Assembly: GCF_015557635.1 (NCBI RefSeq)
Contig: NZ_JADNOP010000010.1
Location: 62,001-126,000 of the forward strand
Direction: 5' to 3'
From: Fusicatenibacter saccharivorans
Lineage (GTDB): Bacteria; Bacillota; Clostridia; Lachnospirales; Lachnospiraceae
Length of the DNA: 64,000 bases
Every line of letters starts with the position of its first letter. Within the stretch, counting starts at the first letter, position 1. A model generated the notes under the pieces. It was given only the letters and a program-made list of their open reading frames with translations, did no database searches and was not told where the DNA came from. The translations under genes were made by a program, and so were the position numbers. This document shows, in pieces, positions 1 to 64,000 of this stretch.

Positions 1-8
1 CCTCCACA

Positions 9-74
9 GACATGAGGCAAGTCACAGTCGAACTATTTTCGACATGTCAGACTCCGTGAAAATACCGACTGTGA
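9..74 (+). repeat. 66-nt hairpin repeat, copy A
   Basis: This stretch is identical to 27998-28063 except for one C/T difference, and lies in the same orientation. It folds as an outer 9-bp stem (TCACAGTCG with CGACTGTGA) enclosing a 7-bp stem (TATTTTC with GAAAATA). The inner loop holds the palindrome GACATGTC. The conserved part also includes about 12 bases before the stem. Its function is unknown. The second copy lies in the leader of an ABC-F gene; here the gene that may precede it is outside the window. Confidence 0.85.
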
Positions 75-101
75 ATTGAAACAAGGGATAAGGTAAAATA
101 G

Positions 102-150
102 AAAGCGCTTATTTGAGGCGGGAATGAAATCTCAAATAAGCGCTTTTTCT
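102..150. terminator. bidirectional Rho-independent terminator
   Basis: A perfect 16-bp stem (102-117 with 131-146) with a 13-nt loop is followed by TTTTTCT on the plus strand and by TTTCTATTTT on the minus strand. It would end the minus-strand MATE gene and whatever enters from the left. Confidence 0.85.
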
Positions 151-166
151 ATACGCTGCCGCCAAG

Positions 167-1501
167 TCAGGCTGCGGGCAGTTTATAATATTTCGATGTA
201 TGCTGGCGGTAGAGCAGCAGCAATCCGCGGATGCAGAGCTCGATAGCCATGGCGATCCACATGCCGCGCAGGCCGAGCGGGGTGATGAGAAGCACCGCGA
301 GACCGAGGCGGATGACCCAGATGCTGCCAAGGTTCAGAAGGCTTGGCACAAACGTATCGCCTGTTCCGCGGAGGGCTCCGGCGGCAACGATGGAAGCGCC
401 GAAAAACGGCTCGGCGAGCAGTTCGATGCGGAGTACCTCGGCGGCAAACGAGCGAACCTGCGGGTCAGGAGTCAGAATGCTAAAGACGAACGGACAGAAG
501 ATCATCATCAGACCTCCAGTGATGGCCATCAGGACTGCGCCCATGGCAATGCAGATATTTCCGTAGCGTTTCGCCAGCTTGTAATTTCCGGCGCCGTAGC
601 TTTTGCCGACGAGCGTTGTCGCGGCGGAACCGATGCCGTAGCCTGGCATGTAGCAGAGGCCTTCGGCGGTGACGGCGAACGAATTGGCCGCAATCGCAAT
701 GGAGCCGAGCGGGGCAATCAGCATGGTGGCAGCAACCATGGCGCTGTTCATCGCGATTTCCTGTACGGCAACCGGCACACCGATTTTGAATGCAGTTTTC
801 AGAATTTTCGCATCGAAAACCGTTTTTTCCTTCCGGCGGAGACGCAGCCGCGGATTGCGGACACAACAGAACCAGGCACCCGTGAGGCTGATGACGGCGC
901 AGGCCAGCATCGTTCCCATACCGGCACCCATGACACCGAAAACCGGAATCAAAAGAGCATTGAAAATGACATCGAGCACGCACATAACGGCATTTAAAAT
1001 ACTGGGTGTCACCATATCACCGCTGCACTGCAGGAAGGACGACATCAGCGAGTTGAGCTGGGAAAACGGAAGCATGATGGCAAACATCATAAAATAGAGC
1101 GTGGCATTCTGCCGGATCTCCTGCGCACCGCCGAGCCACCCCGGCAGCGGATGACTGATCAGAAGCCCGATCAGGCACAAAACAGCCGACACAACAAGCG
1201 CGGACGCGATGCCATGCCGCACAACATCCCTTGCCTTCTTGTCATGATTTCCCCCGATCTGATGTGCTACCTGAACAGAAAAACCGGCTGAAACCGCATA
1301 AATCGTACCGCTGAGGAGCCACGTCGTCGACGAAACCAGTCCGATCGCCGCCGAAGCATTCGCCCCAAGCGCGCCGACCATCGCGGAATCAATGTATTGC
1401 ATCGCAATCGTAGTAATCTGTGTAAGAATCGCAGGCAGACTTAATCGCCCGACCTGCTGAATCTGCGGTTTCAGTTCAGTCCAGTTTATTCTATTCATCA
1501 T
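167..1501 (-). CDS. MATE family multidrug/Na+ antiporter
   Basis: The 444-residue protein has about twelve hydrophobic segments and the usual MATE length. It has the typical early motifs: a polar N-terminus, then a first helix with LSLPAILTQ, then MVGALG and later a second-half repeat beginning near GVPVAVQE. MATE proteins expel cationic drugs or metabolites through the cytoplasmic membrane using Na+ or H+. The gene starts with two consecutive ATG codons; GGAG sits 3 bases before the first and 6 before the second, so the second (1498) may be the true start. A TTGACA promoter lies upstream and a strong terminator follows. The substrate cannot be told from sequence. Confidence 0.9.
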   Translation of the reverse strand: MMNRINWTELKPQIQQVGRLSLPAILTQITTIAMQYIDSAMVGALGANASAAIGLVSSTTWLLSGTIYAVSAGFSVQVAHQIGGNHDKKARDVVRHGIASALVVSAVLCLIGLLISHPLPGWLGGAQEIRQNATLYFMMFAIMLPFSQLNSLMSSFLQCSGDMVTPSILNAVMCVLDVIFNALLIPVFGVMGAGMGTMLACAVISLTGAWFCCVRNPRLRLRRKEKTVFDAKILKTAFKIGVPVAVQEIAMNSAMVAATMLIAPLGSIAIAANSFAVTAEGLCYMPGYGIGSAATTLVGKSYGAGNYKLAKRYGNICIAMGAVLMAITGGLMMIFCPFVFSILTPDPQVRSFAAEVLRIELLAEPFFGASIVAAGALRGTGDTFVPSLLNLGSIWVIRLGLAVLLITPLGLRGMWIAMAIELCIRGLLLLYRQHTSKYYKLPAA

Positions 1502-1566
1502 TTTCTCCAGAACATGTATTTTATCGTATGGTTTTTCTTAAGAATGTAAAGATAAATGCGTATTTT

Positions 1567-1595
1567 ACGCTAACATGTTTTGAAGAAAGTGTCAA
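1567..1595 (-). promoter_or_regulatory. putative sigma-A promoter for the MATE gene
   Basis: On the minus strand TTGACA (1590-1595) is followed after 17 bases by TAGCGT (1567-1572). The -10 element is weak. Nearby GCGTATTTTACGC and the small palindrome at about 1624-1642 could be operator or leader structures. Confidence 0.4.
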
Positions 1596-1662
1596 TCAAA
1601 AACGAGGTTTAATTTGACTTTTTTCTATGCGTATTAGGCATAGGGGCGGAGAGGATTCGAAT

Positions 1663-2499
1663 TTAATTTTCCGGCGGAAGGTTGTTCTTCACAGCGGGGT
1701 TCGCCTGGATCGTGTTGGTTGCAGTCAGCAGGGAATCTGTCGGGGCGACCGGGCTCATGAGGACGCGGCCGGTTCCGCGGTAGACGTTGACGAGGCCTTC
1801 ACCGCTGACGGCGGAGCCGACGAGAGTTTTGGTGGAGCGCTCTACGGTGAAATCAAGGTTGGAGGACCAGCAGACGGCGAGGTTTCCATCGATTTTCAGT
1901 TCGTCGTTTTCGAGTTCGACTTCGATCAGCTCGTCCTCAGGTACGTTGCTTTCGAGGGCAACGGCGCCTCTGCCGACGAGGCTCAGATTGAAGAAGCCTT
2001 CACCGCCGAGGACAGCGGAGGAAATACTCTTGCGGGCGGTCAGTTTGTTTTTGACTCTGCCGTCGCAGGCGAGGAATATGCCGTCCTCAATCGTCATTCC
2101 GGAGGAGCCCCATTTCTCGACATCCACAAGAATGATGTATTTGTAGGTCGGTTCCAGCACGAGATATCCGTCGCCGACGTACTCCGGTTTTACGGCAGAT
2201 TCCTTTGTCATGGCGCCTTTGATGGCCTTTCCGAACAGGTCGCCGATCCCTTTGATTCCGGCGGTCGCCTGTACATGGCCGCCCATCCACTGCATCGCAC
2301 CGGACTGGATAATCGCGGAGTGCTCCTTGTCCAGTTCAATGACAACCTGGCGGCGGCGCACATTCATTTTGCTCATGTAATACTCCTCCATGGCAGTCAT
2401 CGGCGAGACGCTGGAATCCTGGAGATATTCCATGACGTGGAAATTTTCGATGGATTTGGTGAATTTCCGGTTTTCGTTTTCGAGATTTAAAATTTTCAT
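1663..2499 (-). CDS. AIM24-family (DUF124) protein
   Basis: The 278-residue protein has the beta-rich layout of the AIM24/TBP-like biogenesis family. Repeated glycine-rich strands include SAIIQSGAMQWMGG, GGEGFFNLSLVGRG and GSGEGLVNVYRGTG-like segments. Family members are widespread in Firmicutes and lack an established biochemical role; in yeast AIM24 is a mitochondrial inner-membrane protein. I place the start at 2499 because AAAGGA sits about 8 bases before that ATG, whereas the ATG 21 bases upstream has no ribosome binding site. A TATAAT-like box lies at 2556-2561. A gap of 161 bases with its own promoter separates it from the downstream MATE gene. Confidence 0.8.
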   Translation of the reverse strand: MKILNLENENRKFTKSIENFHVMEYLQDSSVSPMTAMEEYYMSKMNVRRRQVVIELDKEHSAIIQSGAMQWMGGHVQATAGIKGIGDLFGKAIKGAMTKESAVKPEYVGDGYLVLEPTYKYIILVDVEKWGSSGMTIEDGIFLACDGRVKNKLTARKSISSAVLGGEGFFNLSLVGRGAVALESNVPEDELIEVELENDELKIDGNLAVCWSSNLDFTVERSTKTLVGSAVSGEGLVNVYRGTGRVLMSPVAPTDSLLTATNTIQANPAVKNNLPPEN

Positions 2500-2620
2500 A
2501 GGCACGTTCCTTTCTTTCATTAAGAAGAAAAATAGTGATCCGTTTTGTTTCTTTTATTATACAGGAAAGAAAGCAAAGAGCACAGAAAAATTTAGAAAAA
2601 AAGGAAATCTGGAAATCATG

Positions 2621-2649
2621 TTGTCCATTTTTCAGCGGAGTGATAAGAT
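2621..2649 (+). promoter_or_regulatory. promoter of the acetyltransferase-HD-methyltransferase operon
   Basis: TTGTCC (2621-2626), a 17-base spacer and TAAGAT (2644-2649) lie 46 bases before the first start codon of the operon. Confidence 0.55.
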
Positions 2650-2694
2650 AAAGTTCAGAAAACGCAAGCAGTACGGTCAGAGGAGGAGTTTATT

Positions 2695-3264
2695 ATGAGT
2701 ACAATTACTGTCAGAGATGCAAAAATAGAGGATGCCGCACGCATTCTGGAGATTTATGCTTACTATGTAGAATACACCGTCATTTCTTTCGAGTGGGACG
2801 TGCCGTCTCTGGAAGAATTTGAGAACCGCATGCGTGATATCATGAAAAAATATCCATACCTCGTCATCGAGCAGGATGGAAAAATCGAAGGTTATGCATA
2901 CGCACATGCCTTTGTCGGCCGCGCCGCATACGACTGGTCGAGCGAGCTGACCATTTATCTCGATCCCAATGCAAGAAAAGGAGGCCTTGGCCGGAGACTG
3001 TATGAAGAGCTGGCGGACCGCCTGAAAAAAATGGGCATTCTGAACCTCTACGCCTGCATCGGCTATCCGCAGGTCGAGGATGAATATCTGACGAAAAACA
3101 GCGCCGAGTTCCATGCGCATCTCGGATTTGAACTCGTGGGAACCTTCCACAACTGCGGCTACAAATTCGACCGCTGGTACGATATGGTCTGGATGGAAAA
3201 AATCATCGGCGAGCCGCACGCGGGACAGCCGGCAGTAAAGCCGTACAGCGAGGTTAAAGAATGA
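2695..3264 (+). CDS. GNAT acetyltransferase, phosphinothricin acetyltransferase-like
   Basis: The 189-residue protein begins with the beta-strand pattern TITVRDAKIEDAARILEIY and has the FEWDVPSLEEFENR segment seen in Pat/MddA-type N-acetyltransferases. The acetyl-CoA pyrophosphate loop is ARKGGLGRRLYEEL, followed by the AHLGFELVGTFHNCGYKFDRWYD tail typical of this subgroup, given here only in part. Relatives acetylate phosphinothricin or methionine sulfoximine/sulfone, often as housekeeping detoxification. AGGAGG precedes the ATG. The stop codon overlaps the next start by 4 bases, so translation is probably coupled. Exact substrate uncertain. Confidence 0.85.
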   Translation: MSTITVRDAKIEDAARILEIYAYYVEYTVISFEWDVPSLEEFENRMRDIMKKYPYLVIEQDGKIEGYAYAHAFVGRAAYDWSSELTIYLDPNARKGGLGRRLYEELADRLKKMGILNLYACIGYPQVEDEYLTKNSAEFHAHLGFELVGTFHNCGYKFDRWYDMVWMEKIIGEPHAGQPAVKPYSEVKE

Positions 3265-3818
3265 GTACGATAACGACGTATACAAGAAAACATTTCGATC
3301 CCGTACGTCCTGATCCGGGGCTGCTCTGTGTGGAGGATTTTGCGCATGCGCTGCCGATGATCTGCCGCGGAAACGGCCATGTGACGACGTTCTGGTCAGT
3401 GGGAGAGCACTGCATCTGCTGTGCGAAAGAGGCTGCCGCGCGCGGCTATTCCCGGCGGCTGGTGCTGGCGTGCCTTCTGCATGACGCGAGCGAGTGTTAC
3501 ATGTCGGACGTGCCGCGGCCATTAAAGCAGGAGATGCCGCGGTACCGCGAGATCGAGGACCATCTGCTTTCGGTGATTTATGAGAAATATCTTGGCAGTG
3601 ATCTGACGGCGGAGGAGCAGCGGATGATGAAACAGATCGACAATGATCTGCTGTGGTACGATTTGACGAATCTGCTGGAGGAGCCGCAGGAGGGGGATGC
3701 ACCGAAGCTTCACATCACGCTGGACTACGCGGTGCGGCCGTTTGATGCAGTGGAGAAAGAATATCTGGAATTATTTGAACAGTATCAGTATCGGGAGACG
3801 GGCGATGAGAGAAGATAA
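3261..3818 (+). CDS. HD-domain phosphohydrolase (YfbR-like)
   Basis: The 185-residue protein carries the metal-binding HD signature: an early histidine in SVGEHCICCA, then LACLLHDASE with the His-Asp pair at about residues 74-75, and a late QIDNDLLW aspartate. This layout matches short HD hydrolases of the YfbR/5'-nucleotidase type that remove phosphate from dNMPs. It overlaps the preceding acetyltransferase (ATGA) and the following methyltransferase by 14 bases, so the three form one translationally coupled unit. The substrate is inferred from the family only. Confidence 0.75.
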   Translation: MSTITTYTRKHFDPVRPDPGLLCVEDFAHALPMICRGNGHVTTFWSVGEHCICCAKEAAARGYSRRLVLACLLHDASECYMSDVPRPLKQEMPRYREIEDHLLSVIYEKYLGSDLTAEEQRMMKQIDNDLLWYDLTNLLEEPQEGDAPKLHITLDYAVRPFDAVEKEYLELFEQYQYRETGDERR

Positions 3819-4410
3819 AAACGAGAACCGCTGGGACAGATTGCTTCAGAGCCACACAATGGGGCGGGACGACAGCCGGTCGGATCTGTACCGGTATCCG
3901 TATGAGCCGACCCCATACTGCGCGTTGGAGCGGATGGCAAACACAGGGATGATCCGAAAGGGAAATACGCTGCTCGATTACGGATGCGGAAAGGGCCGCG
4001 TGGATTTCTTCTTATCGGCGCAGACCCGGTGCCGGTCCATCGGTGTGGAGTATGATGACCGGATTTATGCGAAGGCGGTGGAAAATAAAAAAGCGGCGGT
4101 CTCCGGCGCGCGGACGGAGTTTGTGCTGGAGAGCGCCGAAAATTTTCCCGTTCCTGCGGAAGTGGACCGGGTGTATTTTTTTAACCCGTTTTCGCTCGAA
4201 ATTTTAAGAAAAGCAATGGCAAGACTGCTGGAATCGTACTATGAAAATCCGCGGGAGATCCAGTTGTTTTTCTATTACCCGTCGGATGCCTATATCTCGT
4301 ATCTGATGACCGTGCCGGAACTGGAATTTCTTGATGAGATCGACTGCATGGATCTCTTCCCGGGCGGGGACAGCCGGGAGCGGGTTGTGATTTTTACGAT
4401 AGCAGAGTAA
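3805..4410 (+). CDS. SAM-dependent methyltransferase, class I
   Basis: The 201-residue protein shows the Rossmann motif I LLDYGCGKGRVDFFL at about residues 53-67 and an acidic motif II around VEYDDRIYAKA. The motif IV region is VDRVYFFNPFS, with NPF in place of the usual (N/D)PPY; this recalls small methyltransferases acting on small molecules or rRNA. The chosen ATG (3805) has GGGAG 9 bases upstream and lies inside the end of the HD gene. An in-frame upstream ATG at 3697 would read through the HD coding region and is unlikely. Target unknown. Confidence 0.75.
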   Translation: MREDKNENRWDRLLQSHTMGRDDSRSDLYRYPYEPTPYCALERMANTGMIRKGNTLLDYGCGKGRVDFFLSAQTRCRSIGVEYDDRIYAKAVENKKAAVSGARTEFVLESAENFPVPAEVDRVYFFNPFSLEILRKAMARLLESYYENPREIQLFFYYPSDAYISYLMTVPELEFLDEIDCMDLFPGGDSRERVVIFTIAE

Positions 4411-4423
4411 GGGGGATTTTTAA

Positions 4424-4840
4424 ATGAAATATCAGGTAGTGCGGATCGACGAAGACATCGATTTCGGCTGCGAGGAACGCAGCGCCGATGAGCCTGTCAT
4501 GGCAGTTGTTGTGTTACAGGATGAAAACGGGAACGAATCGCGCATCCGCCAGGAGGATCAGATGCTGTATGACCGGAACATCGAGGAGGGCGATACCGTC
4601 ATTCTGAATGAAAACGGCGAATTGCGAAAAACACTTTCTGGTGATTGGACGCAGAACTGTGATTCGAAAAATGTAGATACGACAAAATTCGTCAACATGA
4701 TGCAGGCCGTCAAAGCCGGAAAACAGATTGACTGGATCTGTCCGTTCTGCAGCGGAACAGTAGAACGATTGGAGCAGAAAGGCGGAAAAACCGTAATCGG
4801 ATGCACATCGTGCGATATGCGGATTCAAATAGAAAATTAA
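4424..4840 (+). CDS. small protein with C-terminal zinc ribbon, unknown function
   Basis: I do not recognise a named family. The 138-residue product has an acidic N-terminal half and ends with two CxxC knuckles (CPFC at about 105-108 and CTSC at about 127-130), the geometry of a zinc ribbon. It lies 13 bases after the methyltransferase, with GGGGG before the ATG, so it is likely the fourth gene of the operon. The knuckles suggest nucleic-acid or protein contacts, but nothing more can be said. Confidence 0.6.
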   Translation: MKYQVVRIDEDIDFGCEERSADEPVMAVVVLQDENGNESRIRQEDQMLYDRNIEEGDTVILNENGELRKTLSGDWTQNCDSKNVDTTKFVNMMQAVKAGKQIDWICPFCSGTVERLEQKGGKTVIGCTSCDMRIQIEN

Positions 4841-4844
4841 ACGA

Positions 4845-4865
4845 TTTCGGCCTTTAAGGCCGAAA
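4845..4865 (+). other. perfect palindrome between zinc-ribbon gene and def
   Basis: TTTCGGCC and GGCCGAAA flank a TTTAA centre, ending 16 bases before the def start and just before its GAGAAAGG ribosome binding site. There is no T-run, so it may be a processing or translation-control hairpin and not a terminator. Confidence 0.5.
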
Positions 4866-4881
4866 GAGAAAGGAAACACAA

Positions 4882-5292
4882 ATGGTAAAACCAATTATGA
4901 GAGACGTTCTCTTCCTCGGACAGAAATCCGTCCCGGCGACAGAGGAAGATCTGCAGGTGGGAAGAGATCTGCAGGACACACTGGCAGCAAACCGCGAGGC
5001 ATGCGTCGGCATGGCGGCAAATATGATCGGCGTGAAAAAACGCATCATCATCGTAAACGCCGGATTCCGCGACATCATCATGTTCAACCCGGTGATCGTC
5101 CGCAAAAGCGGCCCCTACGAAACAGAAGAAGGCTGCCTTTCCCTGCCAGGCGTGCGGAAAACAAAGCGGTACCAGAACATCGAAATCGAATACTACGACT
5201 GGAACTGGAAAAAACAACGCCAGAAATTCACCGGCTGGCCGGCCCAGATCTGCCAGCATGAGATGGATCATCTGGAAGGGATACTTATTTAG
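4882..5292 (+). CDS. def: peptide deformylase, atypical motif I
   Basis: The 136-residue protein has the three deformylase motifs. Motif I is GMAANMIG (about residues 43-50), motif II is EEGCLSLPG with the metal-binding cysteine, and motif III is QHEMDHLEG with the two metal-binding histidines. It would remove the formyl group from nascent N-terminal methionine. In the usual motif I (GLAAPQIG) a conserved glutamine sits in the active site; here that position is methionine. Short deformylases of this kind occur in Clostridia beside a canonical copy, so this may be a secondary or altered-specificity enzyme. AAAGGAAA precedes the start. Confidence 0.88.
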   Translation: MVKPIMRDVLFLGQKSVPATEEDLQVGRDLQDTLAANREACVGMAANMIGVKKRIIIVNAGFRDIIMFNPVIVRKSGPYETEEGCLSLPGVRKTKRYQNIEIEYYDWNWKKQRQKFTGWPAQICQHEMDHLEGILI

Positions 5293-5317
5293 ATCCTACA
5301 GCAGACAGGAGGACGGT

Positions 5318-5461
5318 ATGACAGACAGAGAATGAATGGTAAAAGGAATCATTTACAACCCGAATGTGGAAGAGCTGGCCAAAGAGCAGTCCGGCTATAT
5401 GGAGCGTCTGTGGAAGTTCAACCAGCTGAAGCCGTCAGAGGGAGACAAGAAAGTCAAATAA
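5318..5461 (+). pseudogene. 5' fragment of a maltose/galactoside O-acetyltransferase with an in-frame stop
   Basis: AGGAGG stands 5 bases before ATG 5318, which opens MTDRE then a TGA stop. The next codon is ATG (5336) in the same frame, and reading goes on for 41 residues (MVKGIIYNPN, later WKFNQL) to TAA at 5461. Read across the TGA as tryptophan, the 47-residue product matches the N-terminal Mac domain of LacA/NodL-type acetyltransferases (MTEKEKMLAGELYDPN-like, then an RFN motif). The left-handed beta-helix that should follow is absent. It is probably a truncated remnant; a reinitiating small protein is the alternative. Confidence 0.5.
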
Positions 5462-5516
5462 ATCAGGACAAATTTCGAAAATATAAAATTTTTGTAAAAT
5501 AATGTCGAAAAAACGA

Positions 5517-5545
5517 TTGACAAGTAGCGAAAAGAAACATATGAT
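5517..5545 (+). promoter_or_regulatory. promoter of the lysine riboswitch transcript
   Basis: TTGACA (5517-5522), 17 bases, then TATGAT (5540-5545) lies about 25 bases before the riboswitch P1 stem. Confidence 0.75.
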
Positions 5546-5569
5546 AATACCTGTCAATATACATATTCG

Positions 5570-5736
5570 GCAATAGAGGCGCGAAGGCTAAGAGTAGCTG
5601 TCCTGAGACAACGGGGTCTGGGACGGGCAGGGAAAGGAGCATTCGCCGAAACGGGGCAGTTCCCGAAAAACTGTCTGCGTTGGGGTACAGTCGAACAGGC
5701 TGTGCACTCTCACCGTACTGGTGGAGGAGCTATTGC
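5570..5736 (+). promoter_or_regulatory. lysine riboswitch (L-box)
   Basis: The sequence carries the conserved blocks of the lysine aptamer in order: AATAGAGGCGCGAAG then AAGAGTA; GGGAAAGGAG followed by CGCCGAA; and finally CTGT and TGGAGGAGCTATT. P1 pairs GCAATAG (5570-5576) with CTATTGC (5730-5736). A transcription terminator follows 22 bases later. In this class lysine binding usually favours termination and lowers expression of lysine synthesis or transport genes. Confidence 0.92.
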
Positions 5737-5757
5737 TTCATGAACGTAGATTTAATG

Positions 5758-5786
5758 GAGCAGTGGTGAAGACCGCTGCTCTTTTT
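5758..5786 (+). terminator. riboswitch-controlled terminator
   Basis: A 10-bp stem (5758-5767 with 5772-5781, one G-U pair) with a GAAG tetraloop is followed by TTTTT. It stands between the lysine aptamer and the symporter gene and is the likely expression platform. Confidence 0.85.
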
Positions 5787-5925
5787 ATTGTACTGCAGTT
5801 GGAACCGTGACAAAAGGTTCCGGGGGTGGAAATCTGTTTGGTTGGAGAACGAAAGACGAAACGGGTGTTACAGGATACGTCTGAAGAAAACTGTTGCCGG
5901 AAAAGAAAAAAGGGAGGATTTTGAC

Positions 5926-7404
5926 ATGATAGCATTTCTTAACTGGCTGGACGGTGTCCTTTGGGGCGTGCCGCTGATCGCGCTGATGATTCTGACCGGT
6001 CTGTACTTTACCGTTCGTTCTGGATTTTTCCAGTTCCGTCACTTTGGCTGGATTATGAAGAGAACCGGCGGAAAACTGTTCCAGAAAGAAGACAAAGCAA
6101 GTGAAGGAAAGGGTATGCTTTCCTCGTTTGAGGCGATTTCGACCGCTATCGGCGGTACCGTAGGATTCGGTAATATCGCCGGTGTTGCAACTGCAGTTGC
6201 AGCAGGTGGCCCGGGAGCCATTATGTGGATGTGGCTTTCGTCTCTGCTTGGTATGATATTAAAACAGGTTGAGGTTACCCTCGGCTGCTACTACCGTCAC
6301 ACCAACGAAAAAGGTGAGTACTACGGCGGTCCGACTTACTACATGGAGTGCGGACTTGGCGAGGAGCGCCACTGGGGCAAGCTGTGGCTGATCCCGGCGC
6401 TCATCTTCGGCATCGGTATTTTCTCCACCTTCTTCGTAACCTCTTCCAACCTGACCGCATCTCAGGTCGTAGCCGGTGCGTTCGGTATTGAGAATATCAA
6501 TCTTGGAAGCTTCAAAGTAGAAGGCGTTATCGTGATGGGCGTTCTGCTCTGCATTCTGACCTATGTCGTTACAAGCGGCGGTACGAAGAAAATCGCAAGT
6601 CTGTTCAGCAAGCTCGTTCCATTTATGAGCGTTCTTTATATCTTGATGGGAATTGGCATGATCATCATCAACATCAACCGCGTTCCTGGCGTATTTGCAG
6701 CCATCGTAACAAACGCATTTACCGGAACAGCAGCGATCGGCGGTTTTGCCGGCTGCGCAGTCAGCGAGATTATCCGTGTGGGTATGGCGCGTTCCGTATA
6801 CTCCAATGAGGCTGGATGGGGTACTTCTCCAATGATCCATGCTTCCGCAAAAACACCGCATCCGGTAGAGCAGGGTCTGTGGGGATCTTTCGAGGTATTC
6901 TTTGATACCATGGTTATCTGTACGATCACCGCACTTTCCGTTATCTTAAGCGGAAACTGGACCGACGGAACGAACGGCGGAACACTTGCTTTAAGTGCAT
7001 TTGCAAGCGGATTCGGCAAATTTGGAAGCATCCTTCTGGCAGTCATTATGGTCATCTTCACTGTAACGACTTCCGGCGGATGGTTCACCTACTATCTGGC
7101 AATTCTGGAGCATCTGTATAAAAAAGAAGGCAAGATGAAAGATATCGTCATGAAAGTCTTCTACGCAGTCCGCGCTCTGCCGGGCGTACTGTGGACGATC
7201 TATCTGGTAAAGACCAACAACCAGGGCTTTATCTGGACTGTCGTTGATATCACATCTGCGATCCCGACCTTCGTCAACGTAGCAGTGATCCTGATTCTCT
7301 CGAACCAGTATTTCAAACTGCTGAAAGACTACAAAGCAAGAAACTTCGGCCAGGGCACGGTAGACAAGAACGCCTGCCTGTTCTACGAAGAGAAAACGAA
7401 ATAA
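5926..7404 (+). CDS. AGCS-family amino acid:Na+ symporter under lysine riboswitch control
   Basis: The 492-residue protein has the AlsT/AGCS layout with about ten membrane segments. Signature stretches are GTVGFGNIAGVATA and later YSNEAGWGTSPM. AGCS transporters carry small neutral amino acids such as alanine or glycine with sodium across the cytoplasmic membrane. The start at 5926 is chosen for AGGGAGG 8 bases upstream; an in-frame ATG at 5788 overlaps the terminator T-run and would add 46 residues with no hydrophobic character. Because the gene sits directly behind a lysine riboswitch, lysine or a related cationic amino acid is a plausible substrate. That is inference. Confidence 0.9.
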   Translation: MIAFLNWLDGVLWGVPLIALMILTGLYFTVRSGFFQFRHFGWIMKRTGGKLFQKEDKASEGKGMLSSFEAISTAIGGTVGFGNIAGVATAVAAGGPGAIMWMWLSSLLGMILKQVEVTLGCYYRHTNEKGEYYGGPTYYMECGLGEERHWGKLWLIPALIFGIGIFSTFFVTSSNLTASQVVAGAFGIENINLGSFKVEGVIVMGVLLCILTYVVTSGGTKKIASLFSKLVPFMSVLYILMGIGMIIININRVPGVFAAIVTNAFTGTAAIGGFAGCAVSEIIRVGMARSVYSNEAGWGTSPMIHASAKTPHPVEQGLWGSFEVFFDTMVICTITALSVILSGNWTDGTNGGTLALSAFASGFGKFGSILLAVIMVIFTVTTSGGWFTYYLAILEHLYKKEGKMKDIVMKVFYAVRALPGVLWTIYLVKTNNQGFIWTVVDITSAIPTFVNVAVILILSNQYFKLLKDYKARNFGQGTVDKNACLFYEEKTK

Positions 7405-7424
7405 AAAATATTCAAAAGTGAATC

Positions 7425-7460
7425 CAGACACGCATGAGAATGGCGTGTCTGAATTTGTAT
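7425..7460 (+). terminator. terminator-like hairpin after the symporter
   Basis: CAGACACGC (7425-7433) pairs perfectly with GCGTGTCTG (7443-7451). The following AATTTG is only weakly T-rich, so termination may be partial. Confidence 0.55.
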
Positions 7461-7521
7461 ATTGCGCAAATGGGCAGAAAAGAATAGAATCAAATTTAGA
7501 TGACAGTAGGAGGATAATGAT

Positions 7522-9138
7522 ATGAAAACAATTTACAAAAACGGAGCTGTCTACACCGGAAAACTGCCGCTTGTCGAAGCGTTTGCAGTAGAAGACGGCA
7601 AATTTGTTTTCGCCGGAAGCAGCGCAGAGGCAGATGCCCTTGCAGCAGCCGGCGACAAAGTTGTAGATCTCGGCGGAAAATTCGTCTGCAGCGGTTTTAA
7701 CGACAGCCATATGCACCTTTTAAATTACGGAAGCTCCCTGCTGAAAGCGCAGCTTGCCGCACATACCGAAAGCCTGGAAGATATGCTCGCCTGCCTCGAC
7801 ACCTTCCAGAAAGAGCATCCGCGAAAAGACGGCGCATGGCTGATGGGCCGCGGCTGGAATCAGGATTACTTCACGGACGTGGACCGCATGCCGAACCGCT
7901 ACGATCTTGACCGCGTATCAACCGAAGTTCCGATCTGCGCGACGAGAGCGTGCGGCCACTGCCTCGTAGTCAACAGCAAAGCGCTGGAACTCCTCGGCGT
8001 CACCGCAGATACCCCGCAGCCGGAGGGCGGAGAGATCGGTATGGAAAACGGTGAGCCGGACGGAAGATTCTTCGACAATGCAATGGAACCGGTTTACGAC
8101 AGTATTCCGGTGCCGAGCAAAGAGGAAATCAAAGATATGATCCGCAGCGCCTGCAAAGCCCTGAACAGCTACGGCGTCACCAGCAGCCAGAGTGATGATT
8201 ACTGCGTTTACCGCGCCGTTCCGTGGCAGACCGTCAACGAGGCATACAAAGAACTCGAGGATTCCGGCGAGCTGACCGTCCGCGTTTACGAGCAGAGCAA
8301 CTTTACCGATCTGGAATCCTTAAAAGGTTTCGTTGAGGCTGGAAATGTGACCGGCATCGGCACAGACCGCTTTAAAATCGGACCGCTGAAAATGCTCGGC
8401 GACGGCGCACTCGGTGCGAGAACAGCATTCCTCAGTCGCCCATACGCAGACGACCCGTCCACCTGCGGAATCCCGGTATTCACCCAGGAAACCATGGATG
8501 AGATGATCGGCTACGCCAATGCACACGGCATGCAGGCTGCAGTTCACACGATCGGTGATGCGTGCCTCGACCGCGTGTTAAGTGCCTATGAAAAAGCCCT
8601 TGCTGAAAACCCGAGAGAAGATCACCGCCACGGCATCGTGCACTGCCAGATCACAAGAGCCGATCAGCTTGAAAAAATCGCGAAAATGCATCTTCACGTT
8701 TACGCACAGAGCATCTTCCTCGATTACGATAACCATATCGTAGAGGAGCGCGTCGGCAAAGAGCTTGCGAGCACAAGCTACAGCTGGAAGACGCTGATGA
8801 ACAACGGCGTCTCCGTCAGCAACGGAACCGACTGCCCGGTAGAGCTGCCGGATGCCCTCGCCTGCATGCAGTGCGCTGTCACAAGAACAACGCTGCGCGA
8901 CCACGTCGGCCCGTACCTGCCGGATCAGAAATTCACCGTACAGGAAGCACTCGACAGTTACACAATCCGCAGCGCCGAGGCAAGTTTCGAGGAGAACGTG
9001 AAAGGCCAGATCGCAGAAGGCATGATGGCAGACTTCGTCGTACTGGGTCAGAATCCGTTTGAGGTGGATGAGAGCGCGATCAAAGACATTCCGGTGTGCC
9101 GGACGTATCTTGCCGGTGAACTGGTATATGAAGCATAA
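7522..9138 (+). CDS. amidohydrolase family protein (YtcJ-like)
   Basis: The 538-residue protein starts with the small beta-sandwich typical of the amidohydrolase superfamily and reaches the metal site at GFNDSHMHL (about residues 61-69). Later come GDGALGARTAFL, the VHTIGDACLDRVL histidine strand, IVHCQ and the SNGTDCPVE aspartate. This is the amidohydro_3 pattern found in YtcJ and N-substituted formamide deformylases. It would hydrolyse an amide or related C-N bond in the cytoplasm; the real substrate is unknown. AGGAGG precedes the ATG and a strong terminator follows. Confidence 0.85.
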   Translation: MKTIYKNGAVYTGKLPLVEAFAVEDGKFVFAGSSAEADALAAAGDKVVDLGGKFVCSGFNDSHMHLLNYGSSLLKAQLAAHTESLEDMLACLDTFQKEHPRKDGAWLMGRGWNQDYFTDVDRMPNRYDLDRVSTEVPICATRACGHCLVVNSKALELLGVTADTPQPEGGEIGMENGEPDGRFFDNAMEPVYDSIPVPSKEEIKDMIRSACKALNSYGVTSSQSDDYCVYRAVPWQTVNEAYKELEDSGELTVRVYEQSNFTDLESLKGFVEAGNVTGIGTDRFKIGPLKMLGDGALGARTAFLSRPYADDPSTCGIPVFTQETMDEMIGYANAHGMQAAVHTIGDACLDRVLSAYEKALAENPREDHRHGIVHCQITRADQLEKIAKMHLHVYAQSIFLDYDNHIVEERVGKELASTSYSWKTLMNNGVSVSNGTDCPVELPDALACMQCAVTRTTLRDHVGPYLPDQKFTVQEALDSYTIRSAEASFEENVKGQIAEGMMADFVVLGQNPFEVDESAIKDIPVCRTYLAGELVYEA

Positions 9139-9249
9139 GGATATAACTCAAATGAGCAATAAATGTCAAATGAAAATTCATACAATGAAGGGAAAAACGT
9201 GAAATAAGATAACCTGGAAATAGTATGGAATAAAGGCAGAAACAGAGGA

Positions 9250-9291
9250 GAACCTCCTGCGGCGATGAACGGTCGCAGGAGGTTCTTTTTT
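9250..9291 (+). terminator. Rho-independent terminator
   Basis: A perfect 12-bp stem (9250-9261 with 9274-9285) is followed by six T residues, 111 bases after the amidohydrolase stop. Confidence 0.92.
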
Positions 9292-9398
9292 GATCCTGAT
9301 AGGACCATACGGTCGTAAAAGAATCGAACAAATGGTTGCATAAAAGGGCGGGAATGTGCTATGATAAAGGAAATTTTACAAAAGGAAAAAACAGACAA

Positions 9399-10037
9399 AT
9401 GCTTGGAAGAACACATTTTTTTATTGGAACAGCAGCGGCACTTGCTGTTTTACAGCCGCAGACGGTTCCCGCGCTTGTGGCCGGTGCCGGGGCTGCCGCG
9501 ATCGGCGGTTTGATCAGTGACATTGATGTCGGCACTTCACAGGCGCACCGCGATGCCGATAAGATCATTACGGCAACAGTTGCAGTTGCAGTGCTCACAA
9601 TTCTTGCGGAGTATAAACTGAATCTTGGAATTTACCGCCGCCTCACAAGCGACAGCAGCGTGCTGCGTCTCCTCGCCGGAACGGCAGCATTTTTGCTGAT
9701 CTGCGCCTATGGGAAACAGCAGCCGCACCGCTCCTTCATGCATTCATTTGCGGCGCTGGCATTGCTGACGGCGTGCGTGGACATCATCTACCCGGATGTG
9801 TCCGCTTATTTTGCCGTGGGCTTTCTGTCCCATCTGGTGCTCGATTTTTTCAACCGGAAACCGGAAAAGCTGTTCTGGCCCTGGAAGAAGGGATTCTGTC
9901 TCGGACTCTGCTCAGCACGGGGACTTGTGAACCGCGCACTGCTCGGGTGCGGCATGGTATCTCTTGCTGTAATACTGGTGATCTCGGCGCCTGCAGGGCG
10001 GCTGATGGCTAAAATCATGCGGGCAATTTACGGATGA
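9399..10037 (+). CDS. YdjM/DUF457-like membrane-bound metal-dependent hydrolase
   Basis: The 212-residue product has four to five hydrophobic stretches and the family histidine motifs. These are MLGRTHFFIGT at the start, ISDIDVG, HRSFMHSF and GFLSHLVLDFFN. Such proteins are integral membrane metal-dependent hydrolases; E. coli YdjM is an SOS-induced relative. ATG 9399 is preferred because homology begins there; the ribosome binding site (AAGGA) is 12 bases away and weak. The 255 bases after it (10038-10292) are AT-rich and hold no gene; I see no clear promoter or terminator there. Confidence 0.75.
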   Translation: MLGRTHFFIGTAAALAVLQPQTVPALVAGAGAAAIGGLISDIDVGTSQAHRDADKIITATVAVAVLTILAEYKLNLGIYRRLTSDSSVLRLLAGTAAFLLICAYGKQQPHRSFMHSFAALALLTACVDIIYPDVSAYFAVGFLSHLVLDFFNRKPEKLFWPWKKGFCLGLCSARGLVNRALLGCGMVSLAVILVISAPAGRLMAKIMRAIYG

Positions 10038-10292
10038 GATGGGATTGACAAAAAGATAACAAGACAAAAGAAGAACAAGCAGGAATTTTTCGGTGTTAAA
10101 GTTAATATTTTATACATTTTATAGTAGGATTTTTGATTAAAATGATGTAAAATAGAAAACAGAAATCCGGCGTCCGTAATTGTTTTTGAAATGAACGAAC
10201 AGGGAACCGCCGGCCCGTTACCGCAGCCGATTGCGGAGCGCAGCGCAACCGACAACAGAGATTAGAGCACAACAGGCAATACAGGAGTTAGT

Positions 10293-11552
10293 ATGAACGA
10301 AGAAATGAAAAACCAAACAGAACAGTTACCGCTTTTAAAAGTACACATGATGGGAAGTTTTTTCCTGGAGTACGGCGACCAGCCGATTTCCTTCCGGAAA
10401 ACAATGGCAACAAAATCGATGAGACTTCTGCAGATTTTCCTCTATAACAAGGACAATGGAATTTCCAGAGGAAGACTGTTGGAGAGCACATACGGAAGAG
10501 AAGATGTGGCGGACGCGGCAAACAGCCTGCGTGTCGGCGTACATCGCCTGAAAAGAGGCCTTGTCGAGGCAGGACTTCCGCAGTTTGAGTACATTTATAC
10601 ACAGAAAGGCGTTTACCACTGGACCAGCCCGATGCCGGTCGAGGTAGATGCGATTGATATCAAAAATAAGATCCTGGAAGCAGGAAAAGAGACAGACGAG
10701 AAAGCGCGCATGGATCAGATGATCGAAGCACTGGAGCTGTACACCGGAGAGTTCCTTGCAGATTTCGGCGAGGAAGAGTGGGTACAGGCGGAGCGCGCGC
10801 AGCTGAAAAAAGTATATTCCGATGCACTGAAAGAAGTAAGTGAGTATCTTCTGAAAAACGAGGAGTTCGATGAGCTGCAGAAGCTGACTTCTGTTGCTTC
10901 CGAACTGTATCCGTTCGACGAGTGGCAGGCAGTCCAGATGCAGGCGCTGATCGGCCTGGAGAGATACAAAGAGGCCATGAAACTGTACGAGCAGACCTCG
11001 AAACATTACTTTGAAGAGCTTGGCGTTACACCGAGCGAGAAACTGGTGGAGCAGTACCGCTATCTGGGAAGCCGCATGGGCAGCAGACACCGCGTGATCG
11101 AAGAGGTACAGGCAGATCTTCAGGAGAGCCCGGGAGAAAAGGGCGGAGCATTCTTCTGTTCCCTCGCCGGATTCCGTGACTGCTACCGACTTGTTTACCG
11201 TATGTCCGAGCTGAACGGACAGATGCCGTGGCTGATGCTGTGCACCATTACAGACGGAAAAGGTTACCCGGCAAAAGGCGGTCCGCGCCTTGACCGTATG
11301 TCCGAAAAGCTGCTTGAGGTAATGAAACGCAGCCTGCGTCATTCCGATTTCTTTGCAAAATACAGCCCGTCCCAGTATGTGATTCTGCTGCAGGGCGGCA
11401 ACCAGAGAGGATGCGAACTCGTCTACAAGAGAATCAGCGAGCGCTTCTCCGAGGAGAAAAAAGGCTGGGCAAAGAATCTGAAATACAGTGCACTGCCGGC
11501 AATTCAGACCGAAAAAGAGCTTGAGTTCTTAGAAGGAGACGATGTTTTATGA
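10293..11552 (+). CDS. SARP-like regulator with bacterial transcriptional activator (BTAD) domain
   Basis: The 419-residue protein begins with an OmpR/SARP-type winged helix: LLKVHMMGSFFLEYGDQPI, then a helix-turn-helix ending in SLRVGVHRLKRGL at about residues 75-90. A helical BTAD/TPR region follows (about 110-270, with ELYTGEFLADF and EWVQAERAQL). The last 140 residues resemble a degenerate GGDEF-like fold. Such regulators bind direct repeats and activate nearby genes. It stands upstream of the mannoside genes, so it may control them, but no target site was recognised. AGGAG precedes the ATG by 5 bases. Confidence 0.75.
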   Translation: MNEEMKNQTEQLPLLKVHMMGSFFLEYGDQPISFRKTMATKSMRLLQIFLYNKDNGISRGRLLESTYGREDVADAANSLRVGVHRLKRGLVEAGLPQFEYIYTQKGVYHWTSPMPVEVDAIDIKNKILEAGKETDEKARMDQMIEALELYTGEFLADFGEEEWVQAERAQLKKVYSDALKEVSEYLLKNEEFDELQKLTSVASELYPFDEWQAVQMQALIGLERYKEAMKLYEQTSKHYFEELGVTPSEKLVEQYRYLGSRMGSRHRVIEEVQADLQESPGEKGGAFFCSLAGFRDCYRLVYRMSELNGQMPWLMLCTITDGKGYPAKGGPRLDRMSEKLLEVMKRSLRHSDFFAKYSPSQYVILLQGGNQRGCELVYKRISERFSEEKKGWAKNLKYSALPAIQTEKELEFLEGDDVL

Positions 11553-11617
11553 TTCGCGTACAGCTGCTTGGAAGATTCCGCTTGCGCTGCATCTCGCTGC
11601 GGTTTCTCGTCCTATAA
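11549..11617 (+). pseudogene. start of a second SARP-like gene cut off by the 115-bp repeat
   Basis: An ATG overlaps the stop of the preceding regulator (ATGA). The first twelve codons read MIRVQLLGRFRL, the usual opening of an AfsR/SARP winged helix. From 11584 the sequence is that of the repeat element and the frame closes at 11617 after 22 codons. The simplest reading is a tandem regulator gene lost when the element or a deletion arrived. The evidence is short, so confidence is low. Confidence 0.35.
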
Positions 11618-11698
11618 AAATTCAGAAGCAGCTGTTCATTCCTGCAAGCAGGATCCACAGCCGCCTCTGAGTTTTTACATGGCTCTGAATAATTGTAA
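11584..11698 (+). repeat. 115-nt structured repeat, copy 1 of 3
   Basis: It shares its left end (GCGCTGCATCT), a TTCTCG block, a central TCATTC hairpin and its right end (GGCTCTGAATA) with 63886-64000 (inverted), and all but the left end with 43661-43773. The central stem is CCTGC/GCAGG here, CATGT/ACATG in the 43.7-kb copy and CATGC/GCATG in the last copy, so the base pairs change together. It interrupts the start of a SARP-like gene. Confidence 0.7.
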
Positions 11699-11711
11699 AT
11701 TAAAAATTAAG

Positions 11712-11786
11712 TTGACGGCAGACTAAATAAATGGTAACTTTAAGCTGTAATGAAACGAGCTTAAATCCAGAAAAAAGTCTGCTGTC
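11712..11786 (+). promoter_or_regulatory. promoter inside nested inverted repeats upstream of the mutase gene
   Basis: TTGACG (11712-11717), 17 bases and TAACTT (11735-11740) form a plausible promoter. The same stretch contains an 11-bp inverted repeat (11714-11724 with 11776-11786, one G-U) around an 8-bp one (TTTAAGCT 11739-11746 with AGCTTAAA 11758-11765). These could be an operator or a leader RNA structure. Confidence 0.45.
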
Positions 11787-11827
11787 TTAAGTTAAATAAA
11801 GTACAACAGACAGGGAGGATAACAAAC

Positions 11828-13546
11828 ATGAGTTACAGAGAAGTATATGAAAAATGGTGCAATGATCCATATTTTGATGAGGCATCCAGAGAAGAGCTGA
11901 AAGCACTCGAAGGAAATGAGGCAGAAATCGAAGACCGTTTCTACCGTCAGCTTGAGTTCGGTACCGGCGGACTCCGCGGTGTCATCGGAGCGGGTACCAA
12001 CCGCATGAACATCTACACCGTACGCCAGGCAACCCAGGGCCTTGCCAACTACATCATTTCCCAGAACGGACAGGAAAAAGGCGTAGCCATCGCACACGAT
12101 TCCAGAAGAATGTCTCCGGAATTCGCACGCGAAGCAGCACTCTGCCTGAATGCAAACGGAATCAAAACGTATCTGTTCGAGTCCCTGCGTCCGACACCGG
12201 AGCTTTCTTTTGCTGTCCGTGAATTCGGCTGCATTTCCGGTATCGTCATTACCGCAAGCCACAACCCGAGAGAGTACAACGGATACAAAGTATACTGGGA
12301 GGACGGCGCACAGATTACACCGCCGCACGACAAAAACATCCTCGCAGAGGTAGCAAAAGTAACCGAGTTTTCTGCCGTTAAAACGATGGAAGAAGATGAT
12401 GCAAGAGCAGAAGGCCTGTTCCAGGTCATCGGAACCGATTTTGATGACCGTTATGTCGCAAAATTAAAAGAGCAGAGCATTCATCCGGAAATCATCAAAG
12501 ATGCGGCAAAAGATATGAAGATCGTCTACACACCGCTTCACGGAACCGGAAATGTGCCGGTACGCCGCGTTCTGCGCGAGCTTGGCTTTAATCAGGTTTA
12601 CGTTGTAAAAGAGCAGAAAGTGCCGGACGGAAACTTCCCGACGGTGGCTTACCCGAACCCGGAAGACGAGAAAGCATGGACACTAGCGCTGAAACTGGCA
12701 AAAGAAGTAGACGCTGACATCATCCTTGCAACCGACCCTGACGCAGATCGTCTCGGCGTTTATGCAAAAGACAGCAAGACCGGCGAGTACGTAAGCTTCA
12801 CCGGAAATATGTCCGGTATGCTGATCGCAGAGTACATCCTGCGCGAGCGCACCAAGAACGGAACCATGCCGGAGAACCCGGCTCTCGTTGAGACGATCGT
12901 TACCACAGATATGGCAAAAGCAATCGCAAAAGCCTACAACGTGGCACTGATCGAAGTTCTGACCGGATTCAAATACATCGGCGAGCAGATCAAGTTCTTT
13001 GAGCAGAGCGGTGCACACAACTATGTCTTCGGCCTGGAGGAGAGCTACGGCTGCCTGGCTGGAACATATGCAAGAGACAAAGATGCCTGCGTGGCAGTTA
13101 TGATGCTGTGCGAGGTTGCTGCATACTACAAACAGCAGGGCAAGACACTGTGGGATGCCATGGTGGATATGTACGAAGAGTACGGCTACTACAAAGAGGG
13201 TCTTGCAACGATGACCTTAAAAGGTATCGACGGTGCAAAAGAGATCCAGACCATGATGACCAACTTCCGCGAGAACCCGCCGAAAGAGCTGGGCGGCTTC
13301 AAAGTTCTTGCTGTACGCGATTACAAAGCAGACGTACGAGTGGATCTCGTAAGCGGCGAGAAGAGCGCAACCGGACTTCCGTCCTCCAACGTTCTTTACT
13401 ATGAGCTGGAAAATAACGCATGGTGCTGCGTACGCCCATCCGGTACCGAGCCGAAGATCAAATTTTATTTCGGCGTAAAAGGCACATCCCTCGAAGATGC
13501 AGCCAAGAAACTGGAAAAATTAAAAAATGCAATGGTAACTGCTTAA
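11828..13546 (+). CDS. phosphoglucomutase/phosphomannomutase
   Basis: The 572-residue alpha-D-phosphohexomutase has all four family motifs in order. They are the phosphoserine loop TASHNPREYNG (serine at about residue 144), the metal loop DPDADRLGV, the sugar loop GLEESYGCL and the phosphate loop RPSGTEPKIKFYF. It interconverts hexose-1- and hexose-6-phosphates. As first gene of the mannoside cluster it would convert mannose-1-phosphate from the GH130 enzymes to mannose-6-phosphate, and galactose-derived glucose-1-phosphate likewise. AGGGAGG precedes the start. Confidence 0.93.
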   Translation: MSYREVYEKWCNDPYFDEASREELKALEGNEAEIEDRFYRQLEFGTGGLRGVIGAGTNRMNIYTVRQATQGLANYIISQNGQEKGVAIAHDSRRMSPEFAREAALCLNANGIKTYLFESLRPTPELSFAVREFGCISGIVITASHNPREYNGYKVYWEDGAQITPPHDKNILAEVAKVTEFSAVKTMEEDDARAEGLFQVIGTDFDDRYVAKLKEQSIHPEIIKDAAKDMKIVYTPLHGTGNVPVRRVLRELGFNQVYVVKEQKVPDGNFPTVAYPNPEDEKAWTLALKLAKEVDADIILATDPDADRLGVYAKDSKTGEYVSFTGNMSGMLIAEYILRERTKNGTMPENPALVETIVTTDMAKAIAKAYNVALIEVLTGFKYIGEQIKFFEQSGAHNYVFGLEESYGCLAGTYARDKDACVAVMMLCEVAAYYKQQGKTLWDAMVDMYEEYGYYKEGLATMTLKGIDGAKEIQTMMTNFRENPPKELGGFKVLAVRDYKADVRVDLVSGEKSATGLPSSNVLYYELENNAWCCVRPSGTEPKIKFYFGVKGTSLEDAAKKLEKLKNAMVTA

Positions 13547-13581
13547 ACGCTGTGTGATATAGAAACAAAAAAAAAGGTCGC

Positions 13582-13605
13582 AGCCCGGCGGGCGGGGGCT
13601 TTTTT
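13582..13605 (+). terminator. short terminator after the mutase gene
   Basis: AGCCC (13582-13586) can pair with GGGCT (13596-13600) across a GC-rich loop, followed by five T residues and preceded by a run of A. The stem is short; readthrough to the alpha-galactosidase gene is likely. Confidence 0.5.
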
Positions 13606-13657
13606 GGCAGAAAATCGGCGCGGTGGATGGCGGCTGCCTTCAGACAAGGAGAAGAAA

Positions 13658-15847
13658 ATGGCGATTTTATATTATGATGACAAAAAGCTTTTTCAGTTAA
13701 ATACAGAGAAAACGACGTATGTGATCGGTCTGAGTCCGGAAGGCTACGTCGGACACGTTTACTACGGACCGCTTCTGCACGGAGAGCCGGATCTGTACCC
13801 GCTCCGCATGGACGAGCCGCCGTTTACCCCGTCCGTCAATAAGAGAGAAAAATCTTCTTTCCTCGACCGTTTCCCGATGGAGTATCCGACCGGCGGAATC
13901 GGTGATTACCGGGAGAGCTGCCTGAACGTGAGAAATGCGCAGGGACGCATGGGATGCGAAATCCATTTTGATTCCTATGAGATCTTCAAAGGCAAACGCA
14001 AAATGGAAGGTCTTCCGGCTTCTTTCGGAACCGAAGAGGAAGTTGAGACACTGGAAATCACCTGCAAAGATCCGATCCTTGGACTCGTTGTTGTTCTTTC
14101 CTACTCTGTTTTTGAAAAAGAAAACGTTATCACCAGAAGCGTCTGTGTGAAGAATGAGGGCAGCGAAACACTGAAAGTAGAGAAAATCTACAGTGCCTGC
14201 CTCGACATGGACAACGAGGACTTCGAGATGATCTCCCTTCACGGATCCTGGGCAAGAGAACGCCACATCCAGCAGGGTGCGCTCCGTTACGGAAAACAGC
14301 TCGTTTCCTCCGGAAAAGGAGAGTCCAGCCATCAGGAGCACCCGTTTGTGGCCCTGGTGACACCGGGAACGGATCAGGAGCGCGGCGAGGTTTACGCAAT
14401 GCACTTCGTATATTCCGGCAACTTTATCGGACAGGTGGAAAGATGCCAGTTTGATACCGTTCGTATGGTCATGGGTATCAACCAGGAGGAGTTCTGCTGG
14501 AATTTAAAAGCCGGCGATGAATTCCAGGCGCCGGAGGTTGTTATGGTCTACTCTGCCGAGGGACTTGGCAAAATGACGCGTTCCTACCATGCATTTTATC
14601 GCAGACATATGATCCGCAGCCCGTACAACCACAAAAAACGCCCGATTCTGATTAACAACTGGGAAGCAACTTACTTTGATTTTGATACCGATAAACTCCT
14701 CGATATCGCAAGAGAGGCAAAAAAAGACGGCATCGAGATGCTTGTTATGGATGACGGCTGGTTCGGAAAACGAAATAAAGACGATTCTTCCCTCGGTGAC
14801 TGGGTTGTCAACGAAGAGAAGATCAAAGGCGGCCTGAAAAATCTGGTTGACAAAGTGAATGAAATCGGTCTTGAATTCGGTATCTGGTTCGAGCCGGAGA
14901 TGATCTCCCCGGATTCCAACCTCTACAGAGAGCACCCGGAATGGGCGATTCAGATTCCGGGAAGAGAAGCGACTGAGATCCGCTGCCAGTACGTGCTGGA
15001 TCTCTCCCGCCCGGAAGTGCAGGATTATGCGTATGAATGTGTGGCAAAAATCCTGCGCAGTGCAAACATCAAATACGTGAAATGGGATATGAACCGTCAG
15101 TTAAGCGATCTCGGCAGCACCTATCTCGATGAGGATTCCCAGCAGGAGCTGTTCCACCGCTACGTGCTCGGTATGTATGCGATGCAGGAGCGTCTGGTAC
15201 AGGAGTTCCCGGATCTGCTTCTGGAGAACTGCTCCGGCGGCGGTGCACGTTTCGATCCTGGAATGCTTTACTACAGCCCGCAGATCTGGTGCTCCGACGA
15301 CACCGATGCGATTGAGCGTCTGGAAATCCAGGAGGGAACAGCCCTCATTTACCCGCTCTGCTCAATGGGTGCACACGTCAGCGTATGCCCGAACCACACG
15401 GTTGGCCGTGTAACTCCGTTTACAACGAGAGGCCATGTGGCACTGGCCGGAACGTTCGGCTATGAGCTTGATATCACAAAACTGCCGGAAGAAGAGAGAA
15501 AGCTGATTCCGGAGCAGACCGCAATGTATCACAAATATCATGAACTGATCCGCGAGGGAGAGTATTACCGTATTCTTTCCAGCCGTGAAAACCACAGATC
15601 CGACTGCTGGGCAGTAGCATCGGAGGATAAAAGCGAAGTGCTTGTGACCTACGTACAGGTGCTGGCACAGGCAAATATGCCGTCCCGCAAGGTTCGCCTG
15701 CGCGGCTTTGATCCGGCGAAAAAATATCGTCTGGAGGGAACCGATGAGGTTTACAGCGGCGAGATGCTGATGAATGCCGGTTTCCGGATGAAAGATTTCT
15801 GGGGTGATTTCGTCAGCAGACTGTATCACTTTGTTGCAGTAGACTAA
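13658..15847 (+). CDS. GH36 alpha-galactosidase
   Basis: The 729-residue enzyme has the GH36 order: N-terminal beta-supersandwich, (beta/alpha)8 barrel from about residue 310 and a C-terminal beta-sheet. Catalytic motifs are KWDMNR with the nucleophile Asp near residue 477 and CSDDTDA with the acid/base Asp near 547-548. GIWFEPEMISPDS and ENCSGGGARFDPG are other family blocks. No signal peptide is present, so it works in the cytoplasm on imported galactosylated oligosaccharides. The start at 13658 has AAGGAG 7 bases upstream; an ATG at 13604 overlaps the terminator. It is followed 12 bases later by the LacI gene. Confidence 0.95.
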   Translation: MAILYYDDKKLFQLNTEKTTYVIGLSPEGYVGHVYYGPLLHGEPDLYPLRMDEPPFTPSVNKREKSSFLDRFPMEYPTGGIGDYRESCLNVRNAQGRMGCEIHFDSYEIFKGKRKMEGLPASFGTEEEVETLEITCKDPILGLVVVLSYSVFEKENVITRSVCVKNEGSETLKVEKIYSACLDMDNEDFEMISLHGSWARERHIQQGALRYGKQLVSSGKGESSHQEHPFVALVTPGTDQERGEVYAMHFVYSGNFIGQVERCQFDTVRMVMGINQEEFCWNLKAGDEFQAPEVVMVYSAEGLGKMTRSYHAFYRRHMIRSPYNHKKRPILINNWEATYFDFDTDKLLDIAREAKKDGIEMLVMDDGWFGKRNKDDSSLGDWVVNEEKIKGGLKNLVDKVNEIGLEFGIWFEPEMISPDSNLYREHPEWAIQIPGREATEIRCQYVLDLSRPEVQDYAYECVAKILRSANIKYVKWDMNRQLSDLGSTYLDEDSQQELFHRYVLGMYAMQERLVQEFPDLLLENCSGGGARFDPGMLYYSPQIWCSDDTDAIERLEIQEGTALIYPLCSMGAHVSVCPNHTVGRVTPFTTRGHVALAGTFGYELDITKLPEEERKLIPEQTAMYHKYHELIREGEYYRILSSRENHRSDCWAVASEDKSEVLVTYVQVLAQANMPSRKVRLRGFDPAKKYRLEGTDEVYSGEMLMNAGFRMKDFWGDFVSRLYHFVAVD

Positions 15848-15859
15848 GGAGCAACGGAT

Positions 15860-16861
15860 ATGGCAAAAGTAAGATTGGCAGATATTGCAAAGGTGGCGGG
15901 CGTCAGCGCCGTCACCGTGCATAACGCGATTACAGGACAGAAAGGGGTCAGCGATGAGATGCGCGCCCGGATTCTGGAAATTGCAAAGGAAATGGGGTAC
16001 CGCCAGCCGGGAAGCGGAGCGAGAAATACACAGGGAAAAAGCCTGCGCTGCATCGGAGTGGTGATTCCGGAACGGTATCTGGCAGAGTATACGACATTTT
16101 ACTGGAAAATGTATCAGGAGATGGCACTGGCGGCGACGGAAAAGAGCTGTATGGTGACCGTGGAGATCCTGAAACAGGAGATGGAAGATGAGATGATCGT
16201 GCCGTGCATCGCCAAGGAGCAGACCGTCGATGCACTGATCCTTATGGGAGACACGAGCCGCGATTACATCCACTATCTGAAGAAAAACGTGGATCTTCCG
16301 ATCGTATTTCTGGATTTCTACGACAATGAGCTGGCAAAAGATGCCGTGATCGCAGATAACTTTCACGGAATGTATCTGATGACGGAATACCTGTATGAGC
16401 ATGGCCTTACCAAGCTGGCTTTTGTCGGTTCGATTCATTTTTCCAGCAGTATCATGGATCGGTACTGCGGTTTTTCTAAGGCTGTTCTGGAACACCGCGA
16501 TGTGACACCGGCGGAATGGATTCTGGAGGACCGTGATGAGCGGGGCCAGATCGAAATTCATCTCCCGGAACAGATGCCGGAAGCGTTCGTCTGCAACTGC
16601 GACCTGACCGCCGGCCTTCTGATGCTCGAGCTGGAAAAACGCGGCATCTCCGTGCCGGAGGACGTTTCCGTTGTCGGCTTCGATAATTACCTGTATCCGG
16701 GTTTCCCGGATCTCAAGATCACTTCGTATGAGATCAATACGAAGGCGATGGTAAAAGTAGCGCTCGAAAAAGCGCTGAAGCAGATCCGCGGCGCGGCATC
16801 CGGCAAAAATATGGAAATTGTCTCCGGACAGCTGGTGCCGAAAGAGAGCGTAAAGCTTTGA
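15860..16861 (+). CDS. LacI-family transcriptional regulator
   Basis: The 333-residue protein has a LacI helix-turn-helix at residues 4-24 (RLADIAKVAGVSAVTVHNAI) and a periplasmic-binding-protein-like effector domain. The hinge helix is unusual: the expected VSRAL is VHNAI. The effector domain is clear from GVVIPERYL to the late DVSVVGFDNYLYPGF. It lies 12 bases after the alpha-galactosidase gene with AAGGAGC as ribosome binding site. It likely represses the mannoside genes until a sugar or sugar phosphate binds. A strong terminator follows. Confidence 0.9.
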   Translation: MAKVRLADIAKVAGVSAVTVHNAITGQKGVSDEMRARILEIAKEMGYRQPGSGARNTQGKSLRCIGVVIPERYLAEYTTFYWKMYQEMALAATEKSCMVTVEILKQEMEDEMIVPCIAKEQTVDALILMGDTSRDYIHYLKKNVDLPIVFLDFYDNELAKDAVIADNFHGMYLMTEYLYEHGLTKLAFVGSIHFSSSIMDRYCGFSKAVLEHRDVTPAEWILEDRDERGQIEIHLPEQMPEAFVCNCDLTAGLLMLELEKRGISVPEDVSVVGFDNYLYPGFPDLKITSYEINTKAMVKVALEKALKQIRGAASGKNMEIVSGQLVPKESVKL

Positions 16862-16889
16862 TTTTTATAACTGAATTATAAATTAAGAA

Positions 16890-16918
16890 ACGGGGCATTT
16901 TGAAATGCCCCGTTTTTG
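16890..16918 (+). terminator. Rho-independent terminator after lacI-type gene
   Basis: An 11-bp perfect stem (16890-16900 with 16903-16913) runs into TTTTT. The true loop is about TTTGA. Confidence 0.9.
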
Positions 16919-16990
16919 TACATATTACACAACAAAGTCACTTAAAAATTGACAGTATCTAACGGAACTTATTTTTTAAGTAATTTCCAG

Positions 16991-17018
16991 TTGAAAAATT
17001 AATCATCTATGTTAAAAT
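16991..17018 (+). promoter_or_regulatory. candidate promoter of the GH130-epimerase operon
   Basis: TTGAAA (16991-16996), a 16-base spacer and TAAAAT (17013-17018) precede a 148-base leader. The inverted repeat ACTTAAAAA/TTTTTAAGT just upstream (about 16940-16980) could be an operator. The leader contains AAACAAAGTACAAC (17115-17128), nearly repeated before the mutase gene at 11794-11807. Confidence 0.45.
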
Positions 17019-17166
17019 TAAGCTAAAGGACTGGGCGTGAGGGTGATAAAACACGGCGGTTCGGAGAAAAAAGAATGAAAAAACAAGATTCTGTCCACTA
17101 ACAGAAACTTAAAAAAACAAAGTACAACTCATAAACAAACAATATTTTTCATGGAGGTTTCAAAAA

Positions 17167-18189
17167 ATGAGCGAAGTTAAAATTATTGGAGATGCTGTCA
17201 AAAATATGCCATGGCAGGAAGGCCCGGCTGAGTTTTCCGGTGCACCGGTATGGAGATACAGCGAGAATCCGATCATCGGAAGAAATCCGGTGAAGGAAGT
17301 AGCAAGAATCTTCAACAGCGCCGTTATGCCGTACGGCGACGAGTTCATCGGAGTATTCCGTGGTGAGCAGACAAACGGAATCCCGTACATCTACCTTGGA
17401 AGAAGCAAAGATGCGATCCACTGGAATTTCGATGAGAACAAAATCCAGTTCGTTGACGAAGAAGGCAAACCGTTCATGCCGGTTTACGCATATGACCCGC
17501 GTCTTGTAAAAGTAGAAGATACCTACTACATCATCTGGTGCCAGGACTTCTACGGTGCAGCCATCGGAATGGCAAAAACAAAAGATTTTGAAACCTTCGT
17601 ACGTGTGGAGAATCCATTCCTTCCATTCAACAGAAATGCCGTTCTCTTCCCGAGAAAAATCAACGGCAACTTCGTGATGCTGTCCCGTCCAAGCGACAGC
17701 GGCCACACACCGTTCGGTGACATCTTCCTGTCCGAGAGCCCGGATATGCTGTACTGGGGCAAACACCGCCACGTCATGAGCAAGAGCCCGGAGTGGTGGG
17801 AGTCCTTAAAGATCGGCGGCGGCGCAGCTCCGATTGAGACCAACGAAGGATGGCTGCTGTTCTACCACGGTGTAAGCGGCACCTGCAATGGCTATGTATA
17901 CAGCATCGGCGGCGCAATCCTCGACAAAGAGAATCCGTCCATCGTAAAATACCGCTGCCAGAACTTCCTTCTGACACCGGAAGAGTGGTATGAGGAGAGA
18001 GGCTTCGTTCCGAACGTAACCTTCCCGTGCGCAACCATTCACGATGCAGAGACCGGAAAGATCGCGATCTACTACGGCGCAGCCGATACGTATGTAGGAC
18101 TGGCATTCACAACCGTAGATCTGATTGTAGATTATATCAAGAAAAACAGTGTCGTACGCGAGTCTGACACCGAAATTGGAAGAAGATAA
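17167..18189 (+). CDS. GH130_2 beta-1,4-mannooligosaccharide phosphorylase
   Basis: The 340-residue five-bladed beta-propeller enzyme carries the GH130 catalytic motif YAYDPRLVK with Asp near residue 110. It also has phosphate-binding arginine/histidine stretches and FYHGVSGT in the fourth blade. Its length and sequence fit subfamily GH130_2, which phosphorolyses beta-1,4-mannooligosaccharides to mannose-1-phosphate; the related mannosyl-N-acetylglucosamine phosphorylase is the main alternative. It has no signal peptide. GGAGG precedes the start, and the epimerase gene follows 18 bases later. Confidence 0.88.
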   Translation: MSEVKIIGDAVKNMPWQEGPAEFSGAPVWRYSENPIIGRNPVKEVARIFNSAVMPYGDEFIGVFRGEQTNGIPYIYLGRSKDAIHWNFDENKIQFVDEEGKPFMPVYAYDPRLVKVEDTYYIIWCQDFYGAAIGMAKTKDFETFVRVENPFLPFNRNAVLFPRKINGNFVMLSRPSDSGHTPFGDIFLSESPDMLYWGKHRHVMSKSPEWWESLKIGGGAAPIETNEGWLLFYHGVSGTCNGYVYSIGGAILDKENPSIVKYRCQNFLLTPEEWYEERGFVPNVTFPCATIHDAETGKIAIYYGAADTYVGLAFTTVDLIVDYIKKNSVVRESDTEIGRR

Positions 18190-18207
18190 GAAAGAAGGAA
18201 AGAAAAG

Positions 18208-19386
18208 ATGCAGTCTTTGGCAAAGGAAGTAAAGCAGGAGCTTACTGGACGGATCGTTCCGTTCTGGGAGGGCTTAAGAGATGAGGAATACGGCGGATTT
18301 TACGGCTATCAGGACTTTGATCTGAACGTGCAGAAAACGTATGAGAAGGGCTGCATCTTAAACAGCAGAATTCTCTGGTTTTTCTCGAATGCGTACCTGA
18401 CCTTAAAGGACGAGAAGCTGCGCGCCGATGCGGAGCATGCGTACCGCTTTATGAAACAGGCGTGTGTGGACCGCGAGTACGGTGGCGTGTTCTGGTCTGT
18501 CACCTACGACGGAAAACCGCTCGATACGACAAAGCATACGTACAATCAGGCATTTGCAATTTATGCGCTGTCTACGTATTTTGATGCGACGGGCGACACC
18601 GAGGCGCTGGAGCTGGCAAAATCGCTGCAGCAGATCATCGAGACACACTGCACCGACGAGTACGGTTATCTCGAGGCATTTACCCGCGATTTCAAGCCGG
18701 AGAGCAATGAAAAGCTCTCGGAGAACGGCGTCATGGCAGAGAAGACCATGAATACGCTGCTGCATGTTTTCGAAGCATATACCGAGCTGTACCGCGTGAC
18801 AAAGGATCCGTTTACCGGTGACCGTCTCCGCTTTATGATGGATCTCTTCGCGGATAAAGTATATAACAAAGAAAAAGGCCGTCAGGAAGTATTCTTCGAC
18901 CGGACATGGAATACGCTGATTGATCTGTATTCTTATGGCCATGATATCGAGACTTCCTGGCTGATCGACCGGGGTACAGAAGTGCTCGGCGATCCGGCTT
19001 ACCGGGAAAAACTGCTGCCGATCACCGGAGAGATTGCGGAAAATATCTACAACACGGCATACAAAAATCATTCGCTGATGAATGAGTGCGAGCGCGGTGT
19101 GGATGATACCACAAGAGTCTGGTGGGTACAGGCAGAAGCAGTCGTTGGATTTTTAAATGCATGGCAGAAAAAACCGGAGGAAACAAAGTATCTCGATGCG
19201 GCAAAAGACATCTGGGGCTACATCAAGGAATATGTGATCGACAAACGAGAGGGGTCTGAGTGGTTCTGGTGCGTGAATGCAGACGGAAGCCCGATTCATG
19301 AGCCGATTGTAGAACCGTGGAAATGCCCGTATCACAATGGACGTATGTGTATGGAAGTAATTGGGAGGTTAAAAGATGCTGAATAA
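18208..19386 (+). CDS. cellobiose/mannobiose 2-epimerase
   Basis: The 392-residue protein has the (alpha/alpha)6-barrel pattern of the N-acylglucosamine 2-epimerase superfamily. It contains [22 protein letters not shown] and the histidine-bearing [11 protein letters not shown] and [11 protein letters not shown] helices. Members of this size convert the reducing-end glucose of cellobiose or mannose of mannobiose at C2. In this setting mannobiose would become mannosylglucose, the substrate of the next gene. AGAAGGAAAG precedes the ATG. Its end overlaps the start of the next gene by 11 bases. Confidence 0.9.
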
Positions 19387-20551
19387 ACAGTATTATGTGG
19401 AAAAAGCCAAGGTAGACCGCCTTGTGGCAAGAAAGAACACAAAAGCAGATTTTTACAACGGTATTTATGACCGCTATGAGTATCCGGTGCTGACAAGAGA
19501 GTTCGCTCCTGTTCACTGGAGATATGATCTGGATGAGGAGACGAATCCGTACTTTATGGAGCGTCTCGGCATCAACGCTGTGATGAACTCCGGCGCGATT
19601 TATCTGAATGGAAAGTATTATCTCGTTGTCCGCGTGGAGGGCAATGACAGAAAATCTTTCTTTGCTGTTGCAGAGAGTGATACTGGTATCGACGGATTCC
19701 ATTTCTGGGATTACCCGGTTGTGCTGCCGGATACCTGCGCAGAGGAAACCAACGTTTATGACATGCGTCTGACCCAGCACGAGGACGGCTGGATTTACGG
19801 AGTGTTCTGCTCTGAGAGCAAGGACAAAAACGATCCGGATCTGTCCGCGGCTGTTGCTGAGGCTGGTATCGTAAGAACGAAAGACCTGAAGACCTGGGAG
19901 CGTCTGGACAACCTGAAAACCTTACGTTCTCCGCAGCAGAGAAACGTTGTTCTGCATCCGGAGTTCGTAGACGGAAAATATGCCTTCTACACCCGTCCGA
20001 TGGATGGTTTCATTGAGACCGGAAGCGGCGGAGGAATCGGCTTCGGACTCTGCGATGATATCACACACGCTGTCATCGACGAGGAGAAGATCATCAGCAA
20101 ACGTATTTATCATACCCTGACCGAGTCCAAAAACGGTGCTGGAGCAGTGCCGATCCGAGGTAAGAAATGCTGGATCAACATTGCACACGGTGTAAGAAAT
20201 ACAGCAGCAGGCCTTCGCTACGTTCTGTATGTCTTCGGTACCGATCTGAACGATCCGTCCAAAGTCATTGCAGAGCCGTCCGGTGTATTCCTGGTTCCGC
20301 TTGGAAAAGAGAGAGTCGGAGACGTTTCCAACGTTGTATTTACAAACGGCGCGATTGCGCGTGAGAACGGAGAGGTTTACATCTACTATGCATCCTGCGA
20401 TACAAGAATGCATGTAGCAACTACCACAATCGACAAACTCGAGGACTATCTGTTCAACACACCGCAGGATCCGCACAGATCCCCGGACTGCGTAAAACAG
20501 AGATGCGAGCTGATCTCCAAAAACCTGGAGCTGCTGAAAAACGAGAAATAA
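19376..20551 (+). CDS. GH130_1 4-O-beta-D-mannosyl-D-glucose phosphorylase
   Basis: The 391-residue protein is the longer GH130 type. The catalytic motif is NVYDMRL with Asp near residue 129, followed by [46 protein letters not shown] and [15 protein letters not shown] are typical of subfamily 1. It would phosphorolyse mannosyl-beta-1,4-glucose to mannose-1-phosphate and glucose in the cytoplasm. GGGAGG precedes the ATG, which lies inside the epimerase gene, so the two are probably translated together. A strong terminator closes the operon. Confidence 0.9.
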
Positions 20552-20567
20552 AAGCGTCCGCTGCGGC

Positions 20568-20617
20568 GCATGAAAAAAGGAGCTGTTCTCTTTACGGGAA
20601 CGCTCCTTTTTTCATGC
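20568..20617. terminator. bidirectional terminator after the mannoside operon
   Basis: A perfect 16-bp stem (20568-20583 with 20602-20617) contains A6 and T6 tracts, so it can end both the plus-strand operon and the minus-strand sensor kinase transcript. Confidence 0.9.
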
Positions 20618-20620
20618 ATA

Positions 20621-20704
20621 TTATTTGTTTTTGGGTTTCTGATCGTCGATGGAAGTTAAAATTCCATAGAAGAGGCGCGGTGCATCGGGATCTGTAAAGG
20701 TCAT
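20621..20704 (-). pseudogene. orphan 27-residue reading frame after the sensor kinase
   Basis: An ATG overlaps the kinase stop (ATGA) and opens 27 residues beginning MTFTDPDAPRLFYGIL and ending before a terminator. The DPDAPRLFYGILTSID pattern resembles the last strand of a PAS-like domain. It may be the tail of another signalling protein left after a deletion, or a very short real gene. Evidence is weak. Confidence 0.3.
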
Positions 20705-22758
20705 GAAAACCTGGAAAGTGTTTCGAGAAGAACCGAAACGTCAACGGGTTTCGCGATATGGGCGTTCATGCCGGATTCCAGTGCTTTTCGGCGGTCCTCT
20801 TCAAACGCGTTTGCCGTCATGGCGACAATCGGGATTTCCCCGCGTTTTCCCGGGAGTGCACGGATCGCTTCTGCGGCCTGATAGCCGTTCATGTTCGGCA
20901 TCTGAATATCCATCAGAATAACATTGTAATAATCTTCTGGTGCGTTCTGGACTGCTTTTAAGCAGAGGGCGCCGTCTTTTACGTGCTCGGCGTGAATGCC
21001 GTTTTCTTCCAGAACGGTGAGTACAATTTCTGCATTCAGGTCATTATCCTCGGCAAGCAGCACGCGTTTTTCGGAAAGCGTCTGCAGGGACTGCTCGAGA
21101 ATCTCGTCTTTATGCTGGTGAGCCGCAAGCTGTTCTTCGGTCGGAAGTTCAAACGTGAGGCAGATCGTAGTTATTGTTCCGGCACCGAGTTCGCTTTCCA
21201 CATCGATCGTTCCGCCCATCAGATTCACGAGGGATTTTACGATCGGAAGGCCGAGGCCGGTTCCGGTGATGTGGCTTTCGGTGGAGGAATGTTCTCTTGT
21301 AAATTCTTCAAAAATATGCGGCAGATACTCTTTGCTCATGCCGATGCCGTTGTCCTTCACGGTGATGCGGTAGGAGGCAAAGCCCTTCCTTGGTGCCGGT
21401 GTCTCTTCGATTTTTACGGAAATTTTTCCGCCCTCCGGCGTATACTTGATGGAGTTGCTGATGATATTCAGCAGAATCTCCCGTATTTTTGTCCGGTCGC
21501 AGAGGATGGCATCGTGTTCCACCGTGTTGTAACAGAGATAGGAAAGATTTTTGCTTTTTAACGAAGGCTCAAACACTGCATTCAGGGAATTGATCAGCTC
21601 GCTGTAGCTGCCGAGCTCGATTTTCAGCGAGGCTTTACCGCTCTCAATGCGCGCCATCTCAAGCACGTAGTTGATCAGGGAGAGCAGAAAACTGCTGGAG
21701 GACTTGATTTTTGCAATGTAGTCGACCGCGCGGTCCTTCTCGTCGATGTGCTTTTCCAGCAGATCCGAGAAACCGATGATGGCATTCATCGGGGTTCGGA
21801 TGTCGTGGCTCATGTTGAACAGAAAACGTGTTTTTGCTTCGTTGGCAGACTGTGCTTCCTGTACGGCTTTTTCCAGTTCTGCTGCGTGAATCTCGTCTTT
21901 ATAGCGGCGCATCTGGAACTGCAGAAAACCAATAGAGGCAAGCAGGGAAAGGATGAGCCCGAGTGCAAAGAAAACAAAAACCTGCAGCAGACTGAGCCAG
22001 CCGTTTTTCGGTACAATTTCAAAATGCCAGGTGTCGTTCGGCACGGTGCAGAGAACTTCCATGGCATCGGAACGCCGGGAATTACCGGAGTGTGCGATGG
22101 AAACGTGTTCGCCGGTGGCCGGAGAAATTTTCCAGATTTCGTAGGTATAGCCGGCTTCTTCCAGCGTATTCAGTTCGATTTCATCCAGAAAGGATTCCCA
22201 GTCGAGAACGAGAAGCGAAAAGCCCCAGAAGGTCTTGTTTCCACTGTCATCGGTTGTGTAGATCGGGTCAAAAAGCAGTGCGCCGATGCCGCCCTGCTGC
22301 AGTTCAAATGGTCCTGCGATGGTGTACTCACCGCTCTCTTTGGCAAGAGTGGCCTCCTGCCGTCTGGCAGGATTTTCGAGCGTATTGAGTCCGAGAGCGG
22401 CTTCGTTTCCACGCATCGGATAAATCAGTGTGACAATGCCGTCCTTTGCAAGCTCATGTGCTTTGATGACATTCTGGTCGTCCTGCATCAGCGAGGAGAG
22501 GACGGAAAACTCTTCGTCATTGACGGTATAACCGGCTTCAATCATGTGTTTCATCAGATTGGATTCGGCAAGATAATGGTTTAACTGCGATTTCACGCGG
22601 CCGATGGTCGTCTGTGCGGTATAGTCAGCTTTCAGCTTTGCTTCCTTTAACTGATTCTGATACAGAAAACCGGCGCAGAGCTCGACAAGAAAAAATGTAA
22701 TAAAAAACAGCAGAAGCGCCTGAAATCGAATCTGTTTTTGCGTTAATTTTGTTTTCAT
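20701..22758 (-). CDS. hybrid sensor histidine kinase with C-terminal receiver
   Basis: The 685-residue protein has a membrane helix at about 11-32, an extracellular sensor region to about 250 (CHASE-like), a second helix at about 255-280 and a short linker. The HisKA domain carries the phospho-acceptor in FNMSHDIRTPMN. The ATPase domain has ISNSIKYTPEGG, KDNGIGM and TGTGLGL. A receiver near the end has VLLAEDNDLNAE and phosphate-accepting Asp in MDIQMP. It should sense an outside signal and relay phosphate internally. No separate response regulator gene is adjacent. It lies convergent with the mannoside operon, so a link to sugar sensing is possible but unproven. Confidence 0.92.
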   Translation of the reverse strand: MKTKLTQKQIRFQALLLFFITFFLVELCAGFLYQNQLKEAKLKADYTAQTTIGRVKSQLNHYLAESNLMKHMIEAGYTVNDEEFSVLSSLMQDDQNVIKAHELAKDGIVTLIYPMRGNEAALGLNTLENPARRQEATLAKESGEYTIAGPFELQQGGIGALLFDPIYTTDDSGNKTFWGFSLLVLDWESFLDEIELNTLEEAGYTYEIWKISPATGEHVSIAHSGNSRRSDAMEVLCTVPNDTWHFEIVPKNGWLSLLQVFVFFALGLILSLLASIGFLQFQMRRYKDEIHAAELEKAVQEAQSANEAKTRFLFNMSHDIRTPMNAIIGFSDLLEKHIDEKDRAVDYIAKIKSSSSFLLSLINYVLEMARIESGKASLKIELGSYSELINSLNAVFEPSLKSKNLSYLCYNTVEHDAILCDRTKIREILLNIISNSIKYTPEGGKISVKIEETPAPRKGFASYRITVKDNGIGMSKEYLPHIFEEFTREHSSTESHITGTGLGLPIVKSLVNLMGGTIDVESELGAGTITTICLTFELPTEEQLAAHQHKDEILEQSLQTLSEKRVLLAEDNDLNAEIVLTVLEENGIHAEHVKDGALCLKAVQNAPEDYYNVILMDIQMPNMNGYQAAEAIRALPGKRGEIPIVAMTANAFEEDRRKALESGMNAHIAKPVDVSVLLETLSRFS

Positions 22759-22975
22759 ATCGGATGCTCATCTAAATTCGTAATATTTCCGGCTTTTTCA
22801 GGTGATTTTTTTGAGTAAAAACGAAGGCCGGAGTTAAAAATATTATATCGGATTTACCCTGGGATTTCAATAAAAGAAGCGTTAAGTTTGAAAGAGAACA
22901 GGATGAAATGAATGGGAAATGTAATGCACAGGAAGAAAATTGCCAGAATGGGCAGAGAATGGAATTGCCAGATAG

Positions 22976-23004
22976 TTGCTCATTATATCAAAATCATTTA
23001 TAAT
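22976..23004 (+). promoter_or_regulatory. promoter of the exonuclease gene
   Basis: TTGCTC (22976-22981), 17 bases and TATAAT (22999-23004) stand 38 bases before the start. The rest of the 283-base divergent region (22759-23041) shows a CCGGC/GCCGG stem near the sensor kinase start and nothing else I recognise. Confidence 0.6.
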
Positions 23005-23041
23005 AGGGACAGACGACACAGAATGAAGGATTGACAATACA

Positions 23042-23992
23042 ATGGACTATGTGATTTTTGACCTGGAATGGAACCAGTGTCCCTATGGAAAAGGAAAAGA
23101 GAACCCGAAGCTGCCATTTGAGATTATTGAGATCGGCGCGGTGAAGATGGATGGTGAGCGGAATGTGGTGGGAACGTTTCACCGGATTGTAAAACCGGTG
23201 GTCTACCAGCATCTCCATCACCGGACGCGCGAGGTCGTCGGACTGACAGAAGAGGATCTGCAGAACGGAATCCCATTTGCGCAGGCCGTGCAGGAATTTT
23301 TTGCATTCTCCGGCGGTGCGTGCATGTTCGGCACCTGGGGACCGGGAGACCTGACGGAGCTCCAGCGGAACATGAAATTTTATAACCTCCTGTCGCTGAT
23401 CCGCGGGCCGATTCATTTTTACGATGTACAGAAACTGTTCGCGATCCAGTACGAAACGATGAAGAGCCGCCGGGCGCTCGAGTACGCCGCCGACTTCCTC
23501 CATCTCCCGAAGGACGAGCATTTTCATCAGGCGCTTTCGGATGCAAAATATACGGCCGACATTTTTGCGCGCATCGATATGGATGTTGTGCTGGCGTACG
23601 ACTCGATCGACGTATATCAGAACCCGAAATCGAAAAAAGAGGAGATCCACGCCGTCTATAATGGCTACACGAAATTCATCTCCCGCGAATTCGACACAAA
23701 AGAAGAAGCCATGCACGACCGCGAGGTCTGCAGCACGCACTGCTGCATCTGCGGGAAAACGGCAAGAAAACGCTTACGCTGGTTTTCGGCCGGCGGGAAA
23801 AACTACTACTGCGTAGCCTGGTGCCCGGAGCACGGATATTTGAAAGGCAAAGCCCGCATGAAACATTCGGATGAAGGAAAACTCTTCGTCGTGAAAACCA
23901 TCCGCATCAGCAGCGAACAGGAGGCGGGGGAAATTCGGCAGAAGAAAGAGAACCTGCGGAAGAAGAGGAATCAGAAGAGGAAAGAAATGTAA
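23042..23992 (+). CDS. DEDDh 3'-5' exonuclease with C-terminal zinc-binding region
   Basis: The 316-residue protein has the DnaQ-type active site: DLEW (Asp7, Glu9), an aspartate at GPGDLTEL (about 103) and HQALSDAKY (His162, Asp167). About residues 228-270 hold a cysteine cluster (CSTHCCICGK and later CVAWC) likely to bind zinc, and the tail is strongly basic. This resembles single-gene RNase T/ExoX-like proteins of Clostridia, not the polymerase III epsilon subunit. It probably trims nucleic acid ends in the cytoplasm. A long terminator follows. Confidence 0.85.
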   Translation: MDYVIFDLEWNQCPYGKGKENPKLPFEIIEIGAVKMDGERNVVGTFHRIVKPVVYQHLHHRTREVVGLTEEDLQNGIPFAQAVQEFFAFSGGACMFGTWGPGDLTELQRNMKFYNLLSLIRGPIHFYDVQKLFAIQYETMKSRRALEYAADFLHLPKDEHFHQALSDAKYTADIFARIDMDVVLAYDSIDVYQNPKSKKEEIHAVYNGYTKFISREFDTKEEAMHDREVCSTHCCICGKTARKRLRWFSAGGKNYYCVAWCPEHGYLKGKARMKHSDEGKLFVVKTIRISSEQEAGEIRQKKENLRKKRNQKRKEM

Positions 23993-23994
23993 GA

Positions 23995-24047
23995 AAGGCA
24001 GAGGAAATGGAAACGGGATAAAAGGTTTCATTTCTTCTGCCTTTTTA
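23995..24047 (+). terminator. Rho-independent terminator
   Basis: A nearly perfect 19 to 20-bp stem (23995-24014 with 24025-24043) ends in CCTTTTT just after the exonuclease stop. Confidence 0.88.
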
Positions 24048-24048
24048 A

Positions 24049-24077
24049 TTGGAAAACAGAGCGGGATCGGTTATAAT
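24049..24077 (+). promoter_or_regulatory. promoter of the GNAT gene at 24140
   Basis: TTGGAA (24049-24054), 17 bases and TATAAT (24072-24077). Transcription would begin near 24084, which argues against an in-frame TTG at 24083 as the start codon. Confidence 0.6.
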
Positions 24078-24139
24078 AAAAATTGAAGAAACTATCGATA
24101 AAAGCAGGTTTGTCGGTAGTTTTCTGTTATAGAAAAGAA

Positions 24140-24532
24140 ATGGGGGCAGAGCCGGAGATGATGCATGTGGAAGCGGTGGATCGGGAAGGGCTGCGAAGAA
24201 GAGTAAAAGATCCCTTCTATCAGAATACAATATCCATTCTTGCTATGGAGAATGATCAGGTTCTTGGGCGAATTGAGTATCATTTTTACGGATGTATGCA
24301 GGACGGTTACCGGATGGCGTATGTGGACTGGGTTTATGTGCTGCCGGAAGCCAGACATAAAGGCGTTGCGCAGGGGCTGTTTCAGGAGATGGAAAAAGAC
24401 TGCAGGAAACATGGGATTAACCAATATTATCTGATTCGGGCGACAAATCCAAATGCAGATAAATTTTATCACAGCTTTGAAAACGCAGAGATTGATGAGG
24501 AGTCGTTTTTACGGAAAGAACTGAAAGAATAA
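24140..24532 (+). CDS. GNAT-family acetyltransferase
   Basis: The 130-residue protein has the GNAT fold signature: YVDWVYVLPEARHKGVAQGLFQEMEKDC (given here as the V/P strand, then the acetyl-CoA loop ARHKGVAQGL) and a late KFYHSFE helix. The substrate is unknown. I choose ATG 24140 because the promoter -10 box is at 24072-24077; a later pair of ATG codons at 24158 and 24161 cannot be ruled out. No strong ribosome binding site is seen. The thymidine kinase gene follows 24 bases downstream. Confidence 0.75.
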   Translation: MGAEPEMMHVEAVDREGLRRRVKDPFYQNTISILAMENDQVLGRIEYHFYGCMQDGYRMAYVDWVYVLPEARHKGVAQGLFQEMEKDCRKHGINQYYLIRATNPNADKFYHSFENAEIDEESFLRKELKE

Positions 24533-24556
24533 GAAAAGACAAAAGGACGAAAAACA

Positions 24557-25162
24557 ATGGCAAAATTATATTTCCGCTACGGCGCGATGGGCAGTTCGAA
24601 ATCTGCTAATATTTTGATGGTTCGCTATAATTATGAGGAGCGTGGACAGTATGCTGTCCTGCTGAAGCCGCGGACGGACAACCGCGACGGAGAGCATGAG
24701 ATCAAATCCCGCATCGGGCTGGAAGCACCGGCGGAGTATGTGGATGAGTTTTTAAAAGAAATTTCGGAGACATGGAGTGCGGACAGCGGGGAATACCGGT
24801 ATCATGGAAAGAAAGTGGACGCGATCCTGATCGACGAAGCGCAGTTCCTTTCACCGGAGGAGGTTGATACGCTTTCGGATATCGTAGATTTTTACGAGAT
24901 CCCGGTACTCTGCTACGGCCTGCGTGCCGACTTCCGGACCCGTCTGTTTCCGGGATCCATGCGGCTGATGGAGATCGCCGACGTCATCGAGGAAGTTCCG
25001 ACGGTCTGTTGGTGCGGAAAACGTGCACAGTGCAATACGAGATATGCAAACGGAAAAATCGTGCGGGAAGGTGCGCAGATTTTCCTTGGATCGAATGAGA
25101 GTTATGTGGCGCTCTGCAGGAAGCATTATAAGGAAGGAAAGCTGTGGAAGGAAGATGAGTGA
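24557..25162 (+). CDS. tdk: thymidine kinase (type II)
   Basis: The 201-residue protein has the P-loop GAMGSSKS (residues 9-16), Walker B LIDEAQFL (about 91-98), the lasso-region arginines and a zinc-binding cysteine set starting CWCGKRAQC. It phosphorylates thymidine to dTMP in the salvage pathway. AGGACG and GGA precede the ATG. The last 8 bases overlap the start of the next small gene. Confidence 0.93.
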   Translation: MAKLYFRYGAMGSSKSANILMVRYNYEERGQYAVLLKPRTDNRDGEHEIKSRIGLEAPAEYVDEFLKEISETWSADSGEYRYHGKKVDAILIDEAQFLSPEEVDTLSDIVDFYEIPVLCYGLRADFRTRLFPGSMRLMEIADVIEEVPTVCWCGKRAQCNTRYANGKIVREGAQIFLGSNESYVALCRKHYKEGKLWKEDE

Positions 25163-25397
25163 GATCAGAATACAGGAAGTGCAGGAGAGAGCGCAGCTGA
25201 TGGATAAACTCGTGGAACTTTTAACCGTAGGAACAAAATGGTTCTCAGACAAAGCCGATGCAGCCAACCTTGCAATTCTGGACAAACGCATCAACGAAAG
25301 AGCCGCCGAAGGATGGGAACTCGTCACATACGATTATATGGCGACCTCCATGCAGATCAAGGGGGCGTTTGTGATTACATTTCGGAAAGAGAAATAA
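25155..25397 (+). CDS. DUF4177-like small protein
   Basis: The 80-residue product has the pattern of short DUF4177-type proteins: a helix ending in LDKRINERAAEGWELVTYDY and then beta-strands to the end (AFVITFRKEK). No function is known for such proteins. ATG 25155 has GGAAG directly upstream and lies within the end of tdk, so it is probably translated with it. Confidence 0.6.
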   Translation: MSEIRIQEVQERAQLMDKLVELLTVGTKWFSDKADAANLAILDKRINERAAEGWELVTYDYMATSMQIKGAFVITFRKEK

Positions 25398-25430
25398 GCC
25401 AAATCACTTTTCGAGCAGATGTATTATTTT

Positions 25431-25448
25431 ACTCGGTTACAACCGAGT
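25431..25448. promoter_or_regulatory. perfect 18-bp palindrome, likely operator
   Basis: ACTCGGTTACAACCGAGT reads the same on both strands. A further half-site, AACCGA, lies at about 25457-25462. It sits 42 bases before the phosphatase start, where a promoter would be expected. The binding protein is unknown. Confidence 0.5.
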
Positions 25449-25489
25449 CAATGATAACCGAATAAAATATTCTGTCGAAGGAGATAAAA

Positions 25490-26068
25490 ATGAAAAAGAT
25501 ATTTTTAATGCGGCATTCTATCCCGGAAAAAGGAGATATGCCGAATGAAAGGATTCCTTTATCGGAAAAGGGAAAAGCACTTGCTGTATCAAAAAGAAAT
25601 ATATTTTCAAATGTGGACAGATGCTTTTCTTCACCTTATCGGAGAGCAATGGAAACGGCTGAATTCATCGCAGATCACCCGGTCATTGTGAAGGAGCTGC
25701 ATGAAAGAACGATCGGGGATGCCAGGGAGGATTTCTGGCTGAAACAGTATGAAGATCACGATTTTCGCAATCTGGGCGGGGAATCATTAAATCAGGTGAA
25801 GGTCCGAATGAAAGCAGCGATAGATTCCATTGTCTGCCAGATGGAAGAGGGTGAAACGGCACTCGTGGTTTCTCATGCGACGGCGATCTGTGCATATTTG
25901 CTTTCTTACTGTGAAATTGAAGTGAAAGATGCGGAAAACAAAGTAAGAAAAATATCTTTCCATGGAAAAGAAATCCTGAATGGCAGATTTCGGCCGGCAG
26001 ATGGATTTGAAATCCTTTTTGAAAACGATATTTTTTCGGATATTCGTGTTATGGGGAGAGAAAAATGA
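25490..26068 (+). CDS. histidine phosphatase family protein
   Basis: The 192-residue protein starts with the phosphoglycerate-mutase-superfamily motif FLMRHSIPEKG, with the catalytic His near residue 9. It has SSPYRRAMETAEF with the second arginine and ALVVSHATAICAYL with the second histidine. Members hydrolyse phosphate esters of sugars, nucleotides or proteins. AAGGAG precedes the ATG by 7 bases and the stop overlaps the following kinase gene by 4 bases. Confidence 0.85.
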   Translation: MKKIFLMRHSIPEKGDMPNERIPLSEKGKALAVSKRNIFSNVDRCFSSPYRRAMETAEFIADHPVIVKELHERTIGDAREDFWLKQYEDHDFRNLGGESLNQVKVRMKAAIDSIVCQMEEGETALVVSHATAICAYLLSYCEIEVKDAENKVRKISFHGKEILNGRFRPADGFEILFENDIFSDIRVMGREK

Positions 26069-26559
26069 AAACATTATATTTGATCGGCGGAACGATGGGC
26101 GTTGGCAAAACGACAGTAAGCCAGCAACTGAAAAAAGAGCTGGCGAACAGCGTTTTTCTTGACGGCGACTGGTGCTGGGACGCCGATCCGTTTCAGGTGA
26201 CGGATGAGACGAAAGAGATGGTGATGGACAACATCTGTTATCTGCTGAATAACTTTCTGCATTGCAGCGCTTATGAAAACGTTATTTTCTGCTGGGTGAT
26301 GCATGAGCAGAGTATTGTTGATGAAATCGTCAGTAAGCTGGACACGGAAGAATGCAGAGTGATTAAAATTTCGCTGATCGTGGATGAAGCAAATTTGCGG
26401 AAGCGGTTATTATCCGACATCGCAAATAAGATTCGTACGGAAGAGATTATGGACAAAAGCATTGCACGAATTCAGATGTATCAGGTACTTGATACGGTAA
26501 AAATTGATACGAGTAATAAGAGTGTCTGTGAAATTACAGAGGAAATTGCAGCACTTTAA
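26065..26559 (+). CDS. P-loop nucleotide kinase-like ATPase
   Basis: The 164-residue protein has a Walker A motif GGTMGVGKTT at about residues 8-17, a DGDWCW acidic strand near 33-38 and an arginine-rich lid (ANLRKRLLSD). This is the small AAA_33/kinase type that phosphorylates small molecules; no substrate can be assigned. Its start overlaps the phosphatase stop (ATGA), pointing to translational coupling and perhaps a kinase-phosphatase pair. Confidence 0.7.
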   Translation: MKTLYLIGGTMGVGKTTVSQQLKKELANSVFLDGDWCWDADPFQVTDETKEMVMDNICYLLNNFLHCSAYENVIFCWVMHEQSIVDEIVSKLDTEECRVIKISLIVDEANLRKRLLSDIANKIRTEEIMDKSIARIQMYQVLDTVKIDTSNKSVCEITEEIAAL

Positions 26560-26586
26560 GATCAAAAAACAAGGAGCCAAACCAAA

Positions 26587-27027
26587 ATGACCGAACGAAT
26601 CATAGACAATGAACTCCGGCTGATCCCATATTACAGGAATGACGAGGCCTCTCTTACGTGGTATCAGGATCTGGATGTGTGTAGGCAGGTGGACAACCGG
26701 GAGAAGCCGTATGATGTGGAGCTGCTGCATCGGATGTATGATTATCTTACCGCGCACGGTGACTGCTATTATATAGAATATAAGGGCGTGCTGGTGGGAG
26801 ATGTTTCGCTGAGAGAGAATAGTGAAATCGCTGTCGTTGTCTGTAAAGAATACCAGAATCAGCATATTGGAAGACGGTGCGTTCTGGAGATGCTGAAGCT
26901 TGCAAGAGAAAAGGGAATGGAGCGGGTAAAAGCCAATATTTATTCTTTTAATGGACAAAGCCAGCGCATGTTCCAGTCGGTCGGATTTGAGAAAACGGCG
27001 GAGGAATGGTATGAGTCTAAGCTGTAA
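26587..27027 (+). CDS. GNAT-family acetyltransferase
   Basis: The 146-residue protein has a GNAT core: GDVSLRENSEIAVVVCKEY, then the acetyl-CoA loop QNQHIGRRCVLEML and the final FQSVGFEKTAEEW strand-helix. AAGGAG precedes the ATG. The next acetyltransferase gene follows after 25 bases. Substrate unknown. Confidence 0.8.
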   Translation: MTERIIDNELRLIPYYRNDEASLTWYQDLDVCRQVDNREKPYDVELLHRMYDYLTAHGDCYYIEYKGVLVGDVSLRENSEIAVVVCKEYQNQHIGRRCVLEMLKLAREKGMERVKANIYSFNGQSQRMFQSVGFEKTAEEWYESKL

Positions 27028-27052
27028 GTGATTGCAGAGAAAGAGAGAAGAA

Positions 27053-27577
27053 ATGAACATAAAATACAATCAGCTGTGCATTAGAAATGCCGAAAAGAAA
27101 GATTGTGAACAATTAGCCGTCTGGTGGAACGATGGAACCGTCATGGCCCACGCCGGATTTCCAAACGGGCTTGGGACAAGCGCAGCGGAAATTGAAAAAC
27201 AGATTGCCGACGACAGCGATGAAACAAGACGAAGACTCATCATAGAATACAACGATGTGCGAATCGGCGAAATGAGTTTCTATGTATTCGAAAATCATCG
27301 ATATGAAATCGGAATCAAAATCTGCGAATCCGATTACCAGGAAAAAGGCATTGGAAGAGTTGTACTGAGCATGCTCATAGAAGAATTGTTCCGCATGGGA
27401 GCCAACGTTATTTTTCTTGATACCAACCTCAAAAACACAAGAGCACAGCATGTCTACGAAAAACTCGGCTTCCGCAAAACCGCAGTCCATTACAATTCCT
27501 GGAAAAATCAGCTGGGGGAAATGGAATCTTCTGTCGACTATGAGCTGACGGCGGATGAGTTTTGCAATCTGAAATAG
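27053..27577 (+). CDS. GNAT-family acetyltransferase
   Basis: The 174-residue protein resembles RimJ/RimL- and AAC(6')-type acetyltransferases: LCIRNAEKKDCEQLAVWWND at the start, YEIGIKICESDYQEKGIG as acetyl-CoA loop and VYEKLGFRKT near the end. The ATG at 27053 follows AGAGAGAAG; a TTG 21 bases upstream is less likely. Substrate unknown, and whether it confers drug resistance cannot be judged. Confidence 0.8.
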   Translation: MNIKYNQLCIRNAEKKDCEQLAVWWNDGTVMAHAGFPNGLGTSAAEIEKQIADDSDETRRRLIIEYNDVRIGEMSFYVFENHRYEIGIKICESDYQEKGIGRVVLSMLIEELFRMGANVIFLDTNLKNTRAQHVYEKLGFRKTAVHYNSWKNQLGEMESSVDYELTADEFCNLK

Positions 27578-27642
27578 AAATTGTAAAATAAATGAGGGAC
27601 GAGTGTAAAGAAAGTTCGATGGGAGAAAGAAGTGTGGAGTTT

Positions 27643-27735
27643 ATGTTAAAAACAGAAAGGCTCATTATTCAGCCGTACAGTAACAGCTTTTTAGAAGCAT
27701 ATTATATACTACTCATGAGTAGTATTTTTGCGTAA
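27643..27735 (+). pseudogene. truncated start of another GNAT acetyltransferase
   Basis: Thirty codons open with MLKTERLIIQPYSNSFLEAY, the usual first strand and helix of RimJ/RimL-like acetyltransferases. The reading then breaks off at the palindrome CTACTCATGAGTAG and ends at TAA 27733-27735. An upstream in-frame ATG at 27619 could add eight residues. The remaining 130 or so residues of the domain are missing. Confidence 0.5.
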
Positions 27736-27761
27736 GGGACTTTCGGAATATATAGGAAGTT

Positions 27762-27812
27762 AAATATCTCTGTTTTACTGGAACAAATCAGTAAAACAGA
27801 GATATTTTTATG
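27762..27812 (+). terminator. strong terminator hairpin, related to the one at 30272
   Basis: A perfect 19-bp stem (27762-27780 with 27789-27807) is followed by TTTTTAT. Its left arm, ATATCTCTGTTTTACTGGA, is nearly the same as the left arm of the terminator after the ABC-F gene. Confidence 0.85.
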
Positions 27813-27851
27813 CCGCAGGCGTACCAAATTTGATTCGAAAAATTTTTGGCA

Positions 27852-27880
27852 TTGAGAACGAAGGGCGGAGACGGTATAAT
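27852..27880 (+). promoter_or_regulatory. promoter of the ABC-F leader transcript
   Basis: TTGAGA (27852-27857), 17 bases and TATAAT (27875-27880) would start an RNA near 27887, giving the ABC-F gene a leader of about 205 bases that contains the 66-nt hairpin repeat. Confidence 0.55.
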
Positions 27881-27906
27881 GGAAACAGAATTTTAACATC
27901 AGTAGA

Positions 27907-27945
27907 CAAGAAGTCCCCCGCTTCTAAAACGGTGGGATGAATTGT
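27907..27945 (+). mobile_element. possible IS200/IS605-type right-end remnant
   Basis: A short hairpin-like stretch (AAGTCCCCCGCTTCT, then CGGTGGGATGAATTG) resembles the conserved 3' end of IS200/IS605 elements and their TnpB-associated RNA. No transposase or TnpB gene is nearby. A shorter match, CCCCCGCTTCT, occurs at about 41805-41816. This rests on recall of a pattern only. Confidence 0.3.
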
Positions 27946-27997
27946 TAAAAGAAACATAACAGCAGTGGCGGGCGGAGAGAAAACGGTATCTTCCACT

Positions 27998-28063
27998 GAC
28001 ATGAGGTAAGTCACAGTCGAACTATTTTCGACATGTCAGACTCCGTGAAAATACCGACTGTGA
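27998..28063 (+). repeat. 66-nt hairpin repeat, copy B (ABC-F leader)
   Basis: This copy differs from positions 9-74 by one base, outside the stems, and keeps both nested stems. It ends 28 bases before the ABC-F start codon, inside the predicted leader RNA. ABC-F genes are often controlled by leader attenuation, so a regulatory role is possible. Confidence 0.85.
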
Positions 28064-28091
28064 GGTTCACACAACAGAAAAGGTATAAAAC

Positions 28092-30053
28092 ATGAGATAT
28101 CAGATCAGAAATGCAAAAGTACAGTTTGGCGCGGATACGATTTTAAACAGTGTGAATTTCGAAATTCACGACACAGAAAAAATTGCAATTGTTGGTAGAA
28201 ACGGCTGTGGAAAAACGACACTTCTGCGGCTGATTGCCGGGGAGATTGAGATGAGTAATCTGGACAGCGACGAGACCTGCGGGATTACAATGAGCGGAAA
28301 ACAGAACATCGGTTTTCTGCGCCAGATTAATTTTACCGATGGAGATGTGCCGGTAAGAGAGGAGCTGGAGAAGGCTTTCGCGGAAGTCTTTGCGTGTGAA
28401 GCGCGAAAAAAGGAAATCGAAAAGCTGCTTGCCGAGACCGAAGATCATAAAAAACTGCTGGCGGAGTATGATTACCTGGAGCGGAGAATCGAGAGCCTGC
28501 ACGGGTACAGCTGGAAAAAAGATATGGAAACGATGTTCCAGAAATTTGGTTTTGCGCTCGAAGATCTGGAAAAACCGATCGGTGAATTTTCGGGCGGACA
28601 GCAGACAAAAATTGCGCTGATTCAGCTCCTCTTACAGCGTCCGGACATCCTGCTTCTGGACGAGCCGACCAACCACCTCGACATCGCTGCAGTGGAGTGG
28701 TTGGAAAATTATCTGAAAAGCTACGAAAATGCCGTTATCATTGTATCACATGACCGCATGTTTCTGGACCGCGTGATTGATGTGACGTATGAAATCGAAT
28801 ACGGTGACATCAAACGGTATCCGGGAAATTATTCTGCGTTTGTGAGATTAAAAGAAGAAGCGCAGATCAAGCAGGAAAAAGATTATGAGGCGCAGCAGAA
28901 GGAAATTGAGCGTCTGACGGCGTGGATTGAGAAATGGAAAAACACACCGACAAAAGTTGCGGCCACCCGTTCGAAACGAATGGCGATCGAGCACATGGTA
29001 AAAATCGAGAAACCGCGGCGGTTTGACACGAAGACGTTCCATGCCTTATTCCATCCGGCACGCGAAAGCTATACGGACGTGCTCACGATGAAAAAATTGA
29101 AAATAGGATACGATACCGTTCTGAGCGAGGTTTCGGCCGTCATCAAAAAAGCAGAACGGATTGCGATCATCGGAGAAAACGGAAAAGGAAAATCGACGCT
29201 TCTGAAAACCGTTGTGGGCGAAATCAATCCACTGGGCGGAAGTTATCAATTTGGAAACCGCGTGGATTTTGCCTACTTCGATCAGCACAAAGCAGTCAAC
29301 CAGAAATTCGACCCGGAGCAGACGGTGCTCGACTATTTCTGGAGTCTTTATCCGAATCTGCTCCGCAACGACGTCAGAAGTGCACTGGGAGCCTTTCTGT
29401 TCTCCGGGGAGGATGTTGAAAAGAAAATGGGACAGCTCTCCGGCGGTGAAAAAGTGCGGCTGGAGCTCTGCCGGATTTTCTATACAAAACCGAATTTCCT
29501 GATTCTGGACGAGCCGACCAATCACATGGATCTGGCAGGCAAGGAAGCTCTGGAAAAAATGCTGACAAGCTACGAGGGAACCGTTCTCTTTGTATCACAC
29601 GACCGCTATTTCATCAACCAGGTCGCAACCGGCATTCTGGCGTTCGGCGAGAACGACGTACAGTTTTACGGCATGAATTATGCGCAGTATCTGGAGGAAA
29701 TCAAGCGGCAGACACCGGGAAGAGAGACGGGAAATGCAGCAACGAATGTACGAAAACCAGCCGATGTTCCGACTCTGGAGGATGTGTTCGATAAGAAAAA
29801 ATATTATAACCCGGGAAAAATTCTGTCGCGCCTGAAACGGCAGCTTGAAAAATACGAGCAGCAGCTCGCCGAAAGCGAAAGCAGTCTCTCCGAACTCCAG
29901 CTGGAAATGATGGATCCGGAACTTTCTGCGGATTACGAACGGCTGATGGAGCTTCAGACCAAAATAGACGAGGAAAACAAAACACAGGAATCCCTGCTGG
30001 AACGCATGATGGAGACAGAACTGGAACTGGAAGAATACGAGGCAGACGAGTAA
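28092..30053 (+). CDS. ABC-F family ATPase
   Basis: The 653-residue protein has two ATPase domains and no membrane segments. Walker A motifs are GRNGCGKTT and GENGKGKST, signatures are SGGQQTK and SGGEKVR, and Walker B motifs are LLLDEPTNHLD and LILDEPTNHMD. The linker of about residues 235-320 is charged, and a C-terminal coiled coil starts near 580. ABC-F proteins bind the ribosomal E site and act as translation factors or protect against ribosome-targeting antibiotics. Which kind this is cannot be settled here. The start follows AAAAGG weakly. Upstream is a promoter and a structured leader. Confidence 0.92.
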   Translation: MRYQIRNAKVQFGADTILNSVNFEIHDTEKIAIVGRNGCGKTTLLRLIAGEIEMSNLDSDETCGITMSGKQNIGFLRQINFTDGDVPVREELEKAFAEVFACEARKKEIEKLLAETEDHKKLLAEYDYLERRIESLHGYSWKKDMETMFQKFGFALEDLEKPIGEFSGGQQTKIALIQLLLQRPDILLLDEPTNHLDIAAVEWLENYLKSYENAVIIVSHDRMFLDRVIDVTYEIEYGDIKRYPGNYSAFVRLKEEAQIKQEKDYEAQQKEIERLTAWIEKWKNTPTKVAATRSKRMAIEHMVKIEKPRRFDTKTFHALFHPARESYTDVLTMKKLKIGYDTVLSEVSAVIKKAERIAIIGENGKGKSTLLKTVVGEINPLGGSYQFGNRVDFAYFDQHKAVNQKFDPEQTVLDYFWSLYPNLLRNDVRSALGAFLFSGEDVEKKMGQLSGGEKVRLELCRIFYTKPNFLILDEPTNHMDLAGKEALEKMLTSYEGTVLFVSHDRYFINQVATGILAFGENDVQFYGMNYAQYLEEIKRQTPGRETGNAATNVRKPADVPTLEDVFDKKKYYNPGKILSRLKRQLEKYEQQLAESESSLSELQLEMMDPELSADYERLMELQTKIDEENKTQESLLERMMETELELEEYEADE

Positions 30054-30271
30054 AGCGAGGTGAGAACGATCGAAAAGATATCACAGTCCATTGCAGAATT
30101 AAATCAGGCGAAAGAACACTGTCTTTCTGCGCCACACTCTTATCCCGGCCCTGATACATAACGTCGTACCCCGGTACGCCTTCAAATCTGTTCATTGCAA
30201 TTCGCGCTCTGCAGCACTGCCTTTTTTGCATTATTTTCGGGTCTTGCTATAAGTACAGATAAAATATGAAA

Positions 30272-30340
30272 AGAGCAATAAAAAATATCCCTGTTTTACT
30301 GGATTTTATGTTCAGTGAAAGGGGATATTTTTATTGCTCT
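30272..30340. terminator. bidirectional terminator between ABC-F and the Hsp70 island
   Basis: Arms 30272-30291 and 30322-30340 pair over about 19 bases (one bulged A), with A and T tracts on both sides, so it can serve both converging transcripts. The inner part repeats CTGTTTTACTGGA from the terminator at 27762. The stretch 30054-30271 holds no gene I can support. Confidence 0.8.
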
Positions 30341-31422
30341 TACAATTCTCCAGCCAGTGCAACATCTTTCCAGTATCTTTCCAGCTTTACAAGCAGATGC
30401 AGTTCTTCTTCTGCGTCATAAAAGCTATCATCCGCGTTCGGATTTTTTGTGAGGCTGATTAGAATGTCCTGTCTGCAGAACTGGATTTTTTCAAGCAGAT
30501 CACGGGCAGCGGAAGATGCTTTGCTTCCAGATGGCAGTTTGCCGGGAAGAAAGAGAGAAAGCTGGTACATGTGCCGTAAAAGATCACAGTTGGGGGCATC
30601 CAAAGCGGCAGTACAAAACAGAATAAAATCAAAAACAGGGACAGAAAAAGTACCGGAACCTGGAACGGGAGCGGATGGGTGAAAAGAAACAGAGGTACTT
30701 TCCAGAGTACTGTCTGATGTTACAGGAACTTCGAGAATATTCTGTACCATCCGAAAGATCCCCGTTTTTTCTTCCGGGAGCAGCCCGCCTTTGTCGGCTC
30801 GTTCCGTCTGACGTGCAGAGCTTAATAAAGCAAAGGCAGACAAAAGTGAGGATGCACTTAAATAATCCGTAGAAGAAGTGATCTCCGGTACCTGCATCCA
30901 GGAGAGTTTTTTGTTCTGGCTCCGCAGGTTAGATAAAAGCTCAGAAAGTGCCCGGGGAAGTCCAGCATACAGCGTTTTTAAAAGGGTATGATACCAGGTG
31001 TCGGCGACGGAAAGCAGATTTTCCGAAATTTTTTCATGAAAAGGAAAAATTGCCTGGAAGTATCGTTCTGGAAAAGCAAGAACATTACGGTTTTTTCCAA
31101 GATAATCACTGCAATCAAGATTATGATCGTTCAAAACAGCATCACAGAGAAAAGTGCCAAGGGCTTTAATCCGCTGTTTTATGATTTTTTTCTCGTTGGT
31201 ACTTTCCGGAGGATCGGCCTTATAAGATTTAACTTGTCCCATCAAATAGTTAAACCAGTATTTGGAAGTGGTTTTCTCCTCTGGTAAACCGGCTTCTTTT
31301 GCAAACGCGGGAAGATAAGCCGGGGCCAGAAAACACCGGATCACAGCCGCATGACCGCAGTCTGCAAGACTGAAGAAAAAAGAATACCAGATATCGTCTG
31401 CAAATGCAAAAGAATTTTTCAA
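30340..31422 (-). CDS. unknown protein of the Hsp70-kinase-toxin island
   Basis: I do not recognise a family. The 360-residue product is mostly helical by composition, without signal peptide or clear membrane segments. It has an early aromatic stretch (DIWYSFFFSLAD) and ends in an acidic helix (DAEEELHLLVKLERYW). It is the last gene of the minus-strand operon, starting 20 bases after the Hsp70-like gene with AAGGAG before the ATG. Co-transcription suggests a role as a partner or client of the Hsp70-like protein. Confidence 0.7.
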   Translation of the reverse strand: MKNSFAFADDIWYSFFFSLADCGHAAVIRCFLAPAYLPAFAKEAGLPEEKTTSKYWFNYLMGQVKSYKADPPESTNEKKIIKQRIKALGTFLCDAVLNDHNLDCSDYLGKNRNVLAFPERYFQAIFPFHEKISENLLSVADTWYHTLLKTLYAGLPRALSELLSNLRSQNKKLSWMQVPEITSSTDYLSASSLLSAFALLSSARQTERADKGGLLPEEKTGIFRMVQNILEVPVTSDSTLESTSVSFHPSAPVPGSGTFSVPVFDFILFCTAALDAPNCDLLRHMYQLSLFLPGKLPSGSKASSAARDLLEKIQFCRQDILISLTKNPNADDSFYDAEEELHLLVKLERYWKDVALAGEL

Positions 31423-31442
31423 AATAATGTCTCCTTTCTGCG

Positions 31443-33050
31443 TCAGGTATCGTTCGAATGCCTGAGGTCTGCAAGACTCATTGAGTGAGAAGTAACAGGG
31501 GAAATACCATGGTCATCAACAACGACCATCAGTGTTCCGTTTGGAGTCAGCGTCATTGTCAGCAGCATTTGCGTACCGGCAGGAACCGGATGTGAGAAGT
31601 GATGCTGAATGACCAGAGAAGTAGGATTTCCATCATCAAGCTCAAGATAAGAATTTGCGGCTCCGTTTTCTACTTCGAAAAAAGCGAAGCGGGCAGAAGT
31701 CTGATCTGCGGAATGTGTTGTGTAGGTTCCGCTGACCTGAAATGGAAGCGGCGCATTGGAGGGGATCTGCACTTTCAGCTTTTGCTGTCCGCTGCCAGGC
31801 AGCCGTACCCGCAGAGCATAGGCATAGGCAACCGGGGTGTCGGAAAGCTGACGGTTTGCATACAATGCACAGCCGAGCGCAACAGCCTGTTCCGGAAAAC
31901 GCTGCAGGATATGATCTTTGGCAAGATGCGGAAATTTTTGTTCTAACAGAGTGCGGACAAGCGGGATATAAGAGGAACCGCCGGTCAGAAGAATTTCAAT
32001 TTGGGGATTGGTGGATTCTCCGGCGCGGTCAAGTACGCGGGCGGCACAGTCGACACACTGCTGCAGAGCAGGAAAAATTTTCCGTTCAAAATCTTTTCGG
32101 GTGATGATTACCTTTTGAATACCAGGGCGGCCGGAAACATCCGTACCTTCGATAAAAGCAGAACAGGATTCTGCGGAAGAAAGCTGTTCTTTAATCTGTC
32201 TTGCAGTGTGCAGAAGCTTTTGATGGTCTGCGGTTCCAGAAACGGAAAGGCGGTCCGGATCCAGATTTCCGGGATGGGCATGCAGTGCATCCAGAATCAG
32301 TTCGGCCATCGCGGAATCAAAAAAATCACCGGCAAGGGTAAGGCCGTCCGGGCAGAGAGCCTTGTATTCGTAAGGATGTTTATCTGTCCTGTGCAGATTA
32401 GGAACAAGAAGAACGGTATCAAACGTTCCGGCGCCAAGATCAAAAACAAGCACTTTTTCCAAAGTCTTTCGTGCATAGTGAGAATAAGTAAGGGCGGCTG
32501 CAATCGGTTCCGGAAGAAGAACAATTTCTTTGCCGTCGGAGGCGCGTTCCAGAATCTGCAGGAGTGTCTGACGTTTGGCAGCACCGAAGCGGACCGGAAC
32601 ACCGACTACCAGTTTGTGATAGGCAGGTTTGGAGAACAGGGATTTTTCCAGTGCCTGATGGCTGACAGACAAAATCCGGCGGATTTCTTTTTCTGCGATA
32701 TCTGCGGTAGAAAACTGCTTTCCATGTAGAGTGACAAAAGGTTCGTCGAGTTTCATTTTGATGGAAGAACAGATCCCGGCCGGATCGTCAGAAAGTCCGT
32801 TGTAATCGGCAACCTCTTCGCAGAGATATTCCCGGTTGCTGCGTGCAGAGTACCAGAAAAGACTCGGGACTCCGCCGCGTGTGGATGGCGTTTCATAAGG
32901 GGCGGCAAGAGGAAAAGGCTCTTCTGTTGATTTACAGGCCATCATAGAGCGGTAGGTACCGAAGTCAAGACCGTATCCGTAAAACAAAGAGAATAAATCG
33001 TCAAACAGCGATGCTTCTGGATGAGAGTTCGAATCAGTTTTCCAGGTCAT
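31443..33050 (-). CDS. Hsp70-like (DnaK-type) ATPase
   Basis: The 535-residue protein keeps the actin/Hsp70 ATPase motifs. Phosphate 1 is GLDFGTYRS near residue 29, phosphate 2 is VFDLGAGTFDTVLL, and the adenosine motif is LLTGGSSYIPLVRTLL. The region after about 390 is short and beta-rich, lacking the long helical lid of DnaK. It should be an ATP-driven chaperone-like switch. I chose ATG 33050 because AGGAGG lies 8 bases upstream; it overlaps the end of the GrpE-like gene by 17 bases. An upstream in-frame ATG (33077) lacks a ribosome binding site. The neighbours suggest a dedicated role in a conflict system and not general folding. Confidence 0.88.
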   Translation of the reverse strand: MTWKTDSNSHPEASLFDDLFSLFYGYGLDFGTYRSMMACKSTEEPFPLAAPYETPSTRGGVPSLFWYSARSNREYLCEEVADYNGLSDDPAGICSSIKMKLDEPFVTLHGKQFSTADIAEKEIRRILSVSHQALEKSLFSKPAYHKLVVGVPVRFGAAKRQTLLQILERASDGKEIVLLPEPIAAALTYSHYARKTLEKVLVFDLGAGTFDTVLLVPNLHRTDKHPYEYKALCPDGLTLAGDFFDSAMAELILDALHAHPGNLDPDRLSVSGTADHQKLLHTARQIKEQLSSAESCSAFIEGTDVSGRPGIQKVIITRKDFERKIFPALQQCVDCAARVLDRAGESTNPQIEILLTGGSSYIPLVRTLLEQKFPHLAKDHILQRFPEQAVALGCALYANRQLSDTPVAYAYALRVRLPGSGQQKLKVQIPSNAPLPFQVSGTYTTHSADQTSARFAFFEVENGAANSYLELDDGNPTSLVIQHHFSHPVPAGTQMLLTMTLTPNGTLMVVVDDHGISPVTSHSMSLADLRHSNDT

Positions 33051-33504
33051 CCTTGTGTTCCTCCTTTCCGGAATCATCCGTTATAACAACTGCCTTCCGC
33101 AGAACAACATCGTGGAATTTCCATCCGCGGCTGCAGGGATCACAGGAAACGATGCGGTCAGAAGGAGAGGAAAATACCTGTTTCAGATGCAGTGCAGGAT
33201 CGTAGAGGTCTCCGGGTTTTGGAATAATCGGCTCGGCACCGAGCAGCAGCAGTGCCTGTTCCAGAAGATCCGCATAACAGGGATTCAGTTCTCCGGAAGA
33301 TCGGGTAATCATATTCCAGAGATCAAACAGTTTTTCTAAACCGGGCTGCAGATCAGCCTGACGGAGTGTTTCCCCAAGCGATGCTGTGGTGTCCCGAAGC
33401 GCCAGAATGGAATGCTGAAGTCCTGCCTGTTGCTGCAGAATCTGCCGCATCTGCTGTTCCAGTTCCTCAAATCCGGCAGGGGAAGTAGTGGAATGGTTCA
33501 TCAT
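33034..33504 (-). CDS. GrpE-like nucleotide exchange factor
   Basis: The 156-residue protein has an N-terminal heptad-rich helix (FEELEQQMRQILQQQAGL) and a C-terminal beta segment, GWKFHDVVLRKAVVIT. The latter matches the end of GrpE, whose usual form is close to GYKLHDRVLRPAMV. GrpE releases ADP from DnaK. This copy is shorter and cysteine-containing, and is paired with its own Hsp70-like gene, so it probably serves only that partner. AGGAGG is 9 bases before the first of two ATG codons. Confidence 0.75.
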   Translation of the reverse strand: MMNHSTTSPAGFEELEQQMRQILQQQAGLQHSILALRDTTASLGETLRQADLQPGLEKLFDLWNMITRSSGELNPCYADLLEQALLLLGAEPIIPKPGDLYDPALHLKQVFSSPSDRIVSCDPCSRGWKFHDVVLRKAVVITDDSGKEEHKDDLEN

Positions 33505-33562
33505 GATATATTTCCTCCTGAGAATACAGAATAAACGCAGTGTTTAAACTCTCTTTTTCTGT

Positions 33563-33591
33563 AGTGTAACAGGAAAAAAGGGAAGCGTCAA
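33563..33591 (-). promoter_or_regulatory. promoter of the GrpE-Hsp70 operon
   Basis: On the minus strand TTGACG (33586-33591), 17 bases and TACACT (33563-33568). It is back to back with the promoter of the kinase-toxin operon. Between them, 33592-33715 is almost pure A and G on the plus strand with repeated CGGAAAAA words. Confidence 0.6.
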
Positions 33592-33715
33592 TTTGAAAAA
33601 AAACGAAATTTCCTCGGAAAAAAGGAAAAAAACGGGAAAAATGAAAAAATACAATCAAACAGACGGAAAAACGGAAAAAGACAGGAAAAAATAATGGAAA
33701 AACGGAGAGCGGAAA

Positions 33716-33744
33716 TTGATAAAAGGGTTGCACTATGATATCGT
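33716..33744 (+). promoter_or_regulatory. promoter of the transglutaminase-kinase-toxin operon
   Basis: TTGATA (33716-33721), 17 bases and TATCGT (33739-33744), 27 bases before the first start codon. Confidence 0.5.
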
Positions 33745-33770
33745 AAGGTCACCGAAAGGGGGTGAGCAAA

Positions 33771-34459
33771 ATGATTCCAAAGGATGAAAAGGAAGCATTA
33801 GAATTCCTGAGAAAGGAAGTTGGAGATGATTATGTTCCATGGCACCTTGAACGGACGTTTCGTCTGATGAATCAAAAAGAAATAGAATGTATACGTAGAC
33901 TTATCAGGAAATTCACAGAAATGATTCCAGCTGACTTTTCACCGAAACAGAAAGCGGCGCTTCTGTTTGAAATCCTGGTAAAAAGAGGTACATATGTTGA
34001 CGAAGAGAATGAGAATCGTTTTGTATATATGTCTCTGCATTAATTACTGGAAACTCAGTCTGCATGGGCTTTTCAGAACTGTATTGTATTCTCTGTTACA
34101 GTCTTGGAATCGAATGCAGCATTGTTATTGGATTTGCCTGGAACAAGGGGCTTACCGAGGATGCTGGACTTCATGCATGGAATATTGTCACACTTCCGGA
34201 ATCTGAAAAAAATGGGAACGTAACGTTAAAACAGTACCATGTGGATGTGACGTGGAGCTTAGGAAAGTCCTGTGAAAACAGTTACTTTCTGAAAAGCGAT
34301 CAGTTTATGGAAGAGCATTCTCACTTATGGAATAAAAAGGATTACAAATGCTCGGAAGACAACAGAGAAACTATAAACATTAAGAAAAAAGAGGTGGAAA
34401 GAATATGCCGTATTTTAGAGAAGGCGACTGCATTACAGTTGGCAATGAACGCATCGTAG
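33771..34459 (+). pseudogene. transglutaminase-like protein broken by a one-base deletion
   Basis: The first frame (33771-34043) gives 90 residues ending FVYMSLH and a stop. The second, shifted by one base, continues ALITGNSVCMGFSELY and runs to 34459. Joined at about 34037, the product has the transglutaminase triad: Cys in SVCMGFSELYCIL, His in LHAWNIV and Asp in YHVDVTW. Restoring one G (CTGCAT to CTGGCAT) gives MSLALITGN across the joint. GAAAGGGGG precedes ATG 33771. The second frame ends 55 bases inside the kinase gene. Alternatives are a sequencing error or programmed frameshift, though I see no slippery heptamer. Confidence 0.72.
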
Positions 34460-35316
34460 TAGAAAAATTTTTGTCTTCTGGAATGCAGGCCGATGTCTAT
34501 CGTGTTGTTAACTTCGACAAGAAAAAGCACATGGTGATCAAACATCTATATGGAGATTACTGCAGTAATAAAAAATTGTTTTACAGAAAAGTGAAACTTC
34601 TCAGTACGCATTCTGCTCCTCATGTACGTCTGATCTGGCCAAAGGAAGTAGGTGATTTTGATGAAAAAACCAACAGCTTTGTATATCTGATGGATGAAAT
34701 CAGCTGTGAGTATAATGCAATCGCTATGGTAATGAAAAATCCAGATCTTCTGACTATGGATCAGAAGATGGAAATCTGCAGACAGATGGCAGAGGTTTTT
34801 TCAAGCCTCGGGAACAATGGTTTTATTTATTCCGATGTTTCCGGTACAAATATCTGCTACGGTATCGCTCCTGACGGAAGAGTTGATGTGCGTGTTTTGG
34901 ACTGTGACAACATTTCATTGACTGGAGAGTCGCTGGGTCTCGCCGGAAGCGGTTTATTTCGAGCTCCTGAGGTAATGCTGGGGGCTTCACCGACAGAAAT
35001 GAGTGATGCATATGCACTTGCGGTAGCCGCATTTCGGATGCTTACGGGCTGTCATCCTCTTGATGGCGTTCGCACTCATGCACAGCCGTTCACTCCGGAG
35101 TTTGTAAAGGAGTCCTTCGGAAAAAATCCCGAATATATTTTTGCTGAGGCAACTGAAAATGCACCTCTGGATGAGTTTTACAGACAGCGTTTTGAGAAAC
35201 TTCCTGCGCAGCTCCAATTGTACTTTAATGTGATGTTCTCGAACAAATGCCTGCATGAACCGGAGAAACGTCCTACGGCTCAGATGCTGTTGACAATTTT
35301 ACAGAGATTTTGCTGA
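34405..35316 (+). CDS. Ser/Thr protein kinase of a TerY-P-like triad
   Basis: The 303-residue kinase has the lysine strand MVIKHLYG (Lys46) and a glycine-rich start near SSGMQADVYRV. In the catalytic loop YSDVSGTN replaces HRD...N (Asp144, Asn149), DCD near 166 replaces DFG, and APE is at 187-189. The same kind of altered loop is known in kinases of TerY-P triads. No membrane segment is present. It is followed by a vWA protein and a PP2C phosphatase, so it likely phosphorylates a component of this system. GAGGTGG precedes the ATG by about 7 bases. Confidence 0.85.
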   Translation: MPYFREGDCITVGNERIVVEKFLSSGMQADVYRVVNFDKKKHMVIKHLYGDYCSNKKLFYRKVKLLSTHSAPHVRLIWPKEVGDFDEKTNSFVYLMDEISCEYNAIAMVMKNPDLLTMDQKMEICRQMAEVFSSLGNNGFIYSDVSGTNICYGIAPDGRVDVRVLDCDNISLTGESLGLAGSGLFRAPEVMLGASPTEMSDAYALAVAAFRMLTGCHPLDGVRTHAQPFTPEFVKESFGKNPEYIFAEATENAPLDEFYRQRFEKLPAQLQLYFNVMFSNKCLHEPEKRPTAQMLLTILQRFC

Positions 35317-35362
35317 CAGGAAAACGGAAAAAAATAGAACCTGATGAAGGAGGAAAAATTAT

Positions 35363-36166
35363 ATGTATAAAAAAGGAAATGGAATGTATATCAAAGTAAA
35401 GGAGAACAAAGGAATGCGTACATGCGTACTGTTCCTGTTTCTTGACAAATCAGGCAGCGTAACCACGAAAGAAGGGAGTATTTATGATGCATTTACAAAT
35501 TTGATGGAAAAGCTTGCCAAACAGAATGAGACCGCATTGGATATGCAAATTAAGGTGGTTCTGCTCACTTTTGATAACAATGTGCATGTTTTCAATCCAA
35601 ATAATACACCTCTTCCGCCAGAACAGGTATTGGAGTTATTTGAGCGTAAAGATTACAAGTGTGGAGGGGGAACGAGTCTGGCTAATGTCTTTACGGAACT
35701 GGATCGGATTTTCAGCCGCGAGAAAAATGGATTTCTGACTCAGATGAAGCCTGGTGATCTTTATCCGATGGTTCTTTATGTGAGCGATTATGTGCCGACA
35801 GATACGAAAGAAGATTATGAAAAGGCAAAAAATAAACTTCTGTCCAACCGTTTTTATGAAAAAACGAGACGACTTTGTATTTATCTTGGATCAGAAAACC
35901 GTCGCGCTGATGCCGCAGAGCTTGTCGGCAGTGAGGATAATGTAGTGGTTCTTGAAAGCGATGTAGACACATTATTAACTCCAGTGCTTATCGGTTCTAC
36001 ATTGTTAAGTACAGACTCAACACATACAAATACACAGAATGAAACAAACAGCCCGGTTGAGCTGGCAGAACAGCAGAAAAAACGTGCTATTGAGGGAGCA
36101 CAGAGCGCACAGAACCAGAAAGATGAGCAGCTTCACGAGGAGCTGAAGAAATTGCTCGGATTTTGA
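35363..36166 (+). CDS. TerY-like von Willebrand factor A domain protein
   Basis: The 267-residue protein has a vWA fold with the MIDAS metal site DKSGSV (Asp28, Ser30, Ser32), threonine in GGGTSLANVF and aspartate in YVSDYVPTD. The last 50 residues are polar with Gln/Glu-rich helices. TerY-type vWA proteins act as metal-dependent adaptors, in phospho-signalling triads with a kinase and PP2C. AAGGAGG stands 8 bases before the ATG. An internal ATG eight codons later is a less likely start. Confidence 0.85.
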   Translation: MYKKGNGMYIKVKENKGMRTCVLFLFLDKSGSVTTKEGSIYDAFTNLMEKLAKQNETALDMQIKVVLLTFDNNVHVFNPNNTPLPPEQVLELFERKDYKCGGGTSLANVFTELDRIFSREKNGFLTQMKPGDLYPMVLYVSDYVPTDTKEDYEKAKNKLLSNRFYEKTRRLCIYLGSENRRADAAELVGSEDNVVVLESDVDTLLTPVLIGSTLLSTDSTHTNTQNETNSPVELAEQQKKRAIEGAQSAQNQKDEQLHEELKKLLGF

Positions 36167-36188
36167 TAAGAAGGCAACAGGAAAGAAA

Positions 36189-36228
36189 GCTCCAGCTTTT
36201 AATGTAAGGGGTAAGCAGAAGCTGGAGC
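36189..36228 (+). other. intercistronic hairpin between vWA and PP2C genes
   Basis: A perfect 10-bp stem (36189-36198 with 36219-36228) with a 20-base loop lies in the 94-base gap. No T-run follows, so it may adjust mRNA processing or expression ratio within the operon. Confidence 0.5.
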
Positions 36229-36260
36229 ATATAACAGAAAAGCAAAGGATGTGATGTATT

Positions 36261-37250
36261 ATGGTAGTTCTGAACATCAGCAAAAGAGGACGCACCCATG
36301 AGAAAACAGGAAAACCATGCCAGGATCGTTCCATGATAAAAAAAATCGATGAGAACACATGGATTCTGACGTTAGCAGATGGTCATGGAGGCTCTCCATA
36401 TATGCGTTCTGGTTTCGGAGCCAAAATTGCATGCAGAACAGCACAAAAAATTATGGCAGATGAAACAATTCCGGTGAAAGAATATCCGAAAAAGATCAAA
36501 GAGGTTTTTGATGCCTACACAGAGAAGCATCTTCATCTCCATCCCCTCACCGATGAGGAAAAGAAAAAACTTGGTTCCAGACCTGAAACGTATGCCTATG
36601 GTACGACATTACTGGCAGTAAAGATTTCACCAAAAGGTACATATCGTGTTCAGCTTGGTGACGGAAAACTGTCGGTGCTTGATACATTTGGAGCTCCGTT
36701 TAATGAATTGCCTGCGGATCCAAACTGTTATGGAAATATCACATCATCGCTGGTACAGCCTGATGCAGTGCAGCGATTCCGAATCAGCTATCAGGAGGAT
36801 TCCGCATCCGCTGTAGTTCTAAACAGTGATGGATACGAGCCGGAAGGAGGATTTCCGTGGAAACTGTTAGACAACGCTATAGAAAACTGGAAAACATATC
36901 AGGAAAGTGATCTGAAAAAGGAAATGGTTTCGGAAGATCACCGCGGCGATGATCAGACAATTGTCCTCTTTCTGAATGAAAATGCTTTTACGGAAAAGTA
37001 TAAAAGAGAGGTAAGAGAGCAGGCCGCTGAAGAAGCAGAGAAAGTTCATAAGTTCCACAAGCAGGAAAAACTTCTTGAGGAAAAACGTGAATTAGAGGCT
37101 TTCCTGACGGCAGGGCTCAGAAAATACAGAGAAATGGAAAATGATGCAGAAGCAGCAGGATTTCGTGAAAAAAGTCTCAAACCGAGATATCAGGCTTACA
37201 ATGCCGTCTGCGTAGAGCTGGAATGTCTTCTTAACGAAATGGCAGAATAA
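36261..37250 (+). CDS. PP2C-family protein phosphatase
   Basis: The 329-residue protein has the PP2C metal-site motifs CQDRS (Asp22) and LADGHGG (Asp40, Gly41), then YGTTLLAV, VQLGDGKLSV, LNSDGYE and RGDDQTIVLF. The C-terminal 90 residues are a charged coiled coil. It should remove phosphate added by the kinase two genes upstream. The third member of the triad is thus present with all metal ligands intact. Confidence 0.9.
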   Translation: MVVLNISKRGRTHEKTGKPCQDRSMIKKIDENTWILTLADGHGGSPYMRSGFGAKIACRTAQKIMADETIPVKEYPKKIKEVFDAYTEKHLHLHPLTDEEKKKLGSRPETYAYGTTLLAVKISPKGTYRVQLGDGKLSVLDTFGAPFNELPADPNCYGNITSSLVQPDAVQRFRISYQEDSASAVVLNSDGYEPEGGFPWKLLDNAIENWKTYQESDLKKEMVSEDHRGDDQTIVLFLNENAFTEKYKREVREQAAEEAEKVHKFHKQEKLLEEKRELEAFLTAGLRKYREMENDAEAAGFREKSLKPRYQAYNAVCVELECLLNEMAE

Positions 37251-37288
37251 ATCTGTGTTGTACAGAATGGCAGAAAGGGGGTGGAAAG

Positions 37289-38254
37289 ATGCCGCTTTTA
37301 TATGATGAAGTAGAGATTGATGAGTGGACAGAAACCATGCTGCTGACAGAGAGATTCACACCGCCGCGCAATGGGCGGATGCTTCGATTCAGACTGTCTG
37401 ATGGCAGCCGCAGAAAACTGCTTTACACTTGCATAGACGGCAACTATGCAGGACCGTTTTCCGCTGAGAATGGCGCAGTGACCGTTGAAAATGGGATTGG
37501 AATTCTGGAAGCGCTCCGGGCAGGCTGTCACGCTGCACAGGTGATAGCAGTTGATGTAGAAGAATTTCTTCTTGATCCACTGGAGATTCCGGTGAGTCCT
37601 GTTATTGTTACACTCTCAGATGGAGAGCAGGCTGCTGTCCGTATTTATGGTGAAGCAGAGATTTCCATTCGTGTGCGTGACAGTGACCTTTTGATGGAAG
37701 AAGAAGTAAAACGTGGAAAAGTTACAGCGCCGGAAAGACGTGCCGAGAGGATTATAAAGAAGTGTCTGAAACGGGAGATCTCTCGTAAGATGCCGCAGAT
37801 TATTACAACCGGTCATGTACTCGAAGGTATTGCCGAACTGGATGAGGAAGCTGATTCCATTGGTCAGACAGCGGCCAGCCATGCAGAGCAGATGCTTCCC
37901 TGGCTTGAAGTAGTATCCTGCGAAGTGACCTTGGAGGTACTGGATCTGGATGAGAGCATACTGGAAAAAGAAAACTACAGATGGAGGCAGAAAGAAGCGG
38001 AATCAGCAGAACAAAGGGCTATGCAGATGCGCCTTGTGGAAAAAGCAGGCGATGCCTTGATTGCTGCCTATGGTCAGTCAGCCATCCCGCCGGAGATGCT
38101 TCAGATTGTGGCAGTCTACGCACAGAATCAGCCCATGGTCAGTGCGGATGAACTGACAGCGCTCTGCGGCAAGCTGAAAGCACTGTCAGAAAAATATACG
38201 CCGGAACTTTTACTGAAAAATGTGAAGGCTCTTACAGGAGGAGTTACCAGATGA
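37289..38254 (+). CDS. SPFH/band-7-like protein (tentative)
   Basis: The 321-residue protein has no membrane segment. The middle part resembles an SPFH domain: DGEQAAVRIYGEAEISIRV, a charged helix, then LPWLEVVSCEVTLEVLDL and a following helical heptad stretch (WRQKEAESAEQRAMQM). Such domains form oligomeric rings or scaffolds. The assignment is weak and rests on pattern alone. GGGGGTGG precedes the ATG. The stop overlaps the next start (ATGA), so it is tightly coupled to the ATPase. Confidence 0.55.
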   Translation: MPLLYDEVEIDEWTETMLLTERFTPPRNGRMLRFRLSDGSRRKLLYTCIDGNYAGPFSAENGAVTVENGIGILEALRAGCHAAQVIAVDVEEFLLDPLEIPVSPVIVTLSDGEQAAVRIYGEAEISIRVRDSDLLMEEEVKRGKVTAPERRAERIIKKCLKREISRKMPQIITTGHVLEGIAELDEEADSIGQTAASHAEQMLPWLEVVSCEVTLEVLDLDESILEKENYRWRQKEAESAEQRAMQMRLVEKAGDALIAAYGQSAIPPEMLQIVAVYAQNQPMVSADELTALCGKLKALSEKYTPELLLKNVKALTGGVTR

Positions 38255-40686
38255 AGGCCTACATAGAACTTACAAGCGTTCCGATTGCAAGAGAAAACAC
38301 ACCGCTTCTGGCTCCGGCCGCAGAGCTGGCAGAGCGGCTTGCACAGGGAGGAGAGGCAGTGGAATTACGCCTCCAGAAAGAAGCAGATGCGATTCACTGC
38401 TACATGGGTGTCTCTTCCCTTAGTTGTGCAAAAACTCTCGTTTTGCTGTTGAAGCAGCTACGCTGCGGCTTTCACTCAGCGGAGCCGCTTTCGGAAATGA
38501 GCACCGAAACACTGCTGTTGCGCGGTGCGTCAGAAACATATCACATCATTCCGGGACAGAATCGGGGAAGTACGCTTTTGATGCGGGAAATTGTTCCAGA
38601 CGCAGGACGCAGCAAAAGCTTGTATTATACGCTTGGCCAGATGCCTGAGGGATACGGATATTCGGTGCTGATTCGAAAGTCTCCGCAGCTGGACATGCGC
38701 ACATCTACCCTGCTGAAAAATATGGCAGAACAGAATCAGAATGCCGACATGCAGCTTTATGAGAAGCTGTTTCATGCAGATACGCGGTATCAGTGTGTCA
38801 TGGCGGTTTTTGGACAGAATCCGGAAGAGCGAAAGCAGCTCGAGATGGAGCTGATGCATGCGTTTGCTGGGATGAAGACATATAACATTCCGAAGACTAA
38901 GATTTGTGTAGATACCGAAACGGTATGGAAAGCAGCAGAACAGACTGCCCAGCAGGTTATGCCAAGAAGCAGCACGGCAGCTTTTCTGTTTCTGGCGGAG
39001 GAGATTCAGACATTAACCTGTCTGGAAGGAGTGTCACAGAAAAATGGAATTCGGCGAAATCATGACACACTGTTTTCAGAGCAGGAAAATAAGAGTATCT
39101 GGTCTAAAGATACCTCTCTGCTGCTGGGGAAAAATGAGATGGGAGAGGAGCAGAGAATCCCATTCCGAGAATTAAAAAAGCACATGTTTGTTGCAGGAGC
39201 TCCCGGTTCCGGCAAAGGAAATTTCATTTTTTCGATCGCCAATCAGCTTCACCGGCAGAAGATTCCGGTGCTGCTGCTGGAATCGGCAAAGGAAGAGCAG
39301 CATTACCTCAGAAAGACGATGCAGAATTTACGGGTCTGGAGGCCGCAGAGCGGTAACTTTGTCCTGAATCCGTTTGCCCTCCCGCCCAATGTTACACTGG
39401 AACAATACCGTGCCTCTCTGAAAGAGATCCTGCAGACCTGCGTTAAGGGAGACGGCCCGCTGGAAGAACTGTATCAGACGACGCTGACCAGATGTTTTGC
39501 AAAGTATGGATATACGCAGGCCAGTATGATGTACAGTCCGGGCACGATCCCATTTGGTCTTCATGAGTTTATGCTCGAGTTCAACCGTCTTCTGGATCAG
39601 AACGGATACAGCGGAAAAACGATGGCCGATATAAAATCAGCAGGCCGTACACGCATGCACGCACTTCTTGATGCAAACCCGGATGTTTATGATACAGCAG
39701 TGCAGCCGATCCCCATCACAGAATTGCTGAATGGAGAAAATCTTCTGCAGCTGAATTGTCTTACAACGATCGAGGCGAAGCAGATGTTTGCGACTATGAT
39801 TCTCATTTCACTGGCAGCATACCTTCGGATCAATGCAAAACACAGCAGCAGACTTCAGTTGGTGATCATTTTAGATGAGGCCCACAATCTTCTTCGGGGA
39901 GCAGAAAAAAGTGACGGCGAAGGGGTGTATTCTTTTGCAGAAAACTTTCAGAATCTTCTTCTTGAAATGCGCTCGATTGGGGTTGGATTTATGATTGCTG
40001 ATCAGACGGCAGACAACGTTCCGACGACAATACCGGATATTTGTGGGACAAAAGTTTTCCTTGGACCTTCCAGATTTTCCGGAATCGAGCGTTATGCGGC
40101 ACTTTTCCGGGCAGATGAAACGACATTGGAACATCTGTATCTTCTGGGACCGGGAGAAGGTGTTTATACGACATATGGAATGTCAGTCGGAGCGCATTTT
40201 TCTACGCCCAATATTATAGACCGTTATCAGATGGAAGAGGGATATCCTGCAGAGAATTCTTTTGTGGAAAGGAATGCCCGTACACTTTTTGAAACCTATC
40301 TGGAATGCCGGACCTGTGCTTCCCGCGGACATTGTACCCTGGAACAGAAACAGCAGGCCCGTCAGACTGCGATCAGTGTGGATGCGGAGTGCCGCGGTCT
40401 GTTCTGGAATGCAGTCCGTGCGTCAGAACGTGCAGCGGCAGAAGAGAAAACGGGGGACGAAAAAAGTCAGAGAGAGAGCAGGATGGCAAAGGAACAGCTG
40501 CGGAAAGTTCTGGATTATATGGCTGTGAAAATTGCAAAAGCCGACAATACCGACTGCTGTATCACGCAGCTGATCCGGCAGCTGAATCGGGAGTCAGCAT
40601 CGTCACATCTGGTGCGGGAAATTTATGTAGAGGCACTGCGGAAACTGGCAGAAAGCAAAAAGAAAACAGGAGGATCAAAAGCATGA
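38251..40686 (+). CDS. HerA/FtsK-type ATPase
   Basis: The 811-residue protein has an unknown N-terminal region of about 290 residues and then a RecA-like motor. Walker A is VAGAPGSGKGN near residue 316, Walker B is VIILDEAHNLL near 536, a sensor region follows (MIADQTADNVP) and a CRTCASRGHC cysteine set sits near 685. This is the HerA/TraG/VirB4-like pattern seen in DNA pumps and conflict systems. It is likely a hexameric motor that handles DNA or moves a protein. It overlaps both its neighbours by ATGA, including the downstream toxin gene. Confidence 0.85.
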   Translation: MKAYIELTSVPIARENTPLLAPAAELAERLAQGGEAVELRLQKEADAIHCYMGVSSLSCAKTLVLLLKQLRCGFHSAEPLSEMSTETLLLRGASETYHIIPGQNRGSTLLMREIVPDAGRSKSLYYTLGQMPEGYGYSVLIRKSPQLDMRTSTLLKNMAEQNQNADMQLYEKLFHADTRYQCVMAVFGQNPEERKQLEMELMHAFAGMKTYNIPKTKICVDTETVWKAAEQTAQQVMPRSSTAAFLFLAEEIQTLTCLEGVSQKNGIRRNHDTLFSEQENKSIWSKDTSLLLGKNEMGEEQRIPFRELKKHMFVAGAPGSGKGNFIFSIANQLHRQKIPVLLLESAKEEQHYLRKTMQNLRVWRPQSGNFVLNPFALPPNVTLEQYRASLKEILQTCVKGDGPLEELYQTTLTRCFAKYGYTQASMMYSPGTIPFGLHEFMLEFNRLLDQNGYSGKTMADIKSAGRTRMHALLDANPDVYDTAVQPIPITELLNGENLLQLNCLTTIEAKQMFATMILISLAAYLRINAKHSSRLQLVIILDEAHNLLRGAEKSDGEGVYSFAENFQNLLLEMRSIGVGFMIADQTADNVPTTIPDICGTKVFLGPSRFSGIERYAALFRADETTLEHLYLLGPGEGVYTTYGMSVGAHFSTPNIIDRYQMEEGYPAENSFVERNARTLFETYLECRTCASRGHCTLEQKQQARQTAISVDAECRGLFWNAVRASERAAAEEKTGDEKSQRESRMAKEQLRKVLDYMAVKIAKADNTDCCITQLIRQLNRESASSHLVREIYVEALRKLAESKKKTGGSKA

Positions 40687-41489
40687 GTGCAGATATGAGT
40701 GATATGGAATATGACGCGGATGATATGACCGAGGATATCCAGGATGACAGTTTCGATCTGGATGAGGATATTTGGGATGACAATGCTGATTTGGCAGAGG
40801 ATGATCGCATGGATTTGAGTGCAAACGATTCGGAGTGGGATCTGGAAGAACCGGATCTGGAGGAATTGCGGGATCCCACAATCGGAGAAGCAGACCTTGC
40901 CGTGGTACGGGAAATGGAGGAAAGCGGAGAGTTCGACGAGGTACTTCCCAGTGATCTTGGCAGTGTCAGGACAGGCGGAAGCAACAGCCGGACGGCAGAG
41001 ATTCATATCGATATGCCGTTAAATTCATCAGCCAGTTATTCCGCAGAGGAGTTTCTGGAGCAGACACAGATGCAGGAAGATGGACTCAACATGCTTACAG
41101 TAGAAGAGCTCTTAAAAAATCATGAAACTTATTTGGAAAATGGAAGAGATCCGGCAGGAAGCCGTGCGCAGGCAGACTTTCGCGATAGACTGGAAACTGC
41201 CCTGGTTGAGGATAAAATGGAGGAGGGATACAGCCTGGAAGAAGCGGAACTTGCAACAGAAGAAGAACTGCGGGGCGGTGCGGCGCTGCATAACCCCGAT
41301 CAGATTGCAGGCGGCAACTCACAGGAGATCCATGCATTCGCGGCTGGTTCAGCCAACTGCGCTCTTGGCTCTATCTGGAGGCATGGCCGAGCGGATGAAT
41401 TATATCGTCAGGTAAATGAGTTGGCAGAAGAGATGACCGAGGAGGAAAAGCAGAGGACATATCTGGATGTGCGGCTGGATGTTTTGTGA
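40683..41489 (+). CDS. acidic protein with C-terminal Ntox15-like (HxxD) nuclease toxin domain
   Basis: The 268-residue protein has about 90 N-terminal residues that are extremely rich in Asp and Glu. Its C-terminal part (about 135-268) follows the Ntox15 pattern: TVEELLKNHETYLENGR, then ALHNPDQIAGG with His203 and Asp206 as the HxxD pair, a SANCALGSIWRHGR segment and a closing strand TYLDVRLDVL. Ntox15 domains are found in polymorphic toxins and in the Tde DNase effectors of type VI secretion. AGGAGG stands before the ATG, which overlaps the ATPase stop. No immunity gene is recognisable next to it. The acidic part might mask the nuclease or act as a chaperone-binding region. Confidence 0.7.
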   Translation: MSADMSDMEYDADDMTEDIQDDSFDLDEDIWDDNADLAEDDRMDLSANDSEWDLEEPDLEELRDPTIGEADLAVVREMEESGEFDEVLPSDLGSVRTGGSNSRTAEIHIDMPLNSSASYSAEEFLEQTQMQEDGLNMLTVEELLKNHETYLENGRDPAGSRAQADFRDRLETALVEDKMEEGYSLEEAELATEEELRGGAALHNPDQIAGGNSQEIHAFAAGSANCALGSIWRHGRADELYRQVNELAEEMTEEEKQRTYLDVRLDVL

Positions 41490-41578
41490 TAATAAGACCA
41501 ATGGAAAAGACCGTTTGGAGCACAAGGCATCGGGACATTAATTGAGTAAAATTAAAAGTAAAAAAGATGCAAATCCGG

Positions 41579-41607
41579 TTGACAACCCCAGCGACATTTG
41601 ATAGTAT
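41579..41607 (+). promoter_or_regulatory. promoter of the manganese riboswitch transcript
   Basis: TTGACA (41579-41584), 17 bases and TAGTAT (41602-41607). The preceding 90 bases after the toxin gene show no gene or terminator. Confidence 0.7.
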
Positions 41608-41623
41608 TTATCAAGTAATGTAA

Positions 41624-41723
41624 TATTCCATGAGGGAGTAGTTAGCACGAATGTGTGATTTGTCAACATTCTGATTATAAAAAAAGAGTATAATCTGGCA
41701 AATCTTAAATAATGAGACTCATG
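41624..41723 (+). promoter_or_regulatory. yybP-ykoY-type (manganese) riboswitch
   Basis: GGGAGTAG follows the 5' arm of P1 (CATGAG 41629-41634, pairing with CTCATG 41718-41723). GTCAACA, a small hairpin (GATTATA with TATAATC) and GGCAA complete the conserved order. The CATG of the P1 3' arm is also the base of the following terminator, so the two structures exclude each other. The genes behind it (CaCA exchanger and UPF0016) are typical members of this regulon. The 3' loop differs somewhat from the usual GCAAGAC, so confidence is not full. Confidence 0.7.
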
Positions 41724-41784
41724 TATATCAATGAACAGCCTGCAAAAAAGCTGGCCGTTTATTGATATACATGGGTCTTTTTTT
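41715..41784 (+). terminator. attenuator terminator of the manganese riboswitch
   Basis: A long stem pairs CATGTATATCAAT (about 41720-41732) with ATTGATATACATG (41761-41773), extended by GAAC/GTTT and AGAC/GTCT, and runs into seven T residues. Formation of riboswitch P1 would prevent it. Confidence 0.88.
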
Positions 41785-41852
41785 ACGCGGGTAATGAGTA
41801 GGAACCCCCGCTTCTGCTAATGATACGATTATGGAAAACAAAGGAGGAAAAC

Positions 41853-42854
41853 ATGGAAAATTTCATCAACAACGCCCCGTTTGCTCTTGTGCTTGTCTGT
41901 CTCGTTATCGGTTTTGTCCTGCTGATCAAAGGTGCGGACTTTTTCGTAGAAGGAAGCTCAAGCGCAGCAAAGAGACTGCACGTTCCGTCGATCATCATCG
42001 GACTGACCATTGTTGCCATGGGAACATCACTTCCGGAGACCGCGGTCAGTGTATCGGCTTCACTTACCGGCAACAACGAGCTCGCAGTCAGTAATGTCAT
42101 CGGTTCCAATATCTTTAACCTGATGGTTGTCATCGGTGTCTGTGCCGTACTGACCACCATAGAAGTTGCAAAGGAAACCATCAAAAGAGACATCCCGCTG
42201 TCCCTGATTTGCGCCGGACTTTTAATGGTTTTAGGAATCAGCGGACTCGGCGATAAATCCGGTATGATGCTCGGTCACCTGGACGGTGTGATCTTAATTG
42301 GATTCTTTGCAGGTTACATTGTCTACATGGTTCAGATTGCCTTAAAGGCAAACCGCGAAGGAAAAAAAGTCGAAATTGAAGGCGGTTCCGACGAGGATAT
42401 CAAGCTGCTTTCCGTTCCGAAGAGTATCGTGTTCATCGTCGGTGGAGCAGTCGCCATTGCAGTCGGCGGAGATGTGACCGTAGATGCCGCAGCGAGAATC
42501 GCGGGCGATCTCGGAATGAGCCAGACTCTGATCGGACTGACCATTGTTTCCATCGGAACTTCCCTTCCGGAACTCGTAACTTCTATCGTTGCTGCGAGAA
42601 AGAATGAAGTTGATATGGCACTTGGCAACGCGATCGGTTCTAATATCTTCAACATTCTTATGGTACTTGGCATTGCATCCGCAATCAGCCCGATGGCCAT
42701 CATTACGGAAAATATAATTGATTTGTGTGTATTGATCGTATTCACGGTATGTGTATGGATTTTTGCAGGAACCAAAAAGAAAATCGGAAGAGTCGAAGGT
42801 TTCTGTATGGTCGCATTTTATGCCGCATATGCCATTTATATCATTATAAGATAA
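41853..42854 (+). CDS. calcium/sodium antiporter (CaCA, YrbG-like)
   Basis: The 333-residue protein has about ten membrane helices and the two inverted alpha repeats of cation/Ca2+ exchangers: TIVAMGTSLPETAVS with NVIGSNIFNLMVV, and TIVSIGTSLPELVTS with NAIGSNIFNILMV. It exchanges Ca2+, and possibly Mn2+, for Na+ or H+ at the cytoplasmic membrane. ATG 41853 has AAGGAGG upstream; an ATG at 41820 is inside the leader. It is the first gene behind the manganese riboswitch, so Mn2+ export is a reasonable inference. Confidence 0.92.
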   Translation: MENFINNAPFALVLVCLVIGFVLLIKGADFFVEGSSSAAKRLHVPSIIIGLTIVAMGTSLPETAVSVSASLTGNNELAVSNVIGSNIFNLMVVIGVCAVLTTIEVAKETIKRDIPLSLICAGLLMVLGISGLGDKSGMMLGHLDGVILIGFFAGYIVYMVQIALKANREGKKVEIEGGSDEDIKLLSVPKSIVFIVGGAVAIAVGGDVTVDAAARIAGDLGMSQTLIGLTIVSIGTSLPELVTSIVAARKNEVDMALGNAIGSNIFNILMVLGIASAISPMAIITENIIDLCVLIVFTVCVWIFAGTKKKIGRVEGFCMVAFYAAYAIYIIIR

Positions 42855-42866
42855 GGGGAATGGAAA

Positions 42867-43556
42867 ATGGTGTTATTTCTAAAGGTGTTTCTTACCGAGT
42901 TCATCGCAGAGATGGGCGATAAGACGCAGCTCATGCTGATTGCGCTTACTTCGAAGTACAAGCTGAAAGACATTATCCTGGGAACCGCAGCCGCGATTCT
43001 GGTACTGAATGGAATGGCGGTTCTCGCAGGCGGCCTCGTCAGCGAATTCATTCCGGACTGGCTGATTAAGACGATTGCAGCACTCGCATTTCTTTACTTC
43101 GCAGCATCCACCATTTCCGGTGATGATGACGAGGAAGAGGAAGAAGGCGGCAAATCCAAAATTCGGTTCGCACCGCTCGCCGTTTTCTGTACGTTCTTCG
43201 TAGCAGAGCTCGGAGACAAAACACAGCTTACCGCAATCACCTTTGGTGCAAATGAAGGGATGGGATCCGCATTCGTTGTATGGATCGGATGTTCTCTCGG
43301 ACTGTTCGCAGCGGATATTCTCGGAATGCTGGTCGGCTATCTCTTAAAGAGCAAGACACCGGATGGGCTGCTGAATACACTGGCGTTTGTCATCTTTTCA
43401 ATTTTCGGTGTATACACACTTTACCAGGGACTGAAACTGATCAGCGCAAGCGTCTGTCCACTGCCGGTATGGCCGGTACTGATCGCTGCAACGGCTGTTT
43501 TTGTTGTTGCATGTGTCTGTCTTTTTGTGAAAAGAGAGAAGAAAAAAGCAAAATAA
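42867..43556 (+). CDS. UPF0016/GDT1 family Mn2+/Ca2+ exporter
   Basis: The 229-residue membrane protein has the two diagnostic ExGDKTQ repeats, EMGDKTQ at about 15-21 and ELGDKTQ near 114-120, separated by an acidic loop (GDDDEEEEEGG). Bacterial relatives such as MneA export manganese. It follows the CaCA gene by 12 bases with GGGGAATGG before the ATG and shares the same riboswitch. Confidence 0.92.
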   Translation: MVLFLKVFLTEFIAEMGDKTQLMLIALTSKYKLKDIILGTAAAILVLNGMAVLAGGLVSEFIPDWLIKTIAALAFLYFAASTISGDDDEEEEEGGKSKIRFAPLAVFCTFFVAELGDKTQLTAITFGANEGMGSAFVVWIGCSLGLFAADILGMLVGYLLKSKTPDGLLNTLAFVIFSIFGVYTLYQGLKLISASVCPLPVWPVLIAATAVFVVACVCLFVKREKKKAK

Positions 43557-43560
43557 AAAC

Positions 43561-43610
43561 TGCGTGCCGCATACTCATGATTTTGATGAAAACTGCGGTG
43601 CGCATTTTTT
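43561..43610 (+). terminator. terminator after the UPF0016 gene
   Basis: An 11-bp stem (43561-43571 with 43594-43604, two G-U pairs) is followed by TTTTTT. Confidence 0.85.
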
Positions 43611-43660
43611 ATGCGGCAAAATGAAAGTTTACCATTGAAGCATTTATAGGGTATAATATT

Positions 43661-43773
43661 TTGTAACTATTCAGAGCCCCATCTCGCCATATGAAATTCC
43701 AGAAAAATAGCTCATTCATGTAAACATGATTCGCGATTTTTCTTCCATTTCGCATGGCTCTGAATAGTTACAA
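43661..43773 (+). repeat. 113-nt structured repeat, copy 2 of 3 (perfect terminal inverted repeats)
   Basis: The ends are an 18-bp perfect inverted repeat (TTGTAACTATTCAGAGCC with its complement). The interior shares TCTCGCCATATGAAATT, TCATTC, the central CATGTAAACATG hairpin and TTTCGCATGGC with the copy at 63886-64000 in inverse orientation. The left end differs from the other two copies. It could be a MITE-like element or an RNA gene. It lies in a 463-base stretch (43557-44019) with a decayed gene. Confidence 0.75.
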
Positions 43774-43813
43774 TATTTTCAAATCATTATTTACGAGGAT
43801 GAAGGATAATAAC

Positions 43814-43963
43814 ATGTCTGATTTTAGTATCAACGAAATGCAGGAAATGCAGAAAGCGGGAAAAATGCGGACTGAAAAACAGAAGACCGGAATTGTATGG
43901 GATTCTCACAGGAGGACGAAAGTGAAAAACCGGAAGCTGCGTGGGAAAATCCTGTCCTTGTGA
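43814..43963 (+). pseudogene. remnant of a MazG-like pyrophosphohydrolase start
   Basis: A 49-codon frame begins MSDFSINEMQEMQK, which is how small MazG-like NTP pyrophosphohydrolases open. After that the sequence no longer fits the family and ends at 43963. GGATGAAGGA precedes the ATG. A different frame (from 43897) reads an acidic stretch and may be the remains of the gene tail. The match is short. Confidence 0.35.
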
Positions 43964-44019
43964 TAGTCAGAGGGATCAAGTATAATGAGTCATATAAAAT
44001 GTTGACGGGAGGGATTTGC

Positions 44020-45606
44020 ATGGGAAGTTATCTGAATCCGGGAAATGAAGCATTTGCGGTTGCATTAAATTCTGAGATTTATGTTGATAAAACAGGACTG
44101 CTGACTTATACGAATAAAGTCATGAACACTCTGCAGGGATATATCTGCAACAGCCGCCCGCGGCGGTTTGGAAAATCAATTACGGCAAATATGCTCACCG
44201 CGTATTACAGCAAGGGCTGCAGTTCGAAAGAAATGTTTTCCGGGCTGGAAATCAGCAGGGCAAAGGATTTTGAAAAACATCTGAATCAGTATGATGTGCT
44301 CCACTGGGATATCCAATGGTGTATGGAACCGGCAGGCGGACCGGAGCGGATTGTTTCTTATATCTCAGAAAAAACGATTTCGGAGTTAAAAGAATATTAT
44401 CCCCATATACTTCCAGAAGAAATCCGGTCACTGCCGGAGGCGCTGTCGCGGATCAACGCGGCATCCGGGACAAAATTTATTGTGATTATAGACGAATGGG
44501 ATGTTCTGATTCGTGACGAGGCGGCGGATCTCAAAACACAGGAAGAATATATCAATTTTCTGCGGGCGATGTTCAAAGGGACGGAGCCGACAAAATATAT
44601 TCAACTGGCATATCTGACAGGTATTTTGCCTGTAAAAAAAGAAAAGACACAGTCGGCGCTGAACAATTTCAAAGATTATTCGATGCTGTATGCCGGGCCG
44701 ATTGCACCATATGTAGGTTTTACAGAAACAGAAGTTCAAAAACTATGTGAAGTATATGGTCAGAAGTTTGAAGAAGTCAAACGATGGTACGACGGTTATC
44801 AGATTGGGAAATATCATGTATACAATCCAAATGCCGTTGTGAACCTGATGCTCGAAGGCGAATTCCAGAGCTACTGGTCCGGAACCGCATCCTATGAGGC
44901 GATTGTTCCGCTGATCAATATGGATTTTGATGGCCTGAAAAGTGCCGTAATCGAAATGCTTTCAGGAGATCATGTTCCGGTTGATGTTACCTCTTTTCAG
45001 AACGATACCGTTAGCTTCGCCAATAAAGACGATGTGCTGACGTATCTGATTCACCTTGGATATCTGGCCTATGACCGGACATTTAGAACTGCTTTTATTC
45101 CGAATGAGGAAATCCGTCAGGAATTGATTCTGGCAACGAAAAGGAAAAAATGGAATGAGTTGATTGTATTTCAAAAAGAATCAGAGCAGCTTCTGAAAGA
45201 TACAATTCAGATGAATGGAAACGCAGTAGCAAAAGAAATTGAAAAAATTCACAGGGAATATACTTCTGTGATTCAGTATAACAATGAAAACTCACTCAGC
45301 AGTGTTCTGTCCATTGCCTATTTGAGTTCCATGCAATACTATTTCAAACCAATCCGCGAATTTCCCGCGGGTCGTGGATTTGCAGACTTTGTGTTTATTC
45401 CAAAGCCGGAGTTTCAGAATTATTACCCGGCGCTTGTTGTGGAACTGAAATGGGACAAAAGCGTCAGAGCAGCATTAGATCAGATCAGAGACAGAAAATA
45501 TCCGGAGTCTGTTGCATGCTATGCAGGGGAGCTTTTGCTGGTGGGAATTAACTACAATGAAAAAACAAAAGAACATGAATGCCGGATTGAAAAGTATGAA
45601 AAATAA
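44020..45606 (+). CDS. AAA-ATPase-like / PD-(D/E)XK nuclease-like protein, paralog 1
   Basis: The 528-residue protein belongs to the AAA-ATPase_like plus PDDEXK_9 family. The N-terminal domain has YVDKTGLL and SRPRRFGKS in place of a standard P-loop, Walker B-like VIIDEWDVL near residue 155, and RWYDGYQIG. The C-terminal domain has GRGFADFVF and VVELKWDK, the nuclease-like D...ExK. The family is abundant in gut Firmicutes and Bacteroidetes and its role is unknown. GGGAGGG is 6 bases before ATG 44020. It is closely related to the gene at 51548-53146. Confidence 0.85.
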   Translation: MGSYLNPGNEAFAVALNSEIYVDKTGLLTYTNKVMNTLQGYICNSRPRRFGKSITANMLTAYYSKGCSSKEMFSGLEISRAKDFEKHLNQYDVLHWDIQWCMEPAGGPERIVSYISEKTISELKEYYPHILPEEIRSLPEALSRINAASGTKFIVIIDEWDVLIRDEAADLKTQEEYINFLRAMFKGTEPTKYIQLAYLTGILPVKKEKTQSALNNFKDYSMLYAGPIAPYVGFTETEVQKLCEVYGQKFEEVKRWYDGYQIGKYHVYNPNAVVNLMLEGEFQSYWSGTASYEAIVPLINMDFDGLKSAVIEMLSGDHVPVDVTSFQNDTVSFANKDDVLTYLIHLGYLAYDRTFRTAFIPNEEIRQELILATKRKKWNELIVFQKESEQLLKDTIQMNGNAVAKEIEKIHREYTSVIQYNNENSLSSVLSIAYLSSMQYYFKPIREFPAGRGFADFVFIPKPEFQNYYPALVVELKWDKSVRAALDQIRDRKYPESVACYAGELLLVGINYNEKTKEHECRIEKYEK

Positions 45607-45644
45607 GGGCATATTTCAATTTCAGTTTACAGAGATAAAAGAGT

Positions 45645-46127
45645 ATGGATAAGATAGAGATATATCATTATTTAAAAAGGCAAAATATAGCGTATGAAAT
45701 TACGGAACATAAGGCAGTTTTCAATATGGAAGAAGCAGATGCTGTTGATTTGCCGTATCCAGAGTGGGGCGCTAAAAATTTATTTGTTCGCGACGATAAA
45801 AAACGTAATTATTATTTGATAACGATGAAAGGGAACAAGCGAGTAGATTTGAAAGCGTTTCACAGGCAACGTGGTCTGCGTGCACTTTCTTTTGCAGCTG
45901 CGGAGGAATTATTTGATATTATGAAACTGATACCCGGTGCCGTTACGCCGCTTGGTATTCTAAACGATGCCGAACACAGAGTTCAAGTCTTCATGGACGT
46001 GGAATTTGTCGGAAATAAAATTGGTGTTCATCCAAATGATAATACAGCAACCGTTTGGATGCAGGCTGATGATTTAATGAAAATAATTCAGAAGCATGGA
46101 AATACTGTGGAATACGCATGTATATAA
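45645..46127 (+). CDS. ProX/YbaK-type aminoacyl-tRNA deacylase
   Basis: The 160-residue protein matches the YbaK/ProRS-associated editing domain: YEITEHKAVFNMEEAD at the start, KNLFVRDDKKRNYYLITM with the catalytic lysine region, LIPGAVTPLGILND and VGVHPNDNTATVW-like end (here KIGVHPNDNTATV). Such free-standing domains hydrolyse mischarged Ala-tRNA(Pro) or Cys-tRNA(Pro). GATAAAAGAG precedes the ATG. The sequence looks complete. Confidence 0.85.
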   Translation: MDKIEIYHYLKRQNIAYEITEHKAVFNMEEADAVDLPYPEWGAKNLFVRDDKKRNYYLITMKGNKRVDLKAFHRQRGLRALSFAAAEELFDIMKLIPGAVTPLGILNDAEHRVQVFMDVEFVGNKIGVHPNDNTATVWMQADDLMKIIQKHGNTVEYACI

Positions 46128-46137
46128 TCGAAAGGTA

Positions 46138-46587
46138 TTGCTAAAAAGTCTGAAAAAAGAAAAGTTCACAAACAAAAATGGTTCTCATTCTGCACTAAAT
46201 ATATTTACCGAGTATTCCATGACAGATCCCGGTGATCTGGCGGAATATTTTGGCTTCACAGAGCAGGAGATATCTGCCCTCTGTGAAAAATATGAGATGA
46301 GTTTTGAAGAAGCAAAAACGTAGTACGATGGTTATCAGTTGATTGCGCATCGGCAGACTGGAGATGAAATTTATTCCATGTATAGCCCGAAATCTGTGGT
46401 AGAAGCCATGCTGCGCCACAAATTCGGAACCTATTGGAACCAGACGGAAACGTATGAGGCCTTAAAAATTTATATTCAAATGGATATGGATGGCCTGAAA
46501 GATTCTGTGGTTCGAATGCTTGCCGGTATCAATTATAATAAAAAAACGAAGAAACATGAATGTGTTATTGAAGTAATGCAAAAATAA
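46138..46587 (+). pseudogene. decayed AAA-ATPase-like/PD-(D/E)XK paralog
   Basis: The readable pieces align with the middle and end of paralogs 1 and 3: HSALNIFTEYSM, then FGFTEQEISALCEKYEM, a TAG stop at 46321-46323 where paralogs have tryptophan before YDGYQ, then TYWNQTETYEALK, MDMDGLKDSVVRML. There it jumps to INYNKKTKKHECVIE, the C-terminal end, skipping about 170 residues including most of the nuclease domain. The first 190 or so residues are missing. Clearly a pseudogene. Confidence 0.88.
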
Positions 46588-46672
46588 AAACGGAAGTCTC
46601 ATGTCTGCGCAGTAAGGGTGGTGGATATGGGACTTTTTGGTAAAGATAAATAAAATTTATGGAGGAAACAGA

Positions 46673-47422
46673 ATGATTATTGATTCTTATGATATCAACA
46701 GCGAGCCGATTGTAAAGCTGGAGAATTTTTATGGGGAGAAGCAGCATCTGGTAAAAAAATGTATGGTAATTTTTTCAAAAGTAATATATGAATACATGCT
46801 TGAAAAATTCCCATGCCGACAGATTGCAGAAGTAAGAGCATGCAATGGAAATATACCGGTTTGGACTCTGCCATATGAGGAAGAAACGATTGCTTTCTAC
46901 CTGACACCAATTGGTTCCGCTCTTGCAGCAGGAACGATTGCCGAAGTCAATCATTTAACAGGAGCATCCGTCTTTATCATGTTTGGCTCGTGCGGCAGTC
47001 TGGACAAAGAAGCAACCGATGGAAAGTTTATTCTCCCAACGGAGGCATACCGGGGAGAAGGACTGTCCTATTATTTTGCAGAACCGCAGGACTACATAAA
47101 AATAAAAAACACGGACAAACTGGCGGAATTTTTCAAAGAAAGGAAACTGCCATACGTTCAGGGGCGCGTATGGACGACAGACAGTATGCTTCGGGAAACG
47201 GTAAATCTTGTAAGAAAACGAAAAGAAGAAGGATGCATTGCCGTGGAAATGGAACTCGCAGGCGTTCAGGCGATCAGTGATTTTTATGGATTTGAACTGT
47301 ATGATTTTCTTGTTGCGGGAGATGTGCTGATCGAAGGAAACTATGAAACGGATGGATTATCTGCCGCTAACCACGATCTGGACAAGCTGTTTCTGGCGCT
47401 GCAGATAGCGAAAAGTGTATAA
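46673..47422 (+). CDS. nucleoside phosphorylase (uridine phosphorylase-like)
   Basis: The 249-residue protein has the NP-I fold marks: FYLTPIGSALAAGTIAEV, MFGSCGSLD (phosphate loop), a late AVEMELAGVQAISDFYG with the ribose-contacting Glu-Met-Glu and VAGDVLIEGNYE. It splits a nucleoside with phosphate to a base and ribose-1-phosphate; the base preference is unclear. TGGAGG precedes ATG 46673; an in-frame ATG at 46637 lacks a ribosome binding site. Confidence 0.85.
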   Translation: MIIDSYDINSEPIVKLENFYGEKQHLVKKCMVIFSKVIYEYMLEKFPCRQIAEVRACNGNIPVWTLPYEEETIAFYLTPIGSALAAGTIAEVNHLTGASVFIMFGSCGSLDKEATDGKFILPTEAYRGEGLSYYFAEPQDYIKIKNTDKLAEFFKERKLPYVQGRVWTTDSMLRETVNLVRKRKEEGCIAVEMELAGVQAISDFYGFELYDFLVAGDVLIEGNYETDGLSAANHDLDKLFLALQIAKSV

Positions 47423-47502
47423 AATTACAATGTTTGAGGAAAAAGAAATATTTCAGAGCCGTTTGCAGAAACTTTTAGATAATACGAAAGCGGGAATTAT
47501 GT

Positions 47503-48042
47503 ATGGAGAATGGAATGACAATGGGCGATTGCTTACGGACGAATAAATTAATCATTTTAAGAGGAAATTCCGGCAGTGGAAAAACAACTATTGCAAAGGA
47601 ATTACAGCAAGTGTTCGGAAATAATACAATGCTGATCTCGCAGGATGTTATCCGAAGAGATATGCTCAAAGTCAAAGACGGAGAAAATACAAAGGCGCTG
47701 CCTCTTCTGGAAGAACTTCTGCGATATGGAAGAAAACACAGCGAGATTGTTATTCTGGAAGGAATACTGAATGCGGAATGGTATCGTGCATTATTTGAGC
47801 TGGCAGTAGCTTTATATGGAAAAAATATATACGCATATTACTTCGACATCCCCTTCGAGGAGACCGTGAAGCGCCACAAAACAAAGCCGAACTGCAATGA
47901 TTTCAGTGCAGAAGATATGCAGAGATGGTGGAACGAAAAAGATTATACATCCGTTCTGTATGAAACCAGAATAACGGCGGATCAGGACAGAGAAAGCATA
48001 GTTCGTGACATCTGTCAAAACATAATATCTAATGGAAAATAA
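47503..48042 (+). CDS. P-loop kinase, zeta-toxin-like
   Basis: The 179-residue protein has Walker A RGNSGSGKTTIAK at about 20-32, LISQDVIRRDML with an acidic strand, and a lid arginine region KRHKTKPNC. It resembles small AAA_33/zeta-like kinases that phosphorylate small molecules. Three in-frame ATG codons (47503, 47515, 47521) are possible; the last two have GGAG at a better distance. A short frame at 47430-47546 overlaps the start and may be noise. Confidence 0.7.
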   Translation: MENGMTMGDCLRTNKLIILRGNSGSGKTTIAKELQQVFGNNTMLISQDVIRRDMLKVKDGENTKALPLLEELLRYGRKHSEIVILEGILNAEWYRALFELAVALYGKNIYAYYFDIPFEETVKRHKTKPNCNDFSAEDMQRWWNEKDYTSVLYETRITADQDRESIVRDICQNIISNGK

Positions 48043-48155
48043 TTGCTTCGGACAGGGAATGATCTTTGTTCTGCCAGAGAAATATGATAAAATAGAAACA
48101 GAAATAAATTTTTGCAAGCCTGTCGGTGGTAAAGGATTTAGGAAGGAGCAGACCC

Positions 48156-49844
48156 ATGAAATCAGTAATTTCCATTGGAAATCAGGATTTTATATCCATC
48201 AGAAAGAATAACTGTTTTTATATCGATAAGACGGATTTTATCAGGGAATGGTGGGACAATCAGGACAGTGTTACTCTGATCACACGCCCAAGAAGATTCG
48301 GCAAGACCCTGAATATGAGTATGGTCGAATATTTCTTTTCCGTAAATCATTCCGAATGCAGCAAATATTTTGAAGACCTTGTCATCTGGAAAGAGGAAAG
48401 ATTTCGTAAGCTGCAGGGAACGTATCCGGTGATTTCCCTCAGCTTTGCAGATATCAAGGCAACCACATATGAGACTGCAAGAAGAGCGGTAATTCGTAAG
48501 CTGGTAAAATTATATAGTACTTTTGAATTTGTCAAATCCAGCAAAGTATTAAATGAAAAAGACCGCGCCTATTTTGATTCCGTTGAAGAAAATATGTCGG
48601 ATGATGCGGCAGCAGTAGCTGTCAATTATCTGTCCGATTATCTGAGCCGCTATTACGGAAAAAAGGTGATTATTCTTCTGGATGAGTATGATACTCCTTT
48701 GCAGGAATCGTATATTCATGGGTATTGGGAGAATCTTACTGCGTTTATCAGAAGCCTGTTCAATTCCACATTCAAAACGAATCCCTATATGGAACGGGGA
48801 CTGCTGACAGGAATAACAAGAGTCAGTAAAGAATCTATCTTTTCCGATCTGAATAATCTTGAAGTTGTAACAACAACATCGGAAAAGTACAGCGGCTCGT
48901 TTGGCTTTACAGAAGAAGAAGTCTTTCATGCGCTGGAGGAAAATGGGCTGTCCGATGAAAAAGGAACCGTCCGCTATTGGTATGATGGATTTTCCTTTGG
49001 AAAACGGAAGGATATTTACAATCCGTGGTCCATTACAAAATATCTGGACACGGGAGAATATGGAACGTACTGGGCAGACACCAGCGGAAATATGCTGATC
49101 TCCAATCTGATCCGTCGAAGTCCTGCAAAGATCAAGACGGAAATGGAAGATTTATTAAACGGCAGAGTGATCTGCACAGAATTGGATGAGCAGGTTATTT
49201 TTGAACAGCTTGGCAGAAAGCGGGGAGCCATCTGGAGTCTTATGCTTGCGAGCGGATATCTGAAAGTGGATCGGTACGAAATGGATAACCGAACAGGAAA
49301 GCGCCAGTATGATTTGAAAGTGACAAATCATGAGACAATGCTGATGTTTGAACAAATGATAGAGGACTGGTTTACAGAAGAAGATTCTGCATATGGCAAT
49401 TTTAAAGATGCTCTGCTTGCCGGAGATCTGGATTATATGAACCAGTTTATGAATCAGGTAGCACTTCAGACATTCAGCAGTTTCGACACGGGCGGAAAAC
49501 CATCAGAGGAACTCGAACCAGAAAGATTTTACCATGGATTTGTCCTTGGGCTGATTGTTGATCTGGCCGGAAAATACAGAATCACTTCCAACAGAGAAAG
49601 TGGATTCGGAAGGTATGACGTAGTAATGGAGCCATTGAAAGAAAACCTGGATGCGATCGTAATGGAATTTAAGGTTCAGAACACATCAAAAGAAAAGTCG
49701 CTGGAAGAGACGGTGGAGCATGCACTTCGTCAGATTCAGGAAAAACAGTATGACACAGAATTGCTTGCCAGAGGAATCGCAAAGGAGCGGATCAGGTATT
49801 ATGGATTTGCGTTTCGGGGGAAGAAAGTGTTGATTGGAAATTAA
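48156..49844 (+). CDS. AAA-ATPase-like / PD-(D/E)XK nuclease-like protein, paralog 2
   Basis: The 562-residue protein is of the same family as the genes at 44020 and 51548 but from another subgroup. It has FYIDKTDFI, TRPRRFGKTLNMSM, IILLDEYDTPLQES as Walker B region, YWYDGFSFG, and at the end RYDVVMEPL and AIVMEFKVQ as the nuclease-like motif. The usual function is not known. GGAAGGAG precedes ATG 48156. The acetyltransferase gene begins 1 base after its stop. Confidence 0.85.
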   Translation: MKSVISIGNQDFISIRKNNCFYIDKTDFIREWWDNQDSVTLITRPRRFGKTLNMSMVEYFFSVNHSECSKYFEDLVIWKEERFRKLQGTYPVISLSFADIKATTYETARRAVIRKLVKLYSTFEFVKSSKVLNEKDRAYFDSVEENMSDDAAAVAVNYLSDYLSRYYGKKVIILLDEYDTPLQESYIHGYWENLTAFIRSLFNSTFKTNPYMERGLLTGITRVSKESIFSDLNNLEVVTTTSEKYSGSFGFTEEEVFHALEENGLSDEKGTVRYWYDGFSFGKRKDIYNPWSITKYLDTGEYGTYWADTSGNMLISNLIRRSPAKIKTEMEDLLNGRVICTELDEQVIFEQLGRKRGAIWSLMLASGYLKVDRYEMDNRTGKRQYDLKVTNHETMLMFEQMIEDWFTEEDSAYGNFKDALLAGDLDYMNQFMNQVALQTFSSFDTGGKPSEELEPERFYHGFVLGLIVDLAGKYRITSNRESGFGRYDVVMEPLKENLDAIVMEFKVQNTSKEKSLEETVEHALRQIQEKQYDTELLARGIAKERIRYYGFAFRGKKVLIGN

Positions 49845-49845
49845 A

Positions 49846-50304
49846 ATGAGAGAAAATATGAAAATCAGAAAAGCAGAACTGAAAGACCTGTCCAGAATTG
49901 CGGAAATTTTCGTGTTCAACAACCGAATCAATTATTTCCCGATTTTTCACGAGGAGGCCTATTCCTTCGGTGAAATGCAGGTAGTCCCGATGATCGACCA
50001 GTACTTTAAGAAAGAAGAAATCTTAAACCGCATCTATGTCTACGATGATGGAATTATAAGAGGTTTTACAGAAATCAACGGAACCGAAATCTGTAAACTA
50101 TACGTAGATCCATGTCTGCAGAACAACGGAGTCGGCCACGGGCTGATTACCTTTGCAATTGAAAAGTTTGACGCAGACCATCTATGGGCATTGGAGAAAA
50201 ATACGCGTGCCATTGCGTTTTACAACCGCCACGGATTTCGGTGGACAGGAACGAAACAGCTGGAAGCAGGAACGACAGAATATCTGCTGGAATTAAGACG
50301 ATGA
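49846..50304 (+). CDS. GNAT-family acetyltransferase
   Basis: The 152-residue protein has the GNAT core: MKIRKAELKDLSRIAEIF, ICKLYVDPCLQNNGVGHGLI as the acetyl-CoA loop and AIAFYNRHGFRWTG near the end. This is close to PhnO/YkkB-like N-acetyltransferases. The start may be 49846 or 49858; neither has a strong ribosome binding site, and it lies directly behind the AAA-like gene. Confidence 0.8.
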   Translation: MRENMKIRKAELKDLSRIAEIFVFNNRINYFPIFHEEAYSFGEMQVVPMIDQYFKKEEILNRIYVYDDGIIRGFTEINGTEICKLYVDPCLQNNGVGHGLITFAIEKFDADHLWALEKNTRAIAFYNRHGFRWTGTKQLEAGTTEYLLELRR

Positions 50305-50411
50305 GAGCACGACGTGTTTTCTGTCCTTCCTGCAAAAATTAAAGCAGGAGAAAACGGTCTTGTATTTTAACCGACTCAAGCAAGTAGCGAAGCGGATTGC
50401 GAATATCCGCT

Positions 50412-51551
50412 TTACTGAAGCAAAAATAGCCGAAAAGCCTGTTCTACCGTATCGGTCATATTTTCTGCCGCATTTTTCACATCCATAGCTTCTTCGAGTG
50501 AAACGACGCTCCGCAGAATCGGGAAAAAGGCATCAATTCCGGCGGCGTTGCATGCAGATGCATCTTTTGTAACACAGCCTGAGAACGCAAGGACAGGTTT
50601 GCCGTATTCTTTTGACAGTTTTGCAACTCCAATCGGCGCTTTTCCCATCACGGTTTGCCCATCGAGCTGTCCCTCACCGGTGATGACAAGATCAGCGTCT
50701 CTCACATCATCACGAAGTCGGGTTTCGTCCAGTACGATCTGAATGCCGGGTTCCAGTGAAGCAGAAAGAAACGTCTGAAAAGCAAATCCAAGTCCGCCCG
50801 CAGCACCCGTTCCGGGAAATTCCGCGTCGACGTTCGGGAATGTTTTCCGGCAGAGTGCGGCGTAGGAGGCAAGCGATGTGTCCATACGTTTGATCATGAC
50901 AGCATCCGCACCCTTCTGCGGTCCGAAAACGGCGCTGCAGCCGTTGGAACCGCAGAGCGGATTCGTTACATCGCAGGCAATACGGAAGGTGCATTCCGAA
51001 AGTTCCGGCAGAACGTGATCTGCCGTAATCGCGGTAAGAGATTCCAGTCCGACAGCACCAAAAGGAACCTGTTTTCCTTCTGCATCGAGCAGTCCGAAAC
51101 CGAGTGCCTGTAGCATACCAATACCGCCGTCATTTGTGGCACTTCCGCCGATTCCAATGATAAAGCGGTGGCAGCCATTGCGGATGGCATCGCAGATAAC
51201 CTCACCGACACCGTACGTTGTGGTGTACAGCGGATTTTTCTCATCGCCGTGTACCTGCGTAATACCGGCAGCCCCCGACATCTCGATAATGGCGGTCTGC
51301 GTCCGGTCGATGATGCCATACGGGCAGATAACCTGCTTTCCGGCAGGACCGGTCACCGAAACGGAGACAAGCCGTCCGCCAAGACCTTCGGTCAGTGCCT
51401 GAACGGTACCTTCACCGCCATCGGCAAGCGGGCGCACAACCGTCTCCACCTTCGGATCGACACGATAAATCCCGGTGGCGGCCGCTGTTCCTGCCTGCAG
51501 AGAGGAAAGGCTTCCTTTAAAAGAATCAATTGCAATCACAACTTTCATCAT
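50412..51551 (-). CDS. glxK: glycerate kinase
   Basis: The 379-residue protein has the GlxK/GarK pattern: VVIAIDSFKGSLSS at the N-terminus, RPLADGGEGTVQAL, IGIGGSATNDGGIGML, and DLVITGEGQLDGQT followed by GKAPIGVAKL. It phosphorylates D-glycerate to 2- or 3-phosphoglycerate. AGGAG lies 6 bases before the start, and the first of two ATG codons overlaps the stop of the AAA-like gene upstream. This is an odd coupling for a housekeeping enzyme. A 7-bp hairpin without T-run follows the stop (50391-50411). Confidence 0.92.
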   Translation of the reverse strand: MMKVVIAIDSFKGSLSSLQAGTAAATGIYRVDPKVETVVRPLADGGEGTVQALTEGLGGRLVSVSVTGPAGKQVICPYGIIDRTQTAIIEMSGAAGITQVHGDEKNPLYTTTYGVGEVICDAIRNGCHRFIIGIGGSATNDGGIGMLQALGFGLLDAEGKQVPFGAVGLESLTAITADHVLPELSECTFRIACDVTNPLCGSNGCSAVFGPQKGADAVMIKRMDTSLASYAALCRKTFPNVDAEFPGTGAAGGLGFAFQTFLSASLEPGIQIVLDETRLRDDVRDADLVITGEGQLDGQTVMGKAPIGVAKLSKEYGKPVLAFSGCVTKDASACNAAGIDAFFPILRSVVSLEEAMDVKNAAENMTDTVEQAFRLFLLQ

Positions 51552-53146
51552 TTTTCTCCTGATTTCAAATATTTTTCAATCCGACACTCATGCACCTTCG
51601 TCTTCTTATCATAATTAACACCAACCAGCAGAATATCCCCTGTATAAGATGCAATGGAAGCCGGGTAATGCTGTCTTTTAATCTGATCCAGTGCCGTTTC
51701 CGCATTCTTGTTCCATTTCAGTTCTACTACAAGCGCCGGAAAATCGTATCGGTATTCCGGCTTTGGCAGAAAGACAAAATCGGAAAAACCGCGCCCGGTC
51801 GGAAGTTCACGAATGGGTTTGAAGTAATATTGTATGGAACTTAAATAAGCAATCGTGAGCACACAACTGAGTGAATTTTCATTATGATACTGAATCACAG
51901 AAGTATATTCCTCATGGATCTTTCCAATTCCTGCAGCAACCGCATTTTCATCCATAGCAAGTGTAGCATCCAGAAGCTCTGCAGATTCCTGCTGAAAGGT
52001 AAGAAGTTCATTCCAGCGGTTGGAAGTAACCGCCGTCAGAAATTCCCGGCGGATTTCTTCATTTGGAATGTATGCCATCTGCGTCTGCTGATTATAGGCA
52101 AGATACCCTAGATGAATCAGCAGCGTCAGAACATCATCTTTATTCACAAAGCTGACCATGTCATTTTTAAAAGAGGTAACCATGACAGGAACTGCGGCGC
52201 CGGAAAGCATCTCCAGAATTGCTGTTTTCAATCCGTCAAAATCCATATTGATAAAAGGAACCATCGAGTCGTATGTGCTCGTCTCCGACCAATAGCTTTG
52301 GAATGTCCCATCCAGAAGCAGACTTGTCACCGCGTTTGGATTGTATACATGGTAATTTCCAAGCAGATAGCCGTCGTACCATCGTCTGACTTCCTCAAAA
52401 TTTTGTCCGTATTTCTGACAGAGAGCGGAAACTTCATCTTCTGTGAATCCAATATAGGAAGCCAGCGGGCCTGGATTCAGCATGGAATACTGATGAAAAT
52501 TATTTAAGGCAGACTGCATTTTCAATTTTTTGATCGGAAGAATACCCGTGAGAAACGCAAGCTGGATATATTTCGTCGGTTCCGTCCCTTTGAACATTCC
52601 ACGAAGAAAATTAATGTAATCATCCTGAATTTTCTGGTTGGAGGCCTCATCACGAATCAGGACATCCCATTCATCAATAATAATCACAAATTTCTGTCCG
52701 GTCGCCTCTTTGATCCGGGACAGAGCGTCGGGAACGGTGGAAACTTCCGGCGGAAGCTGATCTGCATAGATGGTACGCAGCTCGGCCAGTGTACATTCTG
52801 TAATGTAGGCCACAATCTGTTCCGGATCGCTGACATTCGAAAGAAACCACTGGATGTCCAGATGAATCACATCGTACTGGTTCAGATGCTTCTCAAAGTC
52901 TGCCGTCTGGCTGATCGCAAGGCCAGAAAACATCTTTCTGGAATCACAGCCCTTGCTGTAATAGGCCGCCAGCATATTTGCAGCAAATGATTTTCCAAAC
53001 CGCCGCGGGCGGCTGTTGCAGATATAGCCCTGTATGGTGTCCAGAACTTTGTTGGTATACGATAAAAGTCCTGTTTTGTCCACATAGATTTCAGAATTGA
53101 GAGCAACCTGAAATGCACTGTTGTCCGGATTCACAAATCTTCCCAT
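51548..53146 (-). CDS. AAA-ATPase-like / PD-(D/E)XK nuclease-like protein, paralog 3
   Basis: The 532-residue protein matches paralog 1 along its length: YVDKTGLLSYTNKV, SRPRRFGKSFAANM, VIIIDEWDVLIRDEA, RRWYDGYLLG, GRGFSDFVFLPKPE and VVELKWNKNAETALDQI. Function is unknown. AAGGAAG precedes the ATG and TATAAT (minus strand) lies at 53172-53177. It is transcribed away from ileS and leads into glycerate kinase. Confidence 0.85.
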   Translation of the reverse strand: MGRFVNPDNSAFQVALNSEIYVDKTGLLSYTNKVLDTIQGYICNSRPRRFGKSFAANMLAAYYSKGCDSRKMFSGLAISQTADFEKHLNQYDVIHLDIQWFLSNVSDPEQIVAYITECTLAELRTIYADQLPPEVSTVPDALSRIKEATGQKFVIIIDEWDVLIRDEASNQKIQDDYINFLRGMFKGTEPTKYIQLAFLTGILPIKKLKMQSALNNFHQYSMLNPGPLASYIGFTEDEVSALCQKYGQNFEEVRRWYDGYLLGNYHVYNPNAVTSLLLDGTFQSYWSETSTYDSMVPFINMDFDGLKTAILEMLSGAAVPVMVTSFKNDMVSFVNKDDVLTLLIHLGYLAYNQQTQMAYIPNEEIRREFLTAVTSNRWNELLTFQQESAELLDATLAMDENAVAAGIGKIHEEYTSVIQYHNENSLSCVLTIAYLSSIQYYFKPIRELPTGRGFSDFVFLPKPEYRYDFPALVVELKWNKNAETALDQIKRQHYPASIASYTGDILLVGVNYDKKTKVHECRIEKYLKSGEK

Positions 53147-53273
53147 GATTTCACTTCCTTTCCGTTTTTTGATTATACCCCGATTTTACCATTCCCCCAT
53201 CCAAATAGCAACGCACACCCCCGAAAATCCCGTAAAATCGCGGAAAAGAACCGATAAAATATGCTTTCCACTC

Positions 53274-53303
53274 TTGACAACGCTTACAGCCCCTAGTTAT
53301 AAT
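53274..53303 (+). promoter_or_regulatory. promoter of the ileS T-box transcript
   Basis: TTGACA (53274-53279), 18 bases and TATAAT (53298-53303), both perfect consensus hexamers, just before the T-box leader. Confidence 0.85.
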
Positions 53304-53309
53304 AAGGCA

Positions 53310-53585
53310 TGAAAAACGATGACGAAGACAGTAGTCTGCGCGTGAACGGTCTGTGGAAAGCGAGCCGGGGATGGTGGGAGTCCGGTACAAGTAGCGGCAG
53401 GTGAACATCACTTCCAAGTTGCAGTTCTGAATCTGCGTACCCGGCGCATAAAATATAGAAAACCGGAGAGCAGTGGTAAGAAGTTGCCGGTTGTTCCCCG
53501 TTACAGGAAATGCATATGATAGTATGTAACAGGTGGTTACGATAAGTACAGCTTTCGTCCTATTACAGGGCGGGAGCTTTTTCTT
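53310..53585 (+). promoter_or_regulatory. T-box riboswitch (isoleucine) with terminator
   Basis: The leader has a Stem I distal part of the usual type (GAGCCGGGGATGGTGGGAG, then CCGGTAC), a candidate AUC specifier near 53431-53433 and a T-box-like GGTGGTTAC at 53532-53540. The terminator stem is 53550-53560 with 53568-53578, followed by T residues. Uncharged tRNA(Ile) would stabilise the antiterminator and switch on ileS. The core box deviates from the standard GGTGGTACC, and the specifier is inferred. Confidence 0.85.
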
Positions 53586-53636
53586 ATTTTACGCGAGCAA
53601 ATCAAACGAGAAACTTAAGTTTCAGGAGGTACAAGC

Positions 53637-56600
53637 ATGTACAAGAAAGTTTCAACCGACATGAACTTTGTCGAGAGAGAAAAACAGGTTGAGAAGTTCT
53701 GGGAAGACAATCAGATCTTCGAAAAAAGTATGAAAGTGCGTGAAGGAAATCCGTCCTACGTGTTCTATGACGGACCGCCGACCGCAAACGGAAAACCGCA
53801 CATCGGCCACGTAGAGACCCGTGTTATCAAGGATATGATCCCGAGATACCGTACCATGAAGGGTTATCAGGTGCCGAGAAAAGCAGGCTGGGATACCCAC
53901 GGACTGCCGGTAGAGCTGGAAGTTGAGAAAAAACTCGGTCTGGACGGAAAAGATCAGATCGAAAAATACGGCGTAGAGCCATTCATCGAGCAGTGTAAAG
54001 AGAGCGTATGGAAATACGAGGGAATGTGGGAAGACTTCTCCCATACCGTTGGCTTCTGGGCTGATATGAAAAACCCATACGTTACGTATCATAACGATTA
54101 CATCGAGTCCGAGTGGTGGGCATTAAAAGAGATCTGGAAGAAAGGTCTTCTGTACGAAGGACACAAAATCGTTCCTTACTGCCCGCGCTGCGGTACCCCG
54201 CTTTCTTCTCACGAAGTAGCGCAGGGATACAAAGATGTCAAAGAACGTTCTGCCGTTGTCCGCTTTAAAGTAAAAGGCGAGGACGCTTACATCCTGGCAT
54301 GGACCACCACACCGTGGACCCTTCCGTCCAACGTTGCGCTCTGCGTCAACCCGGATGAGGATTATGTAAAAGTAACAAGCAAAGGATATACCTATTATAT
54401 GGCAGCCGCTCTGGTAGACACCGTTCTCGGTGAGGGCGCTGAAATCCTGGAGCATTATCAGGGCAAAGATCTTGAGTTCAAAGAGTACGAGCCGCTGTTC
54501 CCGTACGCTGAGAAGAGAATCGGAAACAAAAAAGCATACTATGTAGTCTGCGATACCTACGTAACACTGACCGATGGTACCGGTGTTGTTCATATCGCCC
54601 CTGCATTTGGTGAGGACGACTCCAAGGTCGGTCACAGATACGATCTTCCTTTCGTACAGTTAGTAAACGAAAAAGGTGAGATGACCGAGGAAACTCCGTG
54701 GGCAGGTACTTTCTGCAAGAAAGCAGATATGGCCGTTCTGCAGGCACTCGAGGATAAAGACCTTCTGTTTGATGCGCCGCTGTTCGAGCACAGCTACCCG
54801 CACTGCTGGAGATGCGATACTCCGCTGATCTACTATGCACGTGAAACCTGGTTCATCCGCATGACTGCAGTAAAAGAGGATCTGATCCGCAACAACAACA
54901 CCATTAACTGGATTCCGGAAAGCATCGGAAAAGGACGCTTTGGCGACTGGCTGGAAAATGTTCAGGACTGGGGACTTTCCAGAAACCGTTACTGGGGAAC
55001 TCCGCTTCCGGTATGGCAGTGTGAATGCGGCCATCAGGACTGCATCGGCAGTATCGAGGAGCTGAAAGAAAAAGCAGACAACTGCCCGGATGACATCGAG
55101 CTTCACCGCCCGTACATCGACGCAGTGACCATCAAGTGCCCGAAATGCGGTAAAGAGATGCACCGTGTACCGGAGGTTATCGACTGCTGGTTCGATTCCG
55201 GATCCATGCCGTTTGCACAGCATCACTATCCATTCGAGAACAAAGAAACCTTCGAGAAACAGTTCCCGGCACAGTTTATTTCCGAGGCTGTAGACCAGAC
55301 ACGTGGATGGTTCTACTCCCTGCTTGCAATTTCCACTCTGCTGTTCAACAAAGCACCGTACGAGAACGTTATCGTTCTTGGTCTGGTACAGGATGAGAAC
55401 GGACAGAAGATGAGTAAATCCAAAGGAAATGCGGTAGATCCGTTTGACGCACTGCAGACCTACGGTGCCGATGCGATCCGCTGGTACTTCTACACCAGCA
55501 GTGCTCCGTGGCTGCCGAGCCGTTTCGCAGGCAAGACCGTAGTCGAAGGACAGAGAAAGTTCATGGGAACCCTGTGGAACACCTACGCGTTCTTTGTCCT
55601 GTATGCAAACATCGACAACTTCGATGCAACAAAATACAGTCTGGAATATGACAAACTGGCTGTTATGGATAAATGGCTGCTGTCCCGTCTGGAATCCACT
55701 GTAAAAGCAGTAGACGACAACCTGGCAAATTACCGTATCCCGGAGGCAGCAAAAGCACTGCAGTCCTTCGTGGATGATATGAGTAACTGGTATGTACGCC
55801 GCTCCCGTGAGCGTTTCTGGGCAAAAGGCATGGAGCAGGATAAGATCAATGCTTACATGACTCTGTACACCGCACTGGTGACCGTTGCAAAAGCAGCAGC
55901 TCCGATGATTCCGTTCATGACAGAGGATATTTATCAGAACCTCGTAAAGAGCATCGATGCAAGTGCACCGGAAAGTATCCATCTGTGCGACTTCCCGGAG
56001 GTACATGAGAACTGGATCGATCCGAAGATGGAAGAGGATATGGCAGACCTGCTGGAGATCGTCGTTATGGGACGTGCCGCAAGAAACACCGCCAATATCA
56101 AAAACCGTCAGCCGATCGGAACCATGTACGTGAAGAGCGAGTTCCAGCTTTCCGAATTCTACAAAGAGATCATCGAGGACGAGCTGAATGTCAAAGAAGT
56201 TGTATTTAAAGATGACATCGCAGATTTCATCAGCTACAGCTTCAAACCGCAGATGCGTACCGTAGGACCAAAATACGGAAAACTCCTGAACAAGATCAAA
56301 ACAACCCTGTCTGAGCTGGATGGAAACAAGGCTATGGCAGAGCTCAAGAGCACCGGCGAACTTAAACTTGACATCGATGGACAGGAAATTGTATTATTAG
56401 AGGAGGATTTGTTAATTGACATGGCACAGATGGAAGGCTATGTATCCGAATCCGACCATACAATCACCGTTGTTCTGGATACCAATCTGACTCCGGAACT
56501 GATCGAGGAAGGTTTTGTTCGTGAGCTGGTAAGTAAAATCCAGACCATGCGTAAAGAGGCCGGCTTTGAGGTTATGGACAAGATCAGAGTATATGCAAAA

Positions 56601-56756
56601 GACAACGACAAGATTGTAAGCATCATGAAAAACCATGGTGATGAAATTAAATCTGAAGTTCTGGCAGAAGAAATCGTGACTGGAGAGACAAAGGGCTATG
56701 AGAAGGAGTGGAATATCAACTCCGAAAAGGTTACCATGGCAGTAGAGCGTATCTAA
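53637..56756 (+). CDS. ileS: isoleucyl-tRNA synthetase, type 2
   Basis: The 1039-residue class I synthetase has GPPTANGKPHIGH as the HIGH motif near residues 46-58, GWDTHGLPVELEVEK, an editing domain (about 190-390) with ILAWTTTPWTLPSN, and KMSKSKGN as the KMSKS loop. The tRNA-binding helical domain follows. Length and motifs fit the eukaryote-like type 2 enzyme, which as a family is less sensitive to mupirocin. It charges tRNA(Ile) in the cytoplasm. AGGAGG lies 7 bases before ATG 53637 and a T-box controls it. Confidence 0.96.
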   Translation: MYKKVSTDMNFVEREKQVEKFWEDNQIFEKSMKVREGNPSYVFYDGPPTANGKPHIGHVETRVIKDMIPRYRTMKGYQVPRKAGWDTHGLPVELEVEKKLGLDGKDQIEKYGVEPFIEQCKESVWKYEGMWEDFSHTVGFWADMKNPYVTYHNDYIESEWWALKEIWKKGLLYEGHKIVPYCPRCGTPLSSHEVAQGYKDVKERSAVVRFKVKGEDAYILAWTTTPWTLPSNVALCVNPDEDYVKVTSKGYTYYMAAALVDTVLGEGAEILEHYQGKDLEFKEYEPLFPYAEKRIGNKKAYYVVCDTYVTLTDGTGVVHIAPAFGEDDSKVGHRYDLPFVQLVNEKGEMTEETPWAGTFCKKADMAVLQALEDKDLLFDAPLFEHSYPHCWRCDTPLIYYARETWFIRMTAVKEDLIRNNNTINWIPESIGKGRFGDWLENVQDWGLSRNRYWGTPLPVWQCECGHQDCIGSIEELKEKADNCPDDIELHRPYIDAVTIKCPKCGKEMHRVPEVIDCWFDSGSMPFAQHHYPFENKETFEKQFPAQFISEAVDQTRGWFYSLLAISTLLFNKAPYENVIVLGLVQDENGQKMSKSKGNAVDPFDALQTYGADAIRWYFYTSSAPWLPSRFAGKTVVEGQRKFMGTLWNTYAFFVLYANIDNFDATKYSLEYDKLAVMDKWLLSRLESTVKAVDDNLANYRIPEAAKALQSFVDDMSNWYVRRSRERFWAKGMEQDKINAYMTLYTALVTVAKAAAPMIPFMTEDIYQNLVKSIDASAPESIHLCDFPEVHENWIDPKMEEDMADLLEIVVMGRAARNTANIKNRQPIGTMYVKSEFQLSEFYKEIIEDELNVKEVVFKDDIADFISYSFKPQMRTVGPKYGKLLNKIKTTLSELDGNKAMAELKSTGELKLDIDGQEIVLLEEDLLIDMAQMEGYVSESDHTITVVLDTNLTPELIEEGFVRELVSKIQTMRKEAGFEVMDKIRVYAKDNDKIVSIMKNHGDEIKSEVLAEEIVTGETKGYEKEWNINSEKVTMAVERI

Positions 56757-56805
56757 GAATACTTCTGGATGCGTTTCCACGACGATCGTTAATATAAAAA
56801 TCAGC

Positions 56806-56842
56806 CTGCGAGCGGGGATGCAGACAAGCTCTCCGCTCGCAG
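56806..56842 (+). other. intergenic hairpin between ileS and the phosphorylase gene
   Basis: CTGCGAGCGG (56806-56815) pairs perfectly with CCGCTCGCAG (56833-56842), extendable by GGA/TCT. No T-run follows. It ends 11 bases before the GAGGAGG of the next gene, so it could be a partial terminator or expression element. Confidence 0.5.
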
Positions 56843-56864
56843 ACTGCTATTGAGGAGGACGCAG

Positions 56865-59327
56865 ATGTTAAACGCCGAGTTCAACAAAGAAACTTTTAAG
56901 AACAGTGTCAAAGAAAACGTAAAAATGCTGTACAGAAAAAATCTGGAAGAGGCTTCCCAGCAGGAAATTTACCAGGCAGTCTGCTACGCAGTAAAAGACG
57001 TTATTATTGACAACTGGCTGAAAACCCAGAAAGCAATGGATGAGCAGGATCCGAAGATTCTGTACTATATGTCCATGGAGTTCCTGATGGGACGTGCGCT
57101 GGGAAATAACCTGATTAACCTGACTGCATACAAACAGGTACAGGAAGCTCTTGATGAGATGGGACTGAACCTGAACCTTCTGGAGGACCAGGAGAGAGAT
57201 CCTGCGCTTGGAAACGGCGGTCTTGGCCGTCTGGCAGCATGCTTCCTGGATTCCCTGGCTACACTGGGATATCCGGCATACGGCTGCGGTATCCGTTATA
57301 AATACGGTATGTTCAAACAGCAGATCCGCGACGGTTATCAGGTAGAAGTACCGGACAACTGGCTGAAACACGGCTATCCATTCGAGCTGAAACGCCCGGA
57401 ATACGCAAAAGAAGTAAAATTTGGCGGATACGTAGCACAGGAGTATGATGAGACTACCGGACGCGTAAACTTCGTACAGAAAGATTATCAGTCTGTAAAC
57501 GCAATTCCTTACGATATGCCAATCGTAGGATACGACAACGATGTTGTAAACACGCTGACCATCTGGGATGCAGAGGCTATTCAGGACTTCTCCCTGGATT
57601 CCTTCGACAAAGGTGATTACCACAAAGCGGTTGAGCAGGAAAACCTTGCAAAAACCATCGTAGAGGTTCTGTATCCGAACGACAACCATTACGAAGGAAA
57701 AGAGCTGCGTCTGAAACAGCAGTATTTCTTCATTTCTGCAAGCGTACAGAGAGCAGTTGCAAAATATAAAAAACATCACGATGATATCACAAAGCTGTAT
57801 GAGAAGGTTACCTTCCAGCTGAACGATACTCACCCGACCGTGGCCGTTCCGGAGCTGATGCGAATCCTCATGGACGTAGAAGGCCTTGGCTGGGATGAGG
57901 CATGGGAGATCACCACAAAGACCTGCGCATACACCAACCACACCATCATGGCAGAGGCACTCGAGAAATGGCCGGTTGACCTGTTCTCCAGACTTCTTCC
58001 GCGTATCTATCAGATCGTAGAGGAGATCAACCGCCGCTTCCTGATCCAGGTAAGAGAGCAGTACCCGGGTGATGAGGAGAAAGTTCGCCAGATGGCAGTC
58101 ATCTACGACGGACAGGTTCATATGGCCCGTCTGGCTATCGTAGGCGGCTATTCTGTCAACGGTGTTGCACAGCTTCATACCGAGATTCTGAAAAAACAGA
58201 CCTTAAAAGACTTCTACGAGATGACTCCGGAGAAGTTCAACAATAAGACGAATGGTATCACACAGCGTCGTTTCCTGCTTCACGGAAACCCGCTCCTGGC
58301 TGACTGGGTAACCGAGTACGCCGGAGACGGCTGGATCACCGATCTGCCGAAGATCGAAAAGATCGCTAAGCTGGCAGATGACACCCAGGCACAGAAGGAA
58401 TTTATGGAAATCAAATATAAAAATAAAGTCCGCCTGGCAAAATACATCAAAGAGCATAACGGTATCGATGTAGACCCGAACTCCATTTTCGATGTTCAGG
58501 TAAAACGTCTGCATGAGTACAAACGTCAGTTTATGAACATTCTGCACATCATGTATCTGTATGACCGCCTGAAAAAGAACCCGGATATGCCGTTCTACCC
58601 GAGAACCTTCATCTTCGGAGCAAAAGCATCCGCAGGTTATGAGCGTGCAAAAGCGATCATCAAACTGATCAATTCCGTTGGTGATGTGGTAAACAACGAT
58701 CCGACCATCAAAGGAAAGATCAAAGTTGTATTTATCGAGGATTATCGTGTCAGCAACGCAGAGCTGATCTTTGCCGCTGCTGATGTTTCCGAGCAGATTT
58801 CCACCGCAAGTAAAGAGGCTTCCGGTACCGGTAACATGAAGTTCATGCTGAACGGTGCCCTGACTCTTGGAACCATGGACGGTGCAAACGTAGAGATCGT
58901 TGAGGAAGTTGGAAAAGAGAACGCCTTCATCTTCGGACTTTCCGCAGATCAGGTTATCGAATATGAGAACAACTACACCTACGATCCGATGAGCTACTTC
59001 ATCCACGATCAGGACATCCACAACGTAGTGATGGATCTGATCAGCGGAAGATACTCAAACGGCGACACCATGATGTTCCGTGATCTGTATGACTCCCTGC
59101 TCACACCGAAGAATGCTCCGCGCCCGGATATGTACTTTACCCTGGCAGACTTCAAGTCCTATGCGGCAGCACAGGAGCGTGTTGAGGATAAATACAGAAA
59201 TACTTCTGCATGGGCAAGAAGCGCGATCCTGAATACCGCACACAGCGGCAAATTCACATCCGACCGTACCATCCAGCAGTATGTAGATGATATCTGGCAT
59301 CTGGACAAGATTACTGTCAGAAAGTAA
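56865..59327 (+). CDS. glgP: glycogen/maltodextrin phosphorylase
   Basis: The 820-residue protein has the GT35 phosphorylase signatures: MEFLMGRALGNNL near residue 65, GNGGLGRLAACF, NDTHPTVAVPELMR, and the pyridoxal phosphate site EASGTGNMKFMLNGALT with the Schiff-base lysine. It releases glucose-1-phosphate from alpha-1,4-glucans in the cytoplasm. ATG 56865 has GAGGAGG 6 bases upstream; an in-frame ATG 15 bases before it is less likely. A terminator follows. Confidence 0.96.
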   Translation: MLNAEFNKETFKNSVKENVKMLYRKNLEEASQQEIYQAVCYAVKDVIIDNWLKTQKAMDEQDPKILYYMSMEFLMGRALGNNLINLTAYKQVQEALDEMGLNLNLLEDQERDPALGNGGLGRLAACFLDSLATLGYPAYGCGIRYKYGMFKQQIRDGYQVEVPDNWLKHGYPFELKRPEYAKEVKFGGYVAQEYDETTGRVNFVQKDYQSVNAIPYDMPIVGYDNDVVNTLTIWDAEAIQDFSLDSFDKGDYHKAVEQENLAKTIVEVLYPNDNHYEGKELRLKQQYFFISASVQRAVAKYKKHHDDITKLYEKVTFQLNDTHPTVAVPELMRILMDVEGLGWDEAWEITTKTCAYTNHTIMAEALEKWPVDLFSRLLPRIYQIVEEINRRFLIQVREQYPGDEEKVRQMAVIYDGQVHMARLAIVGGYSVNGVAQLHTEILKKQTLKDFYEMTPEKFNNKTNGITQRRFLLHGNPLLADWVTEYAGDGWITDLPKIEKIAKLADDTQAQKEFMEIKYKNKVRLAKYIKEHNGIDVDPNSIFDVQVKRLHEYKRQFMNILHIMYLYDRLKKNPDMPFYPRTFIFGAKASAGYERAKAIIKLINSVGDVVNNDPTIKGKIKVVFIEDYRVSNAELIFAAADVSEQISTASKEASGTGNMKFMLNGALTLGTMDGANVEIVEEVGKENAFIFGLSADQVIEYENNYTYDPMSYFIHDQDIHNVVMDLISGRYSNGDTMMFRDLYDSLLTPKNAPRPDMYFTLADFKSYAAAQERVEDKYRNTSAWARSAILNTAHSGKFTSDRTIQQYVDDIWHLDKITVRK

Positions 59328-59354
59328 TCGGAATCAAATATAAGTAGTTAGGGG

Positions 59355-59401
59355 ACACCTGCTTTTCCGGGAAAAACCGGAGGGGCGGGTGTTCTTTTTT
59401 T
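59355..59401 (+). terminator. terminator after glgP
   Basis: ACACCTGC (59355-59362) pairs with GCGGGTGT (59385-59392), one G-U, with an inner CCGG/CCGG stem, then TTCTTTTTTT. Confidence 0.85.
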
Positions 59402-59534
59402 GATGACCGCTGGAAGGATCTGCATCCCGAAAAATGCCTGCAAAACAGGCATTCTTTTGACATTCTACGGGGAGTGTGGTACACTGTTCGTGTCTATGAA
59501 CTAAAACAATCTGAAATGTATTGAGGTGAAAAGA

Positions 59535-62429
59535 TTGGATAAAGCTGAATATCAAAGCCGGCTGGAAGAGCTGAACAGTCTGGTAAAAAAAGAGGACTAT
59601 GAGGGGGCACTTGCAGTTGTAGAAGCCGTTGACTGGCGGCGTGTCAAGAGTCTGCGTACGCTCGGCATGGTAGCGGATGTCTATGAGGCGAACAAACGAT
59701 ATCCGGAGGCGAAGAAGATTCTGCTGATGGCGTATGACCGTTCCTCCATCGGAAAGGGCATTCTGTACCGCCTGGTAGAGGTCTCCGTAAAAATGAAAGA
59801 CTTTGATGAGGCGATTGACTTTTACAACGAGTTTGAAGCAGTCGCACGTCACGATAATTCCCGGTATCTGCTGAAATACAAGATTTTAAGAGGACAGAAA
59901 GCGCCGCTTGAGGAGCAGATTTCCCTTCTGGAGGAATACAAAGAGCGGGAATTTACCGAGAGATGGGCATATGAACTGGCAAACCTTTACAGCAAAGCCG
60001 GAGAGACGCAGAAATGCATCGATGCCTGTGATGAGCTGATCCTGTGGTTCAGCGAGGGCAAATATGTGACAAAGGCAATGGATCTGAAAATGAAGTACGA
60101 GCCGCTGTCACCGTCCCAGCAGATCAAATACGAGCATCGTTTTGACTACAAAAAGAATGAAGAGCCGTCTGAGGATCCGGAAGCACTTGAAGTGCGGTTA
60201 GCCGGAGAGAGCGGAGCCGGTGAAATGGCTGCGACGAAAGAGCCGGCAGAGACGCCGGAAGTAAAACCGGTAAACGGCGGTGTGATGAGCCAGTATGTGG
60301 CCGGTGAAGAAGAAAAAGAAGCCGGTTCGCCGTACGAAGCATATGAGAAAACACAGCAGGCCGAGGCAGATGCAGAGCAGGTGCAGGAGTACGAAGCACT
60401 GCAGCAGACAGAGGAGCCGATCGAGGAGATTCCGGAAGAGCAGGCGTATGCAGACAGCACGCCGACGTACCTTGGAAATACGATCGATCTTCACGCAGAG
60501 CTTGCAAAGAGCATCCGCGATGTCTTCTCCTTCCGCGGAAAGAAACAGGAAGAGACGGCAGTCGAGGAAGAGACAAGCGAAGAGCCGGTACAGTACGAAG
60601 TAAAAGATCTGGAGCCGGAGCAGCTTGATGTAAACGTAGAGGTATCCCCGGATGCCAACACGACAATCAAGACAAGACCGCAGCCAAAACCGAAGGAAAA
60701 AGCCGAGCCGGTAATGCCGAAAGCACCGAAGCCGGAGAAGAAATACGAAGAGCCGGACCTCGAAGCACTGTTCCAGGAGACCGCAGCAAACCTGTCGGAG
60801 GAAGTTGCGGAGGAAGAAGCAGAAGAGCCAGTGGAACCGGCAGCAGAAGCCGAAACCGCAGAGCAGCCGATGGATCCGGAGTCCGAGACAGAGGCACGGG
60901 AAACGGCAGAGGAGCCGCAGGCGGAAGCTGAGCCGGAAGAAGATGCAGAACCGGCAGATGAAGCGGAAACCGAAGAGATCACAGAACCGGCGGATGAGGC
61001 TGAAACCGAAGAAGCTACAGAGCCGATGGATGAAGCTGAGATCGAAGAGATTATAGAACCGGCAGCCGAGGCTGAAATCGAAGAAGCAGAAGTTACAGAA
61101 CCAGCAGTGGAAGCTGAAACAGAAGCAGCCGAGAAGGCTCAGGCGGAAGCCGAAATTGAGGAAACCGTAGAACCGGCGGAGACACCGTCCATGGATGCAA
61201 CGGTTGTCATCGCGGATCTGAAACCGGCAGAGGAGACACGGCCGACCATCGATTTTAGTGAGCTTCAGGCAGCGCTGAACGCAGAAGTGCAGGAAGCTGA
61301 AAAAGCATCGGAAATCGAACTGCCGGATGAGCCGGAAACTGCGGAAGCAGAACCTGCTGACGAGCCGGAAAGCGAAACAGAGCCGGAAACTCCGGCCGAG
61401 ACTGAGCCAGCCGATCCGTTTGAGCCGGCAGGAACCCAGCCGATCGAGATTACCCCGGAGGAAATCGAAATCGAAGTTCCGACCGAGCCAAAGCGTGAGC
61501 GCGTATCCGATGCGACGATCAACATGAGCATCGAAAAAACAACGGATGCCACCGTTCAGCTGATCCGCGACAACATTCCGGAAGGAACTGTTGCGAAATC
61601 GATTGAAGAGGTGCTCCGAGAGGAGACGCCGGAGGAGGCAAGACTCCGCATCCTGAACGACACCCAGCCGGATAAGCTGAGTGACGAGCAGAAAGCGCTG
61701 TTTACTTACTTTGCGAAAGTTCCAGGCATGGATATCCAGATTCTGGATGCAATGCATGGTGTTTATCATTACGCAGGCGACCGTACTTCCCGTCATGGAA
61801 ACATTGCCATTATGGGCGGATACGGTACTGGAAAAACGAAGCTGTCGGAGGATCTCGTCCGTGCAATCTGTGCTGACTTAAAACTTCCGGCAACGAAGAT
61901 GGCCCGTCTGGATGCATCTGTTCTGAACAAAAAGGACTGTGCGCAGATTGTTTCAAAGCTGGCGGGAGGTTTCCTCCTGATCGAGCGTGCCGGTCTGATG
62001 TACCCGGAGACGATCGAGAAGCTGTCGCAGGCAATGGATTTCCGTACCGACAGTCTGGTTCTGATCATCGAGGATGAGAAGGTCAGCATGAGAGGTCTTC
62101 TGCGGAATTACCCTGATTTTGCGAAGAAGTTTGAGACGGTCATTTCGATTCCTGTTTTCACGAACGACGAGCTGGTTACGTTTGCCCGCACGTATGCGCG
62201 TGAGAATGGATACAAGATGGACGAGATGGGTGTGCTTGCTCTGTATACACAGATTGGCAACAATCAGAAGGAGGGCGAGCCGATGACGATTTCACAGGTC
62301 AAAGATATGGTGGATCGTGCCATCGCCCATGCAGAAAAGGGAACCCGTAAATTCGGAAGACGCATGTCCAGAAAGCATACCGATGCGGACGACCGCGTGA
62401 TTCTTTACGAGAAAGACTTTGAGTTCTAA
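59535..62429 (+). CDS. TPR / acidic-repeat / AAA+ ATPase protein
   Basis: The 964-residue protein has about 220 residues of TPR-like helices, a low-complexity middle (about 225-660) dominated by Glu, Ala, Pro and Thr with 12-residue repeats of the EPADEAETEEIT type, and a C-terminal AAA+ domain. The latter has Walker A MGGYGTGKTKL near 760, FLLIERAG in place of a clean Walker B and VLIIEDEKVSMRGLL. The AAA+ part recalls the CbbX/SpoVK group. The likely start is TTG 59535, with GAGGTG 6 bases upstream; GTG 59526 is the alternative. Its task is unknown. The 15-base gap to rsmA suggests one operon. Confidence 0.75.
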   Translation: MDKAEYQSRLEELNSLVKKEDYEGALAVVEAVDWRRVKSLRTLGMVADVYEANKRYPEAKKILLMAYDRSSIGKGILYRLVEVSVKMKDFDEAIDFYNEFEAVARHDNSRYLLKYKILRGQKAPLEEQISLLEEYKEREFTERWAYELANLYSKAGETQKCIDACDELILWFSEGKYVTKAMDLKMKYEPLSPSQQIKYEHRFDYKKNEEPSEDPEALEVRLAGESGAGEMAATKEPAETPEVKPVNGGVMSQYVAGEEEKEAGSPYEAYEKTQQAEADAEQVQEYEALQQTEEPIEEIPEEQAYADSTPTYLGNTIDLHAELAKSIRDVFSFRGKKQEETAVEEETSEEPVQYEVKDLEPEQLDVNVEVSPDANTTIKTRPQPKPKEKAEPVMPKAPKPEKKYEEPDLEALFQETAANLSEEVAEEEAEEPVEPAAEAETAEQPMDPESETEARETAEEPQAEAEPEEDAEPADEAETEEITEPADEAETEEATEPMDEAEIEEIIEPAAEAEIEEAEVTEPAVEAETEAAEKAQAEAEIEETVEPAETPSMDATVVIADLKPAEETRPTIDFSELQAALNAEVQEAEKASEIELPDEPETAEAEPADEPESETEPETPAETEPADPFEPAGTQPIEITPEEIEIEVPTEPKRERVSDATINMSIEKTTDATVQLIRDNIPEGTVAKSIEEVLREETPEEARLRILNDTQPDKLSDEQKALFTYFAKVPGMDIQILDAMHGVYHYAGDRTSRHGNIAIMGGYGTGKTKLSEDLVRAICADLKLPATKMARLDASVLNKKDCAQIVSKLAGGFLLIERAGLMYPETIEKLSQAMDFRTDSLVLIIEDEKVSMRGLLRNYPDFAKKFETVISIPVFTNDELVTFARTYARENGYKMDEMGVLALYTQIGNNQKEGEPMTISQVKDMVDRAIAHAEKGTRKFGRRMSRKHTDADDRVILYEKDFEF

Positions 62430-62444
62430 ATACATGGAGAATTT

Positions 62445-63317
62445 ATGGAGAAAGTAAAACCGTGGCTCGGGGAGCCGCAGAATACAATAGCCGTACTGCA
62501 GAAGTACGGCTTTGTATTTCAGAAAAAGTATGGTCAGAATTTTCTGATCGATCCACATGTGCTGGATAAGATTGTAGCCGCTGCAGGTATCGGACCGGAC
62601 GATTTTGTTGTGGAAATCGGACCTGGTATCGGTACTCTGACGCAGTATCTTGCGTATGCTGCGCGGAGTGTGTGTGCGGTGGAAATTGACAAGAATCTGA
62701 TCCCGATTCTGGAGGATACGCTGTCGGATTATGATAATGTTGAGGTTATCAACAATGATGTTTTGAAGGTGGATCTGGCGGCGCTGGCGAAGGAGAAGAA
62801 CAACGGACGGCCGATCAAGGTTGTGGCGAATCTTCCGTATTATATTACGACGCCGATTATTATGGGATTATTTGAGAATCATGTGCCGGTGGATTCGATT
62901 ACGGTTATGGTTCAGAAGGAGGTTGCGGACCGGATGCAGACGGGGCCGGGATCGAAGGATTACGGGGCGCTGTCGCTGGCGGTGCAGTATTATGCGGAGC
63001 CGTATATTGTGGCGAATGTGCCGCCGAACTGTTTTATGCCGCGGCCGAAGGTTGGAAGTGCGGTGATCCGGCTGACGCGTCATGAGGTGATGCCGGTGGA
63101 GACGAAGGATGAGAAGTTGATGTTCTCCATTATTCGGGCGTCGTTTAATCAGAGACGGAAGACGCTGGCGAACGGACTGAAAAATTCGGAGCTGCTGCAT
63201 TTTTCGAAAGAGGAGATTGAGGCTGCAATCACAGCCTGCGGCTGGCCGCTTACGATTCGTGGGGAGGCATTGAATTTACAGGAGTTTGCGCGGTTGACGG
63301 ATGAATTGTGTGAATAG
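62445..63317 (+). CDS. rsmA: 16S rRNA (A1518/A1519-N6,N6) dimethyltransferase
   Basis: The 290-residue protein (RsmA/KsgA) has KYGQNFLID near 29-37, the SAM motif VEIGPGIGTLT, the acidic NNDVLK, the catalytic NLPYYITTPI and MVQKEVADRM. The C-terminal part has PPNCFMPRPKVGSAVIRL and ASFNQRRKTL. It dimethylates two adjacent adenines near the 3' end of 16S rRNA; loss gives kasugamycin resistance. It follows the AAA+ gene by 15 bases with TGGAGAA before the ATG. Confidence 0.96.
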   Translation: MEKVKPWLGEPQNTIAVLQKYGFVFQKKYGQNFLIDPHVLDKIVAAAGIGPDDFVVEIGPGIGTLTQYLAYAARSVCAVEIDKNLIPILEDTLSDYDNVEVINNDVLKVDLAALAKEKNNGRPIKVVANLPYYITTPIIMGLFENHVPVDSITVMVQKEVADRMQTGPGSKDYGALSLAVQYYAEPYIVANVPPNCFMPRPKVGSAVIRLTRHEVMPVETKDEKLMFSIIRASFNQRRKTLANGLKNSELLHFSKEEIEAAITACGWPLTIRGEALNLQEFARLTDELCE

Positions 63318-63325
63318 AGGGGACG

Positions 63326-63595
63326 CCTCGCCGCCGCCCGTCCGCCCTTGCGTGATGCGCATGGCAGCGGTGGAAAAGCGGGGGAAAAACGTAGAAAAAA
63401 TGGAGGTCTTTCGACAGACACCGGCATTATTCGCCAGGAAAGCCTGATGCTTTCCCAGCTCAGAATGCCTTGAAATCTGGTGTTGAGCACCAGATTTCAG
63501 TCTCTCGAAAGGCCTCCATTTTTTCTGGTTTTTCCTGCCCGCTTTTCCAATGCTGCCATGCCGCATCACGCAAGGACGGACGGGCGGCGGCGAGG
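63326..63595. repeat. 270-bp near-perfect inverted repeat (giant hairpin)
   Basis: Arms of about 90 bases (63326-63414 and 63505-63595) match with only a few mismatches and one- or two-base indels. The outer ends are CCTCGCCGCCGCCCGTCCG and its complement; the inner ends are TGGAGGTCTTTCGA and TCGAAAGGCCTCCA. The 90-base loop holds a further perfect 11-bp stem (63472-63482 with 63488-63498). There is no coding frame I trust. It begins 9 bases after rsmA. It could be a mobile palindromic repeat, a structured RNA or a very large terminator-like element. Confidence 0.85.
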
Positions 63596-63699
63596 CTGGT
63601 AGTGGGGGCGGGAGGGGAGGTCTGGATCCGCCCGGATGGGCGGATCGGCGTGAGATTGTTGTGAGGAAGATGGGAGAAAATGAGAAAAAGGCATGAAAA

Positions 63700-63745
63700 A
63701 AAGCACCGTTGGCGAAACAGTGCTTTCTTTCATTTTTATTTTTAA
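63700..63745 (+). terminator. terminator-like hairpin
   Basis: AAAGCACCGTT (63700-63710) pairs with AACAGTGCTTT (63716-63726), one mismatch, and a T-rich stretch follows. It probably ends the rsmA transcript. The region 63740-63885 shows nothing else except a GTTCATG/CATGAAC stem. Confidence 0.65.
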
Positions 63746-63885
63746 AGGAAGGAGAGCCGATTTTCTAATCGGCAATATGAAAAAGAAAATTGTGTAAATA
63801 ATGTTGGCATTCATTATTTATGCTTTTAGTATACGGGTAAATTATGTTGAAAGCGTGTTCATGTTGTAAAAAAATCATGAACAAA

Positions 63886-64000
63886 TTGTGACTATTCAGA
63901 GCCATGCGAAATTTCAGAACAAATTGCGAATCATGCTTGCATGAATGAGCACTTTTTTCTGAAATTTCATATGGCGAGAAGCCACATCAAGATGCAGCGC
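63886..64000 (-). repeat. 115-nt structured repeat, copy 3 of 3 (at window end)
   Basis: Read on the minus strand this copy runs from GCGCTGCATCT to TAGTCACAA and matches 11584-11698 in length and order. It shares TTCTCGCCATATGAAATT, the TCATTC hairpin and TTTCGCATGGCTCTGAATAG with 43661-43773. The window ends exactly at its left boundary, so it may extend further. Confidence 0.7.

Follow-up and report, generated by a model that had tools for sequence, protein, structure and literature searches.

A small non-coding mobile element of gut bacteria with IS66-type ends and a covarying hairpin

Repeat copies and their genomic surroundings

The window, i.e. the whole 64-kb stretch of DNA analyzed here, is C1:62001-126000 of a 3.6-Mb host genome in 52 contigs. 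It contains three copies of a repeat, and none was found beyond those at the sites where the original prediction had placed them. A covariance model that contains no host sequence (R1) gives three matches in the window and no others up to E = 5, with E-values of 2.5e-13, 1.7e-9 and 8.6e-9, and these are the same three copies. The features are as follows (window positions).

11584–11697, minus strand: copy 1, a decayed element, left terminal repeat gone
11616–11676, minus strand: covarying hairpin of copy 1 (R1, E = 8.6e-9)
43655–43662, no strand: left 8-bp target-site duplication of copy 2, AATATTTT
43663–43771, minus strand: copy 2, with both ends and perfect terminal inverted repeats GTAACTATTCAGAGCC
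43692–43752, minus strand: covarying hairpin of copy 2 (R1, E = 1.7e-9)
43772–43779, no strand: right 8-bp target-site duplication of copy 2, AATATTTT
63888–64000, plus strand: copy 3, an element of 145 bp of which the first 113 bp are inside the window
63908–63968, plus strand: covarying hairpin of copy 3 (R1, E = 2.5e-13; tip GCGAATCATGCTTGCATGAATGAGC)

The right terminal repeat of copy 1 is at about 11681–11696 and has three mismatches; no second end is found at up to 5 mismatches. The hairpin of copy 1 displays an exchanged stem (CCTGC/GCAGG) and a differing outer stem. Copy 1 had been thought to interrupt the start of a SARP-like gene, however the SARP/BTAD gene (PF03704) at positions 10293–11552 is intact. 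A 22-codon reading from position 11549 (MIRVQLLGRF..., window 11549–11617) overlaps the 3′ end of this gene and runs into copy 1. No continuation of the reading was found in the three frames read across copy 1. Its translated sequence resembles a SARP start, and possibly a second SARP gene has been lost there.

At 109 bp, copy 2 is shortened internally, and its minus strand is the strand modelled as RNA. The 18-bp perfect inverted repeat attributed to it is real (43661–43678 and 43756–43773). Copy 2 sits between a GDT1-type transporter gene (42867–43556) and an open reading frame with AAA-ATPase_like and PDDEXK_9 domains (43897–45606).

Copy 3 extends 32 bp past the window edge, to contig position C1:126032, and no duplication is seen in its flanks, which match at 1 of 8 bases. 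The next open reading frame on its far side (L067 1045–2283, 412 aa) is apparently intact. A decayed gene had been reported beside one of the copies. It may be a 49-codon reading at 43814, immediately after copy 2, which is possibly a gene remnant. Elsewhere in the window there is a lysine riboswitch at positions 5566–5740 (RF00168, E = 6.7e-24).

Structure of the element and target-site duplications

A DNA search of the host genome shows a family of 10 long copies of 142–146 bp, the 109-bp copy 2, the decayed copy 1 and further deleted forms. Thus the figure of 115 nt given in the original prediction is not the size of the element. The long form begins with the terminal inverted repeat GTAACTATTCAGAGCC, continues with a long and then a shorter hairpin, and ends with the second terminal repeat. 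In Lachnospiraceae relatives the element versions are 85–165 bp in length (41 external elements) and have no transposase open reading frame. The long hairpin ends in a 25-nt tip, and two end types carry this same tip, GTAACTATTCAGAGCC and GTAACAGTTCAGCC, the latter in many relatives.

An exact 8-bp target duplication is present in 23 of the 41 elements outside the host genome that have both ends, and 28 of the 41 match at 7 or 8 of the 8 flank bases. Among 1640 mismatched flank pairs, used as a control, none was exact and six matched at 7 or 8 bases. Exact duplications of 4–7 or 9–12 bp are found in only 0–2 of the 41 external elements. Sorted by tip, exact 8-bp duplications are found in 21 of 37 tip-bearing and two of four tipless external elements. 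Two of 13 host elements, copy 2 among them, have an exact duplication, and three of the 13 match at at least 7 of 8 bases. The exact duplication is absent in 18 of the 41 external elements and in 11 of the 13 from the host. The host-genome copies look older. A search for empty sites gave two rows, neither of which is a real empty site.

The repeats belong to a mobile element of gut bacteria that is small and non-coding. The suggestion that they behave like a MITE is supported by the terminal repeats, the 8-bp target duplications and the presence in relatives of autonomous partners with near-identical ends. The accompanying suggestion of a REP-like element is not supported, the element being 145 bp in length with 8-bp duplications. 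REP units are single 20–40-nt hairpins without target duplications and are tied to a RAYT.

Distribution

Matches to the element at E ≤ 1e-4 are found in 54 of 397 genomes of the family, including the host; many are partial, and at most two candidates were scored per genome. Six other genomes of the genus of the host gave no match at E ≤ 1e-5. The number of end-pattern matches in a 2.4-Mb Roseburia genome is 285, compared with three for the reversed-pattern control. A Dorea genome has 49 (control 1) and a Eubacterium genome 47 (control 0). The elements are mostly intergenic; by crude open reading frame calls one of 52 is within an open reading frame. No orientation bias was detected relative to codirectional neighbors (12 same, 10 opposite and 5 undetermined, also by crude calls).

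A smaller hairpin module (query positions 18–64 or 18–102) is found without the tip in many Lachnospiraceae genomes, e.g. L103, G325:C13:18709 and G328:C1:869351-869678, with tandem copies about 122–125 bp apart in places. In addition, there are tipless miniature elements that have the GTAACAGTTCAGCC end and another body, at L279 24–164 and L281 34–174 (G404) and also at L280, L284 and L286. Those of L279 and L281 are 141 bp each, and have a changed right end and duplications of 8/8.

Twelve phage records match part of the element and none matches 80% of it. These are the human faecal phage records MT837746.1 and MT836949.1 and ten others, all without annotation, which match parts of the Dorea element, mostly its tipless half (within query positions 1–88). 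Plasmid records gave no element match, and in IMG/VR neither the ends nor the tip had an exact match.

The hairpin and its covariation

The arm changes originally noted, CCTGC/GCAGG, CATGT/ACATG and CATGC/GCATG, are present in the sequence. Alignment A3, from which the R1 model was built, is a gap-free alignment of 24 hairpins of less than 80% ungapped identity that come from other genomes only. One of its rows, L127, is itself a match to the Rfam family RF01699. A3 derives from 144 distinct tip-like segments, of which 131 are within the mismatch and flank limits. Outside the loci set aside as non-Lachnospiraceae or chance are 121 of the 131, and these gave 35 representatives (<80% ungapped identity). 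Seven of the 35 were removed by hand, after inspection and before the pairing counts: L207 and L230 (Bacteroidetes-like context), L212 and L217 (which look coding), L226 (unclear), L198 (no terminal repeat) and L082, a host copy with a broken stem whose removal favors pairing. For A3 a further four host rows were omitted, so that the model is independent of the host. Because most rows came from a scan pattern that fixes the tip positions, the conservation of the tip in A3 is partly imposed.

With one simple structure, 88.4% of the 576 cells of A3 are paired. The value is 69.7% with the 3′ letters shuffled (0 of 500 shuffles as high) and 25–46% with the partner slid by 1–3 columns. Changes on both sides are found somewhere in 17 of the 24 pairs, and the covariation score is 0.486 versus 0.153 for shuffled letters (0 of 500). 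The 20-pair outer stem, in 28 rows that include four host copies, is 74% paired versus 37–43% when slid by 1–4 positions. This strong covariation in a between-genome alignment supports the earlier reading of a structured hairpin.

The nt sequence of the 25-nt tip, on the strand that is also modelled by Rfam, is GCGAATC-ATG-CTTG-CAT-GAATGAGC. It is closed by GC pairs and contains a tandem G·A, an A-T and a T-A pair and one bulged A; a short stem carries the G(CTTG)C loop. Both GA tandems and the CUUG loop have unusual stability in RNA. Mean pairwise identity was determined for the 11 host copies that were found by whole-element BLAST and have a full 61-nt model match (thus without L072, which has 59 nt, the truncated L080, and L082). 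In a gapped alignment the tip has a value of 0.90, compared with 0.64 and 0.70 for the outer arms; a gapless arm identity of 0.54 is lowered by register shifts and exaggerates the contrast between tip and arms. G21, A22, A37, G40 and A41 are constant in 10 of the 11 host copies, and the eleventh has one substitution. The non-Watson-Crick positions of the tip are also kept in A3 rows L092, L093, L096 and L111, which are BLAST matches longer than the tip; row L119 was brought in by BLAST on the tip alone.

The outer stem varies widely in sequence yet stays complementary, even among copies within one genome. This would also fit a purely mutational process. The element would still be a MITE, however template switching between the arms of the quasi-palindrome would correct one arm from the other, with no selection for the fold, and hairpins in DNA are known substrates for template-switch correction. 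This is the main alternative explanation of the covarying stem. We consider it unlikely, in that such a process should erase the tip mismatches as well, yet these persist in the 10 host copies and in L092, L093, L096 and L111.

Long hairpins of Bacteroidetes terminate in the same tip; these loci were located by tip match:

L190 3254–3314, minus strand: tip hairpin
L157 4118–4179: tip hairpin
L172 204–264: tip hairpin
L140 5619–5679: tip hairpin
L120 7754–7813: tip hairpin
L169 7956–8000: tip hairpin

All six loci with Bacteroidetes titles have E ≤ 3e-4 by R1; these values are inflated by the choice of loci by tip, and the outer stem is the independent part. Two of eight pattern matches set aside as chance or unclear are below 1 by R1 (L226, 0.023; L217, 0.13). 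A tRNA gene is about 40 nt away in three of the five Bacteroidetes loci scanned with Rfam (L157, L172 and L190). The L190 hairpin is flanked on both sides by terminator-like hairpins. The Rfam scan of the L140 hairpin gave matches far below threshold only.

Relation to Clostridiales-1 RNA

RF01699 is the Clostridiales-1 RNA, a 166-nt family of candidate small RNAs, of type “sRNA”. Its model exceeds the gathering score four times, in L191, L127 and twice in L167, when sets of 13 and 18 loci, two of them common to both, are scanned. This represents three of 28 distinct non-host loci; a host locus, L068, is below the score. The L127 match (1584–1741) lies within a complete element (1581–1744), 3 nt inside each end, with flanks that match at 2 of 8. 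One L167 match (7218–7357) likewise lies 3 nt inside each end of a complete element (7215–7360), which has a duplication of 8/8. The L191 match is on an element whose left end is clear, and the second L167 match (6807–7000) displays no element ends.

Six of 12 host loci match RF01699 at E ≤ 1, the best at 1.7e-4, and none is above 48 bits. The window copies do not reach the gathering score and are not among these six; the independent R1 model shows that they have the same hairpin fold and tip as RF01699. Since all host loci are below the gathering score and the window copies are unmatched, the window family is best classed as a diverged relative of RF01699 and not as a formal member. A search of the titles and abstract beginnings of the open-access literature gave nothing that links Clostridiales-1 to a transposon.

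The listing of this family as probably RNA and not cis-regulatory (Weinberg 2010, PMC2864571, from a portion of the text) would agree with a stand-alone small RNA gene that happens to be repeated, with no transposon involved. This is very improbable in view of the exact 8-bp duplications, the ends shared with IS66 elements and the 285 end matches, against three of the reversed pattern, in one 2.4-Mb genome. The duplications refute a stand-alone gene as the full explanation, but it could survive in the form of a functional RNA carried by a transposon.

The probable mobilizing transposase

The element is likely mobilized by a single-ORF IS66 transposase of the ISBst12 type. GAM79, a complete genome that carries an element (L158), has two 1817-bp IS copies. 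Of the 16 bases of the element end, 14 and 15 are shared by the ends of these copies, which have 8-bp duplications (ATTTTTAT and AAAAAAAC), and the transposase displays the PF03050 domain (E = 1.2e-42). An IS in R. inulinivorans is 1829 bp in length with ends GTAACAG[T/C]TCAGCC (PF03050, E = 5.4e-19); its flanks match at only 2/8 and the element in that genome (L199) has the other end type. The IS copies of GAM79 and R. inulinivorans each have one reading frame of at least 120 codons, which is 485 codons long and contains PF03050. This fits the ISBst12 group. For ISDge4, a member of this group, the excerpted text of PMC12898284 gives ends GTGACTACTCAGCA/GTAACTGCTCAGCA and an 8-bp direct repeat; for IS66 elements generally, that of PMC11946415 gives 8-bp repeats and ends that begin GTAAGCG. 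Of the features expected of ISBst12-mobilized MITEs, the element has ends like those of an autonomous IS (that of GAM79, but of none found in the host genome), an 8-bp duplication and a small size without an open reading frame. Beyond the terminal repeat its body has no resemblance to the IS, and the autonomous IS is without the tip.

A pointer to an autonomous element came from the Dorea genome, where 13 contigs are broken off, at an end, shortly within the element end sequence; IS copies cause breaks in assemblies. Similar ends in genomes G307, G372 and G320 run into an IS66-type transposase reading.

The host draft assembly has three PF03050 matches, the intact one ending in GTAAGTAGG, and no autonomous IS with the ends of the element was found in it; the host copies therefore look stranded. 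The intact IS66 of the host (L064 3544–6207) was rejected as the mobilizer, its ends being GTAAGTAGGTAATC. It adjoins an open reading frame (L064 6321–7640) that resembles a group II intron-type reverse transcriptase.

Other candidates were rejected as well. None of the IS66 loci of relatives (L235–L263) has the ends of the element; five (L236, L238, L242, L247 and L248) have ends GTAA[G/C]CGTC and the rest are without convincing ends. Three IS66 loci of G108 have no clear ends, and no matching ends were seen at the nearest full-length relatives of the G372 transposase (in G110, G308 and G303). At the thresholds used, no IS66 match was obtained in three of six element-bearing genomes of one search, including the richest (G402), or in six of 11 of a second search. 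Collapsed or unbinned IS copies could explain such genomes. Phage and plasmid records gave no match to the autonomous IS ends, and IMG/VR gave no transposase relative.

The hairpin might instead be a DNA signal for transposition or replication, acting for example by end pairing or single-strand exposure. The element is mobile, and either strand of its DNA could adopt the fold (z −2.6 to −5.4), with energies that favor neither strand clearly. We regard such a signal as quite improbable. Exact 8-bp duplications flank the tipless elements L100 (AACAATTT) and L113 (AATGATTT), which are two of the four in the end-based set, and L279 (AAATTATG) and L281 (AAGACACG), whose right ends are changed. Two shortened host copies match at 7/8 by eye, where loss of the tip after insertion is possible. 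As tipless elements have exact duplications and the autonomous IS is itself tipless, the hairpin is probably dispensable for jumping.

Proposed origin and role

We propose, with a probability of about 0.78, that the repeat is a non-autonomous MITE moved in trans by an IS66 element of the ISBst12 type, that the hairpin is a passenger and that its tip is conserved by a role at the RNA level. The ends GTAACTATTCAGAGCC and GTAACAGTTCAGCC would be recognized in trans by the single-ORF IS66-family transposase, as their similarity to the IS ends suggests, and the transposase would insert copies and generate the 8-bp target duplication. The body would be a passenger that folds into a long hairpin, with an outer stem that is variable but paired and a tip that is nearly constant. 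For the hairpin itself an RNA-level role is favored: the tip would act in the RNA strand of transcripts that enter the element from neighboring DNA. It is probably bound or processed by a conserved RNA-binding protein or ribonuclease of the host, which would account for its conservation.

A broader proposal is put forward tentatively, and is more doubtful than probable. The catalogued small RNA may itself be a passenger that spreads by IS66-type transposition, with one tip, two end types and two IS66 lineages that have such ends, and the Bacteroidetes hairpins may belong here too. If true, a conserved RNA-binding protein or ribonuclease would make wide use of the tip as a site, and the MITE would be an RNA parasite, selfish or regulatory, by which such sites are spread through gut genomes.

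On the main proposal, the orphan Rfam family gains a likely origin, IS66 transposition, and its scattered copies an explanation. Two questions that were formerly mixed are separated here, i.e. the spread of the element, which concerns the ends, and the conservation of the hairpin, which concerns the tip. This separation makes tip function directly testable. The analysis also serves as a warning that an “RNA gene” defined by covariation can be a mobile element.

Comparison with known systems

The element resembles the ISBst12 group, including ISDge4 as presented in the excerpted text of PMC12898284, in its GTAAC...TCAG ends, its 8-bp duplications and a partner IS with a single transposase open reading frame. 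Unlike members of that group it has no open reading frame, and the likeness is confined to the terminal repeat (14–15 of 16 bases with the GAM79 IS). Clostridiales-1 RNA shares the hairpin with a GCUUGC loop, and two of the four matches above its gathering score lie inside complete elements. However it is catalogued as an sRNA gene, with mobility unmentioned in the available portion of PMC2864571. The window copies differ from it in their ends and in the 3′ hairpin.

The Correia elements or NEMIS of Neisseria and bcr1 of Bacillus cereus are also of MITE size, have terminal inverted repeats and fold as RNA. Their ends, hosts and target duplications are other than those described here. In contrast to these families, the present element displays a slowly changing tip that is kept across several genera.
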